Positions 1 to 64,000 of a DNA stretch of 64,000 bases are shown in pieces; the first letter of the stretch is position 1; each line of letters opens with the position of its first letter. The notes beneath the pieces are model-generated. The model was not told the DNA's origin. It ran no database searches and saw only the letters and a list, made by a program, of their open reading frames with translations. Source of the stretch: Lachnospiraceae bacterium (lineage in GTDB: Bacteria; Bacillota; Clostridia; Lachnospirales; Lachnospiraceae); contig JAAUZV010000007.1 in the NCBI GenBank assembly GCA_014804425.1, forward strand, positions 65,969-129,968, in the 5' to 3' direction. A program made the position numbers and the translations under genes.

Positions 1-332
1 GTATGAAAGCTGAACATATGATATTCACTGGAGGTTCCCTTCATCCGAACGCACAATTCCCTGTCCAGATCGACTCCCCGTATCCTTTTGGGCAGCTCCT
101 CCTCATACTCCCACAGATCATCCGGATGGATCAGGTCACGCATGATCTCATAATGATCCGGAATATAGGTATCCTGTATCCCGAAGTAGGCTTTGGCTGT
201 GTCTGAAAACCATGCGCGGTTCTGCTCTAAATGCAGCATATAAATATAGGTATCGTCCGCCAGCATATTCCATTTATTCATCAACGAATCTATGTAACTT
301 GCGTTATCCTGCCAAAATTCCGTTTCGCCCAT
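1..332 (-). CDS. PAS-like sensory/signalling protein, N-terminal part only (continues past the window edge)
   Basis: Reverse strand opens with ATG at 332 and stays open to base 1: MGETEFWQDNASYIDSLMNKWNMLADDTYIYMLHLEQNRAWFSDTAKAYFGIQDTYIPDHYEIMRDLIHPDDLWEYEEELPKRIRG...; PAS-like 'IHPDD' pattern as in PAS-GGDEF proteins. Not in the ORF track because it lacks a stop. Confidence 0.65.
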   Translation of the reverse strand, partial: MGETEFWQDNASYIDSLMNKWNMLADDTYIYMLHLEQNRAWFSDTAKAYFGIQDTYIPDHYEIMRDLIHPDDLWEYEEELPKRIRGVDLDRELCVRMKGTSSEYHMFSFH

Positions 333-382
333 GTATGTACCCCCATTCGTATTATTTCCTTCTCCAAGTTTCTATTTTTGTT

Positions 383-1402
383 TTATTCACATTCATATTC
401 TTTCAAAACCCGTGACTCTATATCTTCTATAGAGGGTAATTTGTCCGCAAGATCTTCCGGCAAGACATTCATCAGTTTATATTCACTGATACCAATAGGC
501 TTTGTCATGTCTTTTAAGGCATATTCAGCAACCACCTTATTCTTATCTTTACAAAGAATTAATCCAATGGACGGATTATCGATACCGCTTTTTATTTTGT
601 CATCTAAAACCGCCAGGTAAAAGTTCATTTTGCCTGCATACTCAGGAACAAACTGCCCTGTTTTTAAATCTACTGCCACAAAGCAGTGTAAAATATAATT
701 ATAAAACAATAAATCAATATAAAATTCATTCTCCCCGACTTTAAGTAAATACTGCTCGCCAACAAACGCAAATCCCGTACCTAATTCTAATAATAATTTT
801 GACACATTCCTAACCAGTTCATGTTCAATATCCGTTTCAATCATCTTTTCCCTCATACTTACAAAATCAAAGATATAGGGATCTTTCATAGTCTGGATTG
901 CTAATTCACTTTGATTATCCGGCAAGCGATTGTTAAAATTCTGCACTTTTACTCCAAGCTGCCTTGCATACAAACCAGAATCTATTTGCATACACAAAAC
1001 ATCCCGCGACCAGCCATTTTCTATTGTTCTTTGTACATACCACACATATTGATTTTTATCTTTAACTTTATCCATTAACGCCATATGATGGTACCAAGTG
1101 ACCATAGCAAGACCATATTCATCTATATCATCCTCTGTAAACGCAATAGCAAACTTCTTCATATATTTTAAATTACGCACAGAAAATCCGGTAGTTCCCG
1201 GAAATTCTGATTTTATATCCTGTGCCAAATTATCAATAAACCGATTGCCCCATTCACTCTTAGATATAATCAATTCACCGATCTTTAGATTCCTCTTTAT
1301 CAGTGCATAATTTGTTCCTACCACTGCACTATACTGTGCTTTTCGGATATAATCATATGCAGCATTTCTAACTTTCAAATACGCTTCACTATTTAACAAC
1401 AT
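383..1402 (-). CDS. PDDEXK nuclease domain-containing protein, YhcG/DUF1016 family
   Basis: N-terminal helical region (YALIKRNLKIGELIISKSEWGNRFIDNLAQDIKSEFPGTTGFSVRNLKYMKKFA) and C-terminal nuclease-like core (ENEFYIDLLFYNYILHCFVAVDLKTGQFVPEYAGKMNFYL) match the family by eye. ORF track starts at TTG 1441; ATG at 1402 (MLLNSEAYLKV) is more plausible. Confidence 0.8.
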   Translation of the reverse strand: MLLNSEAYLKVRNAAYDYIRKAQYSAVVGTNYALIKRNLKIGELIISKSEWGNRFIDNLAQDIKSEFPGTTGFSVRNLKYMKKFAIAFTEDDIDEYGLAMVTWYHHMALMDKVKDKNQYVWYVQRTIENGWSRDVLCMQIDSGLYARQLGVKVQNFNNRLPDNQSELAIQTMKDPYIFDFVSMREKMIETDIEHELVRNVSKLLLELGTGFAFVGEQYLLKVGENEFYIDLLFYNYILHCFVAVDLKTGQFVPEYAGKMNFYLAVLDDKIKSGIDNPSIGLILCKDKNKVVAEYALKDMTKPIGISEYKLMNVLPEDLADKLPSIEDIESRVLKEYECE

Positions 1403-1718
1403 GTTATACGTCTCCAAAATTGTGCAAGTGCGCTTGCACAATTTAATTGTTTTTCAAATCCTTATATTTCATTAAGCTGTTTGTTCTAAACTGCCTATAA
1501 TTCAGTATATTAAACAATGAAAACTATATCAACCCAAACATTTCTACTTTTATCTAAATTTATAATTTTTACCTCTCTCGGCTCTTTATCATACTTTTTA
1601 TAAGTTGTTTGATGTGGAACGCTAAATCATGTTAGCGAGTCCTCAAAACAACTTGCCTGCATGGCATAAAATAAGTACAATGTGATTAAACGATCGCAAA
1701 AAACAGGAGGATTCCCTC

Positions 1719-2417
1719 ATGCAAAACAGATGCAGCACCATCGTCTTTGATCTGGACGGCACCCTCTTAAATACATTGGAGGACTTAAAGAACAGCGTGA
1801 ATTACGCGCTCTCCGCTATGGATTATCCGACACGCACTTTGGAAGAAATACGGCTTGCGGTCGGCAACGGCGCGCGCACGCTCCTTCGCCGCAGCATTCC
1901 CGCACCCGCCGATGAAGCTGCTCTGGAACAGGCTTTCGCTCATTTCCGTGCCCACTACGGGGCGCATTGTAATGATCTTACCGCCCCCTACGACGGCATC
2001 CTTCCGATGCTTGACACATTAAAAAACAGAGGTTTCCGGCTTGCCATCGTCTCCAACAAACCCGACGCGGCAGTCAAAAAGCTCTGCTCTCTTTATTTCT
2101 CTGAATGGGTATCCGTCGCCATCGGCGAACGGGAAAACGTGCGCAGAAAACCGGCGCCGGATTCGGTATACGCCGCGCTGCGCGAGCTTTCCGGTTCTGA
2201 TACCACGCCTGATACCGCTTCGGACATCGGCTGTTCTTCCGCTTTATATGTCGGCGACTCCGACGTGGACATTGCAACTGCAGCCGCTGCCGGCATGGAC
2301 TGTGTGAGCGTTGCATGGGGCTTCCGTGACGAGGCGTTTTTGCGCGCGCACGGCGCGTCCCGCGTCATTCACACGCCGTCCGAACTGCCTGCGCTGCTCG
2401 GTTTTCCGCCTTACTAA
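1719..2417 (+). CDS. HAD family hydrolase, phosphoglycolate phosphatase-like
   Basis: FDLDGTLLNTLEDL motif I, SNKP motif II, YVGDSDVDIATAAAAGM motif IV; SD aggagg upstream. Confidence 0.9.
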   Translation: MQNRCSTIVFDLDGTLLNTLEDLKNSVNYALSAMDYPTRTLEEIRLAVGNGARTLLRRSIPAPADEAALEQAFAHFRAHYGAHCNDLTAPYDGILPMLDTLKNRGFRLAIVSNKPDAAVKKLCSLYFSEWVSVAIGERENVRRKPAPDSVYAALRELSGSDTTPDTASDIGCSSALYVGDSDVDIATAAAAGMDCVSVAWGFRDEAFLRAHGASRVIHTPSELPALLGFPPY

Positions 2418-2418
2418 C

Positions 2419-3957
2419 CTACAAAAGCGGCGAAAACAGCCGAAGTACCCACTGCACAAACCGCTGCCGCAGCGGACGGTGCATCCAGTCGGCATACTTG
2501 ATTTCCTTACACGATTCCAGCGTAGTAAGAAAATCCTGCTTGATCTCCATGACAGCGGGCGTCTTACTCATCAGCACCGCATCCTCATAATGAAGGTAAA
2601 AACTCCGGTAATCAATATTGATCGTGCCGCAGACAGCGATCTCGTCATCTACGACCACATTTTTGGCATGAATAAAGCCGGGCTCGTATTCAAAGATCCG
2701 AACGCCCTTTTTCATAAGGTTCCCATAATTGGACACCGTGACCATGTATACATACCATTTATCATATCTGTGCGGTGTAATAATCCGCACATCCACGCCG
2801 CTTTCCGCCGCCCTGCACAGATCGTCCGCCATCTTTTGGTCGAGCACCAGATAGGGCGTCGTGATATAAATATAATCCCGCGCCTTGTTGATCATATGCG
2901 TGTAGGCGCTCTCTGCGGCATTCTTCGGATTGTTCGCCGGACCGTCCGCAAACGGCTGCACCATACTCTCCGACTCGATATGCACCGTCGGTTTATATAA
3001 AGTATAATCCAGCTCTTCCGTGCCCTCCGCGATCTGCCACATCTCCAAAAAGAAGCTCGTCAGCGAATACACACCCGCGCCCTCCAAGCGCACCGCCGTA
3101 TCCTTCCAGTGTCCGAACCGGTCGATCTCGTTGATATATTCGTCCGCAAGGTTGATTCCGCCGGTATAGCCGATATTTCCGTCAATGACCGTGATCTTCT
3201 GATGGTTGCGGTAATTAAAAGAAAGACGGTTAATATCCTTGTGGATCGGCGCAAACTCCGCAAGCGTAATCCCGTTTGCGCGCACCTCCTCGCGAAACTG
3301 CGACGTATTAATAATGATACACCCGAAATCGTCCAAAAGAAGCCATACCTCAACGCCTTCTTTTGCCTTTTGCTTCAGAACCTCGTACACATCATGCCAG
3401 AATACGCCGTCCTTAATAATGAAATATTCCATAAAAATATAGGACTTTGCATTGCGCAGATCCCCAAGCAGAGCTTCCTTCATCTGCTCCCCCAGTCCGT
3501 AATAGCGGACCGTTGTGTTGTTATACAATGGAAAGCCCTGCCTCGCGAGATAACGGCTGATCTGTACCTTATTCGGATGGATATTCTGAAACTGCGTCAA
3601 AAGCTCTTTATCCTGTTGTAGGCTGTCCAGCATCTTTCTTTCCACTTCGCGAAAATGCCGATTCGCCTTACTGTTTGTCCTCCTTCTGCCCCACATAAAA
3701 TACAAAAAGACGCCGAACACCGGCAGTCCGAGCACGATGACGACCCAGAACTGTTTATAGGACTCACTGTCATTGACAAGCGCAAAGATCAGGATCACAC
3801 TGAACATCTCGATCACATAATAGACCCAGACAGACAGCTGCCGGAGGTAGGATACCAGAAATACCATTGTTGCCACCTGCAATATAACGGCGATCCCGAC
3901 CGTGAATGCCCTCGTAATGCCCGATGCCTGTTTTTTAATTGTATGGTTTGTACTCAT
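2419..3957 (-). CDS. cls: Cardiolipin synthase (phospholipase D superfamily)
   Basis: Two HKD motifs (HQKITVIDGNIGYTGG; HAKNVVVDDEIAVCGTINIDYRS), N-terminal TM helices. Start MSTNHTIKK at 3957 preferred over 4014. Confidence 0.92.
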   Translation of the reverse strand: MSTNHTIKKQASGITRAFTVGIAVILQVATMVFLVSYLRQLSVWVYYVIEMFSVILIFALVNDSESYKQFWVVIVLGLPVFGVFLYFMWGRRRTNSKANRHFREVERKMLDSLQQDKELLTQFQNIHPNKVQISRYLARQGFPLYNNTTVRYYGLGEQMKEALLGDLRNAKSYIFMEYFIIKDGVFWHDVYEVLKQKAKEGVEVWLLLDDFGCIIINTSQFREEVRANGITLAEFAPIHKDINRLSFNYRNHQKITVIDGNIGYTGGINLADEYINEIDRFGHWKDTAVRLEGAGVYSLTSFFLEMWQIAEGTEELDYTLYKPTVHIESESMVQPFADGPANNPKNAAESAYTHMINKARDYIYITTPYLVLDQKMADDLCRAAESGVDVRIITPHRYDKWYVYMVTVSNYGNLMKKGVRIFEYEPGFIHAKNVVVDDEIAVCGTINIDYRSFYLHYEDAVLMSKTPAVMEIKQDFLTTLESCKEIKYADWMHRPLRQRFVQWVLRLFSPLL

Positions 3958-4140
3958 GCACACTTCACCTCGAATTTTCGAGTGTATTATATCATCTAAC
4001 GCTCCAAAATTCAACGCAAAGCCTTTTTATCCGCCGACGGCGCTCTGTGCCGAAATACGAAAAACATCTGTTCCTTATAGGCTAATCGGAGAGAATATGG
4101 TAGAATGACGAAAGAACTTATTTTTTCGGAGGAAAATCAT

Positions 4141-5043
4141 ATGTACTATTCGAACATTTTAGACTTGATCGGAAATACGCCGTTACTCAGCTTAGAGGAA
4201 ACGACGGGACTTCCCGTTTATGCAAAGGCGGAATTCTTAAATCCGGGCGGCAGCATCAAGGACCGGATCGCCCTAAACATGCTGGAAGATGCAGAAAAAA
4301 GCGGCGGGTTAAAACCGGGCATGACGATCATTGAGCCGACGTCCGGAAATACGGGCATCGGACTGGCGCTGTGCGGCGTCAGAAAAGGCTACCGCGTCAT
4401 CATCGTCATGCCGGAAAACATGAGCGACGAACGAAAGAAAATCATCCGTGCACTCGGCGCTGAGCTCGTACTCACACCGCCCGAATTGAGCATTGACGGT
4501 TCCGTCAAAAAAGCAATGGAGCTGTGCGCGGAGTCGGATTCCTGCTTTGTACCGCAGCAGTTTCAGAACCCGGCAAATCCCGACGCGCATTATCGGACGA
4601 CCGCACGCGAGCTCACAGAGCAGCTCGGAAAACGGATCGACATTTTTGTCTCGGGCATCGGAAGCGGCGGAACCCTGCAGGGCATCGCGCGCTATCTGCT
4701 TGAGCAAAACCCGGACTGCAAGATCGTCGCGGTGGAACCGAAAAACGTCTCGGCGCTTCTCGGCGACGAGCCGGGCCTGCACCAGATTCAGGGCATCGGC
4801 GACGGCTTCATCCCCGACATCTTAGATACCTCCATCATCACGGACATTGTTGAGGTCTCGGATGATGACGCTATCCGGACGGCGCGCGAGCTTGCACGGA
4901 TTCAGGGACTTTTAGTCGGAACCTCCTCCGGCGCAAACGTATGGGCCTCCATGCGGATGGCAGAAAAATACGGAAAAGAGCAGGTCGTCGCGACCGTTCT
5001 TCCTGACCGCGCGGAGCGGTATTTCAGCACGGCGCTCATTTGA
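4141..5043 (+). CDS. cysK: Cysteine synthase (PLP-dependent O-acetylserine sulfhydrylase)
   Basis: NPGGSIKDRIALNMLEDAE (PLP lysine), EPTSGNTGIGLA, GIGSGGTLQGI. ATG at 4141 with SD 'cggagg' preferred over 4105. Confidence 0.92.
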   Translation: MYYSNILDLIGNTPLLSLEETTGLPVYAKAEFLNPGGSIKDRIALNMLEDAEKSGGLKPGMTIIEPTSGNTGIGLALCGVRKGYRVIIVMPENMSDERKKIIRALGAELVLTPPELSIDGSVKKAMELCAESDSCFVPQQFQNPANPDAHYRTTARELTEQLGKRIDIFVSGIGSGGTLQGIARYLLEQNPDCKIVAVEPKNVSALLGDEPGLHQIQGIGDGFIPDILDTSIITDIVEVSDDDAIRTARELARIQGLLVGTSSGANVWASMRMAEKYGKEQVVATVLPDRAERYFSTALI

Positions 5044-5063
5044 CCGCGCATCTGTCCTCTCTA

Positions 5064-6377
5064 TTACAGAAAAAAGCAATATACCAGTGTATTGATGGCG
5101 GCTTGATCTTCAGCCGCCATTAACTCGCGGGCGGAATGCATGGCAAGCACGCCGACACCGAGATCGACGGTGCGCATTGGCAGATAGGCGGATGTAATCG
5201 TTCCGAGCGTGCTGCCGCCCGCCATATCAGAGCGGTTCACAAATTTCTGATAAGGGATCTCGTTTGCCTCGCAGAGCTGGCTGACAATCCCGATCGCCTT
5301 CGTGTCTGTCGCGTAACGCTGGGAATAACTGATCTTGATCGCCGGTCCCTGCCCACAGATCACACGCAGGTTCGGGTCGCTCTTCTGCTCATAATTCGGA
5401 TGATGGGCATGCGCCACGTCAAGCGAGAGCATGACGCTCTGAAAATAGCTGTCGGTAAGCCGCGCACGGTTAAACGATAATCCGTCATATATTTTTTCAA
5501 GAATGAAATTGGAGATCAAAGAATTCGCGCCCTGCTTTGTGCGGCTGCCGATCTCCTCATTATCGTAGAGGGCAATGAGATTCAGCCTGTCCGAGGTATC
5601 CAGCGTCTGTACGGATGACGTGATCCCCTGAAGACATGCATAGCATGACGTCAGATTATCCAAGCGCGGCGCACTGAAAAACTCCTCCTGCGCGCCCAGC
5701 AGACAGCCTTTTTCCGCATTGTATACATAGAGATCAAAATCCAGAATATCCTCCGCAGCAACCTTGCATTCCTTTGCCAGAAGGTTCATAAAGAAATTCT
5801 CCTGCTCCAGCTTGTCATGCACCATCGCGATGAGCGGCATCATCTCCGACTGTTCATTTAATCTGACCCCGTTATTCACCTCACGGTTCATATGGATCGC
5901 CAGATTCGGTATCGTTAAAAGAGGACGCTTCCAATCGACCAGCTTTGTCACAGGCTCGTAGAGATCGTCGCTTTTCAGTGTCACCTGTCCCGCAATGGAA
6001 AGCGGGCGGTCAAGCCATGTATTTAAGATCGCGCCGCCGTACACCTCCACATCCAGCTTCATATAACCGCGGCTGCATACGTCTGCCTTGGGCTTAACGC
6101 GCAGGCACGGATGATCGGTGTGCGCGCATGCGGCATGGATCACGCCTCCCTCCTCAAATTTTTTTCCGATGGCAAACGCAAACAGCGTCGTGCCGTACAC
6201 GGGAACAAAATACGTTCCTCCGCGTTTTAAGCTCCACGGCGAGGCAAGCGTCAGCTCTTCAAAGCCCGATTCCCTGAGGAGACGGCCCGATTCCTCCACG
6301 ACCTGAAACGGGGAAGTTGCCCGCTCCGTAAAATGCATCAGATCCTTTACTGTCTTATTGATTTCTTTTTTTGTCAT
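5064..6377 (-). CDS. M18 family aminopeptidase
   Basis: HTDHPCLRVKP, LYDNEEIGSRTKQGANS, LDVAHAHHPNY and MAGGSTLG motifs; start MTKKEINK at 6377. Confidence 0.9.
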   Translation of the reverse strand: MTKKEINKTVKDLMHFTERATSPFQVVEESGRLLRESGFEELTLASPWSLKRGGTYFVPVYGTTLFAFAIGKKFEEGGVIHAACAHTDHPCLRVKPKADVCSRGYMKLDVEVYGGAILNTWLDRPLSIAGQVTLKSDDLYEPVTKLVDWKRPLLTIPNLAIHMNREVNNGVRLNEQSEMMPLIAMVHDKLEQENFFMNLLAKECKVAAEDILDFDLYVYNAEKGCLLGAQEEFFSAPRLDNLTSCYACLQGITSSVQTLDTSDRLNLIALYDNEEIGSRTKQGANSLISNFILEKIYDGLSFNRARLTDSYFQSVMLSLDVAHAHHPNYEQKSDPNLRVICGQGPAIKISYSQRYATDTKAIGIVSQLCEANEIPYQKFVNRSDMAGGSTLGTITSAYLPMRTVDLGVGVLAMHSARELMAAEDQAAINTLVYCFFL

Positions 6378-6419
6378 CCCACTTTTTCCTTTCTTTTTAC
6401 GCTGTCCGCACATTCCTCA

Positions 6420-7184
6420 TCAGATCGGTGCTTCCCGATAAAGATACGCTTTGCCCTCCTTGCCGATCCGCTCCACCAATCCCAGTGAAAAAAGAATATT
6501 GAGCGCTGTCGAAGCGATGCCGATCGAAACATGCGCGGTCTGTTTATAATCCTTTGTCGTAAACTCCGGCGGCAGCCCGTCAGGCAGAAGCACACGGTAA
6601 TCCTCTCGGGTATTGATGCGCACCTCGTCGAAGATTCCCACAGGAACGCCGTCATTGCGGTGGGAACCCCGCTTTTTATTGCGGCTCCATCCGTCCAGTA
6701 CCCGCGTCTCCTGTACGTCGATAAACGGAACCGTAAAGTGCAGATGTTCATTTTGCAGATACATTTTCAGCTTGTACAATTCCGGGATCAGGTGATAGAT
6801 CGTGCCCGTCTTCGGTGATTTGCGCGGTTTCGTGATCTCTCCCGTCTCAGGGTCGATCCACGAAAGCCATTTTGTATGCGCGATCGGATAAATGACCGTC
6901 ACATCATGATCGGGAAGAAATACGTCAAGCTTCCGGCGCAGGCTGTTAAACGCGCGCGTCTGAATTTCCATGATCTCTCCGTCCACCATAATGTCCGCCA
7001 CAAAAGAACCGACCTTCTGCTCATGATATGCGGGATCCGGTGCATAATAATATTTCATGATGGCATGGATCGTCTTTTCGCTGAGCGTACCGATCCCCAT
7101 TGCGCCTTTTTCCAGCCCGCGCACATAATCGCAGGCACGCGTAAACAATTCTGTGTCAACGCAGGGATTACTGATGTCTGACAT
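6420..7184 (-). CDS. Conserved-looking hypothetical protein; possible PD-(D/E)xK-like core and C-terminal winged helix
   Basis: ORF of 254 codons from ATG 7184 (MSDISNPCVDTELF...). KVGSFVADIMVDGEIMEIQTRAFNSLRRKL resembles a D..ExQ nuclease core. Confidence 0.75.
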   Translation of the reverse strand: MSDISNPCVDTELFTRACDYVRGLEKGAMGIGTLSEKTIHAIMKYYYAPDPAYHEQKVGSFVADIMVDGEIMEIQTRAFNSLRRKLDVFLPDHDVTVIYPIAHTKWLSWIDPETGEITKPRKSPKTGTIYHLIPELYKLKMYLQNEHLHFTVPFIDVQETRVLDGWSRNKKRGSHRNDGVPVGIFDEVRINTREDYRVLLPDGLPPEFTTKDYKQTAHVSIGIASTALNILFSLGLVERIGKEGKAYLYREAPI

Positions 7185-7363
7185 GATCTCTTCCTCAGGT
7201 GTATGATTGATTTCAGTCCTATTATACGACGGTTTTATAAAAACTTCTATGAAAAGATGTCGATTTCGTTGAATTGAATCTTTTTTTTGGGCGATATGCG
7301 TGATAAAATGAATCAATCATAAAAAGAGTTTCCTGCATGGACTCTTTCCGGAGGAATGACATC

Positions 7364-8551
7364 ATGGAATCCTATGTAATATTTAAGGATTTGGCAATCA
7401 TCATTATTTTTGCAAAATTTTTCGGTCTGTTGGCGCGCAAGATCAAAGTACCGCAGGTCGCGGGCGAGATCGTTGCGGGTCTGATCATCGGTCCGAGCAT
7501 GCTCGGTCTTGTCGCACAAAGTGATTTTTTGTCAAAAATGGCGGAAATCGGCGTTGTCCTCTTAATGTTCTCGGCCGGCTTAGGAACCGACTTAAAGGAA
7601 ATGAAAAAAACAGGCGTCGCGGCGTTTCTCATCGCCTGCTGCGGCGTGTTCATTCCGCTGGCGGGCGGAACCGTTCTTTATTCCTGTTTTTACGGATGGG
7701 GCGCTGTCGGCAGCGACCATTTCCTAAAAGCGGTATTTATCGGCTGCATCATGACGGCAACCTCCGTCAGCATTACCGTGGAGGCGCTGCGTGAGCTTGG
7801 ACACCTGTCCGGGCGCGTGGGAACAACGATCATGTCCGCCGCCATTATCGACGATGTGATCGGCATTATCGTGCTCACATTTGTGATCGCGTTTCGGGAC
7901 CCCGATGTACGCCCGCTCATGATCGTTTCGCAGACGGCGCTGTTCTTTCTTTTTGCGTTCGTTGTCGGCTATGTGTGCTACAAGATCTTCCAAAAGGTCG
8001 ATCAGCGCTATCCGCATACAAGGCGGATTCCGATCGCAGGGCTTGCGCTCTGTTTTGCCATGTCCTATATTGCCGAGAAATACTTCGGCATTGCCGATAT
8101 TACCGGCGCATTTGTCGCGGGCATCATTCTTTGCAGTATCCGCGACTCCAAATATATTGCCCAAAAAATGGATACCAATTCGTATATGCTGTTCGGCCCG
8201 GTCTTTTTTGCCTCGATCGGCCTGAAAACAGATATTGACGACGTAAACGCATCCATTCTGCTGTTTTCCGTGGCGTTCATTTTGGTAGCGCTCATCACGA
8301 AGATCGTCGGCTGCGGTCTGATCTCCAAGGTCTGCGGCTTCACATGGGGCGATTCCATGAAGATCGGTGTCGGCATGATGACGCGCGGCGAGGTCGCTCT
8401 GATCGTTTCGCAAAAGGGGCTCGCTGTCGGACTCATGCAGCCCGTGTATTTTACGTCGGTCATTTTACTGATCATCGTATCCTCCATTGCAACACCGATC
8501 ATCTTAAAAGTGCTCTATGCAAAAAACAGTTCTTCGGAGGCGCCTTCGTAA
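7364..8551 (+). CDS. Cation:proton antiporter (CPA2/KefB-NapA-like)
   Basis: About 12 hydrophobic segments; AGEIVAGLIIGPSMLG, ITGAFVAGIIL, GMMTRGEVALIVS motifs; SD ggagga. Confidence 0.9.
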   Translation: MESYVIFKDLAIIIIFAKFFGLLARKIKVPQVAGEIVAGLIIGPSMLGLVAQSDFLSKMAEIGVVLLMFSAGLGTDLKEMKKTGVAAFLIACCGVFIPLAGGTVLYSCFYGWGAVGSDHFLKAVFIGCIMTATSVSITVEALRELGHLSGRVGTTIMSAAIIDDVIGIIVLTFVIAFRDPDVRPLMIVSQTALFFLFAFVVGYVCYKIFQKVDQRYPHTRRIPIAGLALCFAMSYIAEKYFGIADITGAFVAGIILCSIRDSKYIAQKMDTNSYMLFGPVFFASIGLKTDIDDVNASILLFSVAFILVALITKIVGCGLISKVCGFTWGDSMKIGVGMMTRGEVALIVSQKGLAVGLMQPVYFTSVILLIIVSSIATPIILKVLYAKNSSSEAPS

Positions 8552-8624
8552 AACGGCTGATACCATGCTTTTGAAACAAAACAGATTCCTGATATACTAA
8601 CAATTCATCAAAAGGAGGGTGTCT

Positions 8625-11600
8625 ATGAAATTCGATTATGATGTCATCCGCAATCCCGAAATCTTTGCGATCGGGCGCTTGAAGGCGCATTCCGATCATG
8701 CCTGTTACCGGGATGAGGCGGGCGAGCAGGACGGCAGGCTGTCCTTAAACGGTGAGTGGAAATTCTGCTACAGTGAAAATATTTCCTCCGCGCCGAGAGG
8801 CTTTGAGCGCGAGGGCTATGACGACAGTCATTGGGATACCATTTCCGTACCGTCGCATATCCAGCTTCAGGGGTACGGACATCCGCAGTATCTCAATGTC
8901 ACCTATCCGTGGGACGGCGTTGAGGCGGCACTTCCGGGTGAAGTTCCCACGCGCTATAATCCGACCGGTTCTTATATCCGCGAGGTATCGCTCGTGCTGA
9001 CAGATGAGCCGGTATACATCAGCTTCCAGGGCGTGGAAAGCGCGTTCGCTCTATGGGTCAACGGCTCATTTGCAGGCTACAGTGAGGACAGCTTCACGCC
9101 TGCGGAGTTCGAGATCACGCCGTATCTTCACGACGGAAAAAATAAAATTGCCGTTCAGGTTTATCGGTTTTCTTCCGGCTCGTGGCTGGAGGATCAGGAC
9201 TTTTTCCGTTTTTCCGGTATCTTCCGCGACGTATTTCTTTATACAAAACCGGCGTGCCATTTAGAGGATCTCTTTGTCAGAACATCTTTGGAGGAAAACA
9301 ACACGAGCGCCCTGATCTCTTTAAATCTGCGCTATGAATACCTCCATATGGGCGAAGCGGAAGATTTTAGCGCGGAGTACCGTTTATACAGTCCCGAGGG
9401 CAGGGAGCTTGTGCGCTTTACAAAGCCCGTCGAGGGAAGGCCCGCGTTAAATGAAACCGTGACCGCCGAAACGCTTGCTTCACCCGACATTTATACGCAG
9501 AAGCTCAGCATCAAGCTGGATCAGCCGCTCTTATGGAGCGCGGAAGACCCGCGGCTTTATACGCTTAAGATCTTTATCCGCCGCACGGACGCCGCGGACG
9601 GCAAATCGGCCGCGCTTGTGGAGCTGGTCGTGCAAAAAATCGGCATCCGCGTGTTTGCATTACGAAACGGCATCATGGAATTAAACGGCAGGCGCATTGT
9701 CTTTAAGGGCGTGAACCGCCACGAATTTTGCGCGCAGTCCGGCCGTGTGCTGCCCTATGAGGTGCAAAGGCAGGATGTTCTCAATATGAAACGCAATAAT
9801 ATCAACGCCGTGCGCACATCGCATTATCCGAACTCGAGCTGCTTCTATGAGCTATGCGACAGCGAGGGCATTTATCTGGTCGATGAGACCAATTTAGAGA
9901 CGCACGGCTGCGTCTACCGTGAAGGCGCACGCCCCGATGACGCACTCTTTATTCCGGGTGATAAACCCGAATGGCAGGCAGCGGTCTTAGACCGTGCCAA
10001 TTCCATGTTTGAGCGCGACAAGAATCATCCGAGCATTCTTTTATGGTCATGCGGAAACGAATCCGCGGGCGGTACGGACATTTACCAAATGACGCAGCTC
10101 TTCCACGCAAAGGACGAGACGCGCCTCGTGCACTATGAGGGCTTAGCCAACGATAACCGCTATCCCGATACGTCCGATGTGATCAGCCGCATGTACTGGA
10201 AACCGGCGGATATTGCATCTTACCTAAAAGATAACCGGGAAAAACCGTTCGTCAGCTGCGAATTTTCTCATTCCATGGGAAACTCCACGGGTAATTTTGA
10301 TGAATATACAGATCTCACGGAAACCGAACCGCTTTATCAGGGCGGCTTCATCTGGGATTATGTCGATCAGGCGATGACAGCGGCAAACGCAAACGGCGAG
10401 TCGTTTTTAGGCTATGGCGGCGACTTCGCGGATCGCCCGCACGATGCGGATTTTTCGGGAAACGGCATCATGTTTGCGGACCGGACGCCGTCCCCGAAGC
10501 TCGTACAGGTAAAGCATGATTATCAAAATTTCCGTATTACGGTACAGCATGACCGCGTGATCATCAAAAACCTGTCACTGTTCGAGGGAACGGAACCGTA
10601 CCGCGTCGTCGCTGTTCTCACGAGAAACGGGGAACGTGTGCGCGAGGACGAGCTTCCTGTACGCGTGGCGGCAGGCGCAGAAGCAATCTATCTGCTTCCC
10701 TATGACGCCAAGGCCATCAGTGCGGAACACGCGGACGGCGAGTATCTCGTCACCGTCTCCGTCCTGCTGAAAAAAGACAGGAGCTATGCGGCGGCAGGTT
10801 ATGAAGTTGCGTTCGGACAGTCGGAGGGCTTCGGACGCTATCTCGATCATACGCTTGTCCGCATTGCGGCGAAAGCTCATGAAAATAAAAAAGAACAGAC
10901 CATCGGACTTGCTTCTCCTTCTTTGGAGGAGGGCATCTACAATGTGGGCGTGCACGGCATATATCCGGCCGCGGACGGAAAAACCCCCATGCGGTTTCAT
11001 TATATTTTCAACCACGGCAGGCAGGCATTCCTTTCCATGACGCTGACGGTACCGGCTATTCAAAAAGCGGTTTCGGTAAAGGAACTGCTCTACCGCAGCT
11101 TCAGACCGAACTTTTGGAGAGCGCCCGTGCAAAACGATAACGGAAGCGGCATGCCCGCCCACTTGGGAATCTGGAAGCTGATCAGCGAAAATCTGACCGC
11201 ATCGCTCGTGCGGACAAAGCAGGAAGACGACGGAACCGTCCTGATCGGCTACGAATACCGCACACCGCTCTATGAAGGCATTCTCTGTACGGTGACTTAC
11301 CGTGTGAATGCGGCGGGACTGATCAAGGTGACAATGGAAAGCGACGGTTTTTCGGGACTTCCCGAACTGCCCGAATTTGGCATGTGCGCCGCGCTTCCGC
11401 TGTGTTATGATAATCTGCGCTGGTATGGCAGGGGAATGGAAGAAACCTACGCCGACCGCAAGAGCGGCAGTAAGATTGGCTGTTATCACAATTTAGTCAT
11501 GGATAACGTCGCACCGTATCTGTTTCCTCAGGAAACCGGAAATCATACCGACGTGCGCTGCGCCGATATTGTGGATGCAGACGGTACGGGGCTGCACATT

Positions 11601-11837
11601 CTCTACGACGGACAAAACAGCTTAAACGTGAGCGCGCTGCCTTATCTTCCGCAGGAGCTGGAACAGGCCGGGCATCCGTTTGAACTGCCTAAGCCCTATG
11701 AGACCGTTGTGCGCATCAGCGGCATGCAGATGGGTATCGGCGGCGATGACAGCTGGGGTGCGCCCGTTCATGAGCCGTACCGCATTCCCGCAGAGGGCAA
11801 AAAGGCATTCTCTTTCTATCTGCTGCCTCTCGGATGA
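8625..11837 (+). CDS. Glycoside hydrolase family 2 beta-galactosidase
   Basis: FKGVNRHEF, NAVRTSHYPNS, DETNLETHG, LWSCGNES (acid/base), VSCEFSHSMGNSTG (nucleophile region) and C-terminal small-chain domain; SD aaaggaggg. Confidence 0.93.
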   Translation: MKFDYDVIRNPEIFAIGRLKAHSDHACYRDEAGEQDGRLSLNGEWKFCYSENISSAPRGFEREGYDDSHWDTISVPSHIQLQGYGHPQYLNVTYPWDGVEAALPGEVPTRYNPTGSYIREVSLVLTDEPVYISFQGVESAFALWVNGSFAGYSEDSFTPAEFEITPYLHDGKNKIAVQVYRFSSGSWLEDQDFFRFSGIFRDVFLYTKPACHLEDLFVRTSLEENNTSALISLNLRYEYLHMGEAEDFSAEYRLYSPEGRELVRFTKPVEGRPALNETVTAETLASPDIYTQKLSIKLDQPLLWSAEDPRLYTLKIFIRRTDAADGKSAALVELVVQKIGIRVFALRNGIMELNGRRIVFKGVNRHEFCAQSGRVLPYEVQRQDVLNMKRNNINAVRTSHYPNSSCFYELCDSEGIYLVDETNLETHGCVYREGARPDDALFIPGDKPEWQAAVLDRANSMFERDKNHPSILLWSCGNESAGGTDIYQMTQLFHAKDETRLVHYEGLANDNRYPDTSDVISRMYWKPADIASYLKDNREKPFVSCEFSHSMGNSTGNFDEYTDLTETEPLYQGGFIWDYVDQAMTAANANGESFLGYGGDFADRPHDADFSGNGIMFADRTPSPKLVQVKHDYQNFRITVQHDRVIIKNLSLFEGTEPYRVVAVLTRNGERVREDELPVRVAAGAEAIYLLPYDAKAISAEHADGEYLVTVSVLLKKDRSYAAAGYEVAFGQSEGFGRYLDHTLVRIAAKAHENKKEQTIGLASPSLEEGIYNVGVHGIYPAADGKTPMRFHYIFNHGRQAFLSMTLTVPAIQKAVSVKELLYRSFRPNFWRAPVQNDNGSGMPAHLGIWKLISENLTASLVRTKQEDDGTVLIGYEYRTPLYEGILCTVTYRVNAAGLIKVTMESDGFSGLPELPEFGMCAALPLCYDNLRWYGRGMEETYADRKSGSKIGCYHNLVMDNVAPYLFPQETGNHTDVRCADIVDADGTGLHILYDGQNSLNVSALPYLPQELEQAGHPFELPKPYETVVRISGMQMGIGGDDSWGAPVHEPYRIPAEGKKAFSFYLLPLG

Positions 11838-11855
11838 GGAATAAGGAGAATCATA

Positions 11856-13283
11856 TTGACACTGAATCGGATCAAAAAACAATTCTTTCTGCGCAGACAG
11901 CGGCTTGCCGTTGTCTGCGTACTGTGTTTATTCCTGCCCTGCGCCTTTGGCTGCGGCAGCGATTCCGACATCCCTGTTTCGGAAAATGAGGCAGGCACCC
12001 ACGATTTGCCCGATGCGGCAATCTCCGACTCACCGGAACATAACGCCGATACCTCGCTTTCTCATACAGAACCTGACGCAGTTGCACCCGAGATCACGGA
12101 GGCTCCCGATACAGATGACACTACCGTCACATTTATGGTATACATGGATGCGGCATCCCTGGAGTCCGGCGATGCCCCCTTTGCCACTTATGATCTCATA
12201 CAGATGATGGAGGCGGAGCTCTCCGACCAAGTGCGCGTGATCGTACAGACGGGCGGGACGCGCAGATGGGGGCGCTCCGACGGCATATCAGCCGGTGCAG
12301 ATTCTGCTTTGGCGAATGCAACGACCGGTGCGGAGCCTGTTTTGACGGATACAGCAGCCGGTGCGGCGACTGCTTCGACGGATACAGAGATGAATGCGGG
12401 AACATTTGTGACAGATACGTCAGAAATATCCTCCGACTCCACACAACGATATGAGATTACTGACCACGGCATGATGCTCTTGGAAGATCTGGACGAACAG
12501 CAGGACATGACCGACGCGCAGACCTTAAAAGAATTTCTTCTTTTTTGTGTACAGGAAGCGCCTGCCGACCGCTACATGCTGCTTTTGTGGGGACATGGCA
12601 GAGGCCCCGTGATCGGTTACGGGCAGGATGATTTTCAGGGATTCCACAGCGCCATGACCCTGACGGCGCTTGCGGACGCGATCCGCTGCGCATCTGAGGA
12701 GGGCGGCTTTACGATCGAGCTCATCGGCTTTGACGCCTGCCTGATGGGATGCGTGGAAACCGTACACGCTCTGCGCGGCTGCTGTGCTTATTTAGCGGTA
12801 TCGGAGGATTACGCGCCGGCATACGGCTGGCAGTACACACGGGTATTCGATGCCTTATCCGAATATCCTTCCATTCCCATCGAGCAATTCGCACAGGTTA
12901 TCGTGGACGCTTATATGGAGGAGGCGGAACGCTCCGGGGACAGGGGGATTCTGGCGATCATTGACATGCAATACGCCGATGCGCTGTGGGAGGCATGGCA
13001 GAACTTTTATGACACAAATGTCGCAAACATGGATGAACTGATCCATCAGGTTTGGCACGATCGCACGCTGCTCTCTCCTGTTCCGGCTAACCCGAACGGT
13101 TATGTGTCAAATGACGATGAATATTCCCTTCAGGACTACGGATTGACCGACCTTACAGCGCTCTGCGAGCTTGCGCCCTCCGCTGAGGCGGATGCGGTGC
13201 TTACACTGCTTGCACAGTCGCTTACCGCCGTGGACTCTTTTCATATGGCGCGTATGATGTGCGGACTCGCGGTATGCCCGTAA
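11856..13283 (+). CDS. Clostripain-family (C11) cysteine peptidase, putative lipoprotein
   Basis: LLLWGHGRG (His) and ELIGFDACLMGCVETVHAL (Cys) catalytic motifs; N-terminal hydrophobic segment ending in a Cys (LFLPCAFGCGSD). Confidence 0.85.
   Translation: MTLNRIKKQFFLRRQRLAVVCVLCLFLPCAFGCGSDSDIPVSENEAGTHDLPDAAISDSPEHNADTSLSHTEPDAVAPEITEAPDTDDTTVTFMVYMDAASLESGDAPFATYDLIQMMEAELSDQVRVIVQTGGTRRWGRSDGISAGADSALANATTGAEPVLTDTAAGAATASTDTEMNAGTFVTDTSEISSDSTQRYEITDHGMMLLEDLDEQQDMTDAQTLKEFLLFCVQEAPADRYMLLLWGHGRGPVIGYGQDDFQGFHSAMTLTALADAIRCASEEGGFTIELIGFDACLMGCVETVHALRGCCAYLAVSEDYAPAYGWQYTRVFDALSEYPSIPIEQFAQVIVDAYMEEAERSGDRGILAIIDMQYADALWEAWQNFYDTNVANMDELIHQVWHDRTLLSPVPANPNGYVSNDDEYSLQDYGLTDLTALCELAPSAEADAVLTLLAQSLTAVDSFHMARMMCGLAVCP
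12291..12422 (+). repeat. 33-bp (11-aa) degenerate tandem repeat, about 4 copies, inside the C11 peptidase gene
   Basis: 'ccggtgc' recurs at 12292, 12325, 12358 with a diverged copy at 12390; protein AGADSALANAT/TGAEPVLTDTA/AGAATASTDTE/MNAGTFVTDTS. Confidence 0.85.
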
Positions 13284-13361
13284 TCGCTGCGGCCCGGATG
13301 TTTCGTTTCTAAAAAACCTGCCGTCTTCTTTTACAAAACCAACCATATCTTTTTATATTTT

Positions 13362-13415
13362 AGGAATCGATTCCTTAAATGTATTTATTTTTCTTTATTT
13401 TAGGAATTGATTCCT
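13362..13415. promoter_or_regulatory. Twin palindromic operator-like sites, 40 bp apart
   Basis: AGGAATCGATTCCT (13362-13375, perfect palindrome) and AGGAATTGATTCCT (13402-13415) within TTTAGGAAT-nn-ATTCCTAAA; upstream of the ATPase gene. Confidence 0.6.
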
Positions 13416-13481
13416 AAATTGATTGTTTTTTTTCATTATTTGCACTATAATGGATATCATACTCTCAAGGAGGATATTCAC

Positions 13482-14696
13482 ATGCAAAAACTGATTGAAC
13501 GAGCGGTTTATTTGGAATGGCTCAAAAAATGGCGCGAACATCAAATCATCAAGGTTGTATCAGGTGTACGACGTTGCGGAAAATCGACGCTCTTTGAAAT
13601 ATACAGGAATTGGCTCCTATCCCAAAATGTGGAAGAGAGTCAGATGATCAGCATAAACTTTGAAGACATAGATTATGAACATTTAACAAATTATCGGTCC
13701 CTTTATGAGCATATTAAAAGCATGCTGATTCCTGATAAAATGAACTATATCTTTCTTGATGAGATCCAGCATGTTGATGGCTTTGAAAAGGCAATTGACA
13801 GTCTTTTTCTAAAAGACAACTGCGATGTTTATATTACCGGTTCCAACGCATATTTTATGTCCGGTGAGCTTGCAACAATGCTGTCAGGCAGATATATTGA
13901 ACTTAAAATGCTGCCTCTGTCATTTCGAGAGTTCTGCAGCGGTCTTCATGAACCCGCAATGTCAAACGCCCAAAAATTTGACCGGTATATAAACTATGGT
14001 TCCTTTCCCTATATTACCAAATTCGACAGCACGCAGCAGGAAGCAAGAGACTATCTGCGGGATATTTATCATTCCGTATTGTTAAAAGACATTGTCGCGA
14101 GACTGAATATATCCGATATTACCATGCTGGAAAATGTAACAAAATTTGTTCTGCACAATATAGGAAATATGACATCCGCCACTAAAATCGCGAACACACT
14201 GAAATCTGAAGGAAGAAGCGCAGACCAAAAGACCGTTGACAGATATCTCAGAGGTCTCACCGACAGCCTCATGATATACAGTGCAAAACGATATAATCTA
14301 AAGGGAAAAATGTTTCTTAAGACGAATCATAAGTATTATGCAGTAGATATGGGACTCCGCAACTGTCTCGTCAAAGGCAGCGAAAGCGATATTGGACATA
14401 TTCTTGAAAATGTCGTATTTCTCGAACTCATCAGACGCAATTATGACGTGTATGTCGGTCAACTTGAAGATGGCGAAATCGACTTTGTGGCAGTAAACGG
14501 CGATGATATTTCCTATTATCAGGTCGCGGCAACCACGCTTGAGGAAAGCACCCTTACACGCGAACTTGCTCCGCTAAAAAAAGTCGGAGACAATTATCCA
14601 AAGTACCTTCTGACTCTCGACGAGATGTTCGCTACCGCGGATTACAACGGAATCAAAAAGAAAAATGTCCTTAACTGGCTTCTAGAGGAGCCATAA
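13482..14696 (+). CDS. AAA family ATP-binding protein (ATPase/DUF4143 type)
   Basis: GVRRCGKSTLFE Walker A, YIFLDEIQHV Walker B, C-terminal ENVVFLELIRRNYDVYVGQLEDGEIDFVA nuclease-like domain; start ATG 13482 after 'aaggagg'. Confidence 0.9.
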   Translation: MQKLIERAVYLEWLKKWREHQIIKVVSGVRRCGKSTLFEIYRNWLLSQNVEESQMISINFEDIDYEHLTNYRSLYEHIKSMLIPDKMNYIFLDEIQHVDGFEKAIDSLFLKDNCDVYITGSNAYFMSGELATMLSGRYIELKMLPLSFREFCSGLHEPAMSNAQKFDRYINYGSFPYITKFDSTQQEARDYLRDIYHSVLLKDIVARLNISDITMLENVTKFVLHNIGNMTSATKIANTLKSEGRSADQKTVDRYLRGLTDSLMIYSAKRYNLKGKMFLKTNHKYYAVDMGLRNCLVKGSESDIGHILENVVFLELIRRNYDVYVGQLEDGEIDFVAVNGDDISYYQVAATTLEESTLTRELAPLKKVGDNYPKYLLTLDEMFATADYNGIKKKNVLNWLLEEP

Positions 14697-14748
14697 CCCT
14701 CTCGCTTCCTATTTTCTGCTATCATATAAAAAAACTCAAATTTCCCTC

Positions 14749-14804
14749 TTGACATCTTTTTTGTATTGCTGTATTATTCGAGTAACACAATAGTACAGTA
14801 ATAC
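14749..14804 (+). promoter_or_regulatory. Promoter with overlapping GntR/YtrA-type operator
   Basis: TTGACA (14749-14754), 17-nt spacer, TATTAT (14772-14777); inverted repeat GTATTGCTGTATTATT (14763-14778)/AATAGTACAGTAATAC (14789-14804), 14 of 16 positions. Confidence 0.7.
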
Positions 14805-14873
14805 AATCTGGCATGCGATAGGATACCCTTGTGTTATGCCGCTGCCAGATCAAAAAGAAAGAGGGGTGATGAA

Positions 14874-15230
14874 ATGCCATGGAATCTTGATTCGGACAGA
14901 CCGATTTTTCAACAGATCATTGATAAAGTCCAGACCGACATCCTTTCCGGCCATTATGCGCCGGGAGATAAGCTTCCCTCGGTGAGGGATCTTGCCATGA
15001 TGGCGGCGGTGAATCCGAATACAATGCAGAAGGCGCTTACCGAATTAGAGCGCATCGGTCTCGTGTATACGCAGCGCACGAGCGGCCGGTTTATTACGGA
15101 GGATGTGGGCATGATCGAGCTGTTAAAGGAGCGAAAAGCAAAAGAGCTCATTGACACGTATCTGGAAGGCATGCAGCGTATCGGGTACAACAGACAGACT
15201 GCGGCGGAAGCATTAATGAAAAATTCATGA
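14874..15230 (+). CDS. GntR family transcriptional regulator (YtrA subfamily)
   Basis: PIFQQIIDKVQTDILSGHYAPGDKLPSVRDLAMMAAVNPNTMQKALTELERIGL wHTH; short C-terminus; followed by ABC genes. Confidence 0.9.
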   Translation: MPWNLDSDRPIFQQIIDKVQTDILSGHYAPGDKLPSVRDLAMMAAVNPNTMQKALTELERIGLVYTQRTSGRFITEDVGMIELLKERKAKELIDTYLEGMQRIGYNRQTAAEALMKNS

Positions 15231-15269
15231 CAAAAAATCATTACCATCAAAAGGGAGGAGAACAGGAAT

Positions 15270-15968
15270 ATGAGTACATTGGTAGAGTGTACGGGGCTAT
15301 CGAAGAAATACGGCAAAGTGACAGCCCTTCAAGACGTCAATCTGCGGATTGAGAGCGGGCATATTATCGGTCTGCTCGGACCAAACGGCAGCGGAAAGAC
15401 GACATTGATCAAGATTTTGAACGGTCTGCTGACGCCGTCAAGCGGAACGGTATTAGTAAAAGGAAAACCCATCGGCATAGACAGTAAAAAAGTGATTTCC
15501 TATCTGCCGGATCATACGTATCTGAATATGAATCAGCGTGTATCCGACATCATCACCTTTTTTAAGACGTTCTACGAAGATTTTGATGAGCGGCGCGCTT
15601 ATGACATGCTCGCAAAGCTCGGCATTAACCCGAACGACCGCCTAAAGTCCATGTCAAAAGGTACAAAGGAAAAAGTACAGCTCATTCTGGTCATGAGCCG
15701 CCGCGCGGATCTTTATATTTTGGACGAACCGATCGCAGGCGTTGACCCTGCTGCCAGAGATTACATTTTGAATGTCATCTTAACCAATTACGACGCGTCC
15801 GCTTCCATCATCATTTCCACGCACCTGATCACAGACATTGAAAATGTCTTAGATGAAGTGCTGTTTATCCAAAACGGGCAGATTCGCTTAACCTCCTCGG
15901 TGGATGCCATCCGCGAGGAACAGGGCAAGTCGGTTGACGCGCTTTTCAGGGAGGTGTTCAGATGTTAG
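15270..15968 (+). CDS. ABC transporter ATP-binding protein
   Basis: GLLGPNGSGKTTLIK Walker A; LYILDEPIAGVDP Walker B; signature region weak (SMSKGTKEKVQL). Confidence 0.92.
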   Translation: MSTLVECTGLSKKYGKVTALQDVNLRIESGHIIGLLGPNGSGKTTLIKILNGLLTPSSGTVLVKGKPIGIDSKKVISYLPDHTYLNMNQRVSDIITFFKTFYEDFDERRAYDMLAKLGINPNDRLKSMSKGTKEKVQLILVMSRRADLYILDEPIAGVDPAARDYILNVILTNYDASASIIISTHLITDIENVLDEVLFIQNGQIRLTSSVDAIREEQGKSVDALFREVFRC

Positions 15969-16834
15969 GGAAATTATTAAAAAACGAATTTAAAACCACT
16001 TACAAGACAATGCTTGTTATTTATATCGTGACCATTGTGACAACCCTCGGCTGCTGCTTTTTTGGGATCAGACAATTCTATTCGTATTCCTGGATTTCCG
16101 AAAACGAGACATTGCGGCGGATTCAAGGCGTACTTGGCGTCACGTTCACGATCGCATATGTGATCATTGTGATCGCGCTGGTTCTTCTTACCTATGTTCT
16201 GATGTGTGAGCGCTTTTATAAGAGCATGTACTCCGAGCAAGGCTATCTGACGCACACGCTTCCCGTAAGCCCATTGTCTAACTTAAACGCCCGGCTGATC
16301 ACCTCGCTCGTCTGGCTGTTTGTGTCAGGAATTATATTGCTCATAAGCATTCTGCTGATCGCCATATCGCTCGATCCGCAAGCATTTTGGGAAGACCTGC
16401 GCTCCTTCAGCTACAGTGTATTTGATACTAGTTGTTTGCTCTCCACAGGTTATTCTTTCCCCGTTTTTATGCTGATCATCCTGCTGCTGATCCTCGCAGC
16501 ATGCGCAAATGCCCTGCTGCTTGTGTTTGCAGCGCTTTCCTTAGGACAGCTCGCCAACCTGCACAAGCGTCGCGCAGCAGTCGGATTTGGCGTCGCTTTT
16601 GTTTTTTTGGAGCAGTTTGCTGCAACCATGGTAATGGTTCATATTGTTGATAAAATCGCCAATATGCTCCGAGGCTATGACACCACAAGATCGATGATCG
16701 AACACGCCGGTTACCTGACTCGCGTATCCTTTCAAACCACAATTTGGTCCATGATCTGTATTTTTACGGTATTTGCCGCCATATACTATGTGATCTGCGC
16801 CGTGATCGTAAAAAAGCACGTGAATTTGGAGTAG
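15962..16834 (+). CDS. ABC transporter permease
   Basis: Six or so hydrophobic segments; overlaps the ATPase gene by 7 bp. Confidence 0.85.
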   Translation: MLGKLLKNEFKTTYKTMLVIYIVTIVTTLGCCFFGIRQFYSYSWISENETLRRIQGVLGVTFTIAYVIIVIALVLLTYVLMCERFYKSMYSEQGYLTHTLPVSPLSNLNARLITSLVWLFVSGIILLISILLIAISLDPQAFWEDLRSFSYSVFDTSCLLSTGYSFPVFMLIILLLILAACANALLLVFAALSLGQLANLHKRRAAVGFGVAFVFLEQFAATMVMVHIVDKIANMLRGYDTTRSMIEHAGYLTRVSFQTTIWSMICIFTVFAAIYYVICAVIVKKHVNLE

Positions 16835-16857
16835 GCGGATCGGTATTCTATATCATG

Positions 16858-16896
16858 AAAAAGGGATGTACACCGCATGGGTGTGCATCCCTTTTT
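16858..16896. terminator. Bidirectional rho-independent terminator
   Basis: AAAAAGGGATGTACAC..GTGTGCATCCCTTTTT between convergent genes. Confidence 0.8.
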
Positions 16897-16926
16897 GTGA
16901 ATCTCATCTTTCCTCATAGAATCGGT

Positions 16927-19494
16927 TTATTTTTCGTATTCCCACTTTTGCAGCAACCCATCCCCGTCAATAAAATATCCCGTATTCTTATCCGTAAGGC
17001 AATAACTTCTGACATCATCGTACGGCAGAATCCGGATCAACTGCCATGTCATAAAATCAGCCGGTCTCGGATTGATATATAATACATATCGATTGGAAGG
17101 CTCCACGACGTTTTTTAACACTACCGCCATCTTCGGCATTCCATCCTCGTAAAACACAACCGGCGCAAGGGAATCCGAATAATAGGCATCCGCATGAACG
17201 GGAACGTCAACACTCTCCCATGTCTCACCGCCGTCCGTCGTGCCGTAGAGATAACTGAGCTCCTGGCGATGACTCACCCCGACATAACCGACATCCTCAC
17301 TACAAAAAGCCATTCCGGTCGGATAACCCGAGACCACACTGCTTAAATCTGCCACAAACGAAAAGCTGTCCCCGCCATCCGTCGTGCGGTAAAGATGCTT
17401 CGCCATCTGACCCAAGGCAGGGTCAGAGCAGACAAGCAGATACCCGTTCTGTGAATCAGCAAAGCTTACATACATTTCCCCGCACCAAAAGTATTCCTGC
17501 AGCGGAATCCGCGTCCTATGCTCCGACACAAGCACCTGTCCGTCCTCATCTCCCGCCGCCGGCTCCGACGTGATCGTCTCTCGAATCAGGAGCGCCTCTC
17601 CGTCAATAGCGGAAACTGCTGCAAAATATGCGGTTTTTTCATCTAAAAAGCATACGGACACCTCCGTACCGCCGCGGTCGGCAAGAAAGCATGCCGGAGC
17701 GTCCGTTGTATCGGTAATCTCTCCCGCCTGTGCAAACGGTAGATCACTTAAAAGCGAAAACTGACCGGCTCCCTCATAGGTATAGAGAATCTGGTCATCC
17801 TCCGTAAGCGCCCAGCCGTGACGTCCGTCCGGAAACATGGCAAACGCTCTCAGCGCCGTCTGCATCATACTTTCATCCGCTTCCGGCTCCGATCGTTCTC
17901 TCCAATATGCCAACAGATCAATGACTGTTGAGGTTCGTATTTCCTCACCGTCATCAAAGAATGAGGATAGCGTGATGTCCATTGACAGCTCAGCCATATC
18001 GGACTCAGACCCGCTGACCGTTAGCGAAAACGTCCTTCCGCTCTCCCAAATATAATCCTCCTGCCCGTGCGCCACAACGCTCGTGCTCCTATATCCGTCG
18101 CCCACACTTTGCCTTTCGGTGATAGAAATCGACCAGTCCTCCGGCGCATGATCACTCACAGGAATTGTGAATGTGAGCGTTCCGTCCCCATCAACCCGAA
18201 TGCTTTCTTTTAATTTTGACAATAATTCGGCATCCGGCGATACCGGCTGCGCAGGTTCGTCCATGCCGTTTCCGTCTGCGCTGCTTCTGTCCGTCACGTT
18301 CTCACCCTCGCCGCCCTCTGCAGCAAGACCGGCTACGTCGTCATTTCCCATATTCGCGCTGCGGTCATCAGCTCCCGTAAACGTGCAGCCGGCGACAAAC
18401 AAAAGCACTGCTGCCGTAAGAAGCGCAGCCCGCACAGATGCTTTCTTTTTCTGTGTGATCGCAAGCAGCCTTCTTTTCAATGTTCTTGCGCTGCTGCTCA
18501 TAGAGGTTGTCGCGGTCAGATACATCCTTCCGCGTTTTAAGGGCACCTGACTGAGCAGACTTCGCCCGTATTCCGCGCACTCCTCCTTTGTGATCTGCGC
18601 GGTCACACCCTCGTCACAGGCAAGCTCACAGTCCTTTGCCGACAGGATCGCTGCTGCCCAGACAAGCGGATGAAACCAGTAAACAGTCAGGCAGACCAGC
18701 CGCACAAGACTCCAAATATGGTCCTTGTGCCGATAATGCTGCTGTTCATGTGCCAGTGCAAACGCATGGTTCTTCTCATCGGCAAGCGCCGTGTCATTCA
18801 GATAAATCGCAGGATGCCACACCCCAAAAAGACAGGGTGTCGCAAGTTTCTCACAGCAATAAACCGGAAGTGTCCTCCTGCCCTCGCTCCTATCTGCCGA
18901 ATTCATCAACACGCGCGTTCGGCGCAGCCGCCCATACAGCGCCATATTGACCATCAGCAAATACAGGCTCATGACCACCGCGCCGGTCAGCCAGATGATG
19001 CCAAGTCGGTTTTTCAGCGCAACAGTCCCTGCAGCCCGCTCTGTCAAGGCGTTCCCAACCATCGCCCCATCCCGCAGACCCCATGTCTCCTGCCGCATGG
19101 AAACATTTTGTGCCGAAACGTCCTGCGCCGCATCATCCAACCGCACGACCGCCGCGCCCTGTCGAACCGTCAGCATCGCAGATTTCCCCTCTTGTCCGGA
19201 CGGCAGATCATCCCCATATCCGTTTTCTCCCGCCACCGTACTTCCGGAATCCCTGACTCCGACATATCCCGGCGATTCCGCCTCCCCGTCAAAGAGCGCC
19301 TGTAAAGACGGCACATAATTCATGATGCTTAAGGGACTGCCCGGCAGCGCGAACGGTAAAGCCAAACGCAGCGCCACGATCAGCCACAGCGCATAGCGCA
19401 TGCGAAAGCTGATCCGTCTGCCCACGATCATTCGAAGCAGTATCAAGAATAGTATCAAAACACTCGAACCGATTAATAAATCCTCCACACTCAT
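16927..19494 (-). CDS. M56 family (BlaR1-like) membrane metallopeptidase with long C-terminal BNR/propeller-like extension
   Basis: HEQQH zinc motif (ALAHEQQHYRHKDH), CELACDEGV; several N-terminal TMs; C-terminus with TTDGGDSFSF and TTDGGETWES Asp-box-like repeats. Confidence 0.85.
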   Translation of the reverse strand: MSVEDLLIGSSVLILFLILLRMIVGRRISFRMRYALWLIVALRLALPFALPGSPLSIMNYVPSLQALFDGEAESPGYVGVRDSGSTVAGENGYGDDLPSGQEGKSAMLTVRQGAAVVRLDDAAQDVSAQNVSMRQETWGLRDGAMVGNALTERAAGTVALKNRLGIIWLTGAVVMSLYLLMVNMALYGRLRRTRVLMNSADRSEGRRTLPVYCCEKLATPCLFGVWHPAIYLNDTALADEKNHAFALAHEQQHYRHKDHIWSLVRLVCLTVYWFHPLVWAAAILSAKDCELACDEGVTAQITKEECAEYGRSLLSQVPLKRGRMYLTATTSMSSSARTLKRRLLAITQKKKASVRAALLTAAVLLFVAGCTFTGADDRSANMGNDDVAGLAAEGGEGENVTDRSSADGNGMDEPAQPVSPDAELLSKLKESIRVDGDGTLTFTIPVSDHAPEDWSISITERQSVGDGYRSTSVVAHGQEDYIWESGRTFSLTVSGSESDMAELSMDITLSSFFDDGEEIRTSTVIDLLAYWRERSEPEADESMMQTALRAFAMFPDGRHGWALTEDDQILYTYEGAGQFSLLSDLPFAQAGEITDTTDAPACFLADRGGTEVSVCFLDEKTAYFAAVSAIDGEALLIRETITSEPAAGDEDGQVLVSEHRTRIPLQEYFWCGEMYVSFADSQNGYLLVCSDPALGQMAKHLYRTTDGGDSFSFVADLSSVVSGYPTGMAFCSEDVGYVGVSHRQELSYLYGTTDGGETWESVDVPVHADAYYSDSLAPVVFYEDGMPKMAVVLKNVVEPSNRYVLYINPRPADFMTWQLIRILPYDDVRSYCLTDKNTGYFIDGDGLLQKWEYEK

Positions 19495-19877
19495 TCCTCC
19501 TTTTTTCGAACAGGAGTCTCGTTTAAGAGTGCAAGCAGACTGTCGCGCTCCTCCTCGGTGATCCCTTTTTGCTGCACAAACGCATTCACCATAAGACCAA
19601 GACTGCCTCCGTATACGCGCTCAAGCAATGTCTCCGTCTCCTCCATTGCCGCCTGAGAACGCGGAATGCACGTCGAATAAAGCCTTGCGCGCTCACCTTC
19701 CTGATAGGCGACCGCGCCCTTGTTCTCCAAACGGTTCAGCATCGTGATGACGGTATGCTTCGTCCATCCATATATAGGTTGTATCTCTGCGGTAAGCTGC
19801 GTAATCGTCTGCGGTTCCTTCCTCCACAGCCGTTCCATGAGCTTCCACTCATTTGCCGATAACTGAATATGTTCCAT
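19491..19877 (-). CDS. BlaI/MecI/CopY family transcriptional repressor
   Basis: LSANEWKLMERLWRKEPQTITQLTAEI...GWTKHTVITMLNRLENKGAV wHTH; overlaps the M56 gene by 4 bp. Confidence 0.92.
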   Translation of the reverse strand: MEHIQLSANEWKLMERLWRKEPQTITQLTAEIQPIYGWTKHTVITMLNRLENKGAVAYQEGERARLYSTCIPRSQAAMEETETLLERVYGGSLGLMVNAFVQQKGITEEERDSLLALLNETPVRKKEE

Positions 19878-19912
19878 ATGAAATCCTCCATCTTTTATAT
19901 AGGTAGTCATCC

Positions 19913-19949
19913 GTCTACCACTAGTATACCCACTGGGTAGACATATGTC
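19913..19949. promoter_or_regulatory. Putative BlaI-type operator region
   Basis: GTCTACC (19913-19919)/GGTAGAC (19936-19942) inverted repeat plus adjacent perfect palindrome GACATATGTC (19940-19949) with an ACAnnTGT core. Confidence 0.5.
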
Positions 19950-20041
19950 AACCCCAAAGTGTAAAAATTTCTTTTCTGATGAAACAAATCATCGCTATCA
20001 TCAAACCATTTCATAATTCGCTAATTCATGAATATTACTTC

Positions 20042-20070
20042 TTGACAAGCGCGCTCTTTTATTGTACTAT
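20042..20070 (+). promoter_or_regulatory. Sigma70/SigA-type promoter for tRNA-Pro
   Basis: TTGACA (20042-20047), 17-nt spacer, TACTAT (20065-20070), about 60 bp upstream of the tRNA. Confidence 0.7.
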
Positions 20071-20131
20071 CTTATAGTCCGAGTTGATTTGTATTTTCTG
20101 ATAGGATTGATTCGGTATCCTATATGGATGA

Positions 20132-20205
<74 letters not shown>

Positions 20206-20218
20206 CTTATTTAGAAAG

Positions 20219-20245
20219 GCATGAGTGATAACGCTCATGCTTTTT
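20219..20245 (+). terminator. Rho-independent terminator after tRNA-Pro
   Basis: GCATGAG-tgataacg-CTCATGC followed by TTTTT. Confidence 0.8.
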
Positions 20246-20267
20246 ATAGGTTTTCTGAAGTATTTCC

Positions 20268-20289
20268 GCTCCCATTCGGGAGCTTTTTT
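20268..20289 (+). terminator. Second hairpin with U-tract downstream of the tRNA
   Basis: GCTCCC-attc-GGGAGC followed by TTTTTTA. Confidence 0.7.
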
Positions 20290-20324
20290 ATTGGGGTGAT
20301 TTAAAAAAGAACTTCCAAAATATA

Positions 20325-20353
20325 TTGACATTATTTTTGAAAATCAATATAGC
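20325..20353 (+). promoter_or_regulatory. Candidate promoter for the GH31 gene
   Basis: TTGACA (20325-20330), 17-nt spacer, TATAGC (20348-20353). Confidence 0.5.
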
Positions 20354-20450
20354 ACAAAAAATATCAATCAGGGAGAGGATTTGTCTTTTATTCTTTGACA
20401 TAATAGGCTTAACGCAGGTTGACGGTTATCATTGCAGAATGGAGAAAAAA

Positions 20451-23336
20451 ATGAAATTAAGCGAATTGAACATTATTGATTTCCAAAAAAACGGAAATGC
20501 TGTTGCATTTCAGACAGATCAGAGTGTACGCATTGTCGTAACATTTATTTCCGACAAAACAGCGGGGCTATATGTGGATTTCAGCGGCAGCTCCGAGCCG
20601 GATCGTTCCTATGCGATTGAAACGCTCCCCACAGTTCTGCCCGAAATAAATGTTTCCGAAACGGACGACAACTTTGTTGTTTCCTCAAAGGAACTTTCCG
20701 TAAGGCTCGGCAAACATCATGCCCGCATTGATTATCTTCGGAACGGCGCCGTGCTCTCTTCCGAAAATGAGATATGCCGTAACGATGACGGTTCGCTGTA
20801 CTGCGCGCATCATATGACTGCAAGCGAGCATTTTTACGGGCTTGGCGAGGACAACGACGCTTACCTCGGAAGCATGGACAGGCGCGGTACAACAAGAGAT
20901 ATGGTGACGGGTCAGCGTATCAATATCGGTCATGTTACCGCAGATATTCCCGTTACATTTTTTATGAGTACCGGCGAAAGCGCACCCTATGGCGTTTTTG
21001 TTGATAACAGTTACAGAATGCTTTTTGATATGGGAAAATCTAAGGATAATGAGTATTTCTGGTATGCGGAGGGTGGAAGCTTCGTTCAGTATTTCTTCTG
21101 CGGCGACAGCTTTACGGATATTCTCAGCGAGTACACCGATCTTACCGGAAAACCCTCGTTACCTCCGTTGTGGACGCTGGGCTATATTCAGTGCAAATGC
21201 TCCTATTGGTGCTGGGACGAGATTGATGAGATTATCGAAACACTGGACGAAAAACACTTTCCGCTGGACTGCATCGTATTCGATTACGATTGGGCGGAAA
21301 ATTTCCATAATTTCAAATGGAACAGGCGTTGGAACGGCGACAGCCCGCGAAAAATAGCCGAATATCGCAGTCAGGGGCTTCACTTTATGGTATCCAATTC
21401 GGGTCCTATGATCCGCAAAGACAGCGATAATTTTCAAAGCGCACTTGATGCGGGGATACTCGCAAAGGACAAGGACGGAAATACTGTCACCTGCGGACAT
21501 TACGGCGGCGAACTGATGGATTTCAGCAATCCCGCAATGAAGCAATGGATTCAGCCGCAGCTAAACAGAGTGCTTGACGATGGGATTGAGAGCTGGTGGC
21601 TCGACCTTACCGAGCCCGAAGGGGACCCCGACGGAACACAGTATTACGGCGGCAGCAAGGAAAAAGTACATAATCCGTTCTGTCTGATGAACGTCAGACT
21701 TTATAACCGGATAACACTTGAATATAACAATAACAAGCGCCCGTTTATCCTTACGAGGACCGGAACCGCGGGAATACAGAAATACAACGCCGCAATATGG
21801 TCGGGCGACGTATTTTCAGATTATAAGACCTTCTCCGCACATATCCCTGAGGCTTTGAACACCGCCATGTCCGGAATACCGCTTTGGACGAGCGACAGCG
21901 GTGGGTTTATGTCCGCTACGAACAACAGCCTTTACAATGAAAATATCTATAAAAACGATCCCGCCGCACATGCCGCATTATATGAACGCTGGCTGCAATT
22001 TGCGTGCTTTTGTCCTATCACAAGAGTCCACCATGCGGGGCAGTCCTCGCCGTTTGTTTTCGGGGAGATGCTTACCGACAGCGCTGCGCATTATGTACGC
22101 CTGAGATATCGCCTGCTGCCCTATATATACTCTTACAATTACAACACGCATATCATGGGAACGCCGATGATGAGAGCGTTGGTATTCGAGTATCCCAATG
22201 ACAAAAACGTTTTCGACATCAGGGACGAATATCTATTCGGGAGCGAGCTGCTTGTCGCACCTGTAACCGCCGAAAGGGCGACCGAGAGAGATGTGTACTT
22301 TCCGGAAGGAAAGTGGTACGATTGGGATTACGGCTACTGCTACGAGGGCGGCAAAAGCTATACCGTATATGCTCCGCAGAACAGAATACCCGTTTTCGCA
22401 AAGGGTGGCTCGATTATTCCCATGATAAAGCAGGTATACCACACAAATGATATCGACTGGAAACACATCGACCTGAAAATATATCCCAGCGGGAAGTGCA
22501 GCTTTGATATGTACGCCGATGACGGAACAAGCTATGAATTTATGCGCGGCGTTTTTACGATCACTCATATTGAATGTGAGGATAATGAAACAGAGACAAG
22601 TATTGTCATCTCCCGTTCCAACTTTTTGTATGCGGCAAATGAATACTGTCTTGAAATTCATGTGAACGCAGAGCCGAAAACAGTCACCTTAGGCGGCAAA
22701 GAGCTTGACAGTTACGGGTACAAGCGCTGCGTCGAAAAGGCGGAGAGCGGCTGGTTTTTTGATAAGTTCAACGGGGTGCTGTATGTTAAAATTCCCGCAG
22801 ATAACGAAATCCTCGAAGAGCTTGTTGTCACAAAAGGAGCGGTAATCAGAAAGCCCTCAGAAAATTCCGAGGAGGAACAGCTATCCGGACAGCTTCCGTT
22901 CCTGCTTCCGCCCGCAAGCGCTCCGTGCCGGATAAACTGCGAGAACTACGACCGCGGCGGCGAGGGCATTTCTTATCACAAGCTGACCGATACCAAAAGT
23001 GAGATATACCGTATGGACAGCGTCATGATTGATCTTTGTGACGATATCGGCGTAGGCTACAATGTAAAGAATATGGTCGGCGGCGAATGGCTCGAATACA
23101 CCGTAAACGTAAGAAAGTCATGTGAGTATGTATTCCGGCTGCGTGTTCGCGGCAATGCAGAGATCAGCGTTGATATTGATTCGCAGAACAGCACGCAGAT
23201 TGTTGCATCACAGGGCGATAAGTGGCAGACCGTATCCTCCTCGCCCATAACGCTTGTTGAGGGGGAACAGGTGGTACGGCTGCTCGTTCATAACGGTAAA
23301 CTAAGTGCAAACTGGTTCGAGATAGAGGAAGCTTAA
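20451..23336 (+). CDS. Glycoside hydrolase family 31 enzyme (alpha-glucosidase/alpha-xylosidase type) with C-terminal CBM6/35-like domain
   Basis: WWLDLTEPEGDP (nucleophile region), AAIWSGDVFSDY, TRVHHAGQSSPF; C-terminal INCENYDRGGEGISYH...WLEYTVNV...NWFEIEEA CBM-like. Start 20451 with SD ggag; 20439 possible. Confidence 0.88.
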   Translation: MKLSELNIIDFQKNGNAVAFQTDQSVRIVVTFISDKTAGLYVDFSGSSEPDRSYAIETLPTVLPEINVSETDDNFVVSSKELSVRLGKHHARIDYLRNGAVLSSENEICRNDDGSLYCAHHMTASEHFYGLGEDNDAYLGSMDRRGTTRDMVTGQRINIGHVTADIPVTFFMSTGESAPYGVFVDNSYRMLFDMGKSKDNEYFWYAEGGSFVQYFFCGDSFTDILSEYTDLTGKPSLPPLWTLGYIQCKCSYWCWDEIDEIIETLDEKHFPLDCIVFDYDWAENFHNFKWNRRWNGDSPRKIAEYRSQGLHFMVSNSGPMIRKDSDNFQSALDAGILAKDKDGNTVTCGHYGGELMDFSNPAMKQWIQPQLNRVLDDGIESWWLDLTEPEGDPDGTQYYGGSKEKVHNPFCLMNVRLYNRITLEYNNNKRPFILTRTGTAGIQKYNAAIWSGDVFSDYKTFSAHIPEALNTAMSGIPLWTSDSGGFMSATNNSLYNENIYKNDPAAHAALYERWLQFACFCPITRVHHAGQSSPFVFGEMLTDSAAHYVRLRYRLLPYIYSYNYNTHIMGTPMMRALVFEYPNDKNVFDIRDEYLFGSELLVAPVTAERATERDVYFPEGKWYDWDYGYCYEGGKSYTVYAPQNRIPVFAKGGSIIPMIKQVYHTNDIDWKHIDLKIYPSGKCSFDMYADDGTSYEFMRGVFTITHIECEDNETETSIVISRSNFLYAANEYCLEIHVNAEPKTVTLGGKELDSYGYKRCVEKAESGWFFDKFNGVLYVKIPADNEILEELVVTKGAVIRKPSENSEEEQLSGQLPFLLPPASAPCRINCENYDRGGEGISYHKLTDTKSEIYRMDSVMIDLCDDIGVGYNVKNMVGGEWLEYTVNVRKSCEYVFRLRVRGNAEISVDIDSQNSTQIVASQGDKWQTVSSSPITLVEGEQVVRLLVHNGKLSANWFEIEEA

Positions 23337-23390
23337 AACCTTGATAGAGGGATAGGAAATCATGAAAAAAATATCGCAGGTGTAATCGCA

Positions 23391-25670
23391 ATGTGTATTA
23401 TTTTATCAATGATATCGGGCTGTACGGGAGACAGCGCTGACTCAGACAAAAAAACTCCCGATGGTACGCCGGAAGAAGTGTCGGTCTCTCCAACAGCGAA
23501 TACCGCGGCAGCAGAAGAAACGTCGGTCTCTTTAACAGTGGATGCCGAGGCAGCGGAAAGGGCGAGATCCGATAGAGAAACTCTTTTGCAGCGCATCGAC
23601 ACGGAATACAACACCTTGCAGACAATAACCGTTCTCGGCAGGGAAATGCCCGACGGAATTGCCGTTTCGGCACTCCAACCGCCGGAGGATACTTCAGAAT
23701 TTCCCTATATAGAGCTGCATGCATCTCCGTCTGCCATTGTGCTTCGCGGCTGGACGCCGACCGACCTGTCTCTTTATGTTCCAAACGGTTATGTTTCTGT
23801 TGAGGTAAAGGGTACAAACGGCGGCGAACGTCTTGAGGTGGGCTTTGAGGAAATCAAGAACGGTCAGAGCGTAAGCGTTACAAAAGTCCTTGACGCGGAG
23901 ATCACCGACGAATGGAATATTGTAACGATCCCGCTCGCAGAGATCGTAGACGAAACGGATCTTTCGGGCGCAAGGCAGTTTTTAATTGGCGGCGAGGATA
24001 TTCAGGTGCGAAATATCACGATCAGCTCGCCCGATAAGGAAAAATTTTTTCCCGAGTTTAAGGTAAATCAGCTCGGTTATACGCCCGGTTCCGAAAAGCG
24101 TGCCTTAGTGAGCGGCTTTCCCGAAAAACTCGCCGTATATGAGGGAGACATCTTCGAGCTTGTTGACAAAACCACAGGCGAGGGGGTTTACTCCGGGCAG
24201 CTTTCTATGATAAGCGAATTTGACCAAGCGTATTCGGGTGAGCAGATACTTTGCGCGGATTTTTCGGATTTCAACGTCGAAGGGCGTTATTATCTCCGGG
24301 CGGATGGCATCGACGATTCCCTTTCGTTTGAAATATCTGAGAGCGTTTATGACGAGCTGTTGACAAACACCATGCGCTATTACTATTACCAGAGAGCCAA
24401 CGAGGAGATCACCGCGGAGTACGGGGGAAACTACATACGCTCCGACCAAACGCCAAAAGACTTTGAAGCGCCGCTCTCCTATGACCGCGATGTGACGATC
24501 GACGTATCGGGCGGCTGGTATGACGCGGGAGATGTTGGTAAGTATGTAAGCCCGGGAGCTACTGCGGTAAACACACTTCTTTGGGCATATTTGATGTTTC
24601 CCGACTGCTTTTCGGACGGACAGAACAATATCCCCGAAAGCGGAAACGGTATCCCCGATATCCTCGACGAAGTTCGCGTTGAGCTTGATTTCCTGTTAAA
24701 AATGCAGGACAATAGCGGCGGTTTTTATATTAAAGTAAAATCAATGAACGAGAACGACGGGGACGGCGACAGAACCGTCTGGGTGGGCGATGGCGACAGA
24801 TGTATCACCAACTCCACCGCCGACTGTACGGCTGTGCTGGCGTTTGCTTCCAAAATCTTCAGAGAATATGATCCTGATTACGCGGATACGCTGCTTGAGG
24901 CAGCCGAAAGAGGCTGGGCATATATTGAAGAAAACCCGAATATCTACATTGCAACAAATTACTCGGGTGAAAACAATGCAAGCTCCGCTTTCTGGGCTTC
25001 AGCATGTGTCTATTACGCAACAGGCAGTGAAAGCGCTCATAGCTGGTTCCTTGGAAATTTCGACAGTTATATCGGCTCTCTGAAAGTGGGTACAAACGGT
25101 CATAATGTCGGTAACATGGGCATTTACGGCTATTATACCTATCTGCTTTGCGAAAACCGCGATGAAGAAGTGGTTTCAAAAATAGCGGAACAGTTTGAGG
25201 GCTGGCAACGCTCCGTTCTCGGAAGATATGACGCTAATCCGTGGAGAATCGCAATAAATGATTGGAGCTTTTGGTGGGGCAGCTTCAATATCATACTCGG
25301 TAACGCTCAGGAAATGTATATAGGCTGCTCGTTGCTCGGGCTTGACACGTCGGACGCTGAGAAGGTTTCGCAAGATGCCGTCAACTTTATCACAGGCGTA
25401 AACCCGATGCGCAAATGCTTTATAACAGGCATGGGTGAGAGCCCGATCAAGTGTACCTTCAGCAATATTTATTATGGGGATTCCTCCAATGGAGTTCCTT
25501 CGGGTTATATGCCGGGCGGCATCAATTCCTACAACGGCGGTATCATTTCGCGTTTCCCGTTGAAATGCTATTACGACAGCGCAAACGATTGGTTCACCAA
25601 CGAGAACGCAATATACTGGAATGCCGTCATGGTGTTCAATTCGGCGCTTGTGGTCAGTAAATCACAATAA
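23391..25670 (+). CDS. Glycoside hydrolase family 9 (endoglucanase-type) lipoprotein; 5' end appears frameshifted
   Basis: CelD-type N-terminal Ig-like region (KVNQLGYTPGSEKRALV), GGWYDAGDVGKYV, IPDILDEVRVELDFLLKMQ, C-terminal NENAIYWNAVMVF. ORF begins inside the signal peptide (see finding). Confidence 0.85.
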   Translation: MCIILSMISGCTGDSADSDKKTPDGTPEEVSVSPTANTAAAEETSVSLTVDAEAAERARSDRETLLQRIDTEYNTLQTITVLGREMPDGIAVSALQPPEDTSEFPYIELHASPSAIVLRGWTPTDLSLYVPNGYVSVEVKGTNGGERLEVGFEEIKNGQSVSVTKVLDAEITDEWNIVTIPLAEIVDETDLSGARQFLIGGEDIQVRNITISSPDKEKFFPEFKVNQLGYTPGSEKRALVSGFPEKLAVYEGDIFELVDKTTGEGVYSGQLSMISEFDQAYSGEQILCADFSDFNVEGRYYLRADGIDDSLSFEISESVYDELLTNTMRYYYYQRANEEITAEYGGNYIRSDQTPKDFEAPLSYDRDVTIDVSGGWYDAGDVGKYVSPGATAVNTLLWAYLMFPDCFSDGQNNIPESGNGIPDILDEVRVELDFLLKMQDNSGGFYIKVKSMNENDGDGDRTVWVGDGDRCITNSTADCTAVLAFASKIFREYDPDYADTLLEAAERGWAYIEENPNIYIATNYSGENNASSAFWASACVYYATGSESAHSWFLGNFDSYIGSLKVGTNGHNVGNMGIYGYYTYLLCENRDEEVVSKIAEQFEGWQRSVLGRYDANPWRIAINDWSFWWGSFNIILGNAQEMYIGCSLLGLDTSDAEKVSQDAVNFITGVNPMRKCFITGMGESPIKCTFSNIYYGDSSNGVPSGYMPGGINSYNGGIISRFPLKCYYDSANDWFTNENAIYWNAVMVFNSALVVSKSQ
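23472..23555 (+). repeat. 42-bp imperfect tandem duplication in the GH9 linker
   Basis: EEVSVSPTANTAAA (23472-23513) followed by EETSVSLTVDAEAA (23514-23555). Confidence 0.8.
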
Positions 25671-25726
25671 AAAGCATTCGCACCTTTTGATTAAATTGAT
25701 GCGCAGAAATAGGCACAATACGACAC

Positions 25727-25755
25727 AGCGGGCAACCATGAGTGAGTTGCCCGCT
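25727..25755. terminator. Hairpin between convergent GH9 and araC-type genes
   Basis: AGCGGGCAAC..GTTGCCCGCT, 10-bp perfect stem; weak U-tract, so termination is uncertain. Confidence 0.45.
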
Positions 25756-26588
25756 TACATGTTTGGGTGTTCTTTCATAAACTGCTTCGGAGAACAGCCG
25801 TATGTTTTTTTAAAAATATGGTAGAAATGACTGAGACTGTTGAATCCGCACATAAAGCAAATATCGATGATCTCATGAGAACTGTTTAGAAGAAGCTCCG
25901 CAGCATAGCCTATACGTTTCTGATTGATGAATTCCGTCGGGGTCATGTTCAGATATTTTCTAAATTCACGCGTAAGATGTTCTTGAGAGGTTCCGGAAAA
26001 TTCCAGCAGCTTTGGCAGTCCTTCGGTGAAATTCTGCTTGTTGTTCATTTTATCAAGAAGGCTGCGCAGGCGATTGGGAATAGCGACACTCTGCTCTGCT
26101 CCGGCTGACAATATTCTGTAGAGAACGGACGGAAGAAGCCCTCTGAAATAGAGCTTGCGCTCATCGGGTAATGTGTGCAGACCGATATAAAGCAGTTTGC
26201 GTTCCATGTCCGCCAGATCATAGCCGTTAAGCACCATGTCAGGCGGAAAGCTGCTTTTGGTAAATAAGAGAGGGCTTATGCCCATGAACACGCAGGCAGA
26301 CTCAAATTCGTTGACGGGAAATCCAACCGAGATCAGTTCAAAATCATGTTTGTTGAAGCTCTCGTAGCTATGGCTGTCCCCTGGGCGAATGAATACCAGA
26401 GAACCGCGCGTAAGCAGCTTGTTCTCACCATTTATAAAGTGGATCGCCTTTCCCTTTACGACAAAGAAAATTTCGTAAAAATCTATGTGATTATGAAGCG
26501 GATAGGTTTCAGCCACGCTGTGCTGATGAAGAAATCCGCAGCCGCTGCGGCAGTTTTCGGGGGAAAGCTCCAGCTTGATCGCGTCCAT
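25755..26588 (-). CDS. AraC family transcriptional regulator
   Basis: N-terminal cupin (HNHIDFYEIFFVVKGKAIHFINGE), C-terminal double HTH (IIDICFMCGFNSLSHFYHIFKKTYGCSPKQF). Confidence 0.92.
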   Translation of the reverse strand: MDAIKLELSPENCRSGCGFLHQHSVAETYPLHNHIDFYEIFFVVKGKAIHFINGENKLLTRGSLVFIRPGDSHSYESFNKHDFELISVGFPVNEFESACVFMGISPLLFTKSSFPPDMVLNGYDLADMERKLLYIGLHTLPDERKLYFRGLLPSVLYRILSAGAEQSVAIPNRLRSLLDKMNNKQNFTEGLPKLLEFSGTSQEHLTREFRKYLNMTPTEFINQKRIGYAAELLLNSSHEIIDICFMCGFNSLSHFYHIFKKTYGCSPKQFMKEHPNM

Positions 26589-26809
26589 TTGGAACCAGCT
26601 CCTTGTTTTGGTATAATTGAATCATTACACAAATATGCTTTGCGGTCAAGTGCAACAGAAAAGTAGAAAATGGTGTTGCTTACAATCCTAAGAGATTAAA
26701 CAGTTGTATTTTAGGCAGATATTGTCTATAGTGAAATTATCCTGTAAATTGTATGTTTGTGCAGGTGTCAGAAGATCAGAAATAAAGGGACATGGAAAAA
26801 GGAGGAAAT

Positions 26810-28111
26810 ATGAAACTTAAAAAAGTGATTTTATCGGTGCTTGCCGTATCAATGTTATTGACTGGCTGTGCGAAAGAGGCGGAGACGGAACCGTCCCAGA
26901 GCGAAAATTTACCGCCGGTAGAGACAGAGGAAACGGATGCAAGCCCGGAAACCGATACATATGAAGGCGATACGGATGCAAGCAATATAGATGAAACCGG
27001 AACAGATGAAAGCAATACAGATGAAACCGGAACAGATGAAACCGATACAGATGAAACCAGAACGTATGAAGCGGAAGAACAGTATGTAAAGATGCTGGGG
27101 CGCACACACAATGAGAACGGTGTTCTGTGGCTGGCGCATTCCGCAAGCGGTGTGGAATTTACGGTAAAAGGAACGCAATGCTCCGTGAAAATCGTCGGTG
27201 ACAGTATGACCGGCGCAGAAGGCAGTCAGGCTCGTTTTGTCGCCTATGTGGACGGTGAGCGTGTCCTGGACGAGATGATAACTCAAAGAGAGGCTGTATA
27301 TGAAATTTTTTCATTCGAGACGGAAAAGGAAGTAACCGTAACGCTGGTGAAGGTATCCGAGGCAGCGAACTCCATTCTCGGTATCGACGAAATCATCGTT
27401 GCCGCCGCAGATCAAATCGCTCCTACGGCGGAAAAGAATTTGAAGATTGAATTTATAGGAGACTCGATAACCTGCGGATACGGCGTTGATGACGAAGACA
27501 GAGATCACCATTTCTCCACCAATACCGAGGATGCCACAAGAGCCTATGCCTATAAGACCGCGCAGCTTCTGGATGTTGATTACAGCCTTGTCTCTTACAG
27601 CGGAAACGGAATTATTTCCGGCTACACCACACAGGGAGTGATAGTGCCGGAGCAGCAGCTTTCAAAAAAATATGAATGTTTTGCGGTAAGTTACGGCAAC
27701 GGCGCGGGCGGATTTAAGGCATCAAGTATCGACTGGGATTTTTCAAGATTTACCCCGGATATCGTAGTTATCAATCTCGGTACAAATGACTATTCTTATA
27801 CGGGCAATGATGAAGAGCTGATCGGTGAGTACATAGAAGCCTATACGGAATTCATCAAGCAGGTTCGCCAAAATAACGCGAACTCGCATATCATATGTAC
27901 CCTCGGAATTATGGGGGCGGAGCTGTACGATGCGATATGCACGGCCGCAGAGAATTACACCGCCGAAACGGGCGATGAGAATATTTCCGTATTCCGTCTT
28001 TCCACCCAGAACGGTTCTACGGGATACGCCGCTGATTGGCATCCCACTGCGGCTACCCATGATATAGCAGCCGCAGAACTGGCAGATTATATCATCGCTC
28101 TGGGTTTCTAA
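26810..28111 (+). CDS. SGNH/GDSL esterase lipoprotein, carbohydrate esterase family 2-like
   Basis: Lipobox LLTGC; jelly-roll N-domain; IEFIGDSITCGYGV block I, VINLGTNDYSY block, DWHPTAATH block V. SD ggagga; start 26810. Confidence 0.85.
   Translation: MKLKKVILSVLAVSMLLTGCAKEAETEPSQSENLPPVETEETDASPETDTYEGDTDASNIDETGTDESNTDETGTDETDTDETRTYEAEEQYVKMLGRTHNENGVLWLAHSASGVEFTVKGTQCSVKIVGDSMTGAEGSQARFVAYVDGERVLDEMITQREAVYEIFSFETEKEVTVTLVKVSEAANSILGIDEIIVAAADQIAPTAEKNLKIEFIGDSITCGYGVDDEDRDHHFSTNTEDATRAYAYKTAQLLDVDYSLVSYSGNGIISGYTTQGVIVPEQQLSKKYECFAVSYGNGAGGFKASSIDWDFSRFTPDIVVINLGTNDYSYTGNDEELIGEYIEAYTEFIKQVRQNNANSHIICTLGIMGAELYDAICTAAENYTAETGDENISVFRLSTQNGSTGYAADWHPTAATHDIAAAELADYIIALGF
26985..27065 (+). 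repeat. 15-bp degenerate repeat (acagatgaaaccgga type) encoding a Thr/Asp/Glu-rich linker
   Basis: NIDETGTDESNTDETGTDETDTDETRTYE encoded by near-identical 15/30-bp units. Confidence 0.75.
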
Positions 28112-28189
28112 TTGCCGGTGCGATTACTATGGGCAGTATGATGTCTTTAATTTACATGTGCGATATTTTTCCATCAGGAAATACAATCC

Positions 28190-28218
28190 TTGTCCATGAC
28201 ATCGGCATAGACTATAAT
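28190..28218 (+). promoter_or_regulatory. Candidate promoter upstream of the 55-aa Rpn-like fragment
   Basis: TTGTCC (28190-28195), 17-nt spacer, TATAAT (28213-28218). Confidence 0.5.
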
Positions 28219-28276
28219 ACTATAACAGAGAGAGCAGAGAGCTGTAAGAGGACTTCACATATGGAGGCTGGACTAT

Positions 28277-28444
28277 ATGACAATGCAGATGAAATATCAG
28301 GAAAAATATGAGCAGGGAATAGAACAGGGCATTGAGCGGGGCATTAGAGTCATAATAATTGACGGTATGGAAGATGGTCTGGATCGTGACAAAATTAAAT
28401 CCAAACTGATAAGGCATTTTTCTTTAACGCCGCAAAGGGCATAG
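28277..28444 (+). pseudogene. 55-aa ORF resembling the C-terminal tail of Rpn/PDDEXK_2 family transposase-like nucleases
   Basis: MTMQMKYQEKYEQGIEQGIERGIRVIIIDGMEDGLDRDKIKSKLIRHFSLTPQRA*; EQGIEQGIERGI tail pattern. SD ggagg at 28263. Below the ORF-track length cut-off. Confidence 0.55.
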
Positions 28445-28513
28445 GAATATTACAATAAGTATTCATTGGAAGTAGCAGACGGCAGGTTACAGACAGTATA
28501 GGCATTTTGGCAG

Positions 28514-28557
28514 AAAAAACGGTCCGCTGCGGCAGTGAACCGCAGTGAACCGTTTTT
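28514..28557. terminator. Bidirectional terminator-like hairpin
   Basis: AAAAAACGGT-ccg-CTGCGG..CCGCAG-tga-ACCGTTTTT. Confidence 0.65.
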
Positions 28558-28599
28558 ATTTATAGATACTAATTCTTAGGAGGCATGTTGTAAATTCCC

Positions 28600-30495
28600 T
28601 CAATCCTCAGCGACAGACTCCGCCCACTCGAGATAGCCAAGTCGTTCCGGATCGAGCATGCCCAGTTCTTCTTCCGTCAGACTATCCACAATTTCCCTTA
28701 CTTTTTTCACAAAGATGAAATCTCTGGCAGTCGCCGGGTCTGAGCTGACTCCGGAAAGACGCGTACCGACCGCTCCGCCGCCCTCTTCGGGATTCAAATA
28801 TCTAAGCAGCCGGTTCACCGCCTTGACCTTGTCCTCTGTTGACATCGTCCACGGGAACGTCATCGGGTCCTTAATGGTGAAATCTACCCAGATAATACCG
28901 CAGTTTTGACCTGTCACCTCTGCCAGTCTCTGCCCAAGTGACAAAACGACAGGATCTTCCATTGTGTAAAACCATGTCTCATCCACCGCATACCCGATCT
29001 GATAGAGCACATCGTTGTCAGGGAACGCGTCGGCAAACCGCTTAAACTCAGGCATAAATCCAAGGACATCATCTAAATCCTCATCATATAATCCCAAAAC
29101 ATCTCCGATGGCGCTTCCGAAGCCCTGACTGTCATTGACAAACAGAATGTCACTTCGATAGGAAGGAGGAAGATACCGGATATTATAGTGCTTCAGGAAA
29201 AGCCTGTACTCCGGATTGATGTCTTTAATATGCCTGTCCCACTGCTCCGCCAAAGCATCGGAGATCGGAAGACCGGCGTCTTCCGTAACGCCATGATACC
29301 ATTCCACATCTACGCCGACTCCCACTACACAAGGATGATCGCCATATTGTGCAAGAACCAGATCGATCAGTGTATCAACATCTGCAAATCCCGGTTCTAC
29401 CTGCAAATAAACCTGAATGCCGTTTTCATCAAAATAGTTAAAATATTCCTCATGGGACAAATGATTTTCACGGGTCGGCTCAGAAAAATAAATATACTGC
29501 TCTGCTAACGCTGCTGTGTCCACATCGTCCGCGGGCAAAAACTCCAGATTGCAGCCCATTCCGCTTAAACTGCCGACGATCCACACCATAGTCGGCTGCG
29601 CAGAGGGGTACCACTCCTGCATCTGATCGGTCACACTTTTCCATTCCTCCGGCACAAGCCATTGATCGCCAAGTCCGTAGACAGAGGAACGGGTTCCCGT
29701 ATAGATCACACGGTCAAGCGCGTTTTCTGGCATACCCAGCGCTTCTCTGAGAATGTAATAATGCTCTACATAAGCCTGCTGAATACTTGTCAGCGCATCA
29801 TACATTTCCGCGACCTCTGCAACCGCGCCGGCATCGTTCACATCCATGCTCAAAATGGCTTCATCCACGCGCTGTCCCGCTTCCAGATTGTTCCTCTTTT
29901 CCTCCTGAAATTGCGGTATCAGATCATTGTACGCCAAAAATTTGCTTTCAAAAAGCGGTACCAGCTCATTAACCGTTTCCTCACCGAGCGCCTCCGCCAA
30001 CTCGTCATATCGCTCTTCCATCAGCCATGTTACACCGCCGTCCTCCACTGCGTCCAACGGCGTATCCCGAATCCACAGATTCAACGTCCGCGCCTCTGCC
30101 ATAAGAAGCAGCTCAAGCGTACCGTCTTCTTCGAGGATTGCCTGTTCCTCCTCTTCCAGCGCGTCAAACAACGATCTTACCAGAGTAACCGGCTCTCTGT
30201 ATTCCGATATTTCCGCTGTCTCAGCGTCAAATCCCTCTCCGTTAATGGCAAGACCTGCAATTGTTTCTCTAACATATGCCGCCTCCTCTGAGAGGTTCGA
30301 AGATACTTCTTCCTCCTGATTGTCGGTTTCATCCGAATTTTCCGGTTCATCCGTGTCCGTTTCCGGTTCCGGATCTGTGACAACCTGCGGCGTTACTCCG
30401 CCGGGATCTTCCTCTTCCTTGCTCTTTCCGCAGCCGGCAAGCACTGCCGTAAACATACAACATGCCAACGTAAGTACTAAAACCTTCTTTCTCAT
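28600..30495 (-). CDS. Large lipoprotein of unknown function, helical N-terminus plus possible TIM-barrel-like C-terminal domain
   Basis: MRKKVLVLTLACCMFTAVLAGCGKSKEEED lipobox; acidic Thr/Glu linker; C-terminal CVVGVGVDVEWYHG...YRLFLKHYNIRYLPPSYRSDILFVNDSQGF...YQIGYAVDETWFYT...GIIWVDFTIKDP. Confidence 0.8.
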   Translation of the reverse strand: MRKKVLVLTLACCMFTAVLAGCGKSKEEEDPGGVTPQVVTDPEPETDTDEPENSDETDNQEEEVSSNLSEEAAYVRETIAGLAINGEGFDAETAEISEYREPVTLVRSLFDALEEEEQAILEEDGTLELLLMAEARTLNLWIRDTPLDAVEDGGVTWLMEERYDELAEALGEETVNELVPLFESKFLAYNDLIPQFQEEKRNNLEAGQRVDEAILSMDVNDAGAVAEVAEMYDALTSIQQAYVEHYYILREALGMPENALDRVIYTGTRSSVYGLGDQWLVPEEWKSVTDQMQEWYPSAQPTMVWIVGSLSGMGCNLEFLPADDVDTAALAEQYIYFSEPTRENHLSHEEYFNYFDENGIQVYLQVEPGFADVDTLIDLVLAQYGDHPCVVGVGVDVEWYHGVTEDAGLPISDALAEQWDRHIKDINPEYRLFLKHYNIRYLPPSYRSDILFVNDSQGFGSAIGDVLGLYDEDLDDVLGFMPEFKRFADAFPDNDVLYQIGYAVDETWFYTMEDPVVLSLGQRLAEVTGQNCGIIWVDFTIKDPMTFPWTMSTEDKVKAVNRLLRYLNPEEGGGAVGTRLSGVSSDPATARDFIFVKKVREIVDSLTEEELGMLDPERLGYLEWAESVAED

Positions 30496-30654
30496 TGTAT
30501 ACCCTCCTGTTCTTACTGTAACGATACCTGCCTGTGTGCTAAACTTATTTAAGATTCTTAAATATGTATCTATGATACCACATTTTTTACTCTTTTGCAA
30601 GACCTAACCGATTTCTTACTCTTCCCACATTTATCCACAAAGAGCTGTTACCCC

Positions 30655-30698
30655 ATAAAAATCCCCCAACCATACAAAGTACGGCTGAGGAATCTGTT
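30655..30698 (-). terminator. Candidate terminator for the 30750-31193 gene
   Basis: Minus strand CCTCAGCCGTA-ctttg-TATGGTTGGGG (G-U pairs) followed by GATTTTTAT. Confidence 0.45.
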
Positions 30699-30749
30699 TT
30701 CTTTCATTTCTATTTTGTATCGTTCGGCTTCATTTCGTTTACCTGCAAA

Positions 30750-31193
30750 TCAATCACTGAAATATGCCTCACAGGTATTTCCCTCATACAGGATCTGCAA
30801 TGTTTCAAATTCCGTTACATTGTCCAGCAAAATCATATAGTACTCGCCTTTCCAGGTTGTGTCTCCTAAGTGCGAATAATCCTCTCGTTTCTCATCATCA
30901 ATATAAAATTCCAAATTGTTCAATTGCTGCCACAGCATTTCCTCATTCCGGGGTACCTTGATACAGATCTGTATGTAATCACATTCCCTGTCGTATAAGC
31001 AAAAGTATACTTTATATTTTGAGGAGAGCCGCTCGTTTTTTGTTTCCAAAAATACAACCTGTTTATGGGAAGAAGGGGTCGCAATCAGGTTCTTCTTTTC
31101 TGTAAACTGCAAATAAAGCAGCCACACGACCACAATACATAACAGTAGGAAAAGCAACTTATATTTTGTGTTGGACTTAATAACCGAAGCCAT
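30750..31193 (-). CDS. Hypothetical membrane-anchored protein
   Basis: One N-terminal TM (LLFLLLCIVVVWLLYLQF) then about 110 soluble residues; start MASVIKS. Confidence 0.6.
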   Translation of the reverse strand: MASVIKSNTKYKLLFLLLCIVVVWLLYLQFTEKKNLIATPSSHKQVVFLETKNERLSSKYKVYFCLYDRECDYIQICIKVPRNEEMLWQQLNNLEFYIDDEKREDYSHLGDTTWKGEYYMILLDNVTEFETLQILYEGNTCEAYFSD

Positions 31194-31342
31194 TGCCCAC
31201 ACCCCATCTCCATTCTCCGTGCGTTAAAATATTTCCATTTTACTAAAACCCTTATTTTTATACAGATAATACTACAGACTACATGCGTTGTCAATGCCCA
31301 ATATTATATCACTATAATCAAAACCTCTACTCCTTTCCCATC

Positions 31343-32113
31343 TTACATCAGTTTCCTGTTAAATAACCACACCCCCGCGATCATATGAAAAACCGTAAGC
31401 CCTGCCGTCACACACAATGCCGCCGTGTAATCGCCGGTCACCGTCCCGCCTGTAAGAAGCGGCAGCGACTCAAGCAGATACGCAGGAGAATATGGTTTGA
31501 CCGCCGGGATAAGCCCAAGCAAATAGGACACGGCAAAACTGATTCCAACTGTGAGAATGACCATCGCCGCGGAGTTTGCAAAAGCGGATGCGGGCAGAAT
31601 GACGGACAAAATCCAGATTCCAAAAAACCAAAAGCAAAAAGCGCCGAAAAACAAATGCGCCGCAATCCCGTTATCCCAAAAATAGGCGCTGTACGCGTAG
31701 GTGATCGCAAAGCTGAGAATAGAACCCCCTGTCCATACCGCCGCCACGGCAAGCGCCTTCGCGCCGAGAATGCGTCCGCGCTTCATACCCTTAGCTACAA
31801 TCGGGATCAGCGTTCCTTTCTGCAACTCCCCGACAACGATCCCGCCGAACATAACGACCATGACAAGGAGCATGATCGGCATATTCTTATAAAACTGCGT
31901 CCAAGCAGTCATTGCATCCACTACAATCTCGCCGACCATCATACCACTTTCCGCAAGCTGGTCCGACATCAGCTCCATCAGCCACGGCGTAAGCTTTGCC
32001 ATCGCAGGATTCATCACACCGATCAGGCAAAACAAAAGCAAAAGCAGGAACAGCCGCCCTGACCGCAGCAGCTCCATACCTTCTTTTTTAACAAATGCCG
32101 CCCATTGCCTCAT
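31343..32113 (-). CDS. ABC-2 type transporter permease
   Basis: Six hydrophobic segments; overlaps the upstream ATPase gene by 4 bp. Confidence 0.85.
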   Translation of the reverse strand: MRQWAAFVKKEGMELLRSGRLFLLLLLFCLIGVMNPAMAKLTPWLMELMSDQLAESGMMVGEIVVDAMTAWTQFYKNMPIMLLVMVVMFGGIVVGELQKGTLIPIVAKGMKRGRILGAKALAVAAVWTGGSILSFAITYAYSAYFWDNGIAAHLFFGAFCFWFFGIWILSVILPASAFANSAAMVILTVGISFAVSYLLGLIPAVKPYSPAYLLESLPLLTGGTVTGDYTAALCVTAGLTVFHMIAGVWLFNRKLM

Positions 32114-33015
32114 CTGCCTGCCACCTCCATAAATAAATCCTCCAGCGTCGGTTCCGTGCGCTCCATGCGCTCAAGATCAAAAGCGCCGTTCATCAGACAG
32201 CGCCAAAGACCTGTCCTGTCCTCCGCCGCCCCGTTTTCAAGCAGGATACGCTGCGCACTCTCCCTCTTACCGCTTCCGTAAAGACGCAGAAAACGTTCCG
32301 CTTCTTCAGAGGACGCAAATTCCAGCGCAACATTCCCGCCCCGTCTTTTCGCGCGCACCTCCTCAAGCGTTCCGTTCAGAACGATCTTTCCATCATGCAA
32401 AAAAGCAATCCTGTCACAGATGCGTTCCACATCGGACAGGATATGCGTCGAAAAAAGAACCGTCGTCCGCTCCCTGACCGCACGCAGTACCTCTAAAATT
32501 TCTTTCCGCCCGACAGGGTCGAGCGCCGACGTCGGCTCATCACAAATCAACAGCTCCGGACCGTTTAAGAGTGCCTGCGCAATCCCAAGCCGCTGCTTCA
32601 TTCCCCGCGAAAAGCCTTTGATTCTTTTGCTTGCCGTAGTGAGCCCGACCAGCTCAAGAAGCTGCGCGGATCTTTGTCTGATCTCTTCCTTGCGCATGCC
32701 GGTGATCTCACCGCACATGGCAAGATACTCGGTCGGCGTCATAAAGCCGTAAAACTCCGGTACATCCGGCAGATACCCGATATAACGGTTCGTCCGATTC
32801 TGCCCGTATACCACCGGCTCCTCTTTGACAAGGATATCCCCGCCATCCGGCTGTAATAATCCAAGCACCATTTTCATGCACGTCGTCTTTCCCGCCCCGT
32901 TTTGCCCGATAAACCCGAATACGGAATGTTCAGGTACCGAAATACTCACATCGCGCAGAACCTCGCTCGTGCCGAATGCTTTTTTCACATGGGATAACGT
33001 CAGAATATTCATCAT
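32110..33015 (-). CDS. ABC transporter ATP-binding protein
   Basis: GFIGQNGAGKTTCMK Walker A, FSRGMKQRLGIAQAL signature, LLICDEPTSALDP Walker B; start MMNILTLS at 33015. Confidence 0.93.
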   Translation of the reverse strand: MMNILTLSHVKKAFGTSEVLRDVSISVPEHSVFGFIGQNGAGKTTCMKMVLGLLQPDGGDILVKEEPVVYGQNRTNRYIGYLPDVPEFYGFMTPTEYLAMCGEITGMRKEEIRQRSAQLLELVGLTTASKRIKGFSRGMKQRLGIAQALLNGPELLICDEPTSALDPVGRKEILEVLRAVRERTTVLFSTHILSDVERICDRIAFLHDGKIVLNGTLEEVRAKRRGGNVALEFASSEEAERFLRLYGSGKRESAQRILLENGAAEDRTGLWRCLMNGAFDLERMERTEPTLEDLFMEVAGR

Positions 33016-33212
33016 GCATCCTCTTTTCCGAGTATAAAATATAAGATCGGTCCGATAAACTCCATCCCGACGATCACAACGATCAGCCACAGCGTACGGT
33101 TTCCGCGCTTATAATTCCGGTGTGTCAACACATGCCATAACGTAAAACCAAGCAGCGCAAACTGCACGATCACCAATGGGATCAAAAACGGCAGTATCTC
33201 CTGTAAATTCAT
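33012..33212 (-). CDS. PLD nuclease N-terminal (PLDNc_N) domain small membrane protein
   Basis: 66 aa, two TMs, RTLWLIVVIVGMEFIGPILYFILGKEDA; translationally coupled (4-bp overlap) to the ABC ATPase. Confidence 0.8.
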   Translation of the reverse strand: MNLQEILPFLIPLVIVQFALLGFTLWHVLTHRNYKRGNRTLWLIVVIVGMEFIGPILYFILGKEDA

Positions 33213-33229
33213 ACCTATATTCTCCTTCT

Positions 33230-34360
33230 TTACTTTTCTGCAAGGGACGCCAATTTCCGTTTCAGCCGCAAAAACTCCGCGTCTCCCTCCAACAGCGCAA
33301 AAGCCGGATGCTCCAACGTCTGTCCGAGACTTTCTATTACGAGTTGTCGGCTGCGCGGCGCATGAGGGCCGCTGTCAAGTCTCTCAAACCACTCATTCAT
33401 CCGGTTAAAATAAGCATCTTCGCGCAAAAGAATCTCCGATGTGGACAGCAGCTCCTCGATACAATCAACGTATCGTCCCACACAGAAAAGGACCTTCTCC
33501 TTTTCCCCGCAGACGGCATACGAAACCGCCGCCTGATGAGCGAATTGCGCTATGGCATTCGGATTCAGTTTCATAAGCCCATACGCCGTTTCCACCTGCC
33601 ACACGCGGGAGGTTGTCTCCTCTATCACGGACAGTTCCCCCGCATGGATCGACAAATACTGTCCGGCATTGGCAACAAGCATAAAAATATGGCTGTACAT
33701 GCTGCACTGTGTAAAGCTGTCCGCCATATCCGTATCTCCGCTCATGATATATGCCTGCGTCAGCGCCGTGCCCATCTGCGACATCAATCTGAGCGGATTG
33801 CACACATCCTCCAACAGCGCCACAACCTCATTCGCTTTCCCCTGCATCAGATAGACCGTCGCCCGCATGGCAGCGGCATCGCTGCAAAGCGCCACATCCT
33901 TGCAACAGTTTTCAATGCGCTGGCTTAATCCTGCTGCCGCCTCTAAAATTTTATCCTGCGCCTCCCTGTTCTCCGTCAGCATATAATGATTCAGCCAAAG
34001 CATCCCGATCTGGAACAAAAGCGGATAACAGGAATAATACCGCTTCACATAACCGTAGCTCTCTTCCATGACCTCGCGAAACGGACCCTTGGCAAACTTC
34101 GCCGCAAGCTCCTGATAGATTTTTTGTATCTGCTCCTTTGAAAGCTGCTGATCATACCCGACCAGCTCGTCAATACAGATGTCAAAAAAAGACGCAAGCT
34201 GCGGCAGGATCGTAATATCCGGCATGGTCTGCCCGTTCTCCCATTTCGAGACCGACGCCTTTGTCACACCGACAAAATCCGCAAGCTCTTCCTGCCGGAT
34301 TTTTCTTTCATGCCGCAGCCTCGCGATATTCTCTCCGATATTGAATTGATTTGTATTCAT
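33230..34360 (-). CDS. XRE family transcriptional regulator with helical-repeat C-terminus
   Basis: IGENIARLRHERKIRQEELADFVGVTKASVSKWENGQTMPDITILPQLASFFDICIDELVGY. Confidence 0.92.
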   Translation of the reverse strand: MNTNQFNIGENIARLRHERKIRQEELADFVGVTKASVSKWENGQTMPDITILPQLASFFDICIDELVGYDQQLSKEQIQKIYQELAAKFAKGPFREVMEESYGYVKRYYSCYPLLFQIGMLWLNHYMLTENREAQDKILEAAAGLSQRIENCCKDVALCSDAAAMRATVYLMQGKANEVVALLEDVCNPLRLMSQMGTALTQAYIMSGDTDMADSFTQCSMYSHIFMLVANAGQYLSIHAGELSVIEETTSRVWQVETAYGLMKLNPNAIAQFAHQAAVSYAVCGEKEKVLFCVGRYVDCIEELLSTSEILLREDAYFNRMNEWFERLDSGPHAPRSRQLVIESLGQTLEHPAFALLEGDAEFLRLKRKLASLAEK

Positions 34361-34460
34361 TTTGTCACCTCTCCTCTCATTATCCCCGGCTCTCCGCAAA
34401 AAAACAATCGCGCAGCGCGATACTTTGAGAAATTAAATTAACCTATGGGAAACTTATGTA

Positions 34461-34501
34461 AAAAACAACGCCCGACGGATGCGATATGCTCCCGTCAGGC
34501 G
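34461..34501 (-). terminator. Rho-independent terminator for the GH3 gene
   Basis: Minus strand CGCCTGACGG..CCGTCGGGCG followed by TTGTTTTTT. Confidence 0.7.
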
Positions 34502-34527
34502 CAGCTTTTATTTCTTATGGACCCTAT

Positions 34528-36894
34528 TTACTTCTGCAATACGTTGTTCGCTTTTTCGATCATTTCGGCAAGCATTTCTCTTGTCAGGCTGCCGTCACCG
34601 AAACTCAGGTTCCCGCGGATCGGCGTCTGCTCCATCATCGATTTCTGCATCTCCTCGTTGATCGCCTCTTCCGCCGCCGATTTTTCTTTTTTCTCCTCGT
34701 CCCTGCGGGATGTCCAGCCGGCCTCCGCGGAAAAGCCGTCGTCCTCCGCCTCTTCCTCTGCGTTCACGACCTGCGGCATATAATTCTTTAACAACGGCTC
34801 CATGACATTCTTAAGCTCCGGGTGATCCAACAACTCATCCAGCGTCGTGTTAAAGTCAACCGTAAACGGAAGTTTTTCGGTTGACATGACCTCAACGGTC
34901 TCCTCTAACCGGATATCGCGCGAGGATGCGGCAATCTCGATCCCGTAATCGCCGCTCTCCACATACCAGTCATGAATTTCCGTATTAAAATAAGCAAATG
35001 CCCGCTTCTCAAGCTCAAAGGTAACGGTCTTCGTCTGACCAGGTTTTAAGAATACCTTCGTAAATCCGCGCAGTTCTCTGACCGGACGGTTTGCAACTCC
35101 TTTCGGGTTCCGCACATAGAGCTGCACCGCTTCTTTTCCTGCCATTTTTCCCGTGTTTTTAATATCCGCACTGACCATCAGCGTATCGCTATCCATGATC
35201 GCATTCGCGCTGACACGCAGATTGCTGTAAGAAAATGTCGTATAGCTTAAACCATGCCCGAACGGGAATAACACTTCCATCTCGCGTTTGTCATAATAGC
35301 GGTAGCCGACAAAAATACCCTCGCGGTACTCCACCCTGTTTTTTTCACCGGGGAAATTGAGCCATGACGGATTATCCTGCACCCGCAGGGGGAAGGTCTC
35401 CGCAAGCTTCCCGCTCGGATTCACTTTTCCGAAAAGCACGTTTACCGTCGCGCCGCCAACCGCCTGTCCGCCAAGATACACTTCCACCACCGCTTTGACC
35501 TGATCGATCCACGGCATCTCTACCGGAGAACCGTTATGCAGCACCACGACCGTATTCGGCTGAACCTTCGCTACCTCGCTGATCAGATAATTCTGACAGC
35601 GCGGCATGGACATATGTTTCCTGTCATAGCCCTCGGACTCGAAATTATCCGGCAGTCCCGCAAAGATCACGGCAGTCTCCGCCTGTGAAGCGGCTACGAC
35701 CGCCCTGCGGACAAGTTCCTTGTCGATCTCATCCTGCTCATCCTCATAACCCTGTACATAATTGATGTTTGCCTTGATCCCGTATGCGGGATTGTTCACC
35801 GCATCCATGGCGCTCTCCACCTTAAAGCAATTAATGTGGGAGCTGCCGCCGCCCTGAAAACGCGGCTTCTCCGCATATTTTCCGATAAAGGCGATACTGC
35901 CCCTGTTCTCTAACGGCAGCATCTGCTCATTTTTCAAAAGAACAATACACTCTTCCTCGATCTTTCTGCTCAGCTCATGATCGGCATTCATATTCCAGAC
36001 GGTATCCGGTTTTGCCTGTTCCGTATAGCGGTACACAATGTTCAAAATCCGCTCCACGGCTTCATCCAGCACGCTCTCATCCAACGTCCCGTTCTTTACC
36101 GCCTCCACGATCAGCTTATCATTCTCTCCTCTGGAGGATGGCATTTCCAGCTCAAGACCCGCTTCCAGTCCCTTTACACGGTCGTTGACCGCGCCCCAGT
36201 CACTCATGACATATCCGTCAAAACCCCATTCCGTGCGGAGAATGTCTGTTAAGAACTCCCTGCTGTCAGCAACATGCAGTCCGTTCACACGGTTATAGGA
36301 GCACATCACCGTCCACGGCTTTTTGTTTTTGACTGCGCCCTCAAACGCCGCTAAGTAAATCTCTCGCAGCGCTCTCTCATCGATCTCCGAGCTGCTCGTC
36401 AATCTGCGGTATTCCTGATTATTCGCCAGATAGTGCTTTAAGCTCGTCCCGACATTCTGACTCTGCACGCCCTCAATATGCGCGCCGGCGATCTCGGTCG
36501 CCAGATACGGGTCCTCGCTGAAATATTCAAAATTACGCCCGCACAGAGGGGAACGCTTGATATTGGCCGCCGGACCTAAGATCGTACCGACGCCGACTGC
36601 CTGACATTCTTTTCCCAGCGCTTCTCCCATCTCTTTAAGCAGCTCTCTGTCAAAGGAGGCGCTTGTCGCGCACGCAGTCGGAAAGCAGACCGCTTTGATA
36701 CTGTCATTGACGCCGAGATGATCCGCTTCCTCATCCTGCTTACGCAGTCCGTGAGGTCCGTCGCTGACCATATACGCCGGAATATCCAGACGTTCTACCG
36801 CCTTGGTATGCCAGAAATCACTGCCCGAACACATGCCGGCCTTCTCCTCCAACGTCATTTGGGAAATCAATTCTCTCAATTTTGCCTGCTCCAT
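34528..36894 (-). CDS. Glycoside hydrolase family 3 beta-glucosidase
   Basis: GTILGPAANIKRSPLCGRNFEYFSEDPYL, FDGYVMSDWGAVNDR (nucleophile Asp), C-terminal fibronectin-III-like domain, no signal peptide. Confidence 0.92.
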   Translation of the reverse strand: MEQAKLRELISQMTLEEKAGMCSGSDFWHTKAVERLDIPAYMVSDGPHGLRKQDEEADHLGVNDSIKAVCFPTACATSASFDRELLKEMGEALGKECQAVGVGTILGPAANIKRSPLCGRNFEYFSEDPYLATEIAGAHIEGVQSQNVGTSLKHYLANNQEYRRLTSSSEIDERALREIYLAAFEGAVKNKKPWTVMCSYNRVNGLHVADSREFLTDILRTEWGFDGYVMSDWGAVNDRVKGLEAGLELEMPSSRGENDKLIVEAVKNGTLDESVLDEAVERILNIVYRYTEQAKPDTVWNMNADHELSRKIEEECIVLLKNEQMLPLENRGSIAFIGKYAEKPRFQGGGSSHINCFKVESAMDAVNNPAYGIKANINYVQGYEDEQDEIDKELVRRAVVAASQAETAVIFAGLPDNFESEGYDRKHMSMPRCQNYLISEVAKVQPNTVVVLHNGSPVEMPWIDQVKAVVEVYLGGQAVGGATVNVLFGKVNPSGKLAETFPLRVQDNPSWLNFPGEKNRVEYREGIFVGYRYYDKREMEVLFPFGHGLSYTTFSYSNLRVSANAIMDSDTLMVSADIKNTGKMAGKEAVQLYVRNPKGVANRPVRELRGFTKVFLKPGQTKTVTFELEKRAFAYFNTEIHDWYVESGDYGIEIAASSRDIRLEETVEVMSTEKLPFTVDFNTTLDELLDHPELKNVMEPLLKNYMPQVVNAEEEAEDDGFSAEAGWTSRRDEEKKEKSAAEEAINEEMQKSMMEQTPIRGNLSFGDGSLTREMLAEMIEKANNVLQK

Positions 36895-36972
36895 TTTCTT
36901 CCTCCTTTTTCATTTTAGGCGCTCTGTCTGTAACCGCCCCGCTGACACCCCGATTTCCGATGGGTTCCCTGT

Positions 36973-39900
36973 TTATATTTCCGCACCGTCCATACTGCGG
37001 TAGGAATATCGGTTCTTTCCGGCGTTTTTACTCTCGTAAAGCGCCTCGTCCGCTTTTCCCAGACATTTCTCATAGTCAAAGGTTTCTTTCCTCATGATGG
37101 CGATACCGATACTGCAAAAGATCGGGTACGGCTCTCGCCCTGCCAGTTTTTTCTGAAACTCATTCAGCCGCTGATCCAGGATCTCCCTTGAAACAAAATT
37201 CTTCAAAAATACGATAAACTCATCGCCGCCGAAGCGCCCGACATAATCCGTCCGTCGAAATGTTTCATGCAGAATGTCCACAAACGAACACAAAACGTCG
37301 TCCCCGCCCTGATGACCGTATTTGTCGTTAAACTCTTTGAAATCATCCACATCAAATATAAGGAACGCGCAGGATTCTCCCTCTCTTGCATCCTCCTCCA
37401 TATATTGGATCGTTTTTTCTTCAAACGCCTTGCGGTTAAAAACATTTGTGAGCGGGTCCCTCGTGGCAGCACGTTCGTTTTCAATCTGTCTTACTTTTTT
37501 ATCATTAATATCCTTCAGATAATACAGAGCATACATCTTACCGGTCTCAGGTTCCCGGAACGCATGCACGAACAGCTCCATCCAGTGATATTCATCCTCG
37601 TTCTTCCTGCGGAACTGCACAGTGACCGTCGCCTCTCCCTCCTCATAGGATTGGCGGATGTGGTCCACATTGATGTGCCGGTAATACTCTCTATAATCTT
37701 CTTCCGCCACAACCTCACGCGAATAAGTATCCTGAAGCCGCTGGAATGTCATATTCTGCTGCCTTCCAATCGCCGGGTATTTCTCCCACAGACCGCCTCC
37801 GGAGAGCATCATGCCGGTATCCATATCCACCTCAGCATAAGCACTCATCTCGGAGAGCATCGCCTGATAAAAATCCTCTTTCCGCACATATTGGCGCTTG
37901 ATCGCCTCTCCCTTCGGCAGATGCTTATAGAGCATATCCTTCGTGATGAGATGATAGCCCTTGTATGTATAAACACCGTCCTTCGCCTTGCTTAAACGCC
38001 CCACACAGCGGACGGGAACTTCACCCAGCACCGGATGTCTCCACGGATATTCCAATTCCACGATTTTTCCCGTCAGCATCATATCGCGCACGGCGCTTTC
38101 GACATAGCTCTGATAGCCGTCAACAATATTACCGTGCCAATGCTCATAACAGGCTTCACCGCTTATATTGCTCTGCGTGCCGAGCAGCTCGCTCATGCCC
38201 TTATCGACATACATGCGGCCGCCACCCTTGTTCGTGTCCATCTCGATCATCCACATGCCGATGCGCATATCCTTGAGAATGTCCGCTTCCCGCACGAGAT
38301 TTAACGTCTCGGAAATGACTTCTTCCTTTTTGTCCGCCGTCATGACGCCTCTCTGCAGCAGAAGATTTCTGAGCACCGGCGCCGTGCGGACCAAAAGCTC
38401 CTCATGATAGGAATCCTTTTTCGGATTATCGACACCGACAAAACCAAGCACCTTTCCATCATGTAAAAGCGGTACGACAATCAGCCTGCGGATATTCTGC
38501 TCATGTAATATTTTCCACATTTCCGGTGCGGATTCCCTATAAACATCAATATCGGGAATCACCTCCGCCATGCCTGTGGCAAAGCGTTCCATCCATGGCT
38601 CTACCAGACTCTCTGGGACGGACAACAGCTCCGCCTGCATGCTTTGTACCTGATTTTCACACCACTCGTACAGATTGCTCCATGCATGATTGTTCTCGGA
38701 ATATAAAAATAAATAGCTGCGTTCCGCCTTATAAAATTCCCCGGTCTCATGTAAATATTCCTGAACCGCCGTGTCCAGATCCTTGTGATCGATCAGCGCC
38801 GCCATGCTTTTCAGAGCCTGCTCGCTGACTTTTAAGCGTTCCTCCAGTCCGGTCTGCATCTGCTCCATTGCGGATATATCATAGGCGGTCTCTAAACGCG
38901 CCGGTCTTCCGTTCCAATGAATGAGCGTATCCTTCCTGCCATACCCGCTGACTCCGGCAGCGCGCTTTGCCGCCGCGTTCATATAATAAAGCTCATCACT
39001 GTCTGTATCTTTGATATATATGGCTTCCTCGAGCTCATCGAGCACGGCTTTATAATCGTTTTCCGGACAGTTCCCCGCATGCCATTCACGGCTTTCTTCC
39101 CCGCCCGTTTGTTCCGGCGCTGCCTGTGCGTCCTTTTTCCAGTCCTCCTGCTCTTTGCCGTCAAAAAGATAACGGCGCTCAAATTCCCCGGCATCGACCG
39201 GTCTGCTGAAATAATAGCCCTGCATGAGTTCCGGCAGCAAACCCTTTAATGCACGCAGCTCGCAGGCATTCTCCACACCCTCACAGCAGACGCGGATCTG
39301 GACACTGTGCGCAAGCTCCAGCACATTTTGAAGCAGACGGTAATGATAGGCGCTTTGCCCAATGCTGCTGATCATGCTTCTGTCAATCTTCACCTCATCG
39401 ACCGCAAGGCTCTTTAAGTAGCTTAAGCCCGAATAGCCTGTCCCGAAATCATCGACGGAAATCTGAATCCCACGCCTTCCCCATTGATAAAAAAGCTGAT
39501 TATACTTTGCAAAATCCTGAAGCTGCGTACTTTCCCTCAATTCCATGACAACCGCGTCTCCGGGCAGCTTAAAACGGTCAAGCAGTTCATAGATCGTATC
39601 ACTTAATTCTTTTTGATGAAGCTGAACATAGGAAAGGTTGATGCTCATGGTAAACTTCGGATTCTGCCTGCGCCATTCCTTACACTGGCGTACCGCTTCC
39701 TGCAGCACCCAGTTTCCGACCGGAATGATCATGCCGTTCTGCTCCAAAATACTAATGAACCTATCCGGAAGAACCACGCCGTGATATGCCGAACGGAAAC
39801 GCAAAAGCGCCTCCGCGCCGACAACCTCCATCGTCCGCGCATCAACCTTCGGCTGATAGTTCAGGAAAAAACCCTCACAATGATCTTGAACGCTGCGCCG

Positions 39901-40824
39901 CATTTCATCCCCAAGGTCGATCAAAAACAGCTGCTTGGTATAATCCTCCGCCGAAAAGAACACCAATTGATTTTTTCCTGCTTTTTTCGCACGGTCAAGC
40001 GCACTCTCCGCATACATATAGATCGTGTTGGCATCATGCACATCGGCCATCGGATAAGTGGCTGCTCCCGCGGAAAAAGTACAGCCCCCGCCAAGCTGTT
40101 TGCGGATACTTTCATACACCGACGCTACCATCTCACTCTGATAGCCGACAAAATTAATGGCAAAATGATCGCCGTCAAGGCGGTAAATACGAAATTTATC
40201 ATCAATACAGTCTTCCATGATGAGCGTCACATTTTTCAAAATGCGGTTTCCGTGCGCTCTGCCGTATTTTTTATTGATATTCTTGAAATCATCGACGCCG
40301 AGAACAAGAAGCGTCCCTTCTTTTTTCTGATGCAGCGTCTCCTCAAAATCTTCCGTAAACTTGGAACTATTAAAAAGCCCCGTCAGAGAATCCGTCTTGC
40401 CGAGCAGCGCCGTATCGGAAATACGCCCCATCATAAAAAGGCGCTTTCCCTGCTCATCATAGACAACCTTGCCGCGGCAGCTGATCCATACCTGATTTCC
40501 CTCACGGTCAACAAGGCGGTACTCCATATCATGCGTATCCTGTTTCCCCTCCAGCACATAGCGGATATCCTGCTCCAATGCCGCCGCGTCATGGTCATAG
40601 ACCGCTTTTGAATACTCCTCTATGCTATATCCGCCCTCCGGATTTCTCGGAAGCGGATAACGTTCCGCAATATTCCCCCAATAATAAAACCGTTTGGTAT
40701 CCAGCCTTGCAATATAGAGATAATCGTCCGTACTCTCGTTCAAAATGCGCAGGGTTTCACAGTATTGTTTGAACAGTTTTTCCTCCTGTTCGCCGAATAC
40801 CTCACCGTTCGCGTTTTGTCCCAT
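36973..40824 (-). CDS. Multidomain PAS-GGDEF(degenerate)-EAL-GAF/PAS-GGDEF cyclic-di-GMP protein, 1283 aa
   Basis: First cyclase motif LDGDHF; EAL set EALLRF, NLSYVQL, VMELRES, SVDDFGTGYSGLSYL, VDEVKIDRS, CCEGVEN, MQGYYFSRPV; second cyclase motif GRFGGDEFIVF. Confidence 0.92.
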   Translation of the reverse strand: MGQNANGEVFGEQEEKLFKQYCETLRILNESTDDYLYIARLDTKRFYYWGNIAERYPLPRNPEGGYSIEEYSKAVYDHDAAALEQDIRYVLEGKQDTHDMEYRLVDREGNQVWISCRGKVVYDEQGKRLFMMGRISDTALLGKTDSLTGLFNSSKFTEDFEETLHQKKEGTLLVLGVDDFKNINKKYGRAHGNRILKNVTLIMEDCIDDKFRIYRLDGDHFAINFVGYQSEMVASVYESIRKQLGGGCTFSAGAATYPMADVHDANTIYMYAESALDRAKKAGKNQLVFFSAEDYTKQLFLIDLGDEMRRSVQDHCEGFFLNYQPKVDARTMEVVGAEALLRFRSAYHGVVLPDRFISILEQNGMIIPVGNWVLQEAVRQCKEWRRQNPKFTMSINLSYVQLHQKELSDTIYELLDRFKLPGDAVVMELRESTQLQDFAKYNQLFYQWGRRGIQISVDDFGTGYSGLSYLKSLAVDEVKIDRSMISSIGQSAYHYRLLQNVLELAHSVQIRVCCEGVENACELRALKGLLPELMQGYYFSRPVDAGEFERRYLFDGKEQEDWKKDAQAAPEQTGGEESREWHAGNCPENDYKAVLDELEEAIYIKDTDSDELYYMNAAAKRAAGVSGYGRKDTLIHWNGRPARLETAYDISAMEQMQTGLEERLKVSEQALKSMAALIDHKDLDTAVQEYLHETGEFYKAERSYLFLYSENNHAWSNLYEWCENQVQSMQAELLSVPESLVEPWMERFATGMAEVIPDIDVYRESAPEMWKILHEQNIRRLIVVPLLHDGKVLGFVGVDNPKKDSYHEELLVRTAPVLRNLLLQRGVMTADKKEEVISETLNLVREADILKDMRIGMWMIEMDTNKGGGRMYVDKGMSELLGTQSNISGEACYEHWHGNIVDGYQSYVESAVRDMMLTGKIVELEYPWRHPVLGEVPVRCVGRLSKAKDGVYTYKGYHLITKDMLYKHLPKGEAIKRQYVRKEDFYQAMLSEMSAYAEVDMDTGMMLSGGGLWEKYPAIGRQQNMTFQRLQDTYSREVVAEEDYREYYRHINVDHIRQSYEEGEATVTVQFRRKNEDEYHWMELFVHAFREPETGKMYALYYLKDINDKKVRQIENERAATRDPLTNVFNRKAFEEKTIQYMEEDAREGESCAFLIFDVDDFKEFNDKYGHQGGDDVLCSFVDILHETFRRTDYVGRFGGDEFIVFLKNFVSREILDQRLNEFQKKLAGREPYPIFCSIGIAIMRKETFDYEKCLGKADEALYESKNAGKNRYSYRSMDGAEI

Positions 40825-41037
40825 GAACTACTTCCCCCTCGAATGTCCCGTTTTACTCATTTAATTTTATAACAGATGGGGATGTGTTGCAAGTACAGAT
40901 ATGCTTTCGGCATGTGCAAATTAGGCATAAAAAAAGACTATTTGTGAAAAAAAGCTATCGGCGTTTTGCAATTTCCAAAGATGTGCTATAATAGGCGCGA
41001 TAAAACAATTATGATGCCGCTTGCGCACTGAGAAAGA

Positions 41038-41892
41038 ATGGACAATTTTATGAAACTGATCTTTATCCGACATGCAGAACCCGATTATGAACATGATTCT
41101 TTAACAGAAAAAGGCTTCCGCGAAGCGGAGCTTGTCGCCAAGCGCGCAAAAGACTGGCGTGTCAGCCAGTTCTACTGCTCTCCCTTGGGGCGGGCACAGG
41201 CGACCGCGGCGCCGACGCTTCACGCGCATCATGTCAGCCTGACAACCGTTTTTCCGGAACCGGCGCCGGATGTTCTTCATAAGCCGGACCCGGACAAAGC
41301 GATCGTCTACCCTTGGCTGCGCGAGCTGCATGCGCCCGTCGATACCGAATTACATCCCGATCACCGCTTTATTCCTTGGGACTTAACGCCCGCTTATTTT
41401 AACGAGCATCCCCTGCTGCTTGACAAAGAGCGCTGGAGAGAAGCCGAATTGATGAAGCATTGTGATCTGGGAAATCAGGCGGACTGGATCTATGAACGCC
41501 TGGACGGACTGCTCGCCCTGCACGGTTACCGGCGGGACGGACTCTGCTACCGCACTGACGGGACACACGGGACGAGCAACGATTTTATGAAATACGACGG
41601 CACCTCTGTCGCCTGCATGAAGGAGGCGGACGGTGAGGAGGAAGTGCTTGTCTTTTTCTGCCATCTCGGCGTCATGATGATGATGCTCTCCCACCTGATC
41701 AACACGGCGCCGCACGCTATGCTTCACGGCTTTTTCGTTCCCCCTGCGTCCGTGACGATCCTCTCCGCCGAGGAGCGGATTCCGGGGCAGGCCTATTTCC
41801 GTGTGCAGACCGCGGGCGATACCTCTCATTTCCGCATTGCGGGCGAACCGGTCTCCTATTACGGGGGCTTCGCCATGCCGTTTCAGGAGTGA
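41038..41892 (+). CDS. Histidine phosphatase family protein
   Basis: KLIFIRHAEPDYEHDSLTEKGFREAEL; RHA(E) signature. Alternative start 41050. Confidence 0.85.
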   Translation: MDNFMKLIFIRHAEPDYEHDSLTEKGFREAELVAKRAKDWRVSQFYCSPLGRAQATAAPTLHAHHVSLTTVFPEPAPDVLHKPDPDKAIVYPWLRELHAPVDTELHPDHRFIPWDLTPAYFNEHPLLLDKERWREAELMKHCDLGNQADWIYERLDGLLALHGYRRDGLCYRTDGTHGTSNDFMKYDGTSVACMKEADGEEEVLVFFCHLGVMMMMLSHLINTAPHAMLHGFFVPPASVTILSAEERIPGQAYFRVQTAGDTSHFRIAGEPVSYYGGFAMPFQE

Positions 41893-41915
41893 CCGGCATG
41901 CGGATACCCTCCCAC

Positions 41916-42245
41916 TTACTGCTGCGGAACCACCGCGTAAAAAATCAGATCGGCATCCGTGTCATTCACGATCGTATGGCTGTGTCCCTTCGGACAGTAA
42001 TGGCACATGCCGGCATTTAAGCGCTCCTCGGCGCCGTCCAAGACCGCCTTCCCGCTTCCCTCCAAGATCAAAACGATCTCGCTGTTCTCCTCATGCGTAT
42101 GCAGTCCGACGGTTGCACCCGGAATTAAACGGCAGCGCATGATCCGGTTTAATTCATCCACATGCATCTTTGCCCGCATTTCCTTTTCGCCGCCCTTAAA
42201 CGCAGGCAGGATGGTTTCTTCCATACTCATAAAATCAATGATCAT
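41916..42245 (-). CDS. Cupin domain-containing protein
   Basis: GATVGLHTHEENSEIVLILEGSGKAVLDG...LNAGMCHYCPKGHSHTIVND. Confidence 0.88.
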   Translation of the reverse strand: MIIDFMSMEETILPAFKGGEKEMRAKMHVDELNRIMRCRLIPGATVGLHTHEENSEIVLILEGSGKAVLDGAEERLNAGMCHYCPKGHSHTIVNDTDADLIFYAVVPQQ

Positions 42246-42407
42246 ATCTTTTTCCTCCATGATAAAAAGCGTTTTCCGTTATGGTTACTATACCAAATGA
42301 CCGACAAAGCTACAATAAAAAAATGCGATGACCGCTTCACGGTCGCTTGTTTTTTCCCTGCGCCTGTTATATCATCATCTTATGGCTTAAAAAGGAGGTA
42401 TCTGTCC

Positions 42408-43304
42408 ATGAATGAAACAGAAGAAAAAAGACCGGTTCCCGCGTGGGCTGCATTGCTCCCCGAAAATGAATTTATCAGTTATCTGCCTTCTTATACGGGC
42501 GGCGCATATTTTGACCTGTTTGACGAATATACCTATCCATGCAAAGAAACCGGCGATATTACTTACTATGTCTACGATCCCGTAAAGCAGGGCGCAGACC
42601 CGAACGGTACCTATCCCGTGCTTGTCTGGCTTCATGGAGCGACCAACTCCCTGAACGGAAAATTCTGCATCTGCAACTGCGGCGGAGAACAATTCGCCTC
42701 GCCCGATTATCAAAAAGCAATAGGCGGAGCCTATATTATCGTGCCGCTTGCCAATGAAAAAACCGATGAAAACGGCAGGCTTACCGAGACATTTTCGGAA
42801 CAATATCTCCATCCGCTGAAAAGCATCATCGAGCGCGTCTGCCTGAACGCGGCCACCGGCAAAATTTTTGCCATGGGCGGTTCCCTCGGCGGTTTTATGA
42901 CATGGAAGCTCGCGGAGCGTTTCCCCGACCTGTTCGACGGAATCATCCCGATCTCCACAAATTATGTCCCCGCAGACGAGCTTTTAGAGGACATTGCCCG
43001 GCACAATGTCGCGGTTTTCGTAACATTGGGCCAACACGATGAAACACTGAATTTTGAGAAAGACATCGCGCCCCACATACAAAAGATGGAGAACTTGGGA
43101 TTCCTATGCTATTTCCCTGAGTGGGTGAAAAACGGCGACGGCGGCGTTGCTTCACTGTTCTACGGCTGGGAGATGGGGCAGCACTGCATGATCAATCAAA
43201 TTCAGGCGAACCTCTTTTACGATAACGGCGCACCGTACGATCCGCGTCTGCCGCACGGTGTTACAGGCTGGATCAGGCAGGTATGCGAAAACAGGACAGA
43301 ATAA
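42408..43304 (+). CDS. Alpha/beta-hydrolase fold esterase/peptidase
   Basis: YPVLVWLHGAT oxyanion region, IFAMGGSLGGFMTWKLAERFPDLF nucleophile elbow; SD aaggagg. Confidence 0.85.
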   Translation: MNETEEKRPVPAWAALLPENEFISYLPSYTGGAYFDLFDEYTYPCKETGDITYYVYDPVKQGADPNGTYPVLVWLHGATNSLNGKFCICNCGGEQFASPDYQKAIGGAYIIVPLANEKTDENGRLTETFSEQYLHPLKSIIERVCLNAATGKIFAMGGSLGGFMTWKLAERFPDLFDGIIPISTNYVPADELLEDIARHNVAVFVTLGQHDETLNFEKDIAPHIQKMENLGFLCYFPEWVKNGDGGVASLFYGWEMGQHCMINQIQANLFYDNGAPYDPRLPHGVTGWIRQVCENRTE

Positions 43305-43364
43305 AAACGAAATGCAGAGAACAGCCCTGACATGGCAGCTTTCTACACACAACGGAGGTTTTGC

Positions 43365-44057
43365 ATGACAACGATTGCGGTAATTGACGACGACCTTTAT
43401 ATCGGCGACCTGATCGAACGGCTTCTGCGCGGCAGCGGCTATGACGTGCTGCGCGCCTATTCGGGAACGGAAGCAAAGCTGTTATTGTCCACAAAGAAAC
43501 CCGACCTGATCTTATTGGATCTCATGCTGCCCGGACTTTCCGGCGAGGAGGTTCTTGCGGATATTCAGGAAACGCCGGTTATCGTGATCAGCGCCAAACA
43601 AGAGATACAGGACAAGGTTTCCCTTCTCCGCGGCGGCGCTGCGGATTACCTTACAAAACCCTTCGATACAGAGGAGCTTCTTGCACGGGTTGACGTCCAG
43701 CTCCGCATGAGACATCCGGCAAAAGAGAACCCTTCCGCCCCGCAGCAGCATTCACTATTATGTTTTGAAGAACTGACGCTGGACTGCGACACGCATGAAA
43801 TTTTTGCGGACGGTACCTCCGCGCATCTCACCAAAACCGAATATGCGATTTTAAAGCTGCTGCTTCAAAATCCGCGTCAGGTCATCACGCGTTCCCTTCT
43901 TTTGGATCGCATCAGCGAGGATACGCCCGACTGCACGGAAAACTCCTTAAAGGTGCATATCAGTAATTTAAGAAGTAAATTACGGGCATTAAACGGAAAA
44001 GAATACATTGAAGCGGTCTGGGGAATCGGCTTTAAGCTAAGGCCCGACGAATCTTAA
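43365..44057 (+). CDS. OmpR/PhoB family response regulator
   Basis: VIDDDLYIGDLIERLL, PDLILLDLMLPGLSGEEVL, ISAKQEIQDKVSLLRGGAADYLTKPF; wHTH LTKTEYAILKLLLQNPRQVITRSLLLDRI. Confidence 0.93.
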   Translation: MTTIAVIDDDLYIGDLIERLLRGSGYDVLRAYSGTEAKLLLSTKKPDLILLDLMLPGLSGEEVLADIQETPVIVISAKQEIQDKVSLLRGGAADYLTKPFDTEELLARVDVQLRMRHPAKENPSAPQQHSLLCFEELTLDCDTHEIFADGTSAHLTKTEYAILKLLLQNPRQVITRSLLLDRISEDTPDCTENSLKVHISNLRSKLRALNGKEYIEAVWGIGFKLRPDES

Positions 44058-44093
44058 CCGTTTCTTTACGTTTTTCTTTACCGCTTTCTTAAC
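44050..44093 (+). promoter_or_regulatory. Four direct repeats (TTCTTWAC), probable response-regulator binding array
   Basis: AATCTTAAC (44050), TTTCTTTAC (44061), TTTCTTTAC (44073), TTTCTTAAC (44085); spacing 11/12/12. Confidence 0.6.
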
Positions 44094-44139
44094 CCGCACT
44101 CAATATGATAACCTTATCAAATCACGCAGGAGGTATCAT

Positions 44140-45054
44140 ATGGAATATGTATTACAGACAAATGCCCTCTCAAAGCAATACCGGCATTTCAAGGCGCTTT
44201 CCAATCTGACTATGAATGTTCCGAAAGGGTCCATTTACGGTTTTGTCGGAAAAAACGGCGCCGGAAAAACAACGCTCATCCGCATTATCTGCGGCTTACA
44301 ATCCCCGACTTCAGGAGGCTATACGCTTTATGACACCGATTTCAGCGCGCCGATGATCTTAAAAGCGCGCAGGCGGATCGGCGCCGTCGTCGAGACCCCG
44401 TCCATTTATCTGGATATGACGGCAAAAGAAAACCTGCGCCAGCAATATCTCATTCTCGGACGCCCTTCTTACGACGGCATCGACGAGCTGCTCTCCTTAG
44501 TAGGACTTTCCGATACCGGTTCTAAAAAAGTAAAGAATTTTTCTTTGGGCATGCGCCAGCGTTTGGGCATTGCCATTGCGCTTGCCGGAAATCCCGATTT
44601 TCTGGTACTGGATGAACCCGTCAATGGGTTGGACCCGGAGGGGATCGTAGAAATCCGTGAACTCATCTTAAAGCTGAACCGCGAGCATCAGATCACCGTG
44701 CTCATTTCCAGCCATATTCTGGATGAACTTTCCCGGCTTGCGACACATTACGGTTTTATTGATGCGGGCCATATGGTAAAAGAGATCAGCGCCGCCGATT
44801 TGGAGGCCGCATGCCGCAAATGCGTCCATGTCAAGGTCTCCCATACCGCCGCGCTCTCCCATGTGCTCGATGCGCTTTCTTTGGAATACCGCATTCTCTC
44901 CGACACGGAAGCGGATATTTACGGTGAACCGTCCGTCAGCGAGCTTGTTCTGCGCTTAAAAGATGCCGGATGCGAGCTTTACTCGATGCAGGAGCATGAC
45001 GAAAACTTAGAAAGTTACTATATTCGTTTGATCGGAGGGGAACAGAATGAGTAA
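44140..45054 (+). CDS. ABC transporter ATP-binding protein (bacitracin/lantibiotic-immunity type)
   Basis: GFVGKNGAGKTTLIR, FSLGMRQRLGIAIAL, FLVLDEPVNGLDPEG. Confidence 0.92.
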   Translation: MEYVLQTNALSKQYRHFKALSNLTMNVPKGSIYGFVGKNGAGKTTLIRIICGLQSPTSGGYTLYDTDFSAPMILKARRRIGAVVETPSIYLDMTAKENLRQQYLILGRPSYDGIDELLSLVGLSDTGSKKVKNFSLGMRQRLGIAIALAGNPDFLVLDEPVNGLDPEGIVEIRELILKLNREHQITVLISSHILDELSRLATHYGFIDAGHMVKEISAADLEAACRKCVHVKVSHTAALSHVLDALSLEYRILSDTEADIYGEPSVSELVLRLKDAGCELYSMQEHDENLESYYIRLIGGEQNE

Positions 45055-45931
45055 ACTATTAACGGCAAATTTTTTACGGCTGAAGAAGAGTAAGCTTTTT
45101 TGGATCATTTCGGCATTCATTGCCGTTATCAGCTACTTTGGTTTGGTAGACGCGTATGAGACGAACAGGAAATTGGCAGATTGGCATAAAGGAATGGAAG
45201 ATTTCGATTTTGTGCCGACTACTGCCTTGCATATGCTTTATGGCTTAACTCCGATTCTCGGGCTGCTTACGGCAGTTATGATCGCAATTTTCATCGGAAC
45301 GGAATACCACGATAATACCATGCGCAATAAGCTGATCTGCGGACAGCCGCGTGTCAGAGTGTATCTTGCCAATCTGCTTACCTGCATTTTCATCGCCGTG
45401 CTTTTTTATTTGATTCCTGTGGTGATAACGCTTGCTGTCGGCATCCCTCTTTTGGGAATGCCGCACGTAACGACAGCTTCTTTGCTGCAGCTTTTTCTTT
45501 TTGGCATCATCGGTCTATTACTCAGCGCGGTCTATGCATCCTTATGTACACTGATCGGTATGCTGGTGCACAATCGTTCCTTCTCCCTGCTCGCCGGCAT
45601 TCTCCTTACCCTCAGTTTGCTGATCTGCGCTACGTTTTGCACCAGCCGGCTGGATGAACCGGAGTATTATTCTGACTATGTGCTCAGCATGAGATCGGAC
45701 GGCTCACAGGAGATCTCTGCTTCTGAACCGATCAAAAATCCGCATTATTTAGAAGGAAACGCCCGGCAGCTCGTTCAGTTTTTGTATGATTTTCTTCCCG
45801 GCGGTCAGGCGATCCAGATTTCCAACCTTGATGTTGCCCACCCTTTCCTGCTGATATTGTATTCTCTCGGTATTACGGGGGCATCCACACTTGCCGGACT
45901 TGCCTTTTTTAAGAAAAAAGACTTGAAATAA
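45047..45931 (+). CDS. ABC transporter permease
   Basis: Six hydrophobic segments; GTEYHDNTMRNKLICGQPRVRVYLANLL; overlaps the ATPase gene. Confidence 0.88.
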   Translation: MSKLLTANFLRLKKSKLFWIISAFIAVISYFGLVDAYETNRKLADWHKGMEDFDFVPTTALHMLYGLTPILGLLTAVMIAIFIGTEYHDNTMRNKLICGQPRVRVYLANLLTCIFIAVLFYLIPVVITLAVGIPLLGMPHVTTASLLQLFLFGIIGLLLSAVYASLCTLIGMLVHNRSFSLLAGILLTLSLLICATFCTSRLDEPEYYSDYVLSMRSDGSQEISASEPIKNPHYLEGNARQLVQFLYDFLPGGQAIQISNLDVAHPFLLILYSLGITGASTLAGLAFFKKKDLK

Positions 45932-45944
45932 AGAAGGAGCTCCT

Positions 45945-46853
45945 ATGATCCCATTGCTTGTAACATTCTGTATCATGCTGGCATGCTGCGTACTCCTGCT
46001 TGCGCTCAGACTCGCTGCCCTTCACCGGGCGGCGGATGAGCTGCGGCAGGAGTTTGCCGCGCGTATCGGAGAAGACACAAATGTCGGAATTGACCTATCC
46101 GTCCGCGATCGTCATATGCGGCTGCTTGCGGCGGATATGGATAAACAGCTTCATCTTTTACGGAAAGAATACCTGCGCTATACGCATGGCGATCAGGAAC
46201 TGAAAAACGCCGTTACCAATATTTCCCATGACCTGCGCACGCCCCTGACCGCCATCTGCGGATACATGGATCTGCTGCAAAAAGAACCGGTATCCCCGAC
46301 AGTGAAAGAATATCTTTCGATTATTGATAACCGGGTAGCCGCATTAAAGCATCTCACGGAAGAATTATTCCGCTATTCCATCTTTCTTTCCGTAGATTCC
46401 TATTACGAACGGGAACCGCTCTCCCTAAACAACACGCTCGAGGAATGTATTGCCGGCTATTATGCGGCGTTAAAAAAAGCCGGTATCGAACCGGATATTG
46501 ACCTTCCCGAAAAGCAGATCATCCGCACGCTGAATAAACAGGCGTTGATGCGGATTTTTTCTAATGTGATCAGCAATGCGATCAAATACAGCGGCGGTGA
46601 TCTTCACATCGTTCTGACTCTGGACGGCGAACTGCATTTCATGAATCTTGCGCCGGACTTAGACGCACTTTCCACCGCAAAACTCTTTGACCGCTTTTAT
46701 ACCGTAGAAAGCGCCCGCCCGCAGGGCGCAACCGGACTCGGACTCTCGATCGCCCGTACGCTCGCTGAGGATATGGGCGGCTCCATGAGCGCATCTTATG
46801 CGGATGGAATGTTGGATATCCTGATCGCGTTTGCGGAGATGAGATCATTTTGA
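45945..46853 (+). CDS. Sensor histidine kinase with short N-terminal membrane anchor
   Basis: ISHDLRTPLTAICGYMDLL H-box, N-box FSNVISNAIKYS, G-box GATGLGLSIARTLAEDMGG. Confidence 0.92.
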   Translation: MIPLLVTFCIMLACCVLLLALRLAALHRAADELRQEFAARIGEDTNVGIDLSVRDRHMRLLAADMDKQLHLLRKEYLRYTHGDQELKNAVTNISHDLRTPLTAICGYMDLLQKEPVSPTVKEYLSIIDNRVAALKHLTEELFRYSIFLSVDSYYEREPLSLNNTLEECIAGYYAALKKAGIEPDIDLPEKQIIRTLNKQALMRIFSNVISNAIKYSGGDLHIVLTLDGELHFMNLAPDLDALSTAKLFDRFYTVESARPQGATGLGLSIARTLAEDMGGSMSASYADGMLDILIAFAEMRSF

Positions 46854-46905
46854 ATTTTTACCCTTCATGATACCAATGATATTTTAAGTATGGTTTCGAT
46901 TGTAG

Positions 46906-46934
46906 TTTACTTTTCTACAAATGTATGTTATACT
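46906..46934 (+). promoter_or_regulatory. Predicted promoter of the small-secreted-protein locus
   Basis: TTTACT (46906-46911), 17-nt spacer, TATACT (46929-46934). Confidence 0.6.
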
Positions 46935-46968
46935 GTTTTGTATAAATCTTTTATATTTCTTGCTCTGC

Positions 46969-47009
46969 GCCTCAAAACACTACAGATTTCATCTGTAGTG
47001 TTTTGAGGC
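46969..47009 (+). repeat. 19-bp perfect inverted repeat with 3-nt loop in the leader
   Basis: GCCTCAAAACACTACAGAT-ttc-ATCTGTAGTGTTTTGAGGC; no U-tract after it. Confidence 0.95.
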
Positions 47010-47087
47010 AGGAACTTATGAAGTTTACATGTAATTTCATAAAGAGAAATAAAACCGTACTTTCAAAACTAAGGAGGGAAAACAATA

Positions 47088-47515
47088 TGAAACTGAAGGT
47101 ATGTTCTATTTTGACTGCGGTCATTTTGGTATTGTCACAGGGAATGTCAGTCAATGCAGCGATGACTAACCCTATGACAGAGCCGTTTGCTGCACAAAAC
47201 AACGGTGCGAGATCGACACAGTATTTTTCTTTTCAAGGCAACTCCTACACAACAACATATGAGGGTGTTCAATGTCGCTGCTCGATTTCCGGTCAGTCAG
47301 TGACCGCAGGAACCGATAAATCCAATTCCACCGTTACTGTTACTTCCAAATCCTACAATAGCTTAAACGATGTCACAGCAAACGGAAGTAATGGCGGCGC
47401 AGCAGCAAATACTGTTACTATTAATTATAATGCAACCTCTTACATTAAGTATACATATCAGGAGCATGGTGCGCCCTATGACACCACGGTACAAATCATG
47501 CTGATCAGATATTAA
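47088..47515 (+). CDS. Small secreted protein of unknown function (142 aa)
   Basis: Sec signal peptide MKLKVCSILTAVILVLSQGMSVNAA; mature Ser/Thr/Asn-rich, beta-like with a CRC motif. SD aaggaggg; start 47088. Confidence 0.75.
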
Positions 47516-47600
47516 GGCGCAATTGTTAATTTAGTTCATTTCGTTTTGAAGGTACGGTTTTATTATTTTTTAGTATGAAAAATACTAAGGGAGCATCACA

Positions 47601-49253
47601 ATGATCAAATTTAGAAAAAAACTTTTATGTGTCATATTTCTGTTCTGTCTTTCCATGCAAACCTCCTGTGGAAAGCACGCAGTCACTCAAAACACACCAA
47701 CGGAACAGAAGAATTCGGGCGAAACCAATACTGTGTGGGAAAGCCCGTATGAACATGATCCGTCACAGCCCCTTGAGGAAGGGGGAATCTTCCTGCACCG
47801 CGGGGACTGGCTGACAAGTGCGGGCATTGTGGACCAGACATGGACAAAAAATTATGACAGCGCCGAATGGGAAAACACCCCCTGCTTATATCTGTACATT
47901 CATTTCCCTGATGCAGATAACTTGGATTTTTCTGTATTTGAAGACGAACTAAATCATCGACTTCACATGGCAGGATATGACTTTCATGTACATTTATTAC
48001 TCAGTCCCTATGAGGAGTATTTTAGGGTGGAGCAGGCAGCTATCATGGAACATAGGGAAGAAGAACTCGGTATCACCATTGATCTGTATCTGACAAATGA
48101 TTACCTTTCGGCGGTACAGAATCAGGAAATCTTAGACTTAAGCGATTATCTGGCAGAGCAGGAAGATCTGTACGGACATTATAACGAAAGTGTATGGGAA
48201 CAATTGCGGGACAGCGAAAGCAGAATCTACGGCATTCCCACCAATCCCATCGCGGCAGGGAAGCTCGGTTATGCCTACAATCCCCAGCTTGCGTCCCTGC
48301 TATCCATCGATATGACAGACTTTAAGGGTGACCCCGCCACACTGGAGTCCTATTTCCCGACAATGCTTGAAGAAGAAATTAAGCCGCTACGTTTATTTTT
48401 AATGCCGGAGGACTATCTTATGCTGTCGTTAGCGGGGCTTGAAACTTACGGTGACATTTTCGCGGTCAGACATGATGGAGAAAATTGGGAAGCGATCGAT
48501 CTGTTGCAGGAAGAGGAAATGACTGATTTCTATATTCAATTAGGCGAATGGATGGAAAAAGGATATTTGTGTTATAGCGATATCATCCTTTCTCAATTTG
48601 ATCAAATGGAAAACCCGATGAATTTTGGGCAATATCGCTATTGTTTTCTGCAGCTTCAAAATCATGCCGCCATCTCATGGGCTTATGATGTCAACATGGC
48701 GGATGAGGGCGGATTTTTAGAGACAGATTTCTTTATTCCAGATCAACCCGCCTACATTTATGAAAAAATGAATTCGGAAATCATGGTCATCAATGTCAAA
48801 ACAGGCTATCCGGAAGAATGCATGGAATTCCTGCGGCTGCTTACTTTGGATGAAGATATTCGGCTTCTCTTATATAGCGGAATCGAGGGCTATAACTATA
48901 TGTGGGAAAATGATATTCAGATCTTCGATCCGCAAAACGGGGCTTTTGCTACCGGTCTTGGATTGGAAAATGATATGCGTTTCTGGCCGGTGGAACATTT
49001 TTCCGATATGTATACGACACAGATTGAAGACCTAAACGCCGATGTCAGAGTGTCCGCATCCTTGCAGCATCCCTTTGATCCGGCAGAGATGGAGGAATAT
49101 TATGAGACATGCAAGCAGCTTTTTGAGGAAAATATCCTTGTCTTTCTGGGGTATTATGGCGCAGAAACCGAGACCCGACTTGCAGAGCTGCATGAACAAC
49201 TGATCGATGCTGGATATTTAGAACTGATCGATGCCATCAACGCTGAAAGATAG
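47601..49253 (+). CDS. Extracellular solute-binding-protein-like lipoprotein
   Basis: Lipobox SMQTSC; 'DLYLTNDYLSAVQNQEILDLSDYLAEQEDLYGHYNESVWEQLRDSESRIYGIPTN' resembles ABC sugar-binding proteins. Confidence 0.7.
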   Translation: MIKFRKKLLCVIFLFCLSMQTSCGKHAVTQNTPTEQKNSGETNTVWESPYEHDPSQPLEEGGIFLHRGDWLTSAGIVDQTWTKNYDSAEWENTPCLYLYIHFPDADNLDFSVFEDELNHRLHMAGYDFHVHLLLSPYEEYFRVEQAAIMEHREEELGITIDLYLTNDYLSAVQNQEILDLSDYLAEQEDLYGHYNESVWEQLRDSESRIYGIPTNPIAAGKLGYAYNPQLASLLSIDMTDFKGDPATLESYFPTMLEEEIKPLRLFLMPEDYLMLSLAGLETYGDIFAVRHDGENWEAIDLLQEEEMTDFYIQLGEWMEKGYLCYSDIILSQFDQMENPMNFGQYRYCFLQLQNHAAISWAYDVNMADEGGFLETDFFIPDQPAYIYEKMNSEIMVINVKTGYPEECMEFLRLLTLDEDIRLLLYSGIEGYNYMWENDIQIFDPQNGAFATGLGLENDMRFWPVEHFSDMYTTQIEDLNADVRVSASLQHPFDPAEMEEYYETCKQLFEENILVFLGYYGAETETRLAELHEQLIDAGYLELIDAINAER

Positions 49254-49259
49254 AATCGT

Positions 49260-49281
49260 ATGCCGGCTTCTTATCCGGCAT
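49260..49281 (+). terminator. Intercistronic hairpin, possible attenuator/terminator
   Basis: ATGCCGG-cttcttat-CCGGCAT followed by gattctttc (poor U-tract). Confidence 0.4.
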
Positions 49282-49364
49282 GATTCTTTCGGCGGCCTAT
49301 TTATGAAAAATTTGTATTATGTTTTTATTAGACAATACCTTCACCATGATAAAGGAGGGTTCGA

Positions 49365-50498
49365 ATGTTTCGTTTGAAAATTGAAGCGATACTTCTTATC
49401 ATCTGCTTACTTCTGGCAGGCTGCGGAAACAAAGAAAACGCTGTGCAGGGAGAAACCACGGATATTTTCAGCAGCTATACCATCTCCCCCTCCGGTACGT
49501 TAAAAAATAACGGCAATGGTTACCTGCTTTTTTATGATAGGGAATCAGACAGCACGGTCTATCTATGCAACCGTGCAGGATGCCGCCATATAGATCATGA
49601 TTGCGGGGCTTATTTTGAAAATATGTATGAAGCATTTTTTTATAATAATAACCTCTATATTATCACAATCATACCGGCAGGAGGTTGTCAGATATTTCGG
49701 GCTGACCGTTATGGAGAAAACCGGGAATTACTTGCTACAACCTCCATGCCGACTCTGCAGAAAGAGATTATCGGAAATCACTTTTATTTTTTGGGTGCCA
49801 TTATGGAAGAAATAGAAGGACAGAATAATTCTTCACATTCCGTCGGGCAATTATTGTGCCGGCTCAATTTAGATACCGGAGATTACAGGGAATTCCCTAA
49901 TATAGATACCGGTTATCCGAATGTAAGCCTTGGAAATTTTACTGTCACAGACAACTTCATCTATACCAGCTATACCTCCTCAAGCATTGATTTTAGCAAT
50001 CTTTTGGATTCGGAAACGGGTGAACTTAAGGATATCGCATGGGATGAGATTGTGTATACCGATCTGGTATACCGCATGGATCGCGACACAGAGGAAATGG
50101 AACTGATTTATACAAGTGAGAAAACAGGCGGCAGCACCTTTGGCGTTTCCGTTTTAGAGGAAAACGAACACTTTCTTACCCTATTCTCATCTGACCAGAT
50201 TTGTGAATACAACCTGCAGACGGGAGAAGAAACGATTTTGTATGAGCCAACCGCTAATATGCACGAAATTGATAAGATAGGAACATATTATCTTTTCTGC
50301 GACTATTCGGAAAGAAAATTTGTCCTGCTAAAAGACTGGCAGGAAACGGCTTCCTTTTCCGGTCTGGACTATGAAATTGACAGTTATTTCGGCATGAGCG
50401 GGGACACCGTCTATTTTGGCAGAAACGGCGCTCTATGTGCGATAAAATATGAGGATCTGATCAATGGAATTTATGATTTCAAAATCATTGATCTCTGA
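49365..50498 (+). CDS. Lipoprotein with beta-propeller-like repeats and a Cys/His motif
   Basis: Lipobox LLLAGC; VYLCNRAGCRHIDHDCGAYF; repeated Y/F-rich blade-like strands. Confidence 0.7.
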   Translation: MFRLKIEAILLIICLLLAGCGNKENAVQGETTDIFSSYTISPSGTLKNNGNGYLLFYDRESDSTVYLCNRAGCRHIDHDCGAYFENMYEAFFYNNNLYIITIIPAGGCQIFRADRYGENRELLATTSMPTLQKEIIGNHFYFLGAIMEEIEGQNNSSHSVGQLLCRLNLDTGDYREFPNIDTGYPNVSLGNFTVTDNFIYTSYTSSSIDFSNLLDSETGELKDIAWDEIVYTDLVYRMDRDTEEMELIYTSEKTGGSTFGVSVLEENEHFLTLFSSDQICEYNLQTGEETILYEPTANMHEIDKIGTYYLFCDYSERKFVLLKDWQETASFSGLDYEIDSYFGMSGDTVYFGRNGALCAIKYEDLINGIYDFKIIDL

Positions 50499-50541
50499 TT
50501 AAAAGGCATCATAGCATCTAACCCGCTTAGGAGGTACGGAA

Positions 50542-52881
50542 TTGAAACTGACGTTTTTGGAATTTATGCGGCTTGCCAAGAAAAAATGGCTCTTCCTATG
50601 GTTTTTTCTGCTGCTCGGTATCGGCATATGGGTGAGCGGACTTCTGTTGGACAGAGAATTTGAACGAAAAGATGGCACGCCGGAGGATTATCTGCGGGAA
50701 ATTGCGCAATATGAGGGACTTAAACTGGATGATATATCGGCGTCAGTGCAGATCCGAAACGAACAGTTACAGCAGGCATCCATGACTGTCATGATGTACC
50801 GCAACGGCAGCATGAGTCACGAGGAAGCATCCTCCATGCTCGCGGGATGCGGCTATGAGGAAACCGACCCGGATCTGGTGGATTGGGAACGCCTGTACCT
50901 CTCTATGCAATACTGCCAACTGTTATGGAAAGATATGGAGCTGCAAAAGCAATATGACTCCTACCTTACGAATCTCAAAGAGGGAACCTCCGGCCTGTCG
51001 GGACTCTCTTTTTTCAGCGGGGATATTTATACAACGCGCATAAATGAAAAAGCAATGCGTGATTATGCGGGGCTGAACGTATCCGTGGATACTTGGCACC
51101 ACAATACCACTGCACGGGAATTTCTGCAGAACAGGGTAATGGATGCCGCCGCCTTTGTCTTTTTGATGACGATTTTGCTCTTATTGTATACGGAAGAACA
51201 GGAAAAAAATTATCGTTCTCTGACAGGCACAACGGTAAAAGGAAAATGGATGTTTTATATCAGAAAACTCGCGGTCCTGCTTGTCTATACTTTTATCACG
51301 ATCCTGATCTATGAGACGGGACTGTTATTATATTATCATTTCCGCACAGGACCGATTGTATGGAACGCACCCATTCAGTCTATTATCGCCTTCAGTATGT
51401 GCAACAGGGCTTACAACATCCTTCAGGCCGTCGTGATCACAACGGCATTCAAAGTTCTTTTTTTCTATATTCTGATGCTGCTGCTTTCTGCTTTGGCATG
51501 CCTTTTTTCAAAAACCATTTATTTCATGGGAACCGCAGCGGTACTCACTATCCTCTCTGTCATTTGGATGATGAACGGCAGTGTAAATGCGGCGTTCGGA
51601 TGGCTCACTTACTTAAACCCTGTCAATCTGACGGATACCGCAAGGTTGTTCATCGGTTATCAGAATGTCAATCTTTTTCAGTATCCGATTTCCGCACTCT
51701 GGATTGCCGGGATCGCCATGAGTGCAGGACTGATCGGCGGATTGATCGGAGGCTGCTTTCTCTATGGCAGAGTATACCGCCGCATGAACCTATGGCAAAA
51801 GAAAAAATCACGGGAAAGCAGACAACGTTTTTGCAGAATGCCGCTCTTTTTTTTAGAGCTTTATAAGATTTTGTTTTCTTATCGTTTTTGGATTCCGCTC
51901 TGTCTTGCGACAGTCGGATTTTCCGTATATTATATAAAGTCAACGCCGATCTCTCTATCCTTTCAGGAACAGTTTTATCAGGATTATATGCTGATATTGA
52001 ACGGTCCGCTGACAGAAGAAAAAGAAGAATTTCTGACAACGGAAGCACAGAAATTCGAACAGTTGACGGAATTAAAAGAACAGCTTTTGCAACAGGAAAA
52101 TCAAACTTATCTGCTCAACTATATCGAACAACTGTTGATGGAAAAAGAAGCGTTCGATATGGTGGAACAAAGATACGCAAGAATTCAGTCGCCGGAAGAT
52201 GCTTCCGTCTTTTTATATGAGACGGGTTACCTTTATCTGTTCGGTATCAGGCAAAATAGCAGAAGCAGGACAGGGCTGCTGCTTATGATCATCCTATTAG
52301 CGCTGCTTATGCCGTGGTTTTTTTGGATCGAATTTAAGCGGGGAGCAGCGGATCTCATGCGAACGACCGCACATGGAAGGCGGCGGCGGATTTTCACGCA
52401 GTATGCCTGCTGCTATCTTCTGATCCTTCTCCTGAGCACCTCCGCTTATGCGGGAAATCTGTTTGATCTGTTCCGGCAGTTCGGTACATACGGATTAGAT
52501 CAAAAGCTTTCCAACATCGCCCAGATGCAGTCATTTCCTATATCTATGAATGTCGGTACGTATTTGTTTGTAATGCAGCTGATCCGGGCATTCGGCATTG
52601 CACTTACACTCATGATGGCGATGGCACTCATGCACCTGTGCAGGGATTATCTGAAAACAACGCTTTTATGCTGTGTTTTGATGATCTTCCCCTATCTGCT
52701 GTATATGAACGGATTCACCTTTATGAACGGATACTTTTTGAATGCCTTTCTGACGGGAAATGAATTCCTTCTTCTCATACAAGGGAAAGCGCTCGGAAAA
52801 CTTACTTTGATCGTTTTACAGACACTTCTCTGTCTCGGTCTGTCGGGGGCAGTATTGAAAAAGGAGGTAGGACAGCAATGA
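50542..52881 (+). CDS. Large ABC-type permease-like membrane protein, 779 aa
   Basis: TTG start after 'aggagg'; N-terminal TM, soluble domain and two blocks of several TMs; overlaps the following ATPase gene. Confidence 0.8.
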   Translation: MKLTFLEFMRLAKKKWLFLWFFLLLGIGIWVSGLLLDREFERKDGTPEDYLREIAQYEGLKLDDISASVQIRNEQLQQASMTVMMYRNGSMSHEEASSMLAGCGYEETDPDLVDWERLYLSMQYCQLLWKDMELQKQYDSYLTNLKEGTSGLSGLSFFSGDIYTTRINEKAMRDYAGLNVSVDTWHHNTTAREFLQNRVMDAAAFVFLMTILLLLYTEEQEKNYRSLTGTTVKGKWMFYIRKLAVLLVYTFITILIYETGLLLYYHFRTGPIVWNAPIQSIIAFSMCNRAYNILQAVVITTAFKVLFFYILMLLLSALACLFSKTIYFMGTAAVLTILSVIWMMNGSVNAAFGWLTYLNPVNLTDTARLFIGYQNVNLFQYPISALWIAGIAMSAGLIGGLIGGCFLYGRVYRRMNLWQKKKSRESRQRFCRMPLFFLELYKILFSYRFWIPLCLATVGFSVYYIKSTPISLSFQEQFYQDYMLILNGPLTEEKEEFLTTEAQKFEQLTELKEQLLQQENQTYLLNYIEQLLMEKEAFDMVEQRYARIQSPEDASVFLYETGYLYLFGIRQNSRSRTGLLLMIILLALLMPWFFWIEFKRGAADLMRTTAHGRRRRIFTQYACCYLLILLLSTSAYAGNLFDLFRQFGTYGLDQKLSNIAQMQSFPISMNVGTYLFVMQLIRAFGIALTLMMAMALMHLCRDYLKTTLLCCVLMIFPYLLYMNGFTFMNGYFLNAFLTGNEFLLLIQGKALGKLTLIVLQTLLCLGLSGAVLKKEVGQQ

Positions 52882-53639
52882 AACTGGAGATCAAAAATGT
52901 CACATTCGGATATGGGAAAACAAATGTGATCGAACATATGAATCTGACTCTGACGCCCGGAGTCTATGGTCTTTTGGGTCCGAACGGTGCGGGAAAAAGC
53001 ACCCTGATCTCGCTGCTTGTCAGAAATCGGATACCGGCAGCAGGCGAGATTCTGTGGAACGACAAAGAAATCGGAAAAGAAGGGGAGGCATACAGGAGCA
53101 TCATAGGCTATAAACCACAGCAGCAAAGTCTATATCCGGAATTCCGTGTGGAAGAATTTTTATATTATATGGCAAATTTGAAGGGCATCCCGGGAAAAAA
53201 CCAAAAGACTCAGATTGATGAAATCTTAGTCCGGCTGAATTTGGACAAACACCGCAGAAAGAAAATGAAAGCACTCTCCGGCGGCATGCTGCAAAGAGCC
53301 CTGCTTGCGCAGGCTCTGATCGGCGACCCGGAACTGATCATTTTGGATGAGCCGACCGCCGGCTTAGATCCCATGGAACGAATCAATATGCGTGAGCTGA
53401 TCCGCGAGACCGCAAGTGATAAAATTGTGCTGTTAGCTACCCATATTATTGAAGACATCGGTACGATCGCAAAAGAGATTCTTTTTATGAATCACGGAGA
53501 AATCCTGCTGCAGGGCGATTTCGAAAAACTTAGGGAGTTTTATGAAGTCGGAAAGCGGGAGGGGCGCATGCGCGGAGTCGTTATGCAGGATGAGATTGCC
53601 ATTTTGGAAAATCTGTATTATGACTTGTTTCGGCAATAA
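52878..53639 (+). CDS. ABC transporter ATP-binding protein
   Basis: GLLGPNGAGKSTLIS, LSGGMLQRALLAQAL, LIILDEPTAGLDPMER. Confidence 0.93.
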   Translation: MKLEIKNVTFGYGKTNVIEHMNLTLTPGVYGLLGPNGAGKSTLISLLVRNRIPAAGEILWNDKEIGKEGEAYRSIIGYKPQQQSLYPEFRVEEFLYYMANLKGIPGKNQKTQIDEILVRLNLDKHRRKKMKALSGGMLQRALLAQALIGDPELIILDEPTAGLDPMERINMRELIRETASDKIVLLATHIIEDIGTIAKEILFMNHGEILLQGDFEKLREFYEVGKREGRMRGVVMQDEIAILENLYYDLFRQ

Positions 53640-53657
53640 AGGAAGGATTATTTTGTG

Positions 53658-54350
53658 TTACCCCCGGATGATCTCCTCCGCCTCACTTAAACGCGCAATC
53701 TCATATTGTATCGGAAAATCCGCCGTACAGGGAACACGCTTCGGGTTATACCAGCAGCGGTCAATGCCCGCATTGACGCCGCCGCGCATATCGCTTGTGA
53801 GCGAGTCCCCGATAATGACGGTCTGCTCTGCACAGTAATGCGCAATCCGCTCTGCGGCCTTTATAAAAAATTCTTTTTTCGGCTTGACAACGCCAAGCTC
53901 TTCCGAAATAAATATCTCGTCAAAATACCGATCTAAACCGGACAGTTCTATTTTATTGCGCTGAATGAACGGATCTCCGTTTGTCACTGCATACTGTCGT
54001 ACGCCCATGTTCCGGAGCGCTTCGCAGATATCCTGCGCACCTTCTATCAGCACCGGTTCATATGCCAATGCATTCTTATAATGATCATTGAACCTTTCCA
54101 CATCGATCTCTTCCGCACCGATCGCAGCAAAAAAATCCCGAAAACGCGCAAGCTCCAGCTCTTTTTTCGTCACCTCGCCACGCTCCAGCATCTCCCAATA
54201 CTTTAGATTGATACGGTCATAGACGGCAATCTGCGCATCAGACGCCTGTCTGCCAAAAAGCTTCAGACCTTCCATGATCCCACGGCGCTGTGCCGCTTGA
54301 AAATCAAGCAGCGTATTGTCAATATCCCAAAGAACCGTATCATATCTCAT
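53658..54350 (-). CDS. HAD family hydrolase, YjjG-type noncanonical nucleotidase
   Basis: LWDIDNTLLDFQAAQRRG; YAVTNGDPFIQRNKI; IIGDSLTSDMRGGVNAGID. Confidence 0.88.
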   Translation of the reverse strand: MRYDTVLWDIDNTLLDFQAAQRRGIMEGLKLFGRQASDAQIAVYDRINLKYWEMLERGEVTKKELELARFRDFFAAIGAEEIDVERFNDHYKNALAYEPVLIEGAQDICEALRNMGVRQYAVTNGDPFIQRNKIELSGLDRYFDEIFISEELGVVKPKKEFFIKAAERIAHYCAEQTVIIGDSLTSDMRGGVNAGIDRCWYNPKRVPCTADFPIQYEIARLSEAEEIIRG

Positions 54351-54718
54351 GATGTTTCTCCCCCGTTTCCACGTAAATTCCTATCACATCTGTTGATTCT
54401 ATCCCGTCAAATCCTGCTCTGTTCTGTCATTACGTTTACTTTATCACAGTTCCTTATCCGCTGCAAAATCTTTTTCGGTTTCACATCGTATTCCCCGGTC
54501 TTACCGACATTTGCATTCTGCCGTTCTGAACGCAATTCCTATGGTTAAGATTTCTTTCTTGATCACAATCCGTCTACCCTTTCTCCCAACTACCAGTTGA
54601 TTTTATGTCAGTTTTACATTCTGCGGTTGAATTTTCCAAATATATCTCTCTTTTATACAACTCACATTTGTGTTATGGTAAAAGAAGATTTTCCATACCA
54701 CAACAGGGAGGGCAAAGC

Positions 54719-55615
54719 ATGGATCAGAATTTTAGCGCAAATCTGCGCAGACTCCGCAAACAAAAAGGCTTGACTCAGGAACAACTCGCTGACGCAGTCG
54801 GTGTGTCCGCACAGGCAGTCAGTAAGTGGGAACAAAATGGGTTTCCCGATACGCCGCTTTTACCTGCTATCGCAGACAGCCTCGACGCATCGATTGATGC
54901 GCTGTTCGGACGCGAGCAAGAAGGCGTTCCCGATATTTTTGATCAAGTGTTACAATACCTTTTATCATTTCCAAAGGAAGATCAAATTCATCAAGCATTC
55001 GATTTATGCTGGGTTATTTGCGAAATGATGTTTGGTTCGCCCCATCATGATCCGCTTGAAAAATATCATGTTGACGCAGACAACAATGCCCGATATGCAC
55101 AAACGACACTGGAAAACGGATTTTTGCAGGCAAAATTGAATCGCACCCAGCAATATTTTCTTCTGATGCCGGAGCCGGAGAGCGGCTATGATGAGCTCCT
55201 TTCCTATTCCGAGCGCTATGTGCAGTTTTTCTCAGTCCTTGCATCCCCTGATACGCTGCGGGCAATGTATTTTCTTCTCGAAAGCAATGCTCCTTCCGCT
55301 CCGCTGGATCTTTTTTTTACAAAACAGACGCTTGCGCACGCTCTTTCTATTGATGATGCGCATGCACAACAAATCATCGAACAGCTTTTATCCGTTTCCC
55401 TGATTGCAAAGGCATCACTTGATACCGGGTTAAAACAAGAATCTATTTATACTTATATCCCCAATTGTACCTTCATCGCTTTTTTGACTTTTACGTACAC
55501 ACTTTTGAACACTCCTAATTATTATTGTCTACAGGCGAACCATCGGCCCAATCCCTTTTTCCGCAATGCGACTTATCGGAATACTTCCGGTGCAGAGAAA
55601 AAGGACAGCAATTGA
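54719..55615 (+). CDS. XRE family transcriptional regulator with unassigned C-terminal domain
   Basis: FSANLRRLRKQKGLTQEQLADAVGVSAQAVSKWEQNGFPDTPLLPAIADSLDASIDALFG. Confidence 0.88.
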   Translation: MDQNFSANLRRLRKQKGLTQEQLADAVGVSAQAVSKWEQNGFPDTPLLPAIADSLDASIDALFGREQEGVPDIFDQVLQYLLSFPKEDQIHQAFDLCWVICEMMFGSPHHDPLEKYHVDADNNARYAQTTLENGFLQAKLNRTQQYFLLMPEPESGYDELLSYSERYVQFFSVLASPDTLRAMYFLLESNAPSAPLDLFFTKQTLAHALSIDDAHAQQIIEQLLSVSLIAKASLDTGLKQESIYTYIPNCTFIAFLTFTYTLLNTPNYYCLQANHRPNPFFRNATYRNTSGAEKKDSN

Positions 55616-55711
55616 ACGGTTTTTTGACATCAACCAACAGTTGATATGCGGTTTTTTTGAAATTCAACCAATGTTATATGGACGGTATCTGACACTTCAT
55701 GCTAGGCTAAA

Positions 55712-55757
55712 AAAGAACGCAAAGCGTTCTTTCGAAGAATCGCTTACGCGATTCTTC
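55712..55757. repeat. Two adjacent perfect hairpins
   Basis: AAAGAACGC-aaa-GCGTTCTTT (55712-55732) and GAAGAATCGC-ttac-GCGATTCTTC (55734-55757). Confidence 0.85.
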
Positions 55758-55827
55758 TGGGACTACACATTTCCTATAGGAATAAGAACGTATTGTAAAC
55801 ATGCTCATTCACACACAGGAGGCAGTC

Positions 55828-56715
55828 ATGAAAGAAACCTTCAGCAATAATTTGAAACAATTCCGTAAACAAAAACAACTCAGTCAGGAACAGCTTGCCG
55901 AACAGCTCGGGATCACCACACAGGCAGTCAGCAAGTGGGAATGCAGTCTGTCCTATCCTGATATTGACCTGCTGCCGCAGCTCGCTGACCTATTCGGCGT
56001 CTCCATCGACACATTATTAAGAGGCGACGCTGCATGCGCCGGAACGACCGACAGCACGACAGATCACACCGCCGGAGCCGATCAGCCGGGCGGAACGAAC
56101 GACGCGGCGGGCGGTTCTGCTGCCGAAGAGAGCACTCCCTCCCCGCAGCCCAATCTTCCCGATGACGATGTTCTGCGCATCGTACAATACCGCGGAAAGA
56201 CACTGTTGCGAAAGGATACTTATGATCCGCACATCCGCATCCCACTGTCACTGACCTGCGAACCAAAAACCAAAAAATTTTTCCATAATAAATCATTCGT
56301 TTTTATCTCTGATTCGAACACAGCCACTGCGCCGGTCGAAATATGGGGAAGCGCCGATATTTTCGGCGACCTCAACGGTCCCGCCAACATCGGCGCGTCC
56401 GTAACCTGTTCCGGTGACATCAACGGCACCGTTAACACGGGGATGAACGTACAATGCTCCGGCGATATCAACGGTCCCACCAATGCGGGAAGGAACATCA
56501 CCTGCGACGGCGACATTAACGGCGACGCCGCTGCGGGCGGTGATCTTACCTGCAACGGTGACATTAATGGTGATGCTTCCGCAGATGCCGGTCTTTCCTG
56601 CGGCGGTGACATTACCGGTGATGTCTCTGCAGGCGGCAACATTTTCTGCGACGGCGATATTACCGGCGATGTCTCTGCAGGCGGCAGTATCACCTGCAAT
56701 GGTGACATTTCATAA
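55828..56715 (+). CDS. XRE/HTH protein fused to a bactofilin-like/beta-solenoid repeat domain
   Basis: HTH FSNNLKQFRKQKQLSQEQLAEQLGITTQAVSKWECSLSYPDIDLLPQLADLFGVSIDTLL; low-complexity linker; C-terminal 16-aa repeats (V/I/L)xC(S/D/N/G)GDI(N/T)G.... SD aggagg. Confidence 0.9.
   Translation: MKETFSNNLKQFRKQKQLSQEQLAEQLGITTQAVSKWECSLSYPDIDLLPQLADLFGVSIDTLLRGDAACAGTTDSTTDHTAGADQPGGTNDAAGGSAAEESTPSPQPNLPDDDVLRIVQYRGKTLLRKDTYDPHIRIPLSLTCEPKTKKFFHNKSFVFISDSNTATAPVEIWGSADIFGDLNGPANIGASVTCSGDINGTVNTGMNVQCSGDINGPTNAGRNITCDGDINGDAAAGGDLTCNGDINGDASADAGLSCGGDITGDVSAGGNIFCDGDITGDVSAGGSITCNGDIS
56401..56712 (+). repeat. 48-bp tandem repeat, 6.5 copies, encoding 16-aa solenoid units
   Basis: Units start at 56401, 56449, 56497, 56545, 56593, 56641, 56689; exact 48-bp register. 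Confidence 0.95.
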
Positions 56716-56743
56716 TGAGAGATTTCCTTTCAGAAAAAAACGG

Positions 56744-56788
56744 GCAGGAAAAACATAGGTCCGCATCGCGGCCGCTTGTTTTTCCTGC
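56744..56788. terminator. Bidirectional terminator between convergent genes
   Basis: GCAGGAAAAACA..TGTTTTTCCTGC, 12-bp perfect stem. Confidence 0.6.
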
Positions 56789-56793
56789 TTATT

Positions 56794-57480
56794 TCATACT
56801 TTCATAATATCCGCAAATTCCGGGCGGGCCAGCCGCTCATAAAATTCCCTGTAAAATCCACCTGGGGCCACCGGTCCGTTCTCCCCGCCGTAAGGCTTTA
56901 AGTAAAACGTCTGTAACATGACAACATTCATGGCGCGCGCCGCCTGATCACTGCCCTCATTGATCATCCTGCGGGCACGTTTGACAAAATCATGCCATGT
57001 GATCAGAAACCCTTGTTTTTCTTTCAGATTCGGCGTATCGATCCATTTATCAATCTTGACCTTCGTCTTATTCGGCATCGGACATTCCTCACTCAGCACG
57101 AAATAGGTCAGCGTCCCGCCTTCATAATTTCGCCCCAACGGAAAAATACGACACAAACCGGGGCGGAACGCATGGATGCGGCAGCGTCCGTCTTCATCAA
57201 GAAACGTACATGCATCCGCATCCGCGCGCATCACAAGATTCGGCACGATCAGTCCGTCCGACACATGGAACTCCACGCATGAGGATAGAAGCTGTTCAAA
57301 TGTCTGCCCTAAGTTTTTCGTCAATTGATATGCGTCGTAGGGATCAAGCACAATGGACTCTCCCATACCGCGGCAGCAGCGGGAACAGCCCGCACAGTTA
57401 TGACAGCCGACCTTTGCCATATCGTGAATGCCATATAGCCTGCCGTCCGATATTCGTTTCAGATTTTCTTGTGCATCCAT
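56794..57480 (-). CDS. YkgJ family cysteine-cluster (zinc/iron-chelating) protein
   Basis: CHNCAGCSRCCRGMGESIVLDPYD, CTFLDEDGRCRIHAFRPGLCRIFPLGR. Confidence 0.88.
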   Translation of the reverse strand: MDAQENLKRISDGRLYGIHDMAKVGCHNCAGCSRCCRGMGESIVLDPYDAYQLTKNLGQTFEQLLSSCVEFHVSDGLIVPNLVMRADADACTFLDEDGRCRIHAFRPGLCRIFPLGRNYEGGTLTYFVLSEECPMPNKTKVKIDKWIDTPNLKEKQGFLITWHDFVKRARRMINEGSDQAARAMNVVMLQTFYLKPYGGENGPVAPGGFYREFYERLARPEFADIMKV

Positions 57481-57645
57481 AAATGCTCCATTCACATCTT
57501 TGTACTTTTTATTTTAATCGGTATATCCCGCTCTCCGCAAGCATTTTTTATGAAATCCGCGGAAATGCGTCGCAAAATTGGATCAAATATGGTATGCTTC
57601 TTAAAACGAAATTTCTTATCAAACCAAAAGGAGCATGCCCATCCG

Positions 57646-58974
57646 ATGGAACAGCTTTCTCTTTTTACGATGGAAACAGGCACTGCCAGAACCTATACCC
57701 CATTGGCAAGCAGACTGCGCCCGCAGACCTTAGAGGAATATGTCGGTCAGACACATCTGCTCGGCAATGGAAAAATGCTGCGCCGTCTGATTGATAATGA
57801 CCAGATTTCCTCCATGATCTTTTGGGGACCGCCCGGCGTCGGCAAAACGACGCTCGCGCGTATTCTTGCGGGAAAAACGAAGGCTGACTTTGTGGATTTC
57901 AGCGCTGTGACAAGCGGTATCAAGGAGATCAAAGAGGTTATGTCGCGTGCCGAAAGCAGTCGTCATATGGGTATCCGAACCGTGCTGTTTGTCGATGAGA
58001 TCCATCGGTTTAACAAGGCGCAGCAGGATGCTTTTTTGCCGTATGTGGAAAAGGGAAGTATCATCCTGATCGGCGCGACGACCGAAAACCCGTCCTTTGA
58101 GATCAACGCCGCGCTCCTGTCCCGCTGCCGCGTGTTCGTTTTAAAAGCGCTGGAGGAAGAGGATTTAGTTCTCATGCTTAAACGCGCACTGAAGCATCCG
58201 CTCGGCTACGGAAATGAACGCGTAGACATCACTGCCGAACAGCTTCACGTCATTGCGCGGTTTGCGAACGGCGATGCGCGCACGGCGTTAAACACGCTGG
58301 AAACCGTCGTCTTAAACGGGGAGATGAGTGCGGAAAAGATCACCGTCACGGACGAGAGTCTTTCGCAGTGCATCACAAGACGTTCTCTTTTATATGATAA
58401 AAACGGAGAAGAACATTACAATATGATCTCCGCGCTGCATAAATCCATGCGAAACAGCGATCCCGACGCGGCGGTCTACTGGCTTTGCCGGATGCTTGAC
58501 GGCGGCGAGGAGCCGCTTTATATTGCCAGACGGCTCATCCGTTTTGCAAGTGAGGATGTCGGCATGGCAGATCCGCAGGCGCTCCCGCTCGCCGTTGCCG
58601 CCTATCAGGCGTGTCATTTTAACGGGATGCCCGAATGCGACGTCAATTTGACGCAGGCGGTCGTCTATCTCTCAATGGCGCCGAAATCCAACGCGCTCTA
58701 TGTCGCATGTGAGCAGGCAAAAAAAGATGTGCGCGAGCTTCCGGCTGCACCCGTACCGCTGCAGATTCGCAACGCGCCGACAAAGCTGATGGCAGACTTA
58801 GACTATGGAAAAGGTTATCAGTATGCGCACGACACCGAGGAAAAGCTGACAAAAATGACCTGTCTGCCCGACGCTCTCGCCGAGCGAACCTACTACCAAC
58901 CGACGACACAGGGAAAAGAAGCCGCTGTTGCAGCGCGCCTTGCCGAGATCAAGGCATGGAAGCAGAACGAATGA
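57646..58974 (+). CDS. rarA: Replication-associated recombination protein A (AAA ATPase)
   Basis: LASRLRPQTLEEYVGQTHLLG, WGPPGVGKTTLARILA, LFVDEIHRFNKAQQDAFLPYVE, GATTENPSFEINAALLSR. Confidence 0.94.
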   Translation: MEQLSLFTMETGTARTYTPLASRLRPQTLEEYVGQTHLLGNGKMLRRLIDNDQISSMIFWGPPGVGKTTLARILAGKTKADFVDFSAVTSGIKEIKEVMSRAESSRHMGIRTVLFVDEIHRFNKAQQDAFLPYVEKGSIILIGATTENPSFEINAALLSRCRVFVLKALEEEDLVLMLKRALKHPLGYGNERVDITAEQLHVIARFANGDARTALNTLETVVLNGEMSAEKITVTDESLSQCITRRSLLYDKNGEEHYNMISALHKSMRNSDPDAAVYWLCRMLDGGEEPLYIARRLIRFASEDVGMADPQALPLAVAAYQACHFNGMPECDVNLTQAVVYLSMAPKSNALYVACEQAKKDVRELPAAPVPLQIRNAPTKLMADLDYGKGYQYAHDTEEKLTKMTCLPDALAERTYYQPTTQGKEAAVAARLAEIKAWKQNE

Positions 58975-59035
58975 AAAAATCCTATACGAAAGATAAGCGA
59001 AACGAAAAGAAACAACACAATTACAGGAGGAAATC

Positions 59036-60796
59036 ATGAACGATCGGGAATATCGCACGGGAGAACTGCTGAAACGGTTTATTCCTTATTATAAAAATCA
59101 CAAAGCGGTCATGTTCATGGATTTATTCTGCGCATCCCTCACAACGCTCTGTGAGCTGGTGCTGCCCATGATCATCCGCCGGATCACAAATACAGGACTT
59201 CAGGAGGCGGCAAGCCTCACCGTGGCGCTCATCGGAAAAATGAGCCTTTTATACCTGATCCTAAAGGTCATTGAATGTCTTGCCAACTACTACATGGCGG
59301 ATGCGGGACATGTCATGGGCGCTAAAATAGAAACCGACATGAGGCGGGATGCCTACCGCCATTTACAGCAGCTTTCCAATACATACTATAATAACACGAA
59401 AGTCGGACAGATCATGGGACGGATCACCAACGATCTGTTTGACGTGACCGAATTTGCACATCACTGTCCCGAGGAATTTTTCATTGCGGGGATCAAGGCG
59501 CTCGTCGCGTTCGTGATCTTAGCGACGGTCAGTCTTCCGCTGACCGTGATGGTGTTTGTCATCGTCCCCGTGATGGCGTTCGTCTGCATTAAGCTCAACC
59601 GGCGCAGCAGGCGCGCCTTTGCCAAACAGCGCGTGCAGATCGGCGAACTGAATGCGAGCATTGAAGACAGCCTGCTTGGTCAAAAGGTTGTCAAAGCCTT
59701 TACCAATGAAGATATGGAATGCGCAAAATTTGAGACCGGCAATCAGAAATTTTTGGACATTAAAAAAGAAACTTACAAGTATATGGCGGCATTTCAAACG
59801 TCCACACGCGCGTTTGACGGCCTGATGTACCTGATCGTGATCCTGGCGGGCGGTCTGTTCTTAAACAAAGGCCTGATCACCGCGGGCGATCTGGTCGCAT
59901 ATACGATGTATGTCTCGACGCTCATTGCCACAATCCGCAGGATCATCGAATTTGCGGAGCAGTTCCAGCGCGGCATGACCGGTATTGAGCGCTTTTTGCA
60001 GATCATGGACGCCGATATTGAAATCTTTGATGAACCGGACGCCGTCGCCATGCCGAAACCGCAGGGTGAGATCACGTTTGACCATGTATCGTTTGAATAT
60101 CCCGATGATCATAATAAGGTATTCCGTAATCTGAATCTATGCGTACATCCGGGAGAAAAGCTTGCCATCGTCGGTCCGTCGGGCGGCGGCAAGACAACGC
60201 TCTGCAATCTGATCCCGCGTTTTTACGACGTGACGGAGGGAACCATCCTCATCGACGGCACGGATATCAAACATTACACATTAAAAAGCCTGCGGGGAAA
60301 TATCGGTATCGTGCAACAGGATGTGTACCTGTTTTCCGGCACGGTGATGGAAAATATTCTGTACGGCGCTCCGGGCGCCTCCCGCGAGAAGGCGATCGAG
60401 GCCGCAAAACAGGCGGGCGCGCATGAATTTGTCAGTGAATTAAAGGACGGCTATGACACCTATGTCGGCGAGCGCGGCGTCAAACTCTCCGGCGGTCAGA
60501 AGCAGCGCATCAGCATTGCGCGCGTTTTTCTGAAAAATCCGCCCATCATGATCTTGGATGAGGCGACCTCGGCGCTTGACAATGAGAGTGAATTTGCTGT
60601 CGCAAAATCCTTAAACAGACTGTCCGAGGGCAGAACGACGATCACGATCGCGCACCGGCTTTCCAGCATCAAAAATTCCGACCGCATCCTTGTTTTAACG
60701 GAAGAGGGAATTGTGGAAGAGGGAAATCATGAATCGCTGATGGCATTAAAAGGGTTGTATTATGAGTTTTACACGATGGCGGATCGAATGAAATAA
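59036..60796 (+). CDS. ABC transporter ATP-binding protein/permease (type I exporter, half-transporter)
   Basis: Six-TM N-terminus, VGPSGGGKTTLCN, LSGGQKQRISIAR, IMILDEATSALDN. Confidence 0.94.
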   Translation: MNDREYRTGELLKRFIPYYKNHKAVMFMDLFCASLTTLCELVLPMIIRRITNTGLQEAASLTVALIGKMSLLYLILKVIECLANYYMADAGHVMGAKIETDMRRDAYRHLQQLSNTYYNNTKVGQIMGRITNDLFDVTEFAHHCPEEFFIAGIKALVAFVILATVSLPLTVMVFVIVPVMAFVCIKLNRRSRRAFAKQRVQIGELNASIEDSLLGQKVVKAFTNEDMECAKFETGNQKFLDIKKETYKYMAAFQTSTRAFDGLMYLIVILAGGLFLNKGLITAGDLVAYTMYVSTLIATIRRIIEFAEQFQRGMTGIERFLQIMDADIEIFDEPDAVAMPKPQGEITFDHVSFEYPDDHNKVFRNLNLCVHPGEKLAIVGPSGGGKTTLCNLIPRFYDVTEGTILIDGTDIKHYTLKSLRGNIGIVQQDVYLFSGTVMENILYGAPGASREKAIEAAKQAGAHEFVSELKDGYDTYVGERGVKLSGGQKQRISIARVFLKNPPIMILDEATSALDNESEFAVAKSLNRLSEGRTTITIAHRLSSIKNSDRILVLTEEGIVEEGNHESLMALKGLYYEFYTMADRMK

Positions 60797-60813
60797 GGAA
60801 TAGTGAGGTTTTT

Positions 60814-62094
60814 ATGAATCGGATCAAAACATGGTTTAAGAGCTGTATCGCATTTTTTGTAAGGAAGCCGACTATTGCTTCCGTTCTTCTTGCATTTATT
60901 CTCGGTTTGGGATATTGCTTCATACTGTATATTCAGTCCCGCATTGCCTCCGGGGATTTCACTTATTTTATCAAGGATTTTATTGAGATCGCGACAATCG
61001 GCACGCTTGTAGGATTTTTTCTGATCTACCCGCTGGTTCTCTCCGTCATCAACCTCGTCATTCTTTTTTTCCCAAAAAAGAGAATGGCGTTCATCGAGCT
61101 GATCACACTGGCATGGGGCGCTTTCTGTACCGCGATTTATCTGCCTTTTGAGGACGTTTTCTTTTCCGCGGACTGGAATGTGCAGCTTCAGAATGCCCAG
61201 CGGCACACCCCGATCTTCACACAGACTTTCCCGACCGTTATCACGCTCATATGCATCGCGGCTGCGGGGTATCTGATATTACATTTCGTGCCGCTGAAGA
61301 AGCTGCCCCCGCTCGTGATCGCGTGCAGCTTTGCCGCGCTCTATCTCGGTATGTTTACGGCAGTTCTCTGGACGATCCAGCTGTGGGGGGAATGGTATCC
61401 CATCCTGTATTCCGCCAACTGCATCCTCGTTATACTTAAACTCATGCAATATAAGATCGGAGAATGGACGGATGTGCAGCAGCAGATTCAAACAGATGAA
61501 TACACGGAATCCGTTATCTATTCCAATCGGCTCCTCAACGCCTGTCATCATTTTTTGATGAACTCCCGGCACTGGCCCATTGCAGGACTCGTGCTGGCAT
61601 TGCCGCTGCTCGGCATACTCATCGGTATTCTGGTGTTGTTTGGACAGCAGCCGGACGCTTTCATTAAGGCGTGGACTGAGACAAGCGACTGGACATTGTC
61701 TGCACAGACCGCGCCGCAGAATCTGATTGTAGACGAACATTATCTCTGTACCGTGGCAGCAGGCGGACATCGCCGCATCGTAAAGCCACTGCGCATGGGG
61801 GAACGGCATGGACACGCCGTGATCGTCAACCGCCAACTCATGATCGCCAACGCCTTTGAACAGCTTTTGGAGGAACGCACACCGCGTTTTCACCGACATG
61901 TGCGTCATTTTTATGATACTTACGGTTTTCCGGTTGCAAAGCTCATTCATTCGCGTTATGCGGCGGATGCCGTTTATTTCATCATGAAGCCGCTTGAATG
62001 GCTGTTCCTCATCGTACTTTATCTTTTTGACGTAAAGCCGGAAAACCGCATTGCCGTACAATATCTGCCGAAGCGGGAGAGTGCAGGATCATGA
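60814..62094 (+). CDS. Uncharacterised multi-TM membrane protein (possibly DUF6688-like)
   Basis: Six or more TMs; C-terminal LCTVAAGGHRRIVKPLRMGERHGHAVIVNRQLMIANAFEQLLEERTPRFHRHVRHFYDTYG. Confidence 0.65.
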   Translation: MNRIKTWFKSCIAFFVRKPTIASVLLAFILGLGYCFILYIQSRIASGDFTYFIKDFIEIATIGTLVGFFLIYPLVLSVINLVILFFPKKRMAFIELITLAWGAFCTAIYLPFEDVFFSADWNVQLQNAQRHTPIFTQTFPTVITLICIAAAGYLILHFVPLKKLPPLVIACSFAALYLGMFTAVLWTIQLWGEWYPILYSANCILVILKLMQYKIGEWTDVQQQIQTDEYTESVIYSNRLLNACHHFLMNSRHWPIAGLVLALPLLGILIGILVLFGQQPDAFIKAWTETSDWTLSAQTAPQNLIVDEHYLCTVAAGGHRRIVKPLRMGERHGHAVIVNRQLMIANAFEQLLEERTPRFHRHVRHFYDTYGFPVAKLIHSRYAADAVYFIMKPLEWLFLIVLYLFDVKPENRIAVQYLPKRESAGS

Positions 62095-63495
62095 TGATAT
62101 TATATCCGTGTTGTTTACGGCATCGGAATTAAGTTCTACCCGAAAGACATTCTCATGGCCATCGCGAAAATACCCGATCTTGCCGCCATGTTTTTCAACT
62201 ATCATCTTGGAAATGGCAAGCCCAAGTCCCGTGCCGCCGTTGGTTTTGCGAGCCTTGTCGCCGCGCGAAAATGCGTTGAATATTTCCGCTGCGAGCGTGC
62301 TGTCAATGGGCTGACCGTCGTCGGCGATCTCAAGTGTAAGCTTATCGCCTGCTGTGAACCTTACAGATATAATACTGCCCGTGTCATTGTATTTTATCGC
62401 GTTTGTCAGAAGATTTCCAACAACACGTGAAAACAGGTTTATATCAATCTCGCTGAAAATTTCCTTCTCGGGAATATCAATAACGAACTCAAAGCCCGCT
62501 TCGGATACCTCGTTGTAATATTCCGCGCAAAGCCTCCGCAGATACTCGCACATATTCGTGTTCTCAAGGTTAAGCGTGTAATTCGGGTCGTCCATCTTAA
62601 GCATCGTGAACATATCATCGGACAGCGCACGTACCCTGTTCGCTTTCATGTCGATGGTGTGATAATATCCTTGTATCCGCTCCTCGGGAACAAGCCCCGC
62701 TTCCAGAGCGTTGGCACAGCTTTTTATCGTAGTGATCGGCGTTCGGATATCGTGCGACAGCTCGAGCAGTATACGGTTTTTGTTTTTGGTCAGGCGTTCC
62801 CTTTCTTTTTTTTCGGCTTCCAACCTGTCCGCCATAACATTAAAGGTTTTGACGATCTCATCAAATTCCGCCTCGGTTTTAATATCGATCCGCATATCGT
62901 AATTGCCCGATCTCAAGCTCTCCATTCCCAAAATGATCTTGTCGAGCGGACGTTTGATTGTTCGCTTGTGGTACAGACTTATCAGTATAATTTCGGCAAT
63001 GGATAGTGGAATAAACATCAGAAAAAAGTCGGGCTGTCCGTGCGAGGAAATATTGTTTAAGATCAGGGTCACGTTTACCTGCATTACATCCTTTCCGTAA
63101 ACGCACAGAAAACGCCGCTCCGTATTCTCGGGCGCGACGTAAAACATGGCGTAATCAGAGTCGCTGTACACAGCGGTGAGCTTTAGCAGCTCGTCAGCGG
63201 TGTAGCGCTGCTGCGGCGTCTTTTTATTGCCGTAGACCTGCAGTATATTACAGTCCTCGTCCAGCTCCTCGATCCAACCGCCAAGATTCTCAATGGTCTC
63301 GGCATTTATCACATGACCATTCTCGTCAATAACAGCGGTCGGATTCCAGCCTATGAGATCGCCGCCGCCGATAAACACCGCCTCCAGCACCAGACAGAGA
63401 GTAAAAGTTATCACTATTGCAATTGCAAACAGAATAAAGCTACAGACAAGTTTAAAAAAAATGCTTTTCCAAAAAAATTTTCTCTTTGTTCTCAC
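62089..63495 (-). CDS. HAMP-containing sensor histidine kinase
   Basis: Two TMs, HAMP, LELSHDIRTPITTIKSCANAL H-box, NLLTNAIKYND, NGGTGLGLAISKMIVEKHGG. Confidence 0.93.
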   Translation of the reverse strand: MRTKRKFFWKSIFFKLVCSFILFAIAIVITFTLCLVLEAVFIGGGDLIGWNPTAVIDENGHVINAETIENLGGWIEELDEDCNILQVYGNKKTPQQRYTADELLKLTAVYSDSDYAMFYVAPENTERRFLCVYGKDVMQVNVTLILNNISSHGQPDFFLMFIPLSIAEIILISLYHKRTIKRPLDKIILGMESLRSGNYDMRIDIKTEAEFDEIVKTFNVMADRLEAEKKERERLTKNKNRILLELSHDIRTPITTIKSCANALEAGLVPEERIQGYYHTIDMKANRVRALSDDMFTMLKMDDPNYTLNLENTNMCEYLRRLCAEYYNEVSEAGFEFVIDIPEKEIFSEIDINLFSRVVGNLLTNAIKYNDTGSIISVRFTAGDKLTLEIADDGQPIDSTLAAEIFNAFSRGDKARKTNGGTGLGLAISKMIVEKHGGKIGYFRDGHENVFRVELNSDAVNNTDIISS

Positions 63496-64000
63496 GCCTG
63501 CTCCTTTTCGATCTTATATCCCAATCCCTTAATGGTTTTCAATATTTTTGGCGATCTCGGATCATCCTCGATCTTGGCGCGAAGATTGCTGATGTGCACC
63601 ATTACCGTGTTGTCGTCGGCGATGTAGCCGTCATTGCGCGCATAGTCGAATATCTGCCGCTTTGTAAATATCCTGCCGCGCCCGCTCATCAGCAGCTCCA
63701 AAATAAGAAATTCTGTTTTTGTAAGCTCCAACGCTCTGCCGTGCTTGAAAACACACGCTTCCGCACGGTTTAGGACGATATCGAAACACCGAAGCTCCTC
63801 ATCTGCGGTGCTGCCCTTATAATCGTAGCAGCGGCGCAACTGTGCTTTTATGCGCGCGACTACCTCCATGGGATTGAACGGTTTGGTGATGTAATCGTCC
63901 GCGCCAAGCTCCAGACCGAGAATTTTATCGTAATCCTCGCTGCGGGCTGTCAGCATTATTGCGGGAACGCTGCTCACAGCGCGGATCTTTCTCAGCACCA
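63492..64000 (-). CDS. OmpR family response regulator (N-terminus beyond window)
   Basis: PAIMLTARSEDYDKILGLELGADDYITKPFNPMEVVARI; wHTH LTKTEFLILELLMSGRGRIFTKRQIF; 4-bp overlap with the kinase gene. Confidence 0.92.
   Translation of the reverse strand, partial: VLRKIRAVSSVPAIMLTARSEDYDKILGLELGADDYITKPFNPMEVVARIKAQLRRCYDYKGSTADEELRCFDIVLNRAEACVFKHGRALELTKTEFLILELLMSGRGRIFTKRQIFDYARNDGYIADDNTVMVHISNLRAKIEDDPRSPKILKTIKGLGYKIEKEQA

Follow-up and report, generated by a model that had tools for sequence, protein, structure and literature searches.

Repressors of the XRE class usually dimerise by means of a partner domain that is either helical or peptidase-like. In MinC, by comparison, dimerisation is brought about by a β-helix located behind a flexible linker (PMC6771821), and bactofilins assemble into filaments via tail-to-tail contacts (PMC12448750). 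In Myxococcus, bactofilins are reported to help organise ParABS chromosome segregation (PMC5703909), and C. acetobutylicum co-expresses, at a ratio of 1:1, the DNA-binding autorepressor Cap0037 and the bactofilin-like protein Cap0036 (PMC5050335).

Within the window (the whole stretch of 64,000 nucleotides of Lachnospiraceae DNA analysed here), a single gene combines the two kinds of part. Its ribosome-binding site, AGGAGG, lies 5 bases 5′ of the ATG, and the encoded protein comprises, in this order, an XRE helix-turn-helix (HTH), a disordered linker, a conserved cap segment, a Cys-less rung and seven V-x-C rungs. The features of the gene and its leader are as follows.

55629-55645, no strand assigned: candidate operator, a perfect 17-bp palindrome (ATCAAC-N5-GTTGAT) within the conserved leader
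55654-55671, + strand: second, diverged TTTTTTGACATCAACCAA element (78% identity to 55620-55637; 34-bp spacing)
55710-55760, + strand: small inverted repeats of the 5′ leader that may form stem-loops, including I3 (55734-55743/55748-55757, 10/10 complementary)
55828-56715, + strand: HTH-solenoid gene, an ORF of 295 aa
55828-56025, + strand: XRE/Cro-C1 helix-turn-helix, residues 1-66, from the HTH_3 match
56026-56160, + strand: Ala/Thr/Gly/Asp-rich flexible linker, residues 67-111, from AlphaFold2 pLDDT and codon changes
56161-56352, + strand: conserved cap segment, residues 112-175, with the motif DDxxLR(I/V)VxxxGxxLL ... VEIWGS
56353-56400, + strand: rung 0 (ADIFGDLNGPANIGAS), residues 176-191, with Ile at the Cys position, from the sequence and modelled within the solenoid
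56401-56712, + strand: seven 16-aa V-x-C rungs, the seventh incomplete, from the sequence and AlphaFold2

A sequence-only reading of this DNA had proposed an XRE HTH of about 65 aa, followed by exact 48-bp/16-aa repeats with one in-register Cys per unit. Pfam bears out the former, as HTH_3 (PF01381) covers residues 9-63 (E=3.5e-13; 49.8 bits vs. a cut-off of 23), and the cysteine register holds as well: Cys 194, 210, 226, 242, 258, 274 and 290 (codon starts at 56407, 56455, 56503, 56551, 56599, 56647 and 56695; n=7) are spaced by exactly 16 aa. By simple arithmetic, the chance of seven Cys falling in one phase is ~(1/16)^6 = 6e-8, and the 16-aa repeat is far beyond chance. In an independent detection, Tandem Repeats Finder called a 48-bp unit at 56494-56686 with 73% matches and 0 indels; the repeats are thus exact in length and register, but not in sequence, the copies being 73% alike. 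The chain terminates mid-rung, with ITCNGDIS. NCBIfam returned HTH-type families only for this protein, every one below its cut-off, and inspection of the translation by eye revealed no hydrophobic stretch and no N-terminal membrane-targeting peptide, the N-terminus being the HTH. Elsewhere in the window, a 439-aa protein that, judged by eye, resembles a GDSL/SGNH-type esterase has a lipoprotein-like signal followed by an acidic, Thr-rich linker, which is encoded by a 15-bp tandem repeat (26948-27070).

AlphaFold2 run with three sequences modelled residues 211-295 at a pLDDT of about 89-95 and residues 66-168 (linker and cap segment) below 50. As a fold search with the full-length model placed HTH matches on top and retrieved no solenoid, the solenoid was modelled alone (residues 169-295, single sequence), yielding a mean pLDDT of 94.9, a pTM of 0.86 and three strands per rung. 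Structure prediction, which had been suggested as a check on the sequence-only reading, hence returned a regular solenoid with confidence. A search of solved structures with this model gave no match reaching an E of 0.001, and the best-supported one was the MinC C-terminal domain (PDB 4v02; rmsd 1.3 Å over 51 columns, probability 0.99, E=0.41). BacA (2n3d) and the Thermus bactofilin (6rib) superposed poorly (rmsd 7-10 Å). Left-handed hexapeptide folds (LpxD, GlmU, YrdA) were rejected at an rmsd of about 10-12 Å; ice-binding proteins appeared in the fold-search list, with poor superposition. From the 1.3 Å match to a right-handed β-helix and the poor fit of the left-handed hexapeptide folds, we infer that the modelled solenoid is right-handed. 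The module profile had zero sequence matches among PDB chains.

At the family level, Pfam scored the protein at 29.0 bits for Bactofilin (PF04519 / IPR007607; cut-off 27.9), rising to 33.1 for the solenoid alone, while scores for the FapA β-solenoid (PF03961; 14.4 bits, 22.4 for the solenoid alone, vs. 31) and the MinC C-terminal domain (PF03775; 9.4 bits, 13.9 for the solenoid alone, vs. 33.2) stayed below the cut-offs. As a control, the reversed solenoid still obtained 22.5 bits for Bactofilin and shuffled or rung-permuted versions scored nothing, which indicates that much of the score derives from the near-palindromic G-D-I-x-G pattern. Profile-profile comparison matched clostridial bactofilins with 95-96% probability, and the same genome carries two canonical bactofilin genes. 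Bactofilins are typically defined by a right-handed triangular β-helix of about 110 aa, by non-polar filaments that form independently of nucleotides and, often though not always, by a membrane-targeting peptide at the N-terminus. What stands of the proposed bactofilin-like β-solenoid is the architecture (an HTH joined to a regular solenoid) and the resemblance to bactofilins; strict membership is weakened by the reversed control, by distant HTH-fused relatives that fall below the Pfam cut-off, and by MinC rather than BacA being the best structure. The protein can be described as bactofilin-like, its membership in Bactofilin proper being unproven.

To characterise the rungs, residue frequencies were collected by position over 93 rungs from 16 proteins (Clostridia, and plasmids and phages of Bacilli). 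Polar or charged residues accounted for 0-3% at rung positions 1, 3, 6, 10 and 12 vs. 46-83% at positions 2, 5, 7, 9 and 11; given the low polarity of the former group, each of the three faces reads V-x-small (V-x-C, V-x-G and V-x-A). Position 1 was V, I or L in 90/93 rungs. Position 3, polar or charged in 3%, was Cys in 80/93, followed by Ile (5), with non-Cys residues mostly in the first and last rungs. Within one β-strand, positions 1 and 3 face the same side. The Cys residues are most likely buried packing residues that form an inward ladder, a placement we infer from the sequence pattern and the strand positions. Cys positions are kept in orthologues and distant relatives, a conservation that the sequence-only reading had named as a check. 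Its further suggestion of a redox- or metal-sensing ladder is disfavoured, since the pattern puts Cys on the inward, buried face, where it swaps with Ile or Val.

About a dozen HTH-solenoid proteins were found, in three clostridial families, and in the sampled genomes they are rare and patchy: 9/396 family genomes, the genome studied here included, had a strong match (E below 1e-15), and 2 further HTH-type relatives were found among 288 sampled genomes of the class. Two sister loci of uncultured Lachnospiraceae are 86 and 84% identical and carry one and two additional 16-aa units. Distant HTH-fused relatives reside in Lachnospiraceae (L037, L010, L052, L053, L054 and L055, plus the fragment L056) and in two other families of Clostridia (L072, and L073, in which the frame of the HTH appears disrupted). 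The V-x-C rung, of 15 or 16 aa, is retained down to about 35% identity, and the chains of relatives stop with the last rung or shortly beyond it, without a visible C-terminal cap. Inspection of the gene neighbourhoods of distant relatives revealed no recurring neighbour; in G130, a repeat-rich segment containing a run of N (L119:2333-2944) adjoins the L055 HTH-solenoid gene. Against the two sister species, residues 1-71 showed 7-9 synonymous and 0 non-synonymous codon differences, arguing for strong purifying selection on DNA recognition. The linker bears many non-synonymous changes among species, and the rungs change more quickly than the HTH, with a dN/dS of about 0.24 vs. 0.

The cap motif (DDxLR(I/V)VxxxGxxLL...) is common to HTH-fused and non-HTH relatives. 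Together with V-x-C rungs, it also ends the non-HTH module proteins of other Firmicutes (L041, L042, L043 and L074), which differ from the window protein in their few rungs and in an N-terminal part made of a bactofilin-like portion and a SHOCT-like helix (weak Pfam hits). A tree of the module split into two well-supported halves, one wholly HTH and one mixed; it prefers two changes for the HTH fusion, with a single one not rejected (p-AU 0.21). Near one non-HTH module protein, L042:2032-3165 encodes another kind of HTH-solenoid fusion, in which an XRE HTH is joined to DUF2807 (GSGDI repeats, E=9.5e-13).

Rungs are further shared with short phage and plasmid proteins of phrog_3163 (E=7.3e-7; profile-profile 99%), found in Bacillus phages CM1 and BM15, Brevibacillus phage Sundance and Paenibacillus plasmids. 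These have the same AGGSVxC rung, with one Cys per 15 aa, yet the match is limited to positions 51-120 of 121, leaving out the N-terminal part; at about 110-130 aa, they lack an HTH and begin with another N-terminal part. Short Cys-per-rung solenoids of Bacillus/Brevibacillus phages and Paenibacillus plasmids were located at L111:2917-3249, L112:1926-2249 and L113:1860-2246, one of them directly behind a DnaB-like helicase gene. For one short phage/plasmid solenoid, the annotation as 'leukotoxin LktA-like' was unsupported by the families matched. A scan of viral contigs gave essentially HTH matches only.

Upstream of the gene, positions 55620-55715 are strongly conserved in three species, and the leader sequence is unique within the genome. 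The arms of the palindrome are identical in the three species while adjacent bases vary, and the second TTTTTTGACATCAACCAA element is conserved in L039 and L040. Allowing for up to 2 mismatches, a genome-wide count gave 36 palindrome-like sites vs. 11 for a control pattern, wherever they lay relative to genes. Binding to palindromes of this kind, with repression of the own gene, is common among XRE proteins; autoregulation is thus the likeliest use of the leader palindrome. The XRE regulator is probably autoregulatory, and would bind DNA at its own leader. An upstream gene (54605-55615) encodes another XRE HTH protein, whose C-terminal part is of a different kind; it is present in L039 and absent in L040, where the leader is still conserved. 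For the leader hairpins (55708-55770), a stem can still be drawn by eye as the sequence changes among the three species, and they could be RNA or DNA elements.

The best explanation, to which we assign a probability of roughly one half, is a solenoid-joined XRE regulator. It would be a stand-alone, single-gene DNA-binding regulator of the XRE type whose C-terminal part is a short, three-faced, right-handed β-solenoid instead of a ligand pocket, capped N-terminally and open C-terminally. Since relatives show no visible C-terminal cap, the exposed last strand would offer a natural joining edge, and copies may associate tail to tail via their exposed last rungs and perhaps stack further, similar to the way in which β-helices serve MinC and bactofilins. 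The flexible linkers would then bring at least two HTH domains to operators that are paired or palindromic, that of the own leader first. The per-rung Cys, at the position that takes a small residue on its face, would act as a buried ladder packing the core.

Other roles of the solenoid have to be weighed against this. Bactofilins make filaments (PMC12448750) and are reported to aid ParABS segregation in Myxococcus (PMC5703909), so a bactofilin-type filament former could be read from the Pfam score barely above cut-off, the 95-96% profile-profile match and the two canonical bactofilin genes in the same genome. We nevertheless consider it unlikely in view of the 22.5 bits of the reversed solenoid, the distant HTH-fused relatives below the cut-off, the poor fit of the BacA and Thermus structures (rmsd 7-10 Å) and the absence of a visible membrane-targeting peptide; moreover, the N-terminal cap segment and linker could hinder head-to-head joining. 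Rather improbable, too, is a transcription factor that would polymerise in the manner of a cytoskeletal protein: solenoids stacked end to end into filaments would gather many operators, the number of rungs would tune spacing and the Cys ladder would set stability. Likewise doubtful is a sensing or docking role, in which a partner protein (e.g. related phage or host solenoids) would bind the faces of the solenoid and titrate the repressor: positions 2, 5, 7, 9 and 11 are variable without an obvious conserved patch and no partner gene is adjacent, even though related short solenoids exist in phages and plasmids and the Cap0037 autorepressor is co-expressed 1:1 with bactofilin-like Cap0036 in C. 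acetobutylicum (PMC5050335).

The gain and loss of whole rungs between sister species, which argues against a fixed docking surface, would suit a passive spacer or stability tag left over from repeat expansion, as would the faster evolution of the rungs compared to the HTH (dN/dS about 0.24 vs. 0). However, a ratio of this size is still far below 1, and the core positions hardly change even among relatives of about 35% identity from several families, making a passive role very unlikely. Low odds also attach to a redox or metal switch, whereby thiol oxidation or metal loading of the Cys ladder would alter assembly and hence DNA binding. While Cys in 80/93 rungs at position 3 is a stronger preference than simple packing seemingly needs, the position belongs to the buried face, Ile or Val replaces Cys in end rungs, Cys is also kept in the short phage and plasmid solenoids devoid of a DNA-binding part, and a one-Cys-per-repeat ladder has a structural precedent in the leucine-rich repeat 'cysteine ladder' of InlJ, to judge by the title cited in PMC3196904.

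A literature search found no paper on an HTH-bactofilin fusion in the library covered, and the small HTH-solenoid family is apparently undescribed; the finding is genuine, but recombines known parts. In the solenoid-joined regulator, a growable bactofilin/MinC-type β-solenoid, its length shifting by whole rungs between sister species, would replace the usual partner domain. This would link DNA-binding regulators to polymer-forming folds and offer a naturally tunable spacer, as well as a clean test case for why one solenoid group keeps Cys in nearly every rung.

Compared to known systems, the window protein shares with bactofilins a β-solenoid of short Gly/Asp-rich rungs, flexible flanks and the marginal Pfam match, and differs from them by its very regular rungs of 15-16 aa, the V-x-C face, the N-terminal cap motif and the HTH, by having no membrane peptide seen, and by a reversed sequence that keeps much of the score. 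Cap0037/Cap0036 likewise place a DNA-binding autorepressor alongside a bactofilin-like protein (PMC5050335), but as two separate genes, with a different HTH and no Cys-ladder fusion described. InlJ, as far as the cited title conveys, has a Cys ladder along a solenoid in common with the window protein, yet it is a Listeria virulence factor with an LRR fold. MinC has no HTH and no Cys ladder, works with the partner MinD, and defines a family (PF03775) whose cut-off lies above the score of the window protein; over about 3 rungs, however, it is the nearest solved fold, and it similarly arranges a functional N-terminal domain, a flexible linker and a C-terminal β-helix, the latter being a dimerisation domain, as is proposed here for the solenoid.
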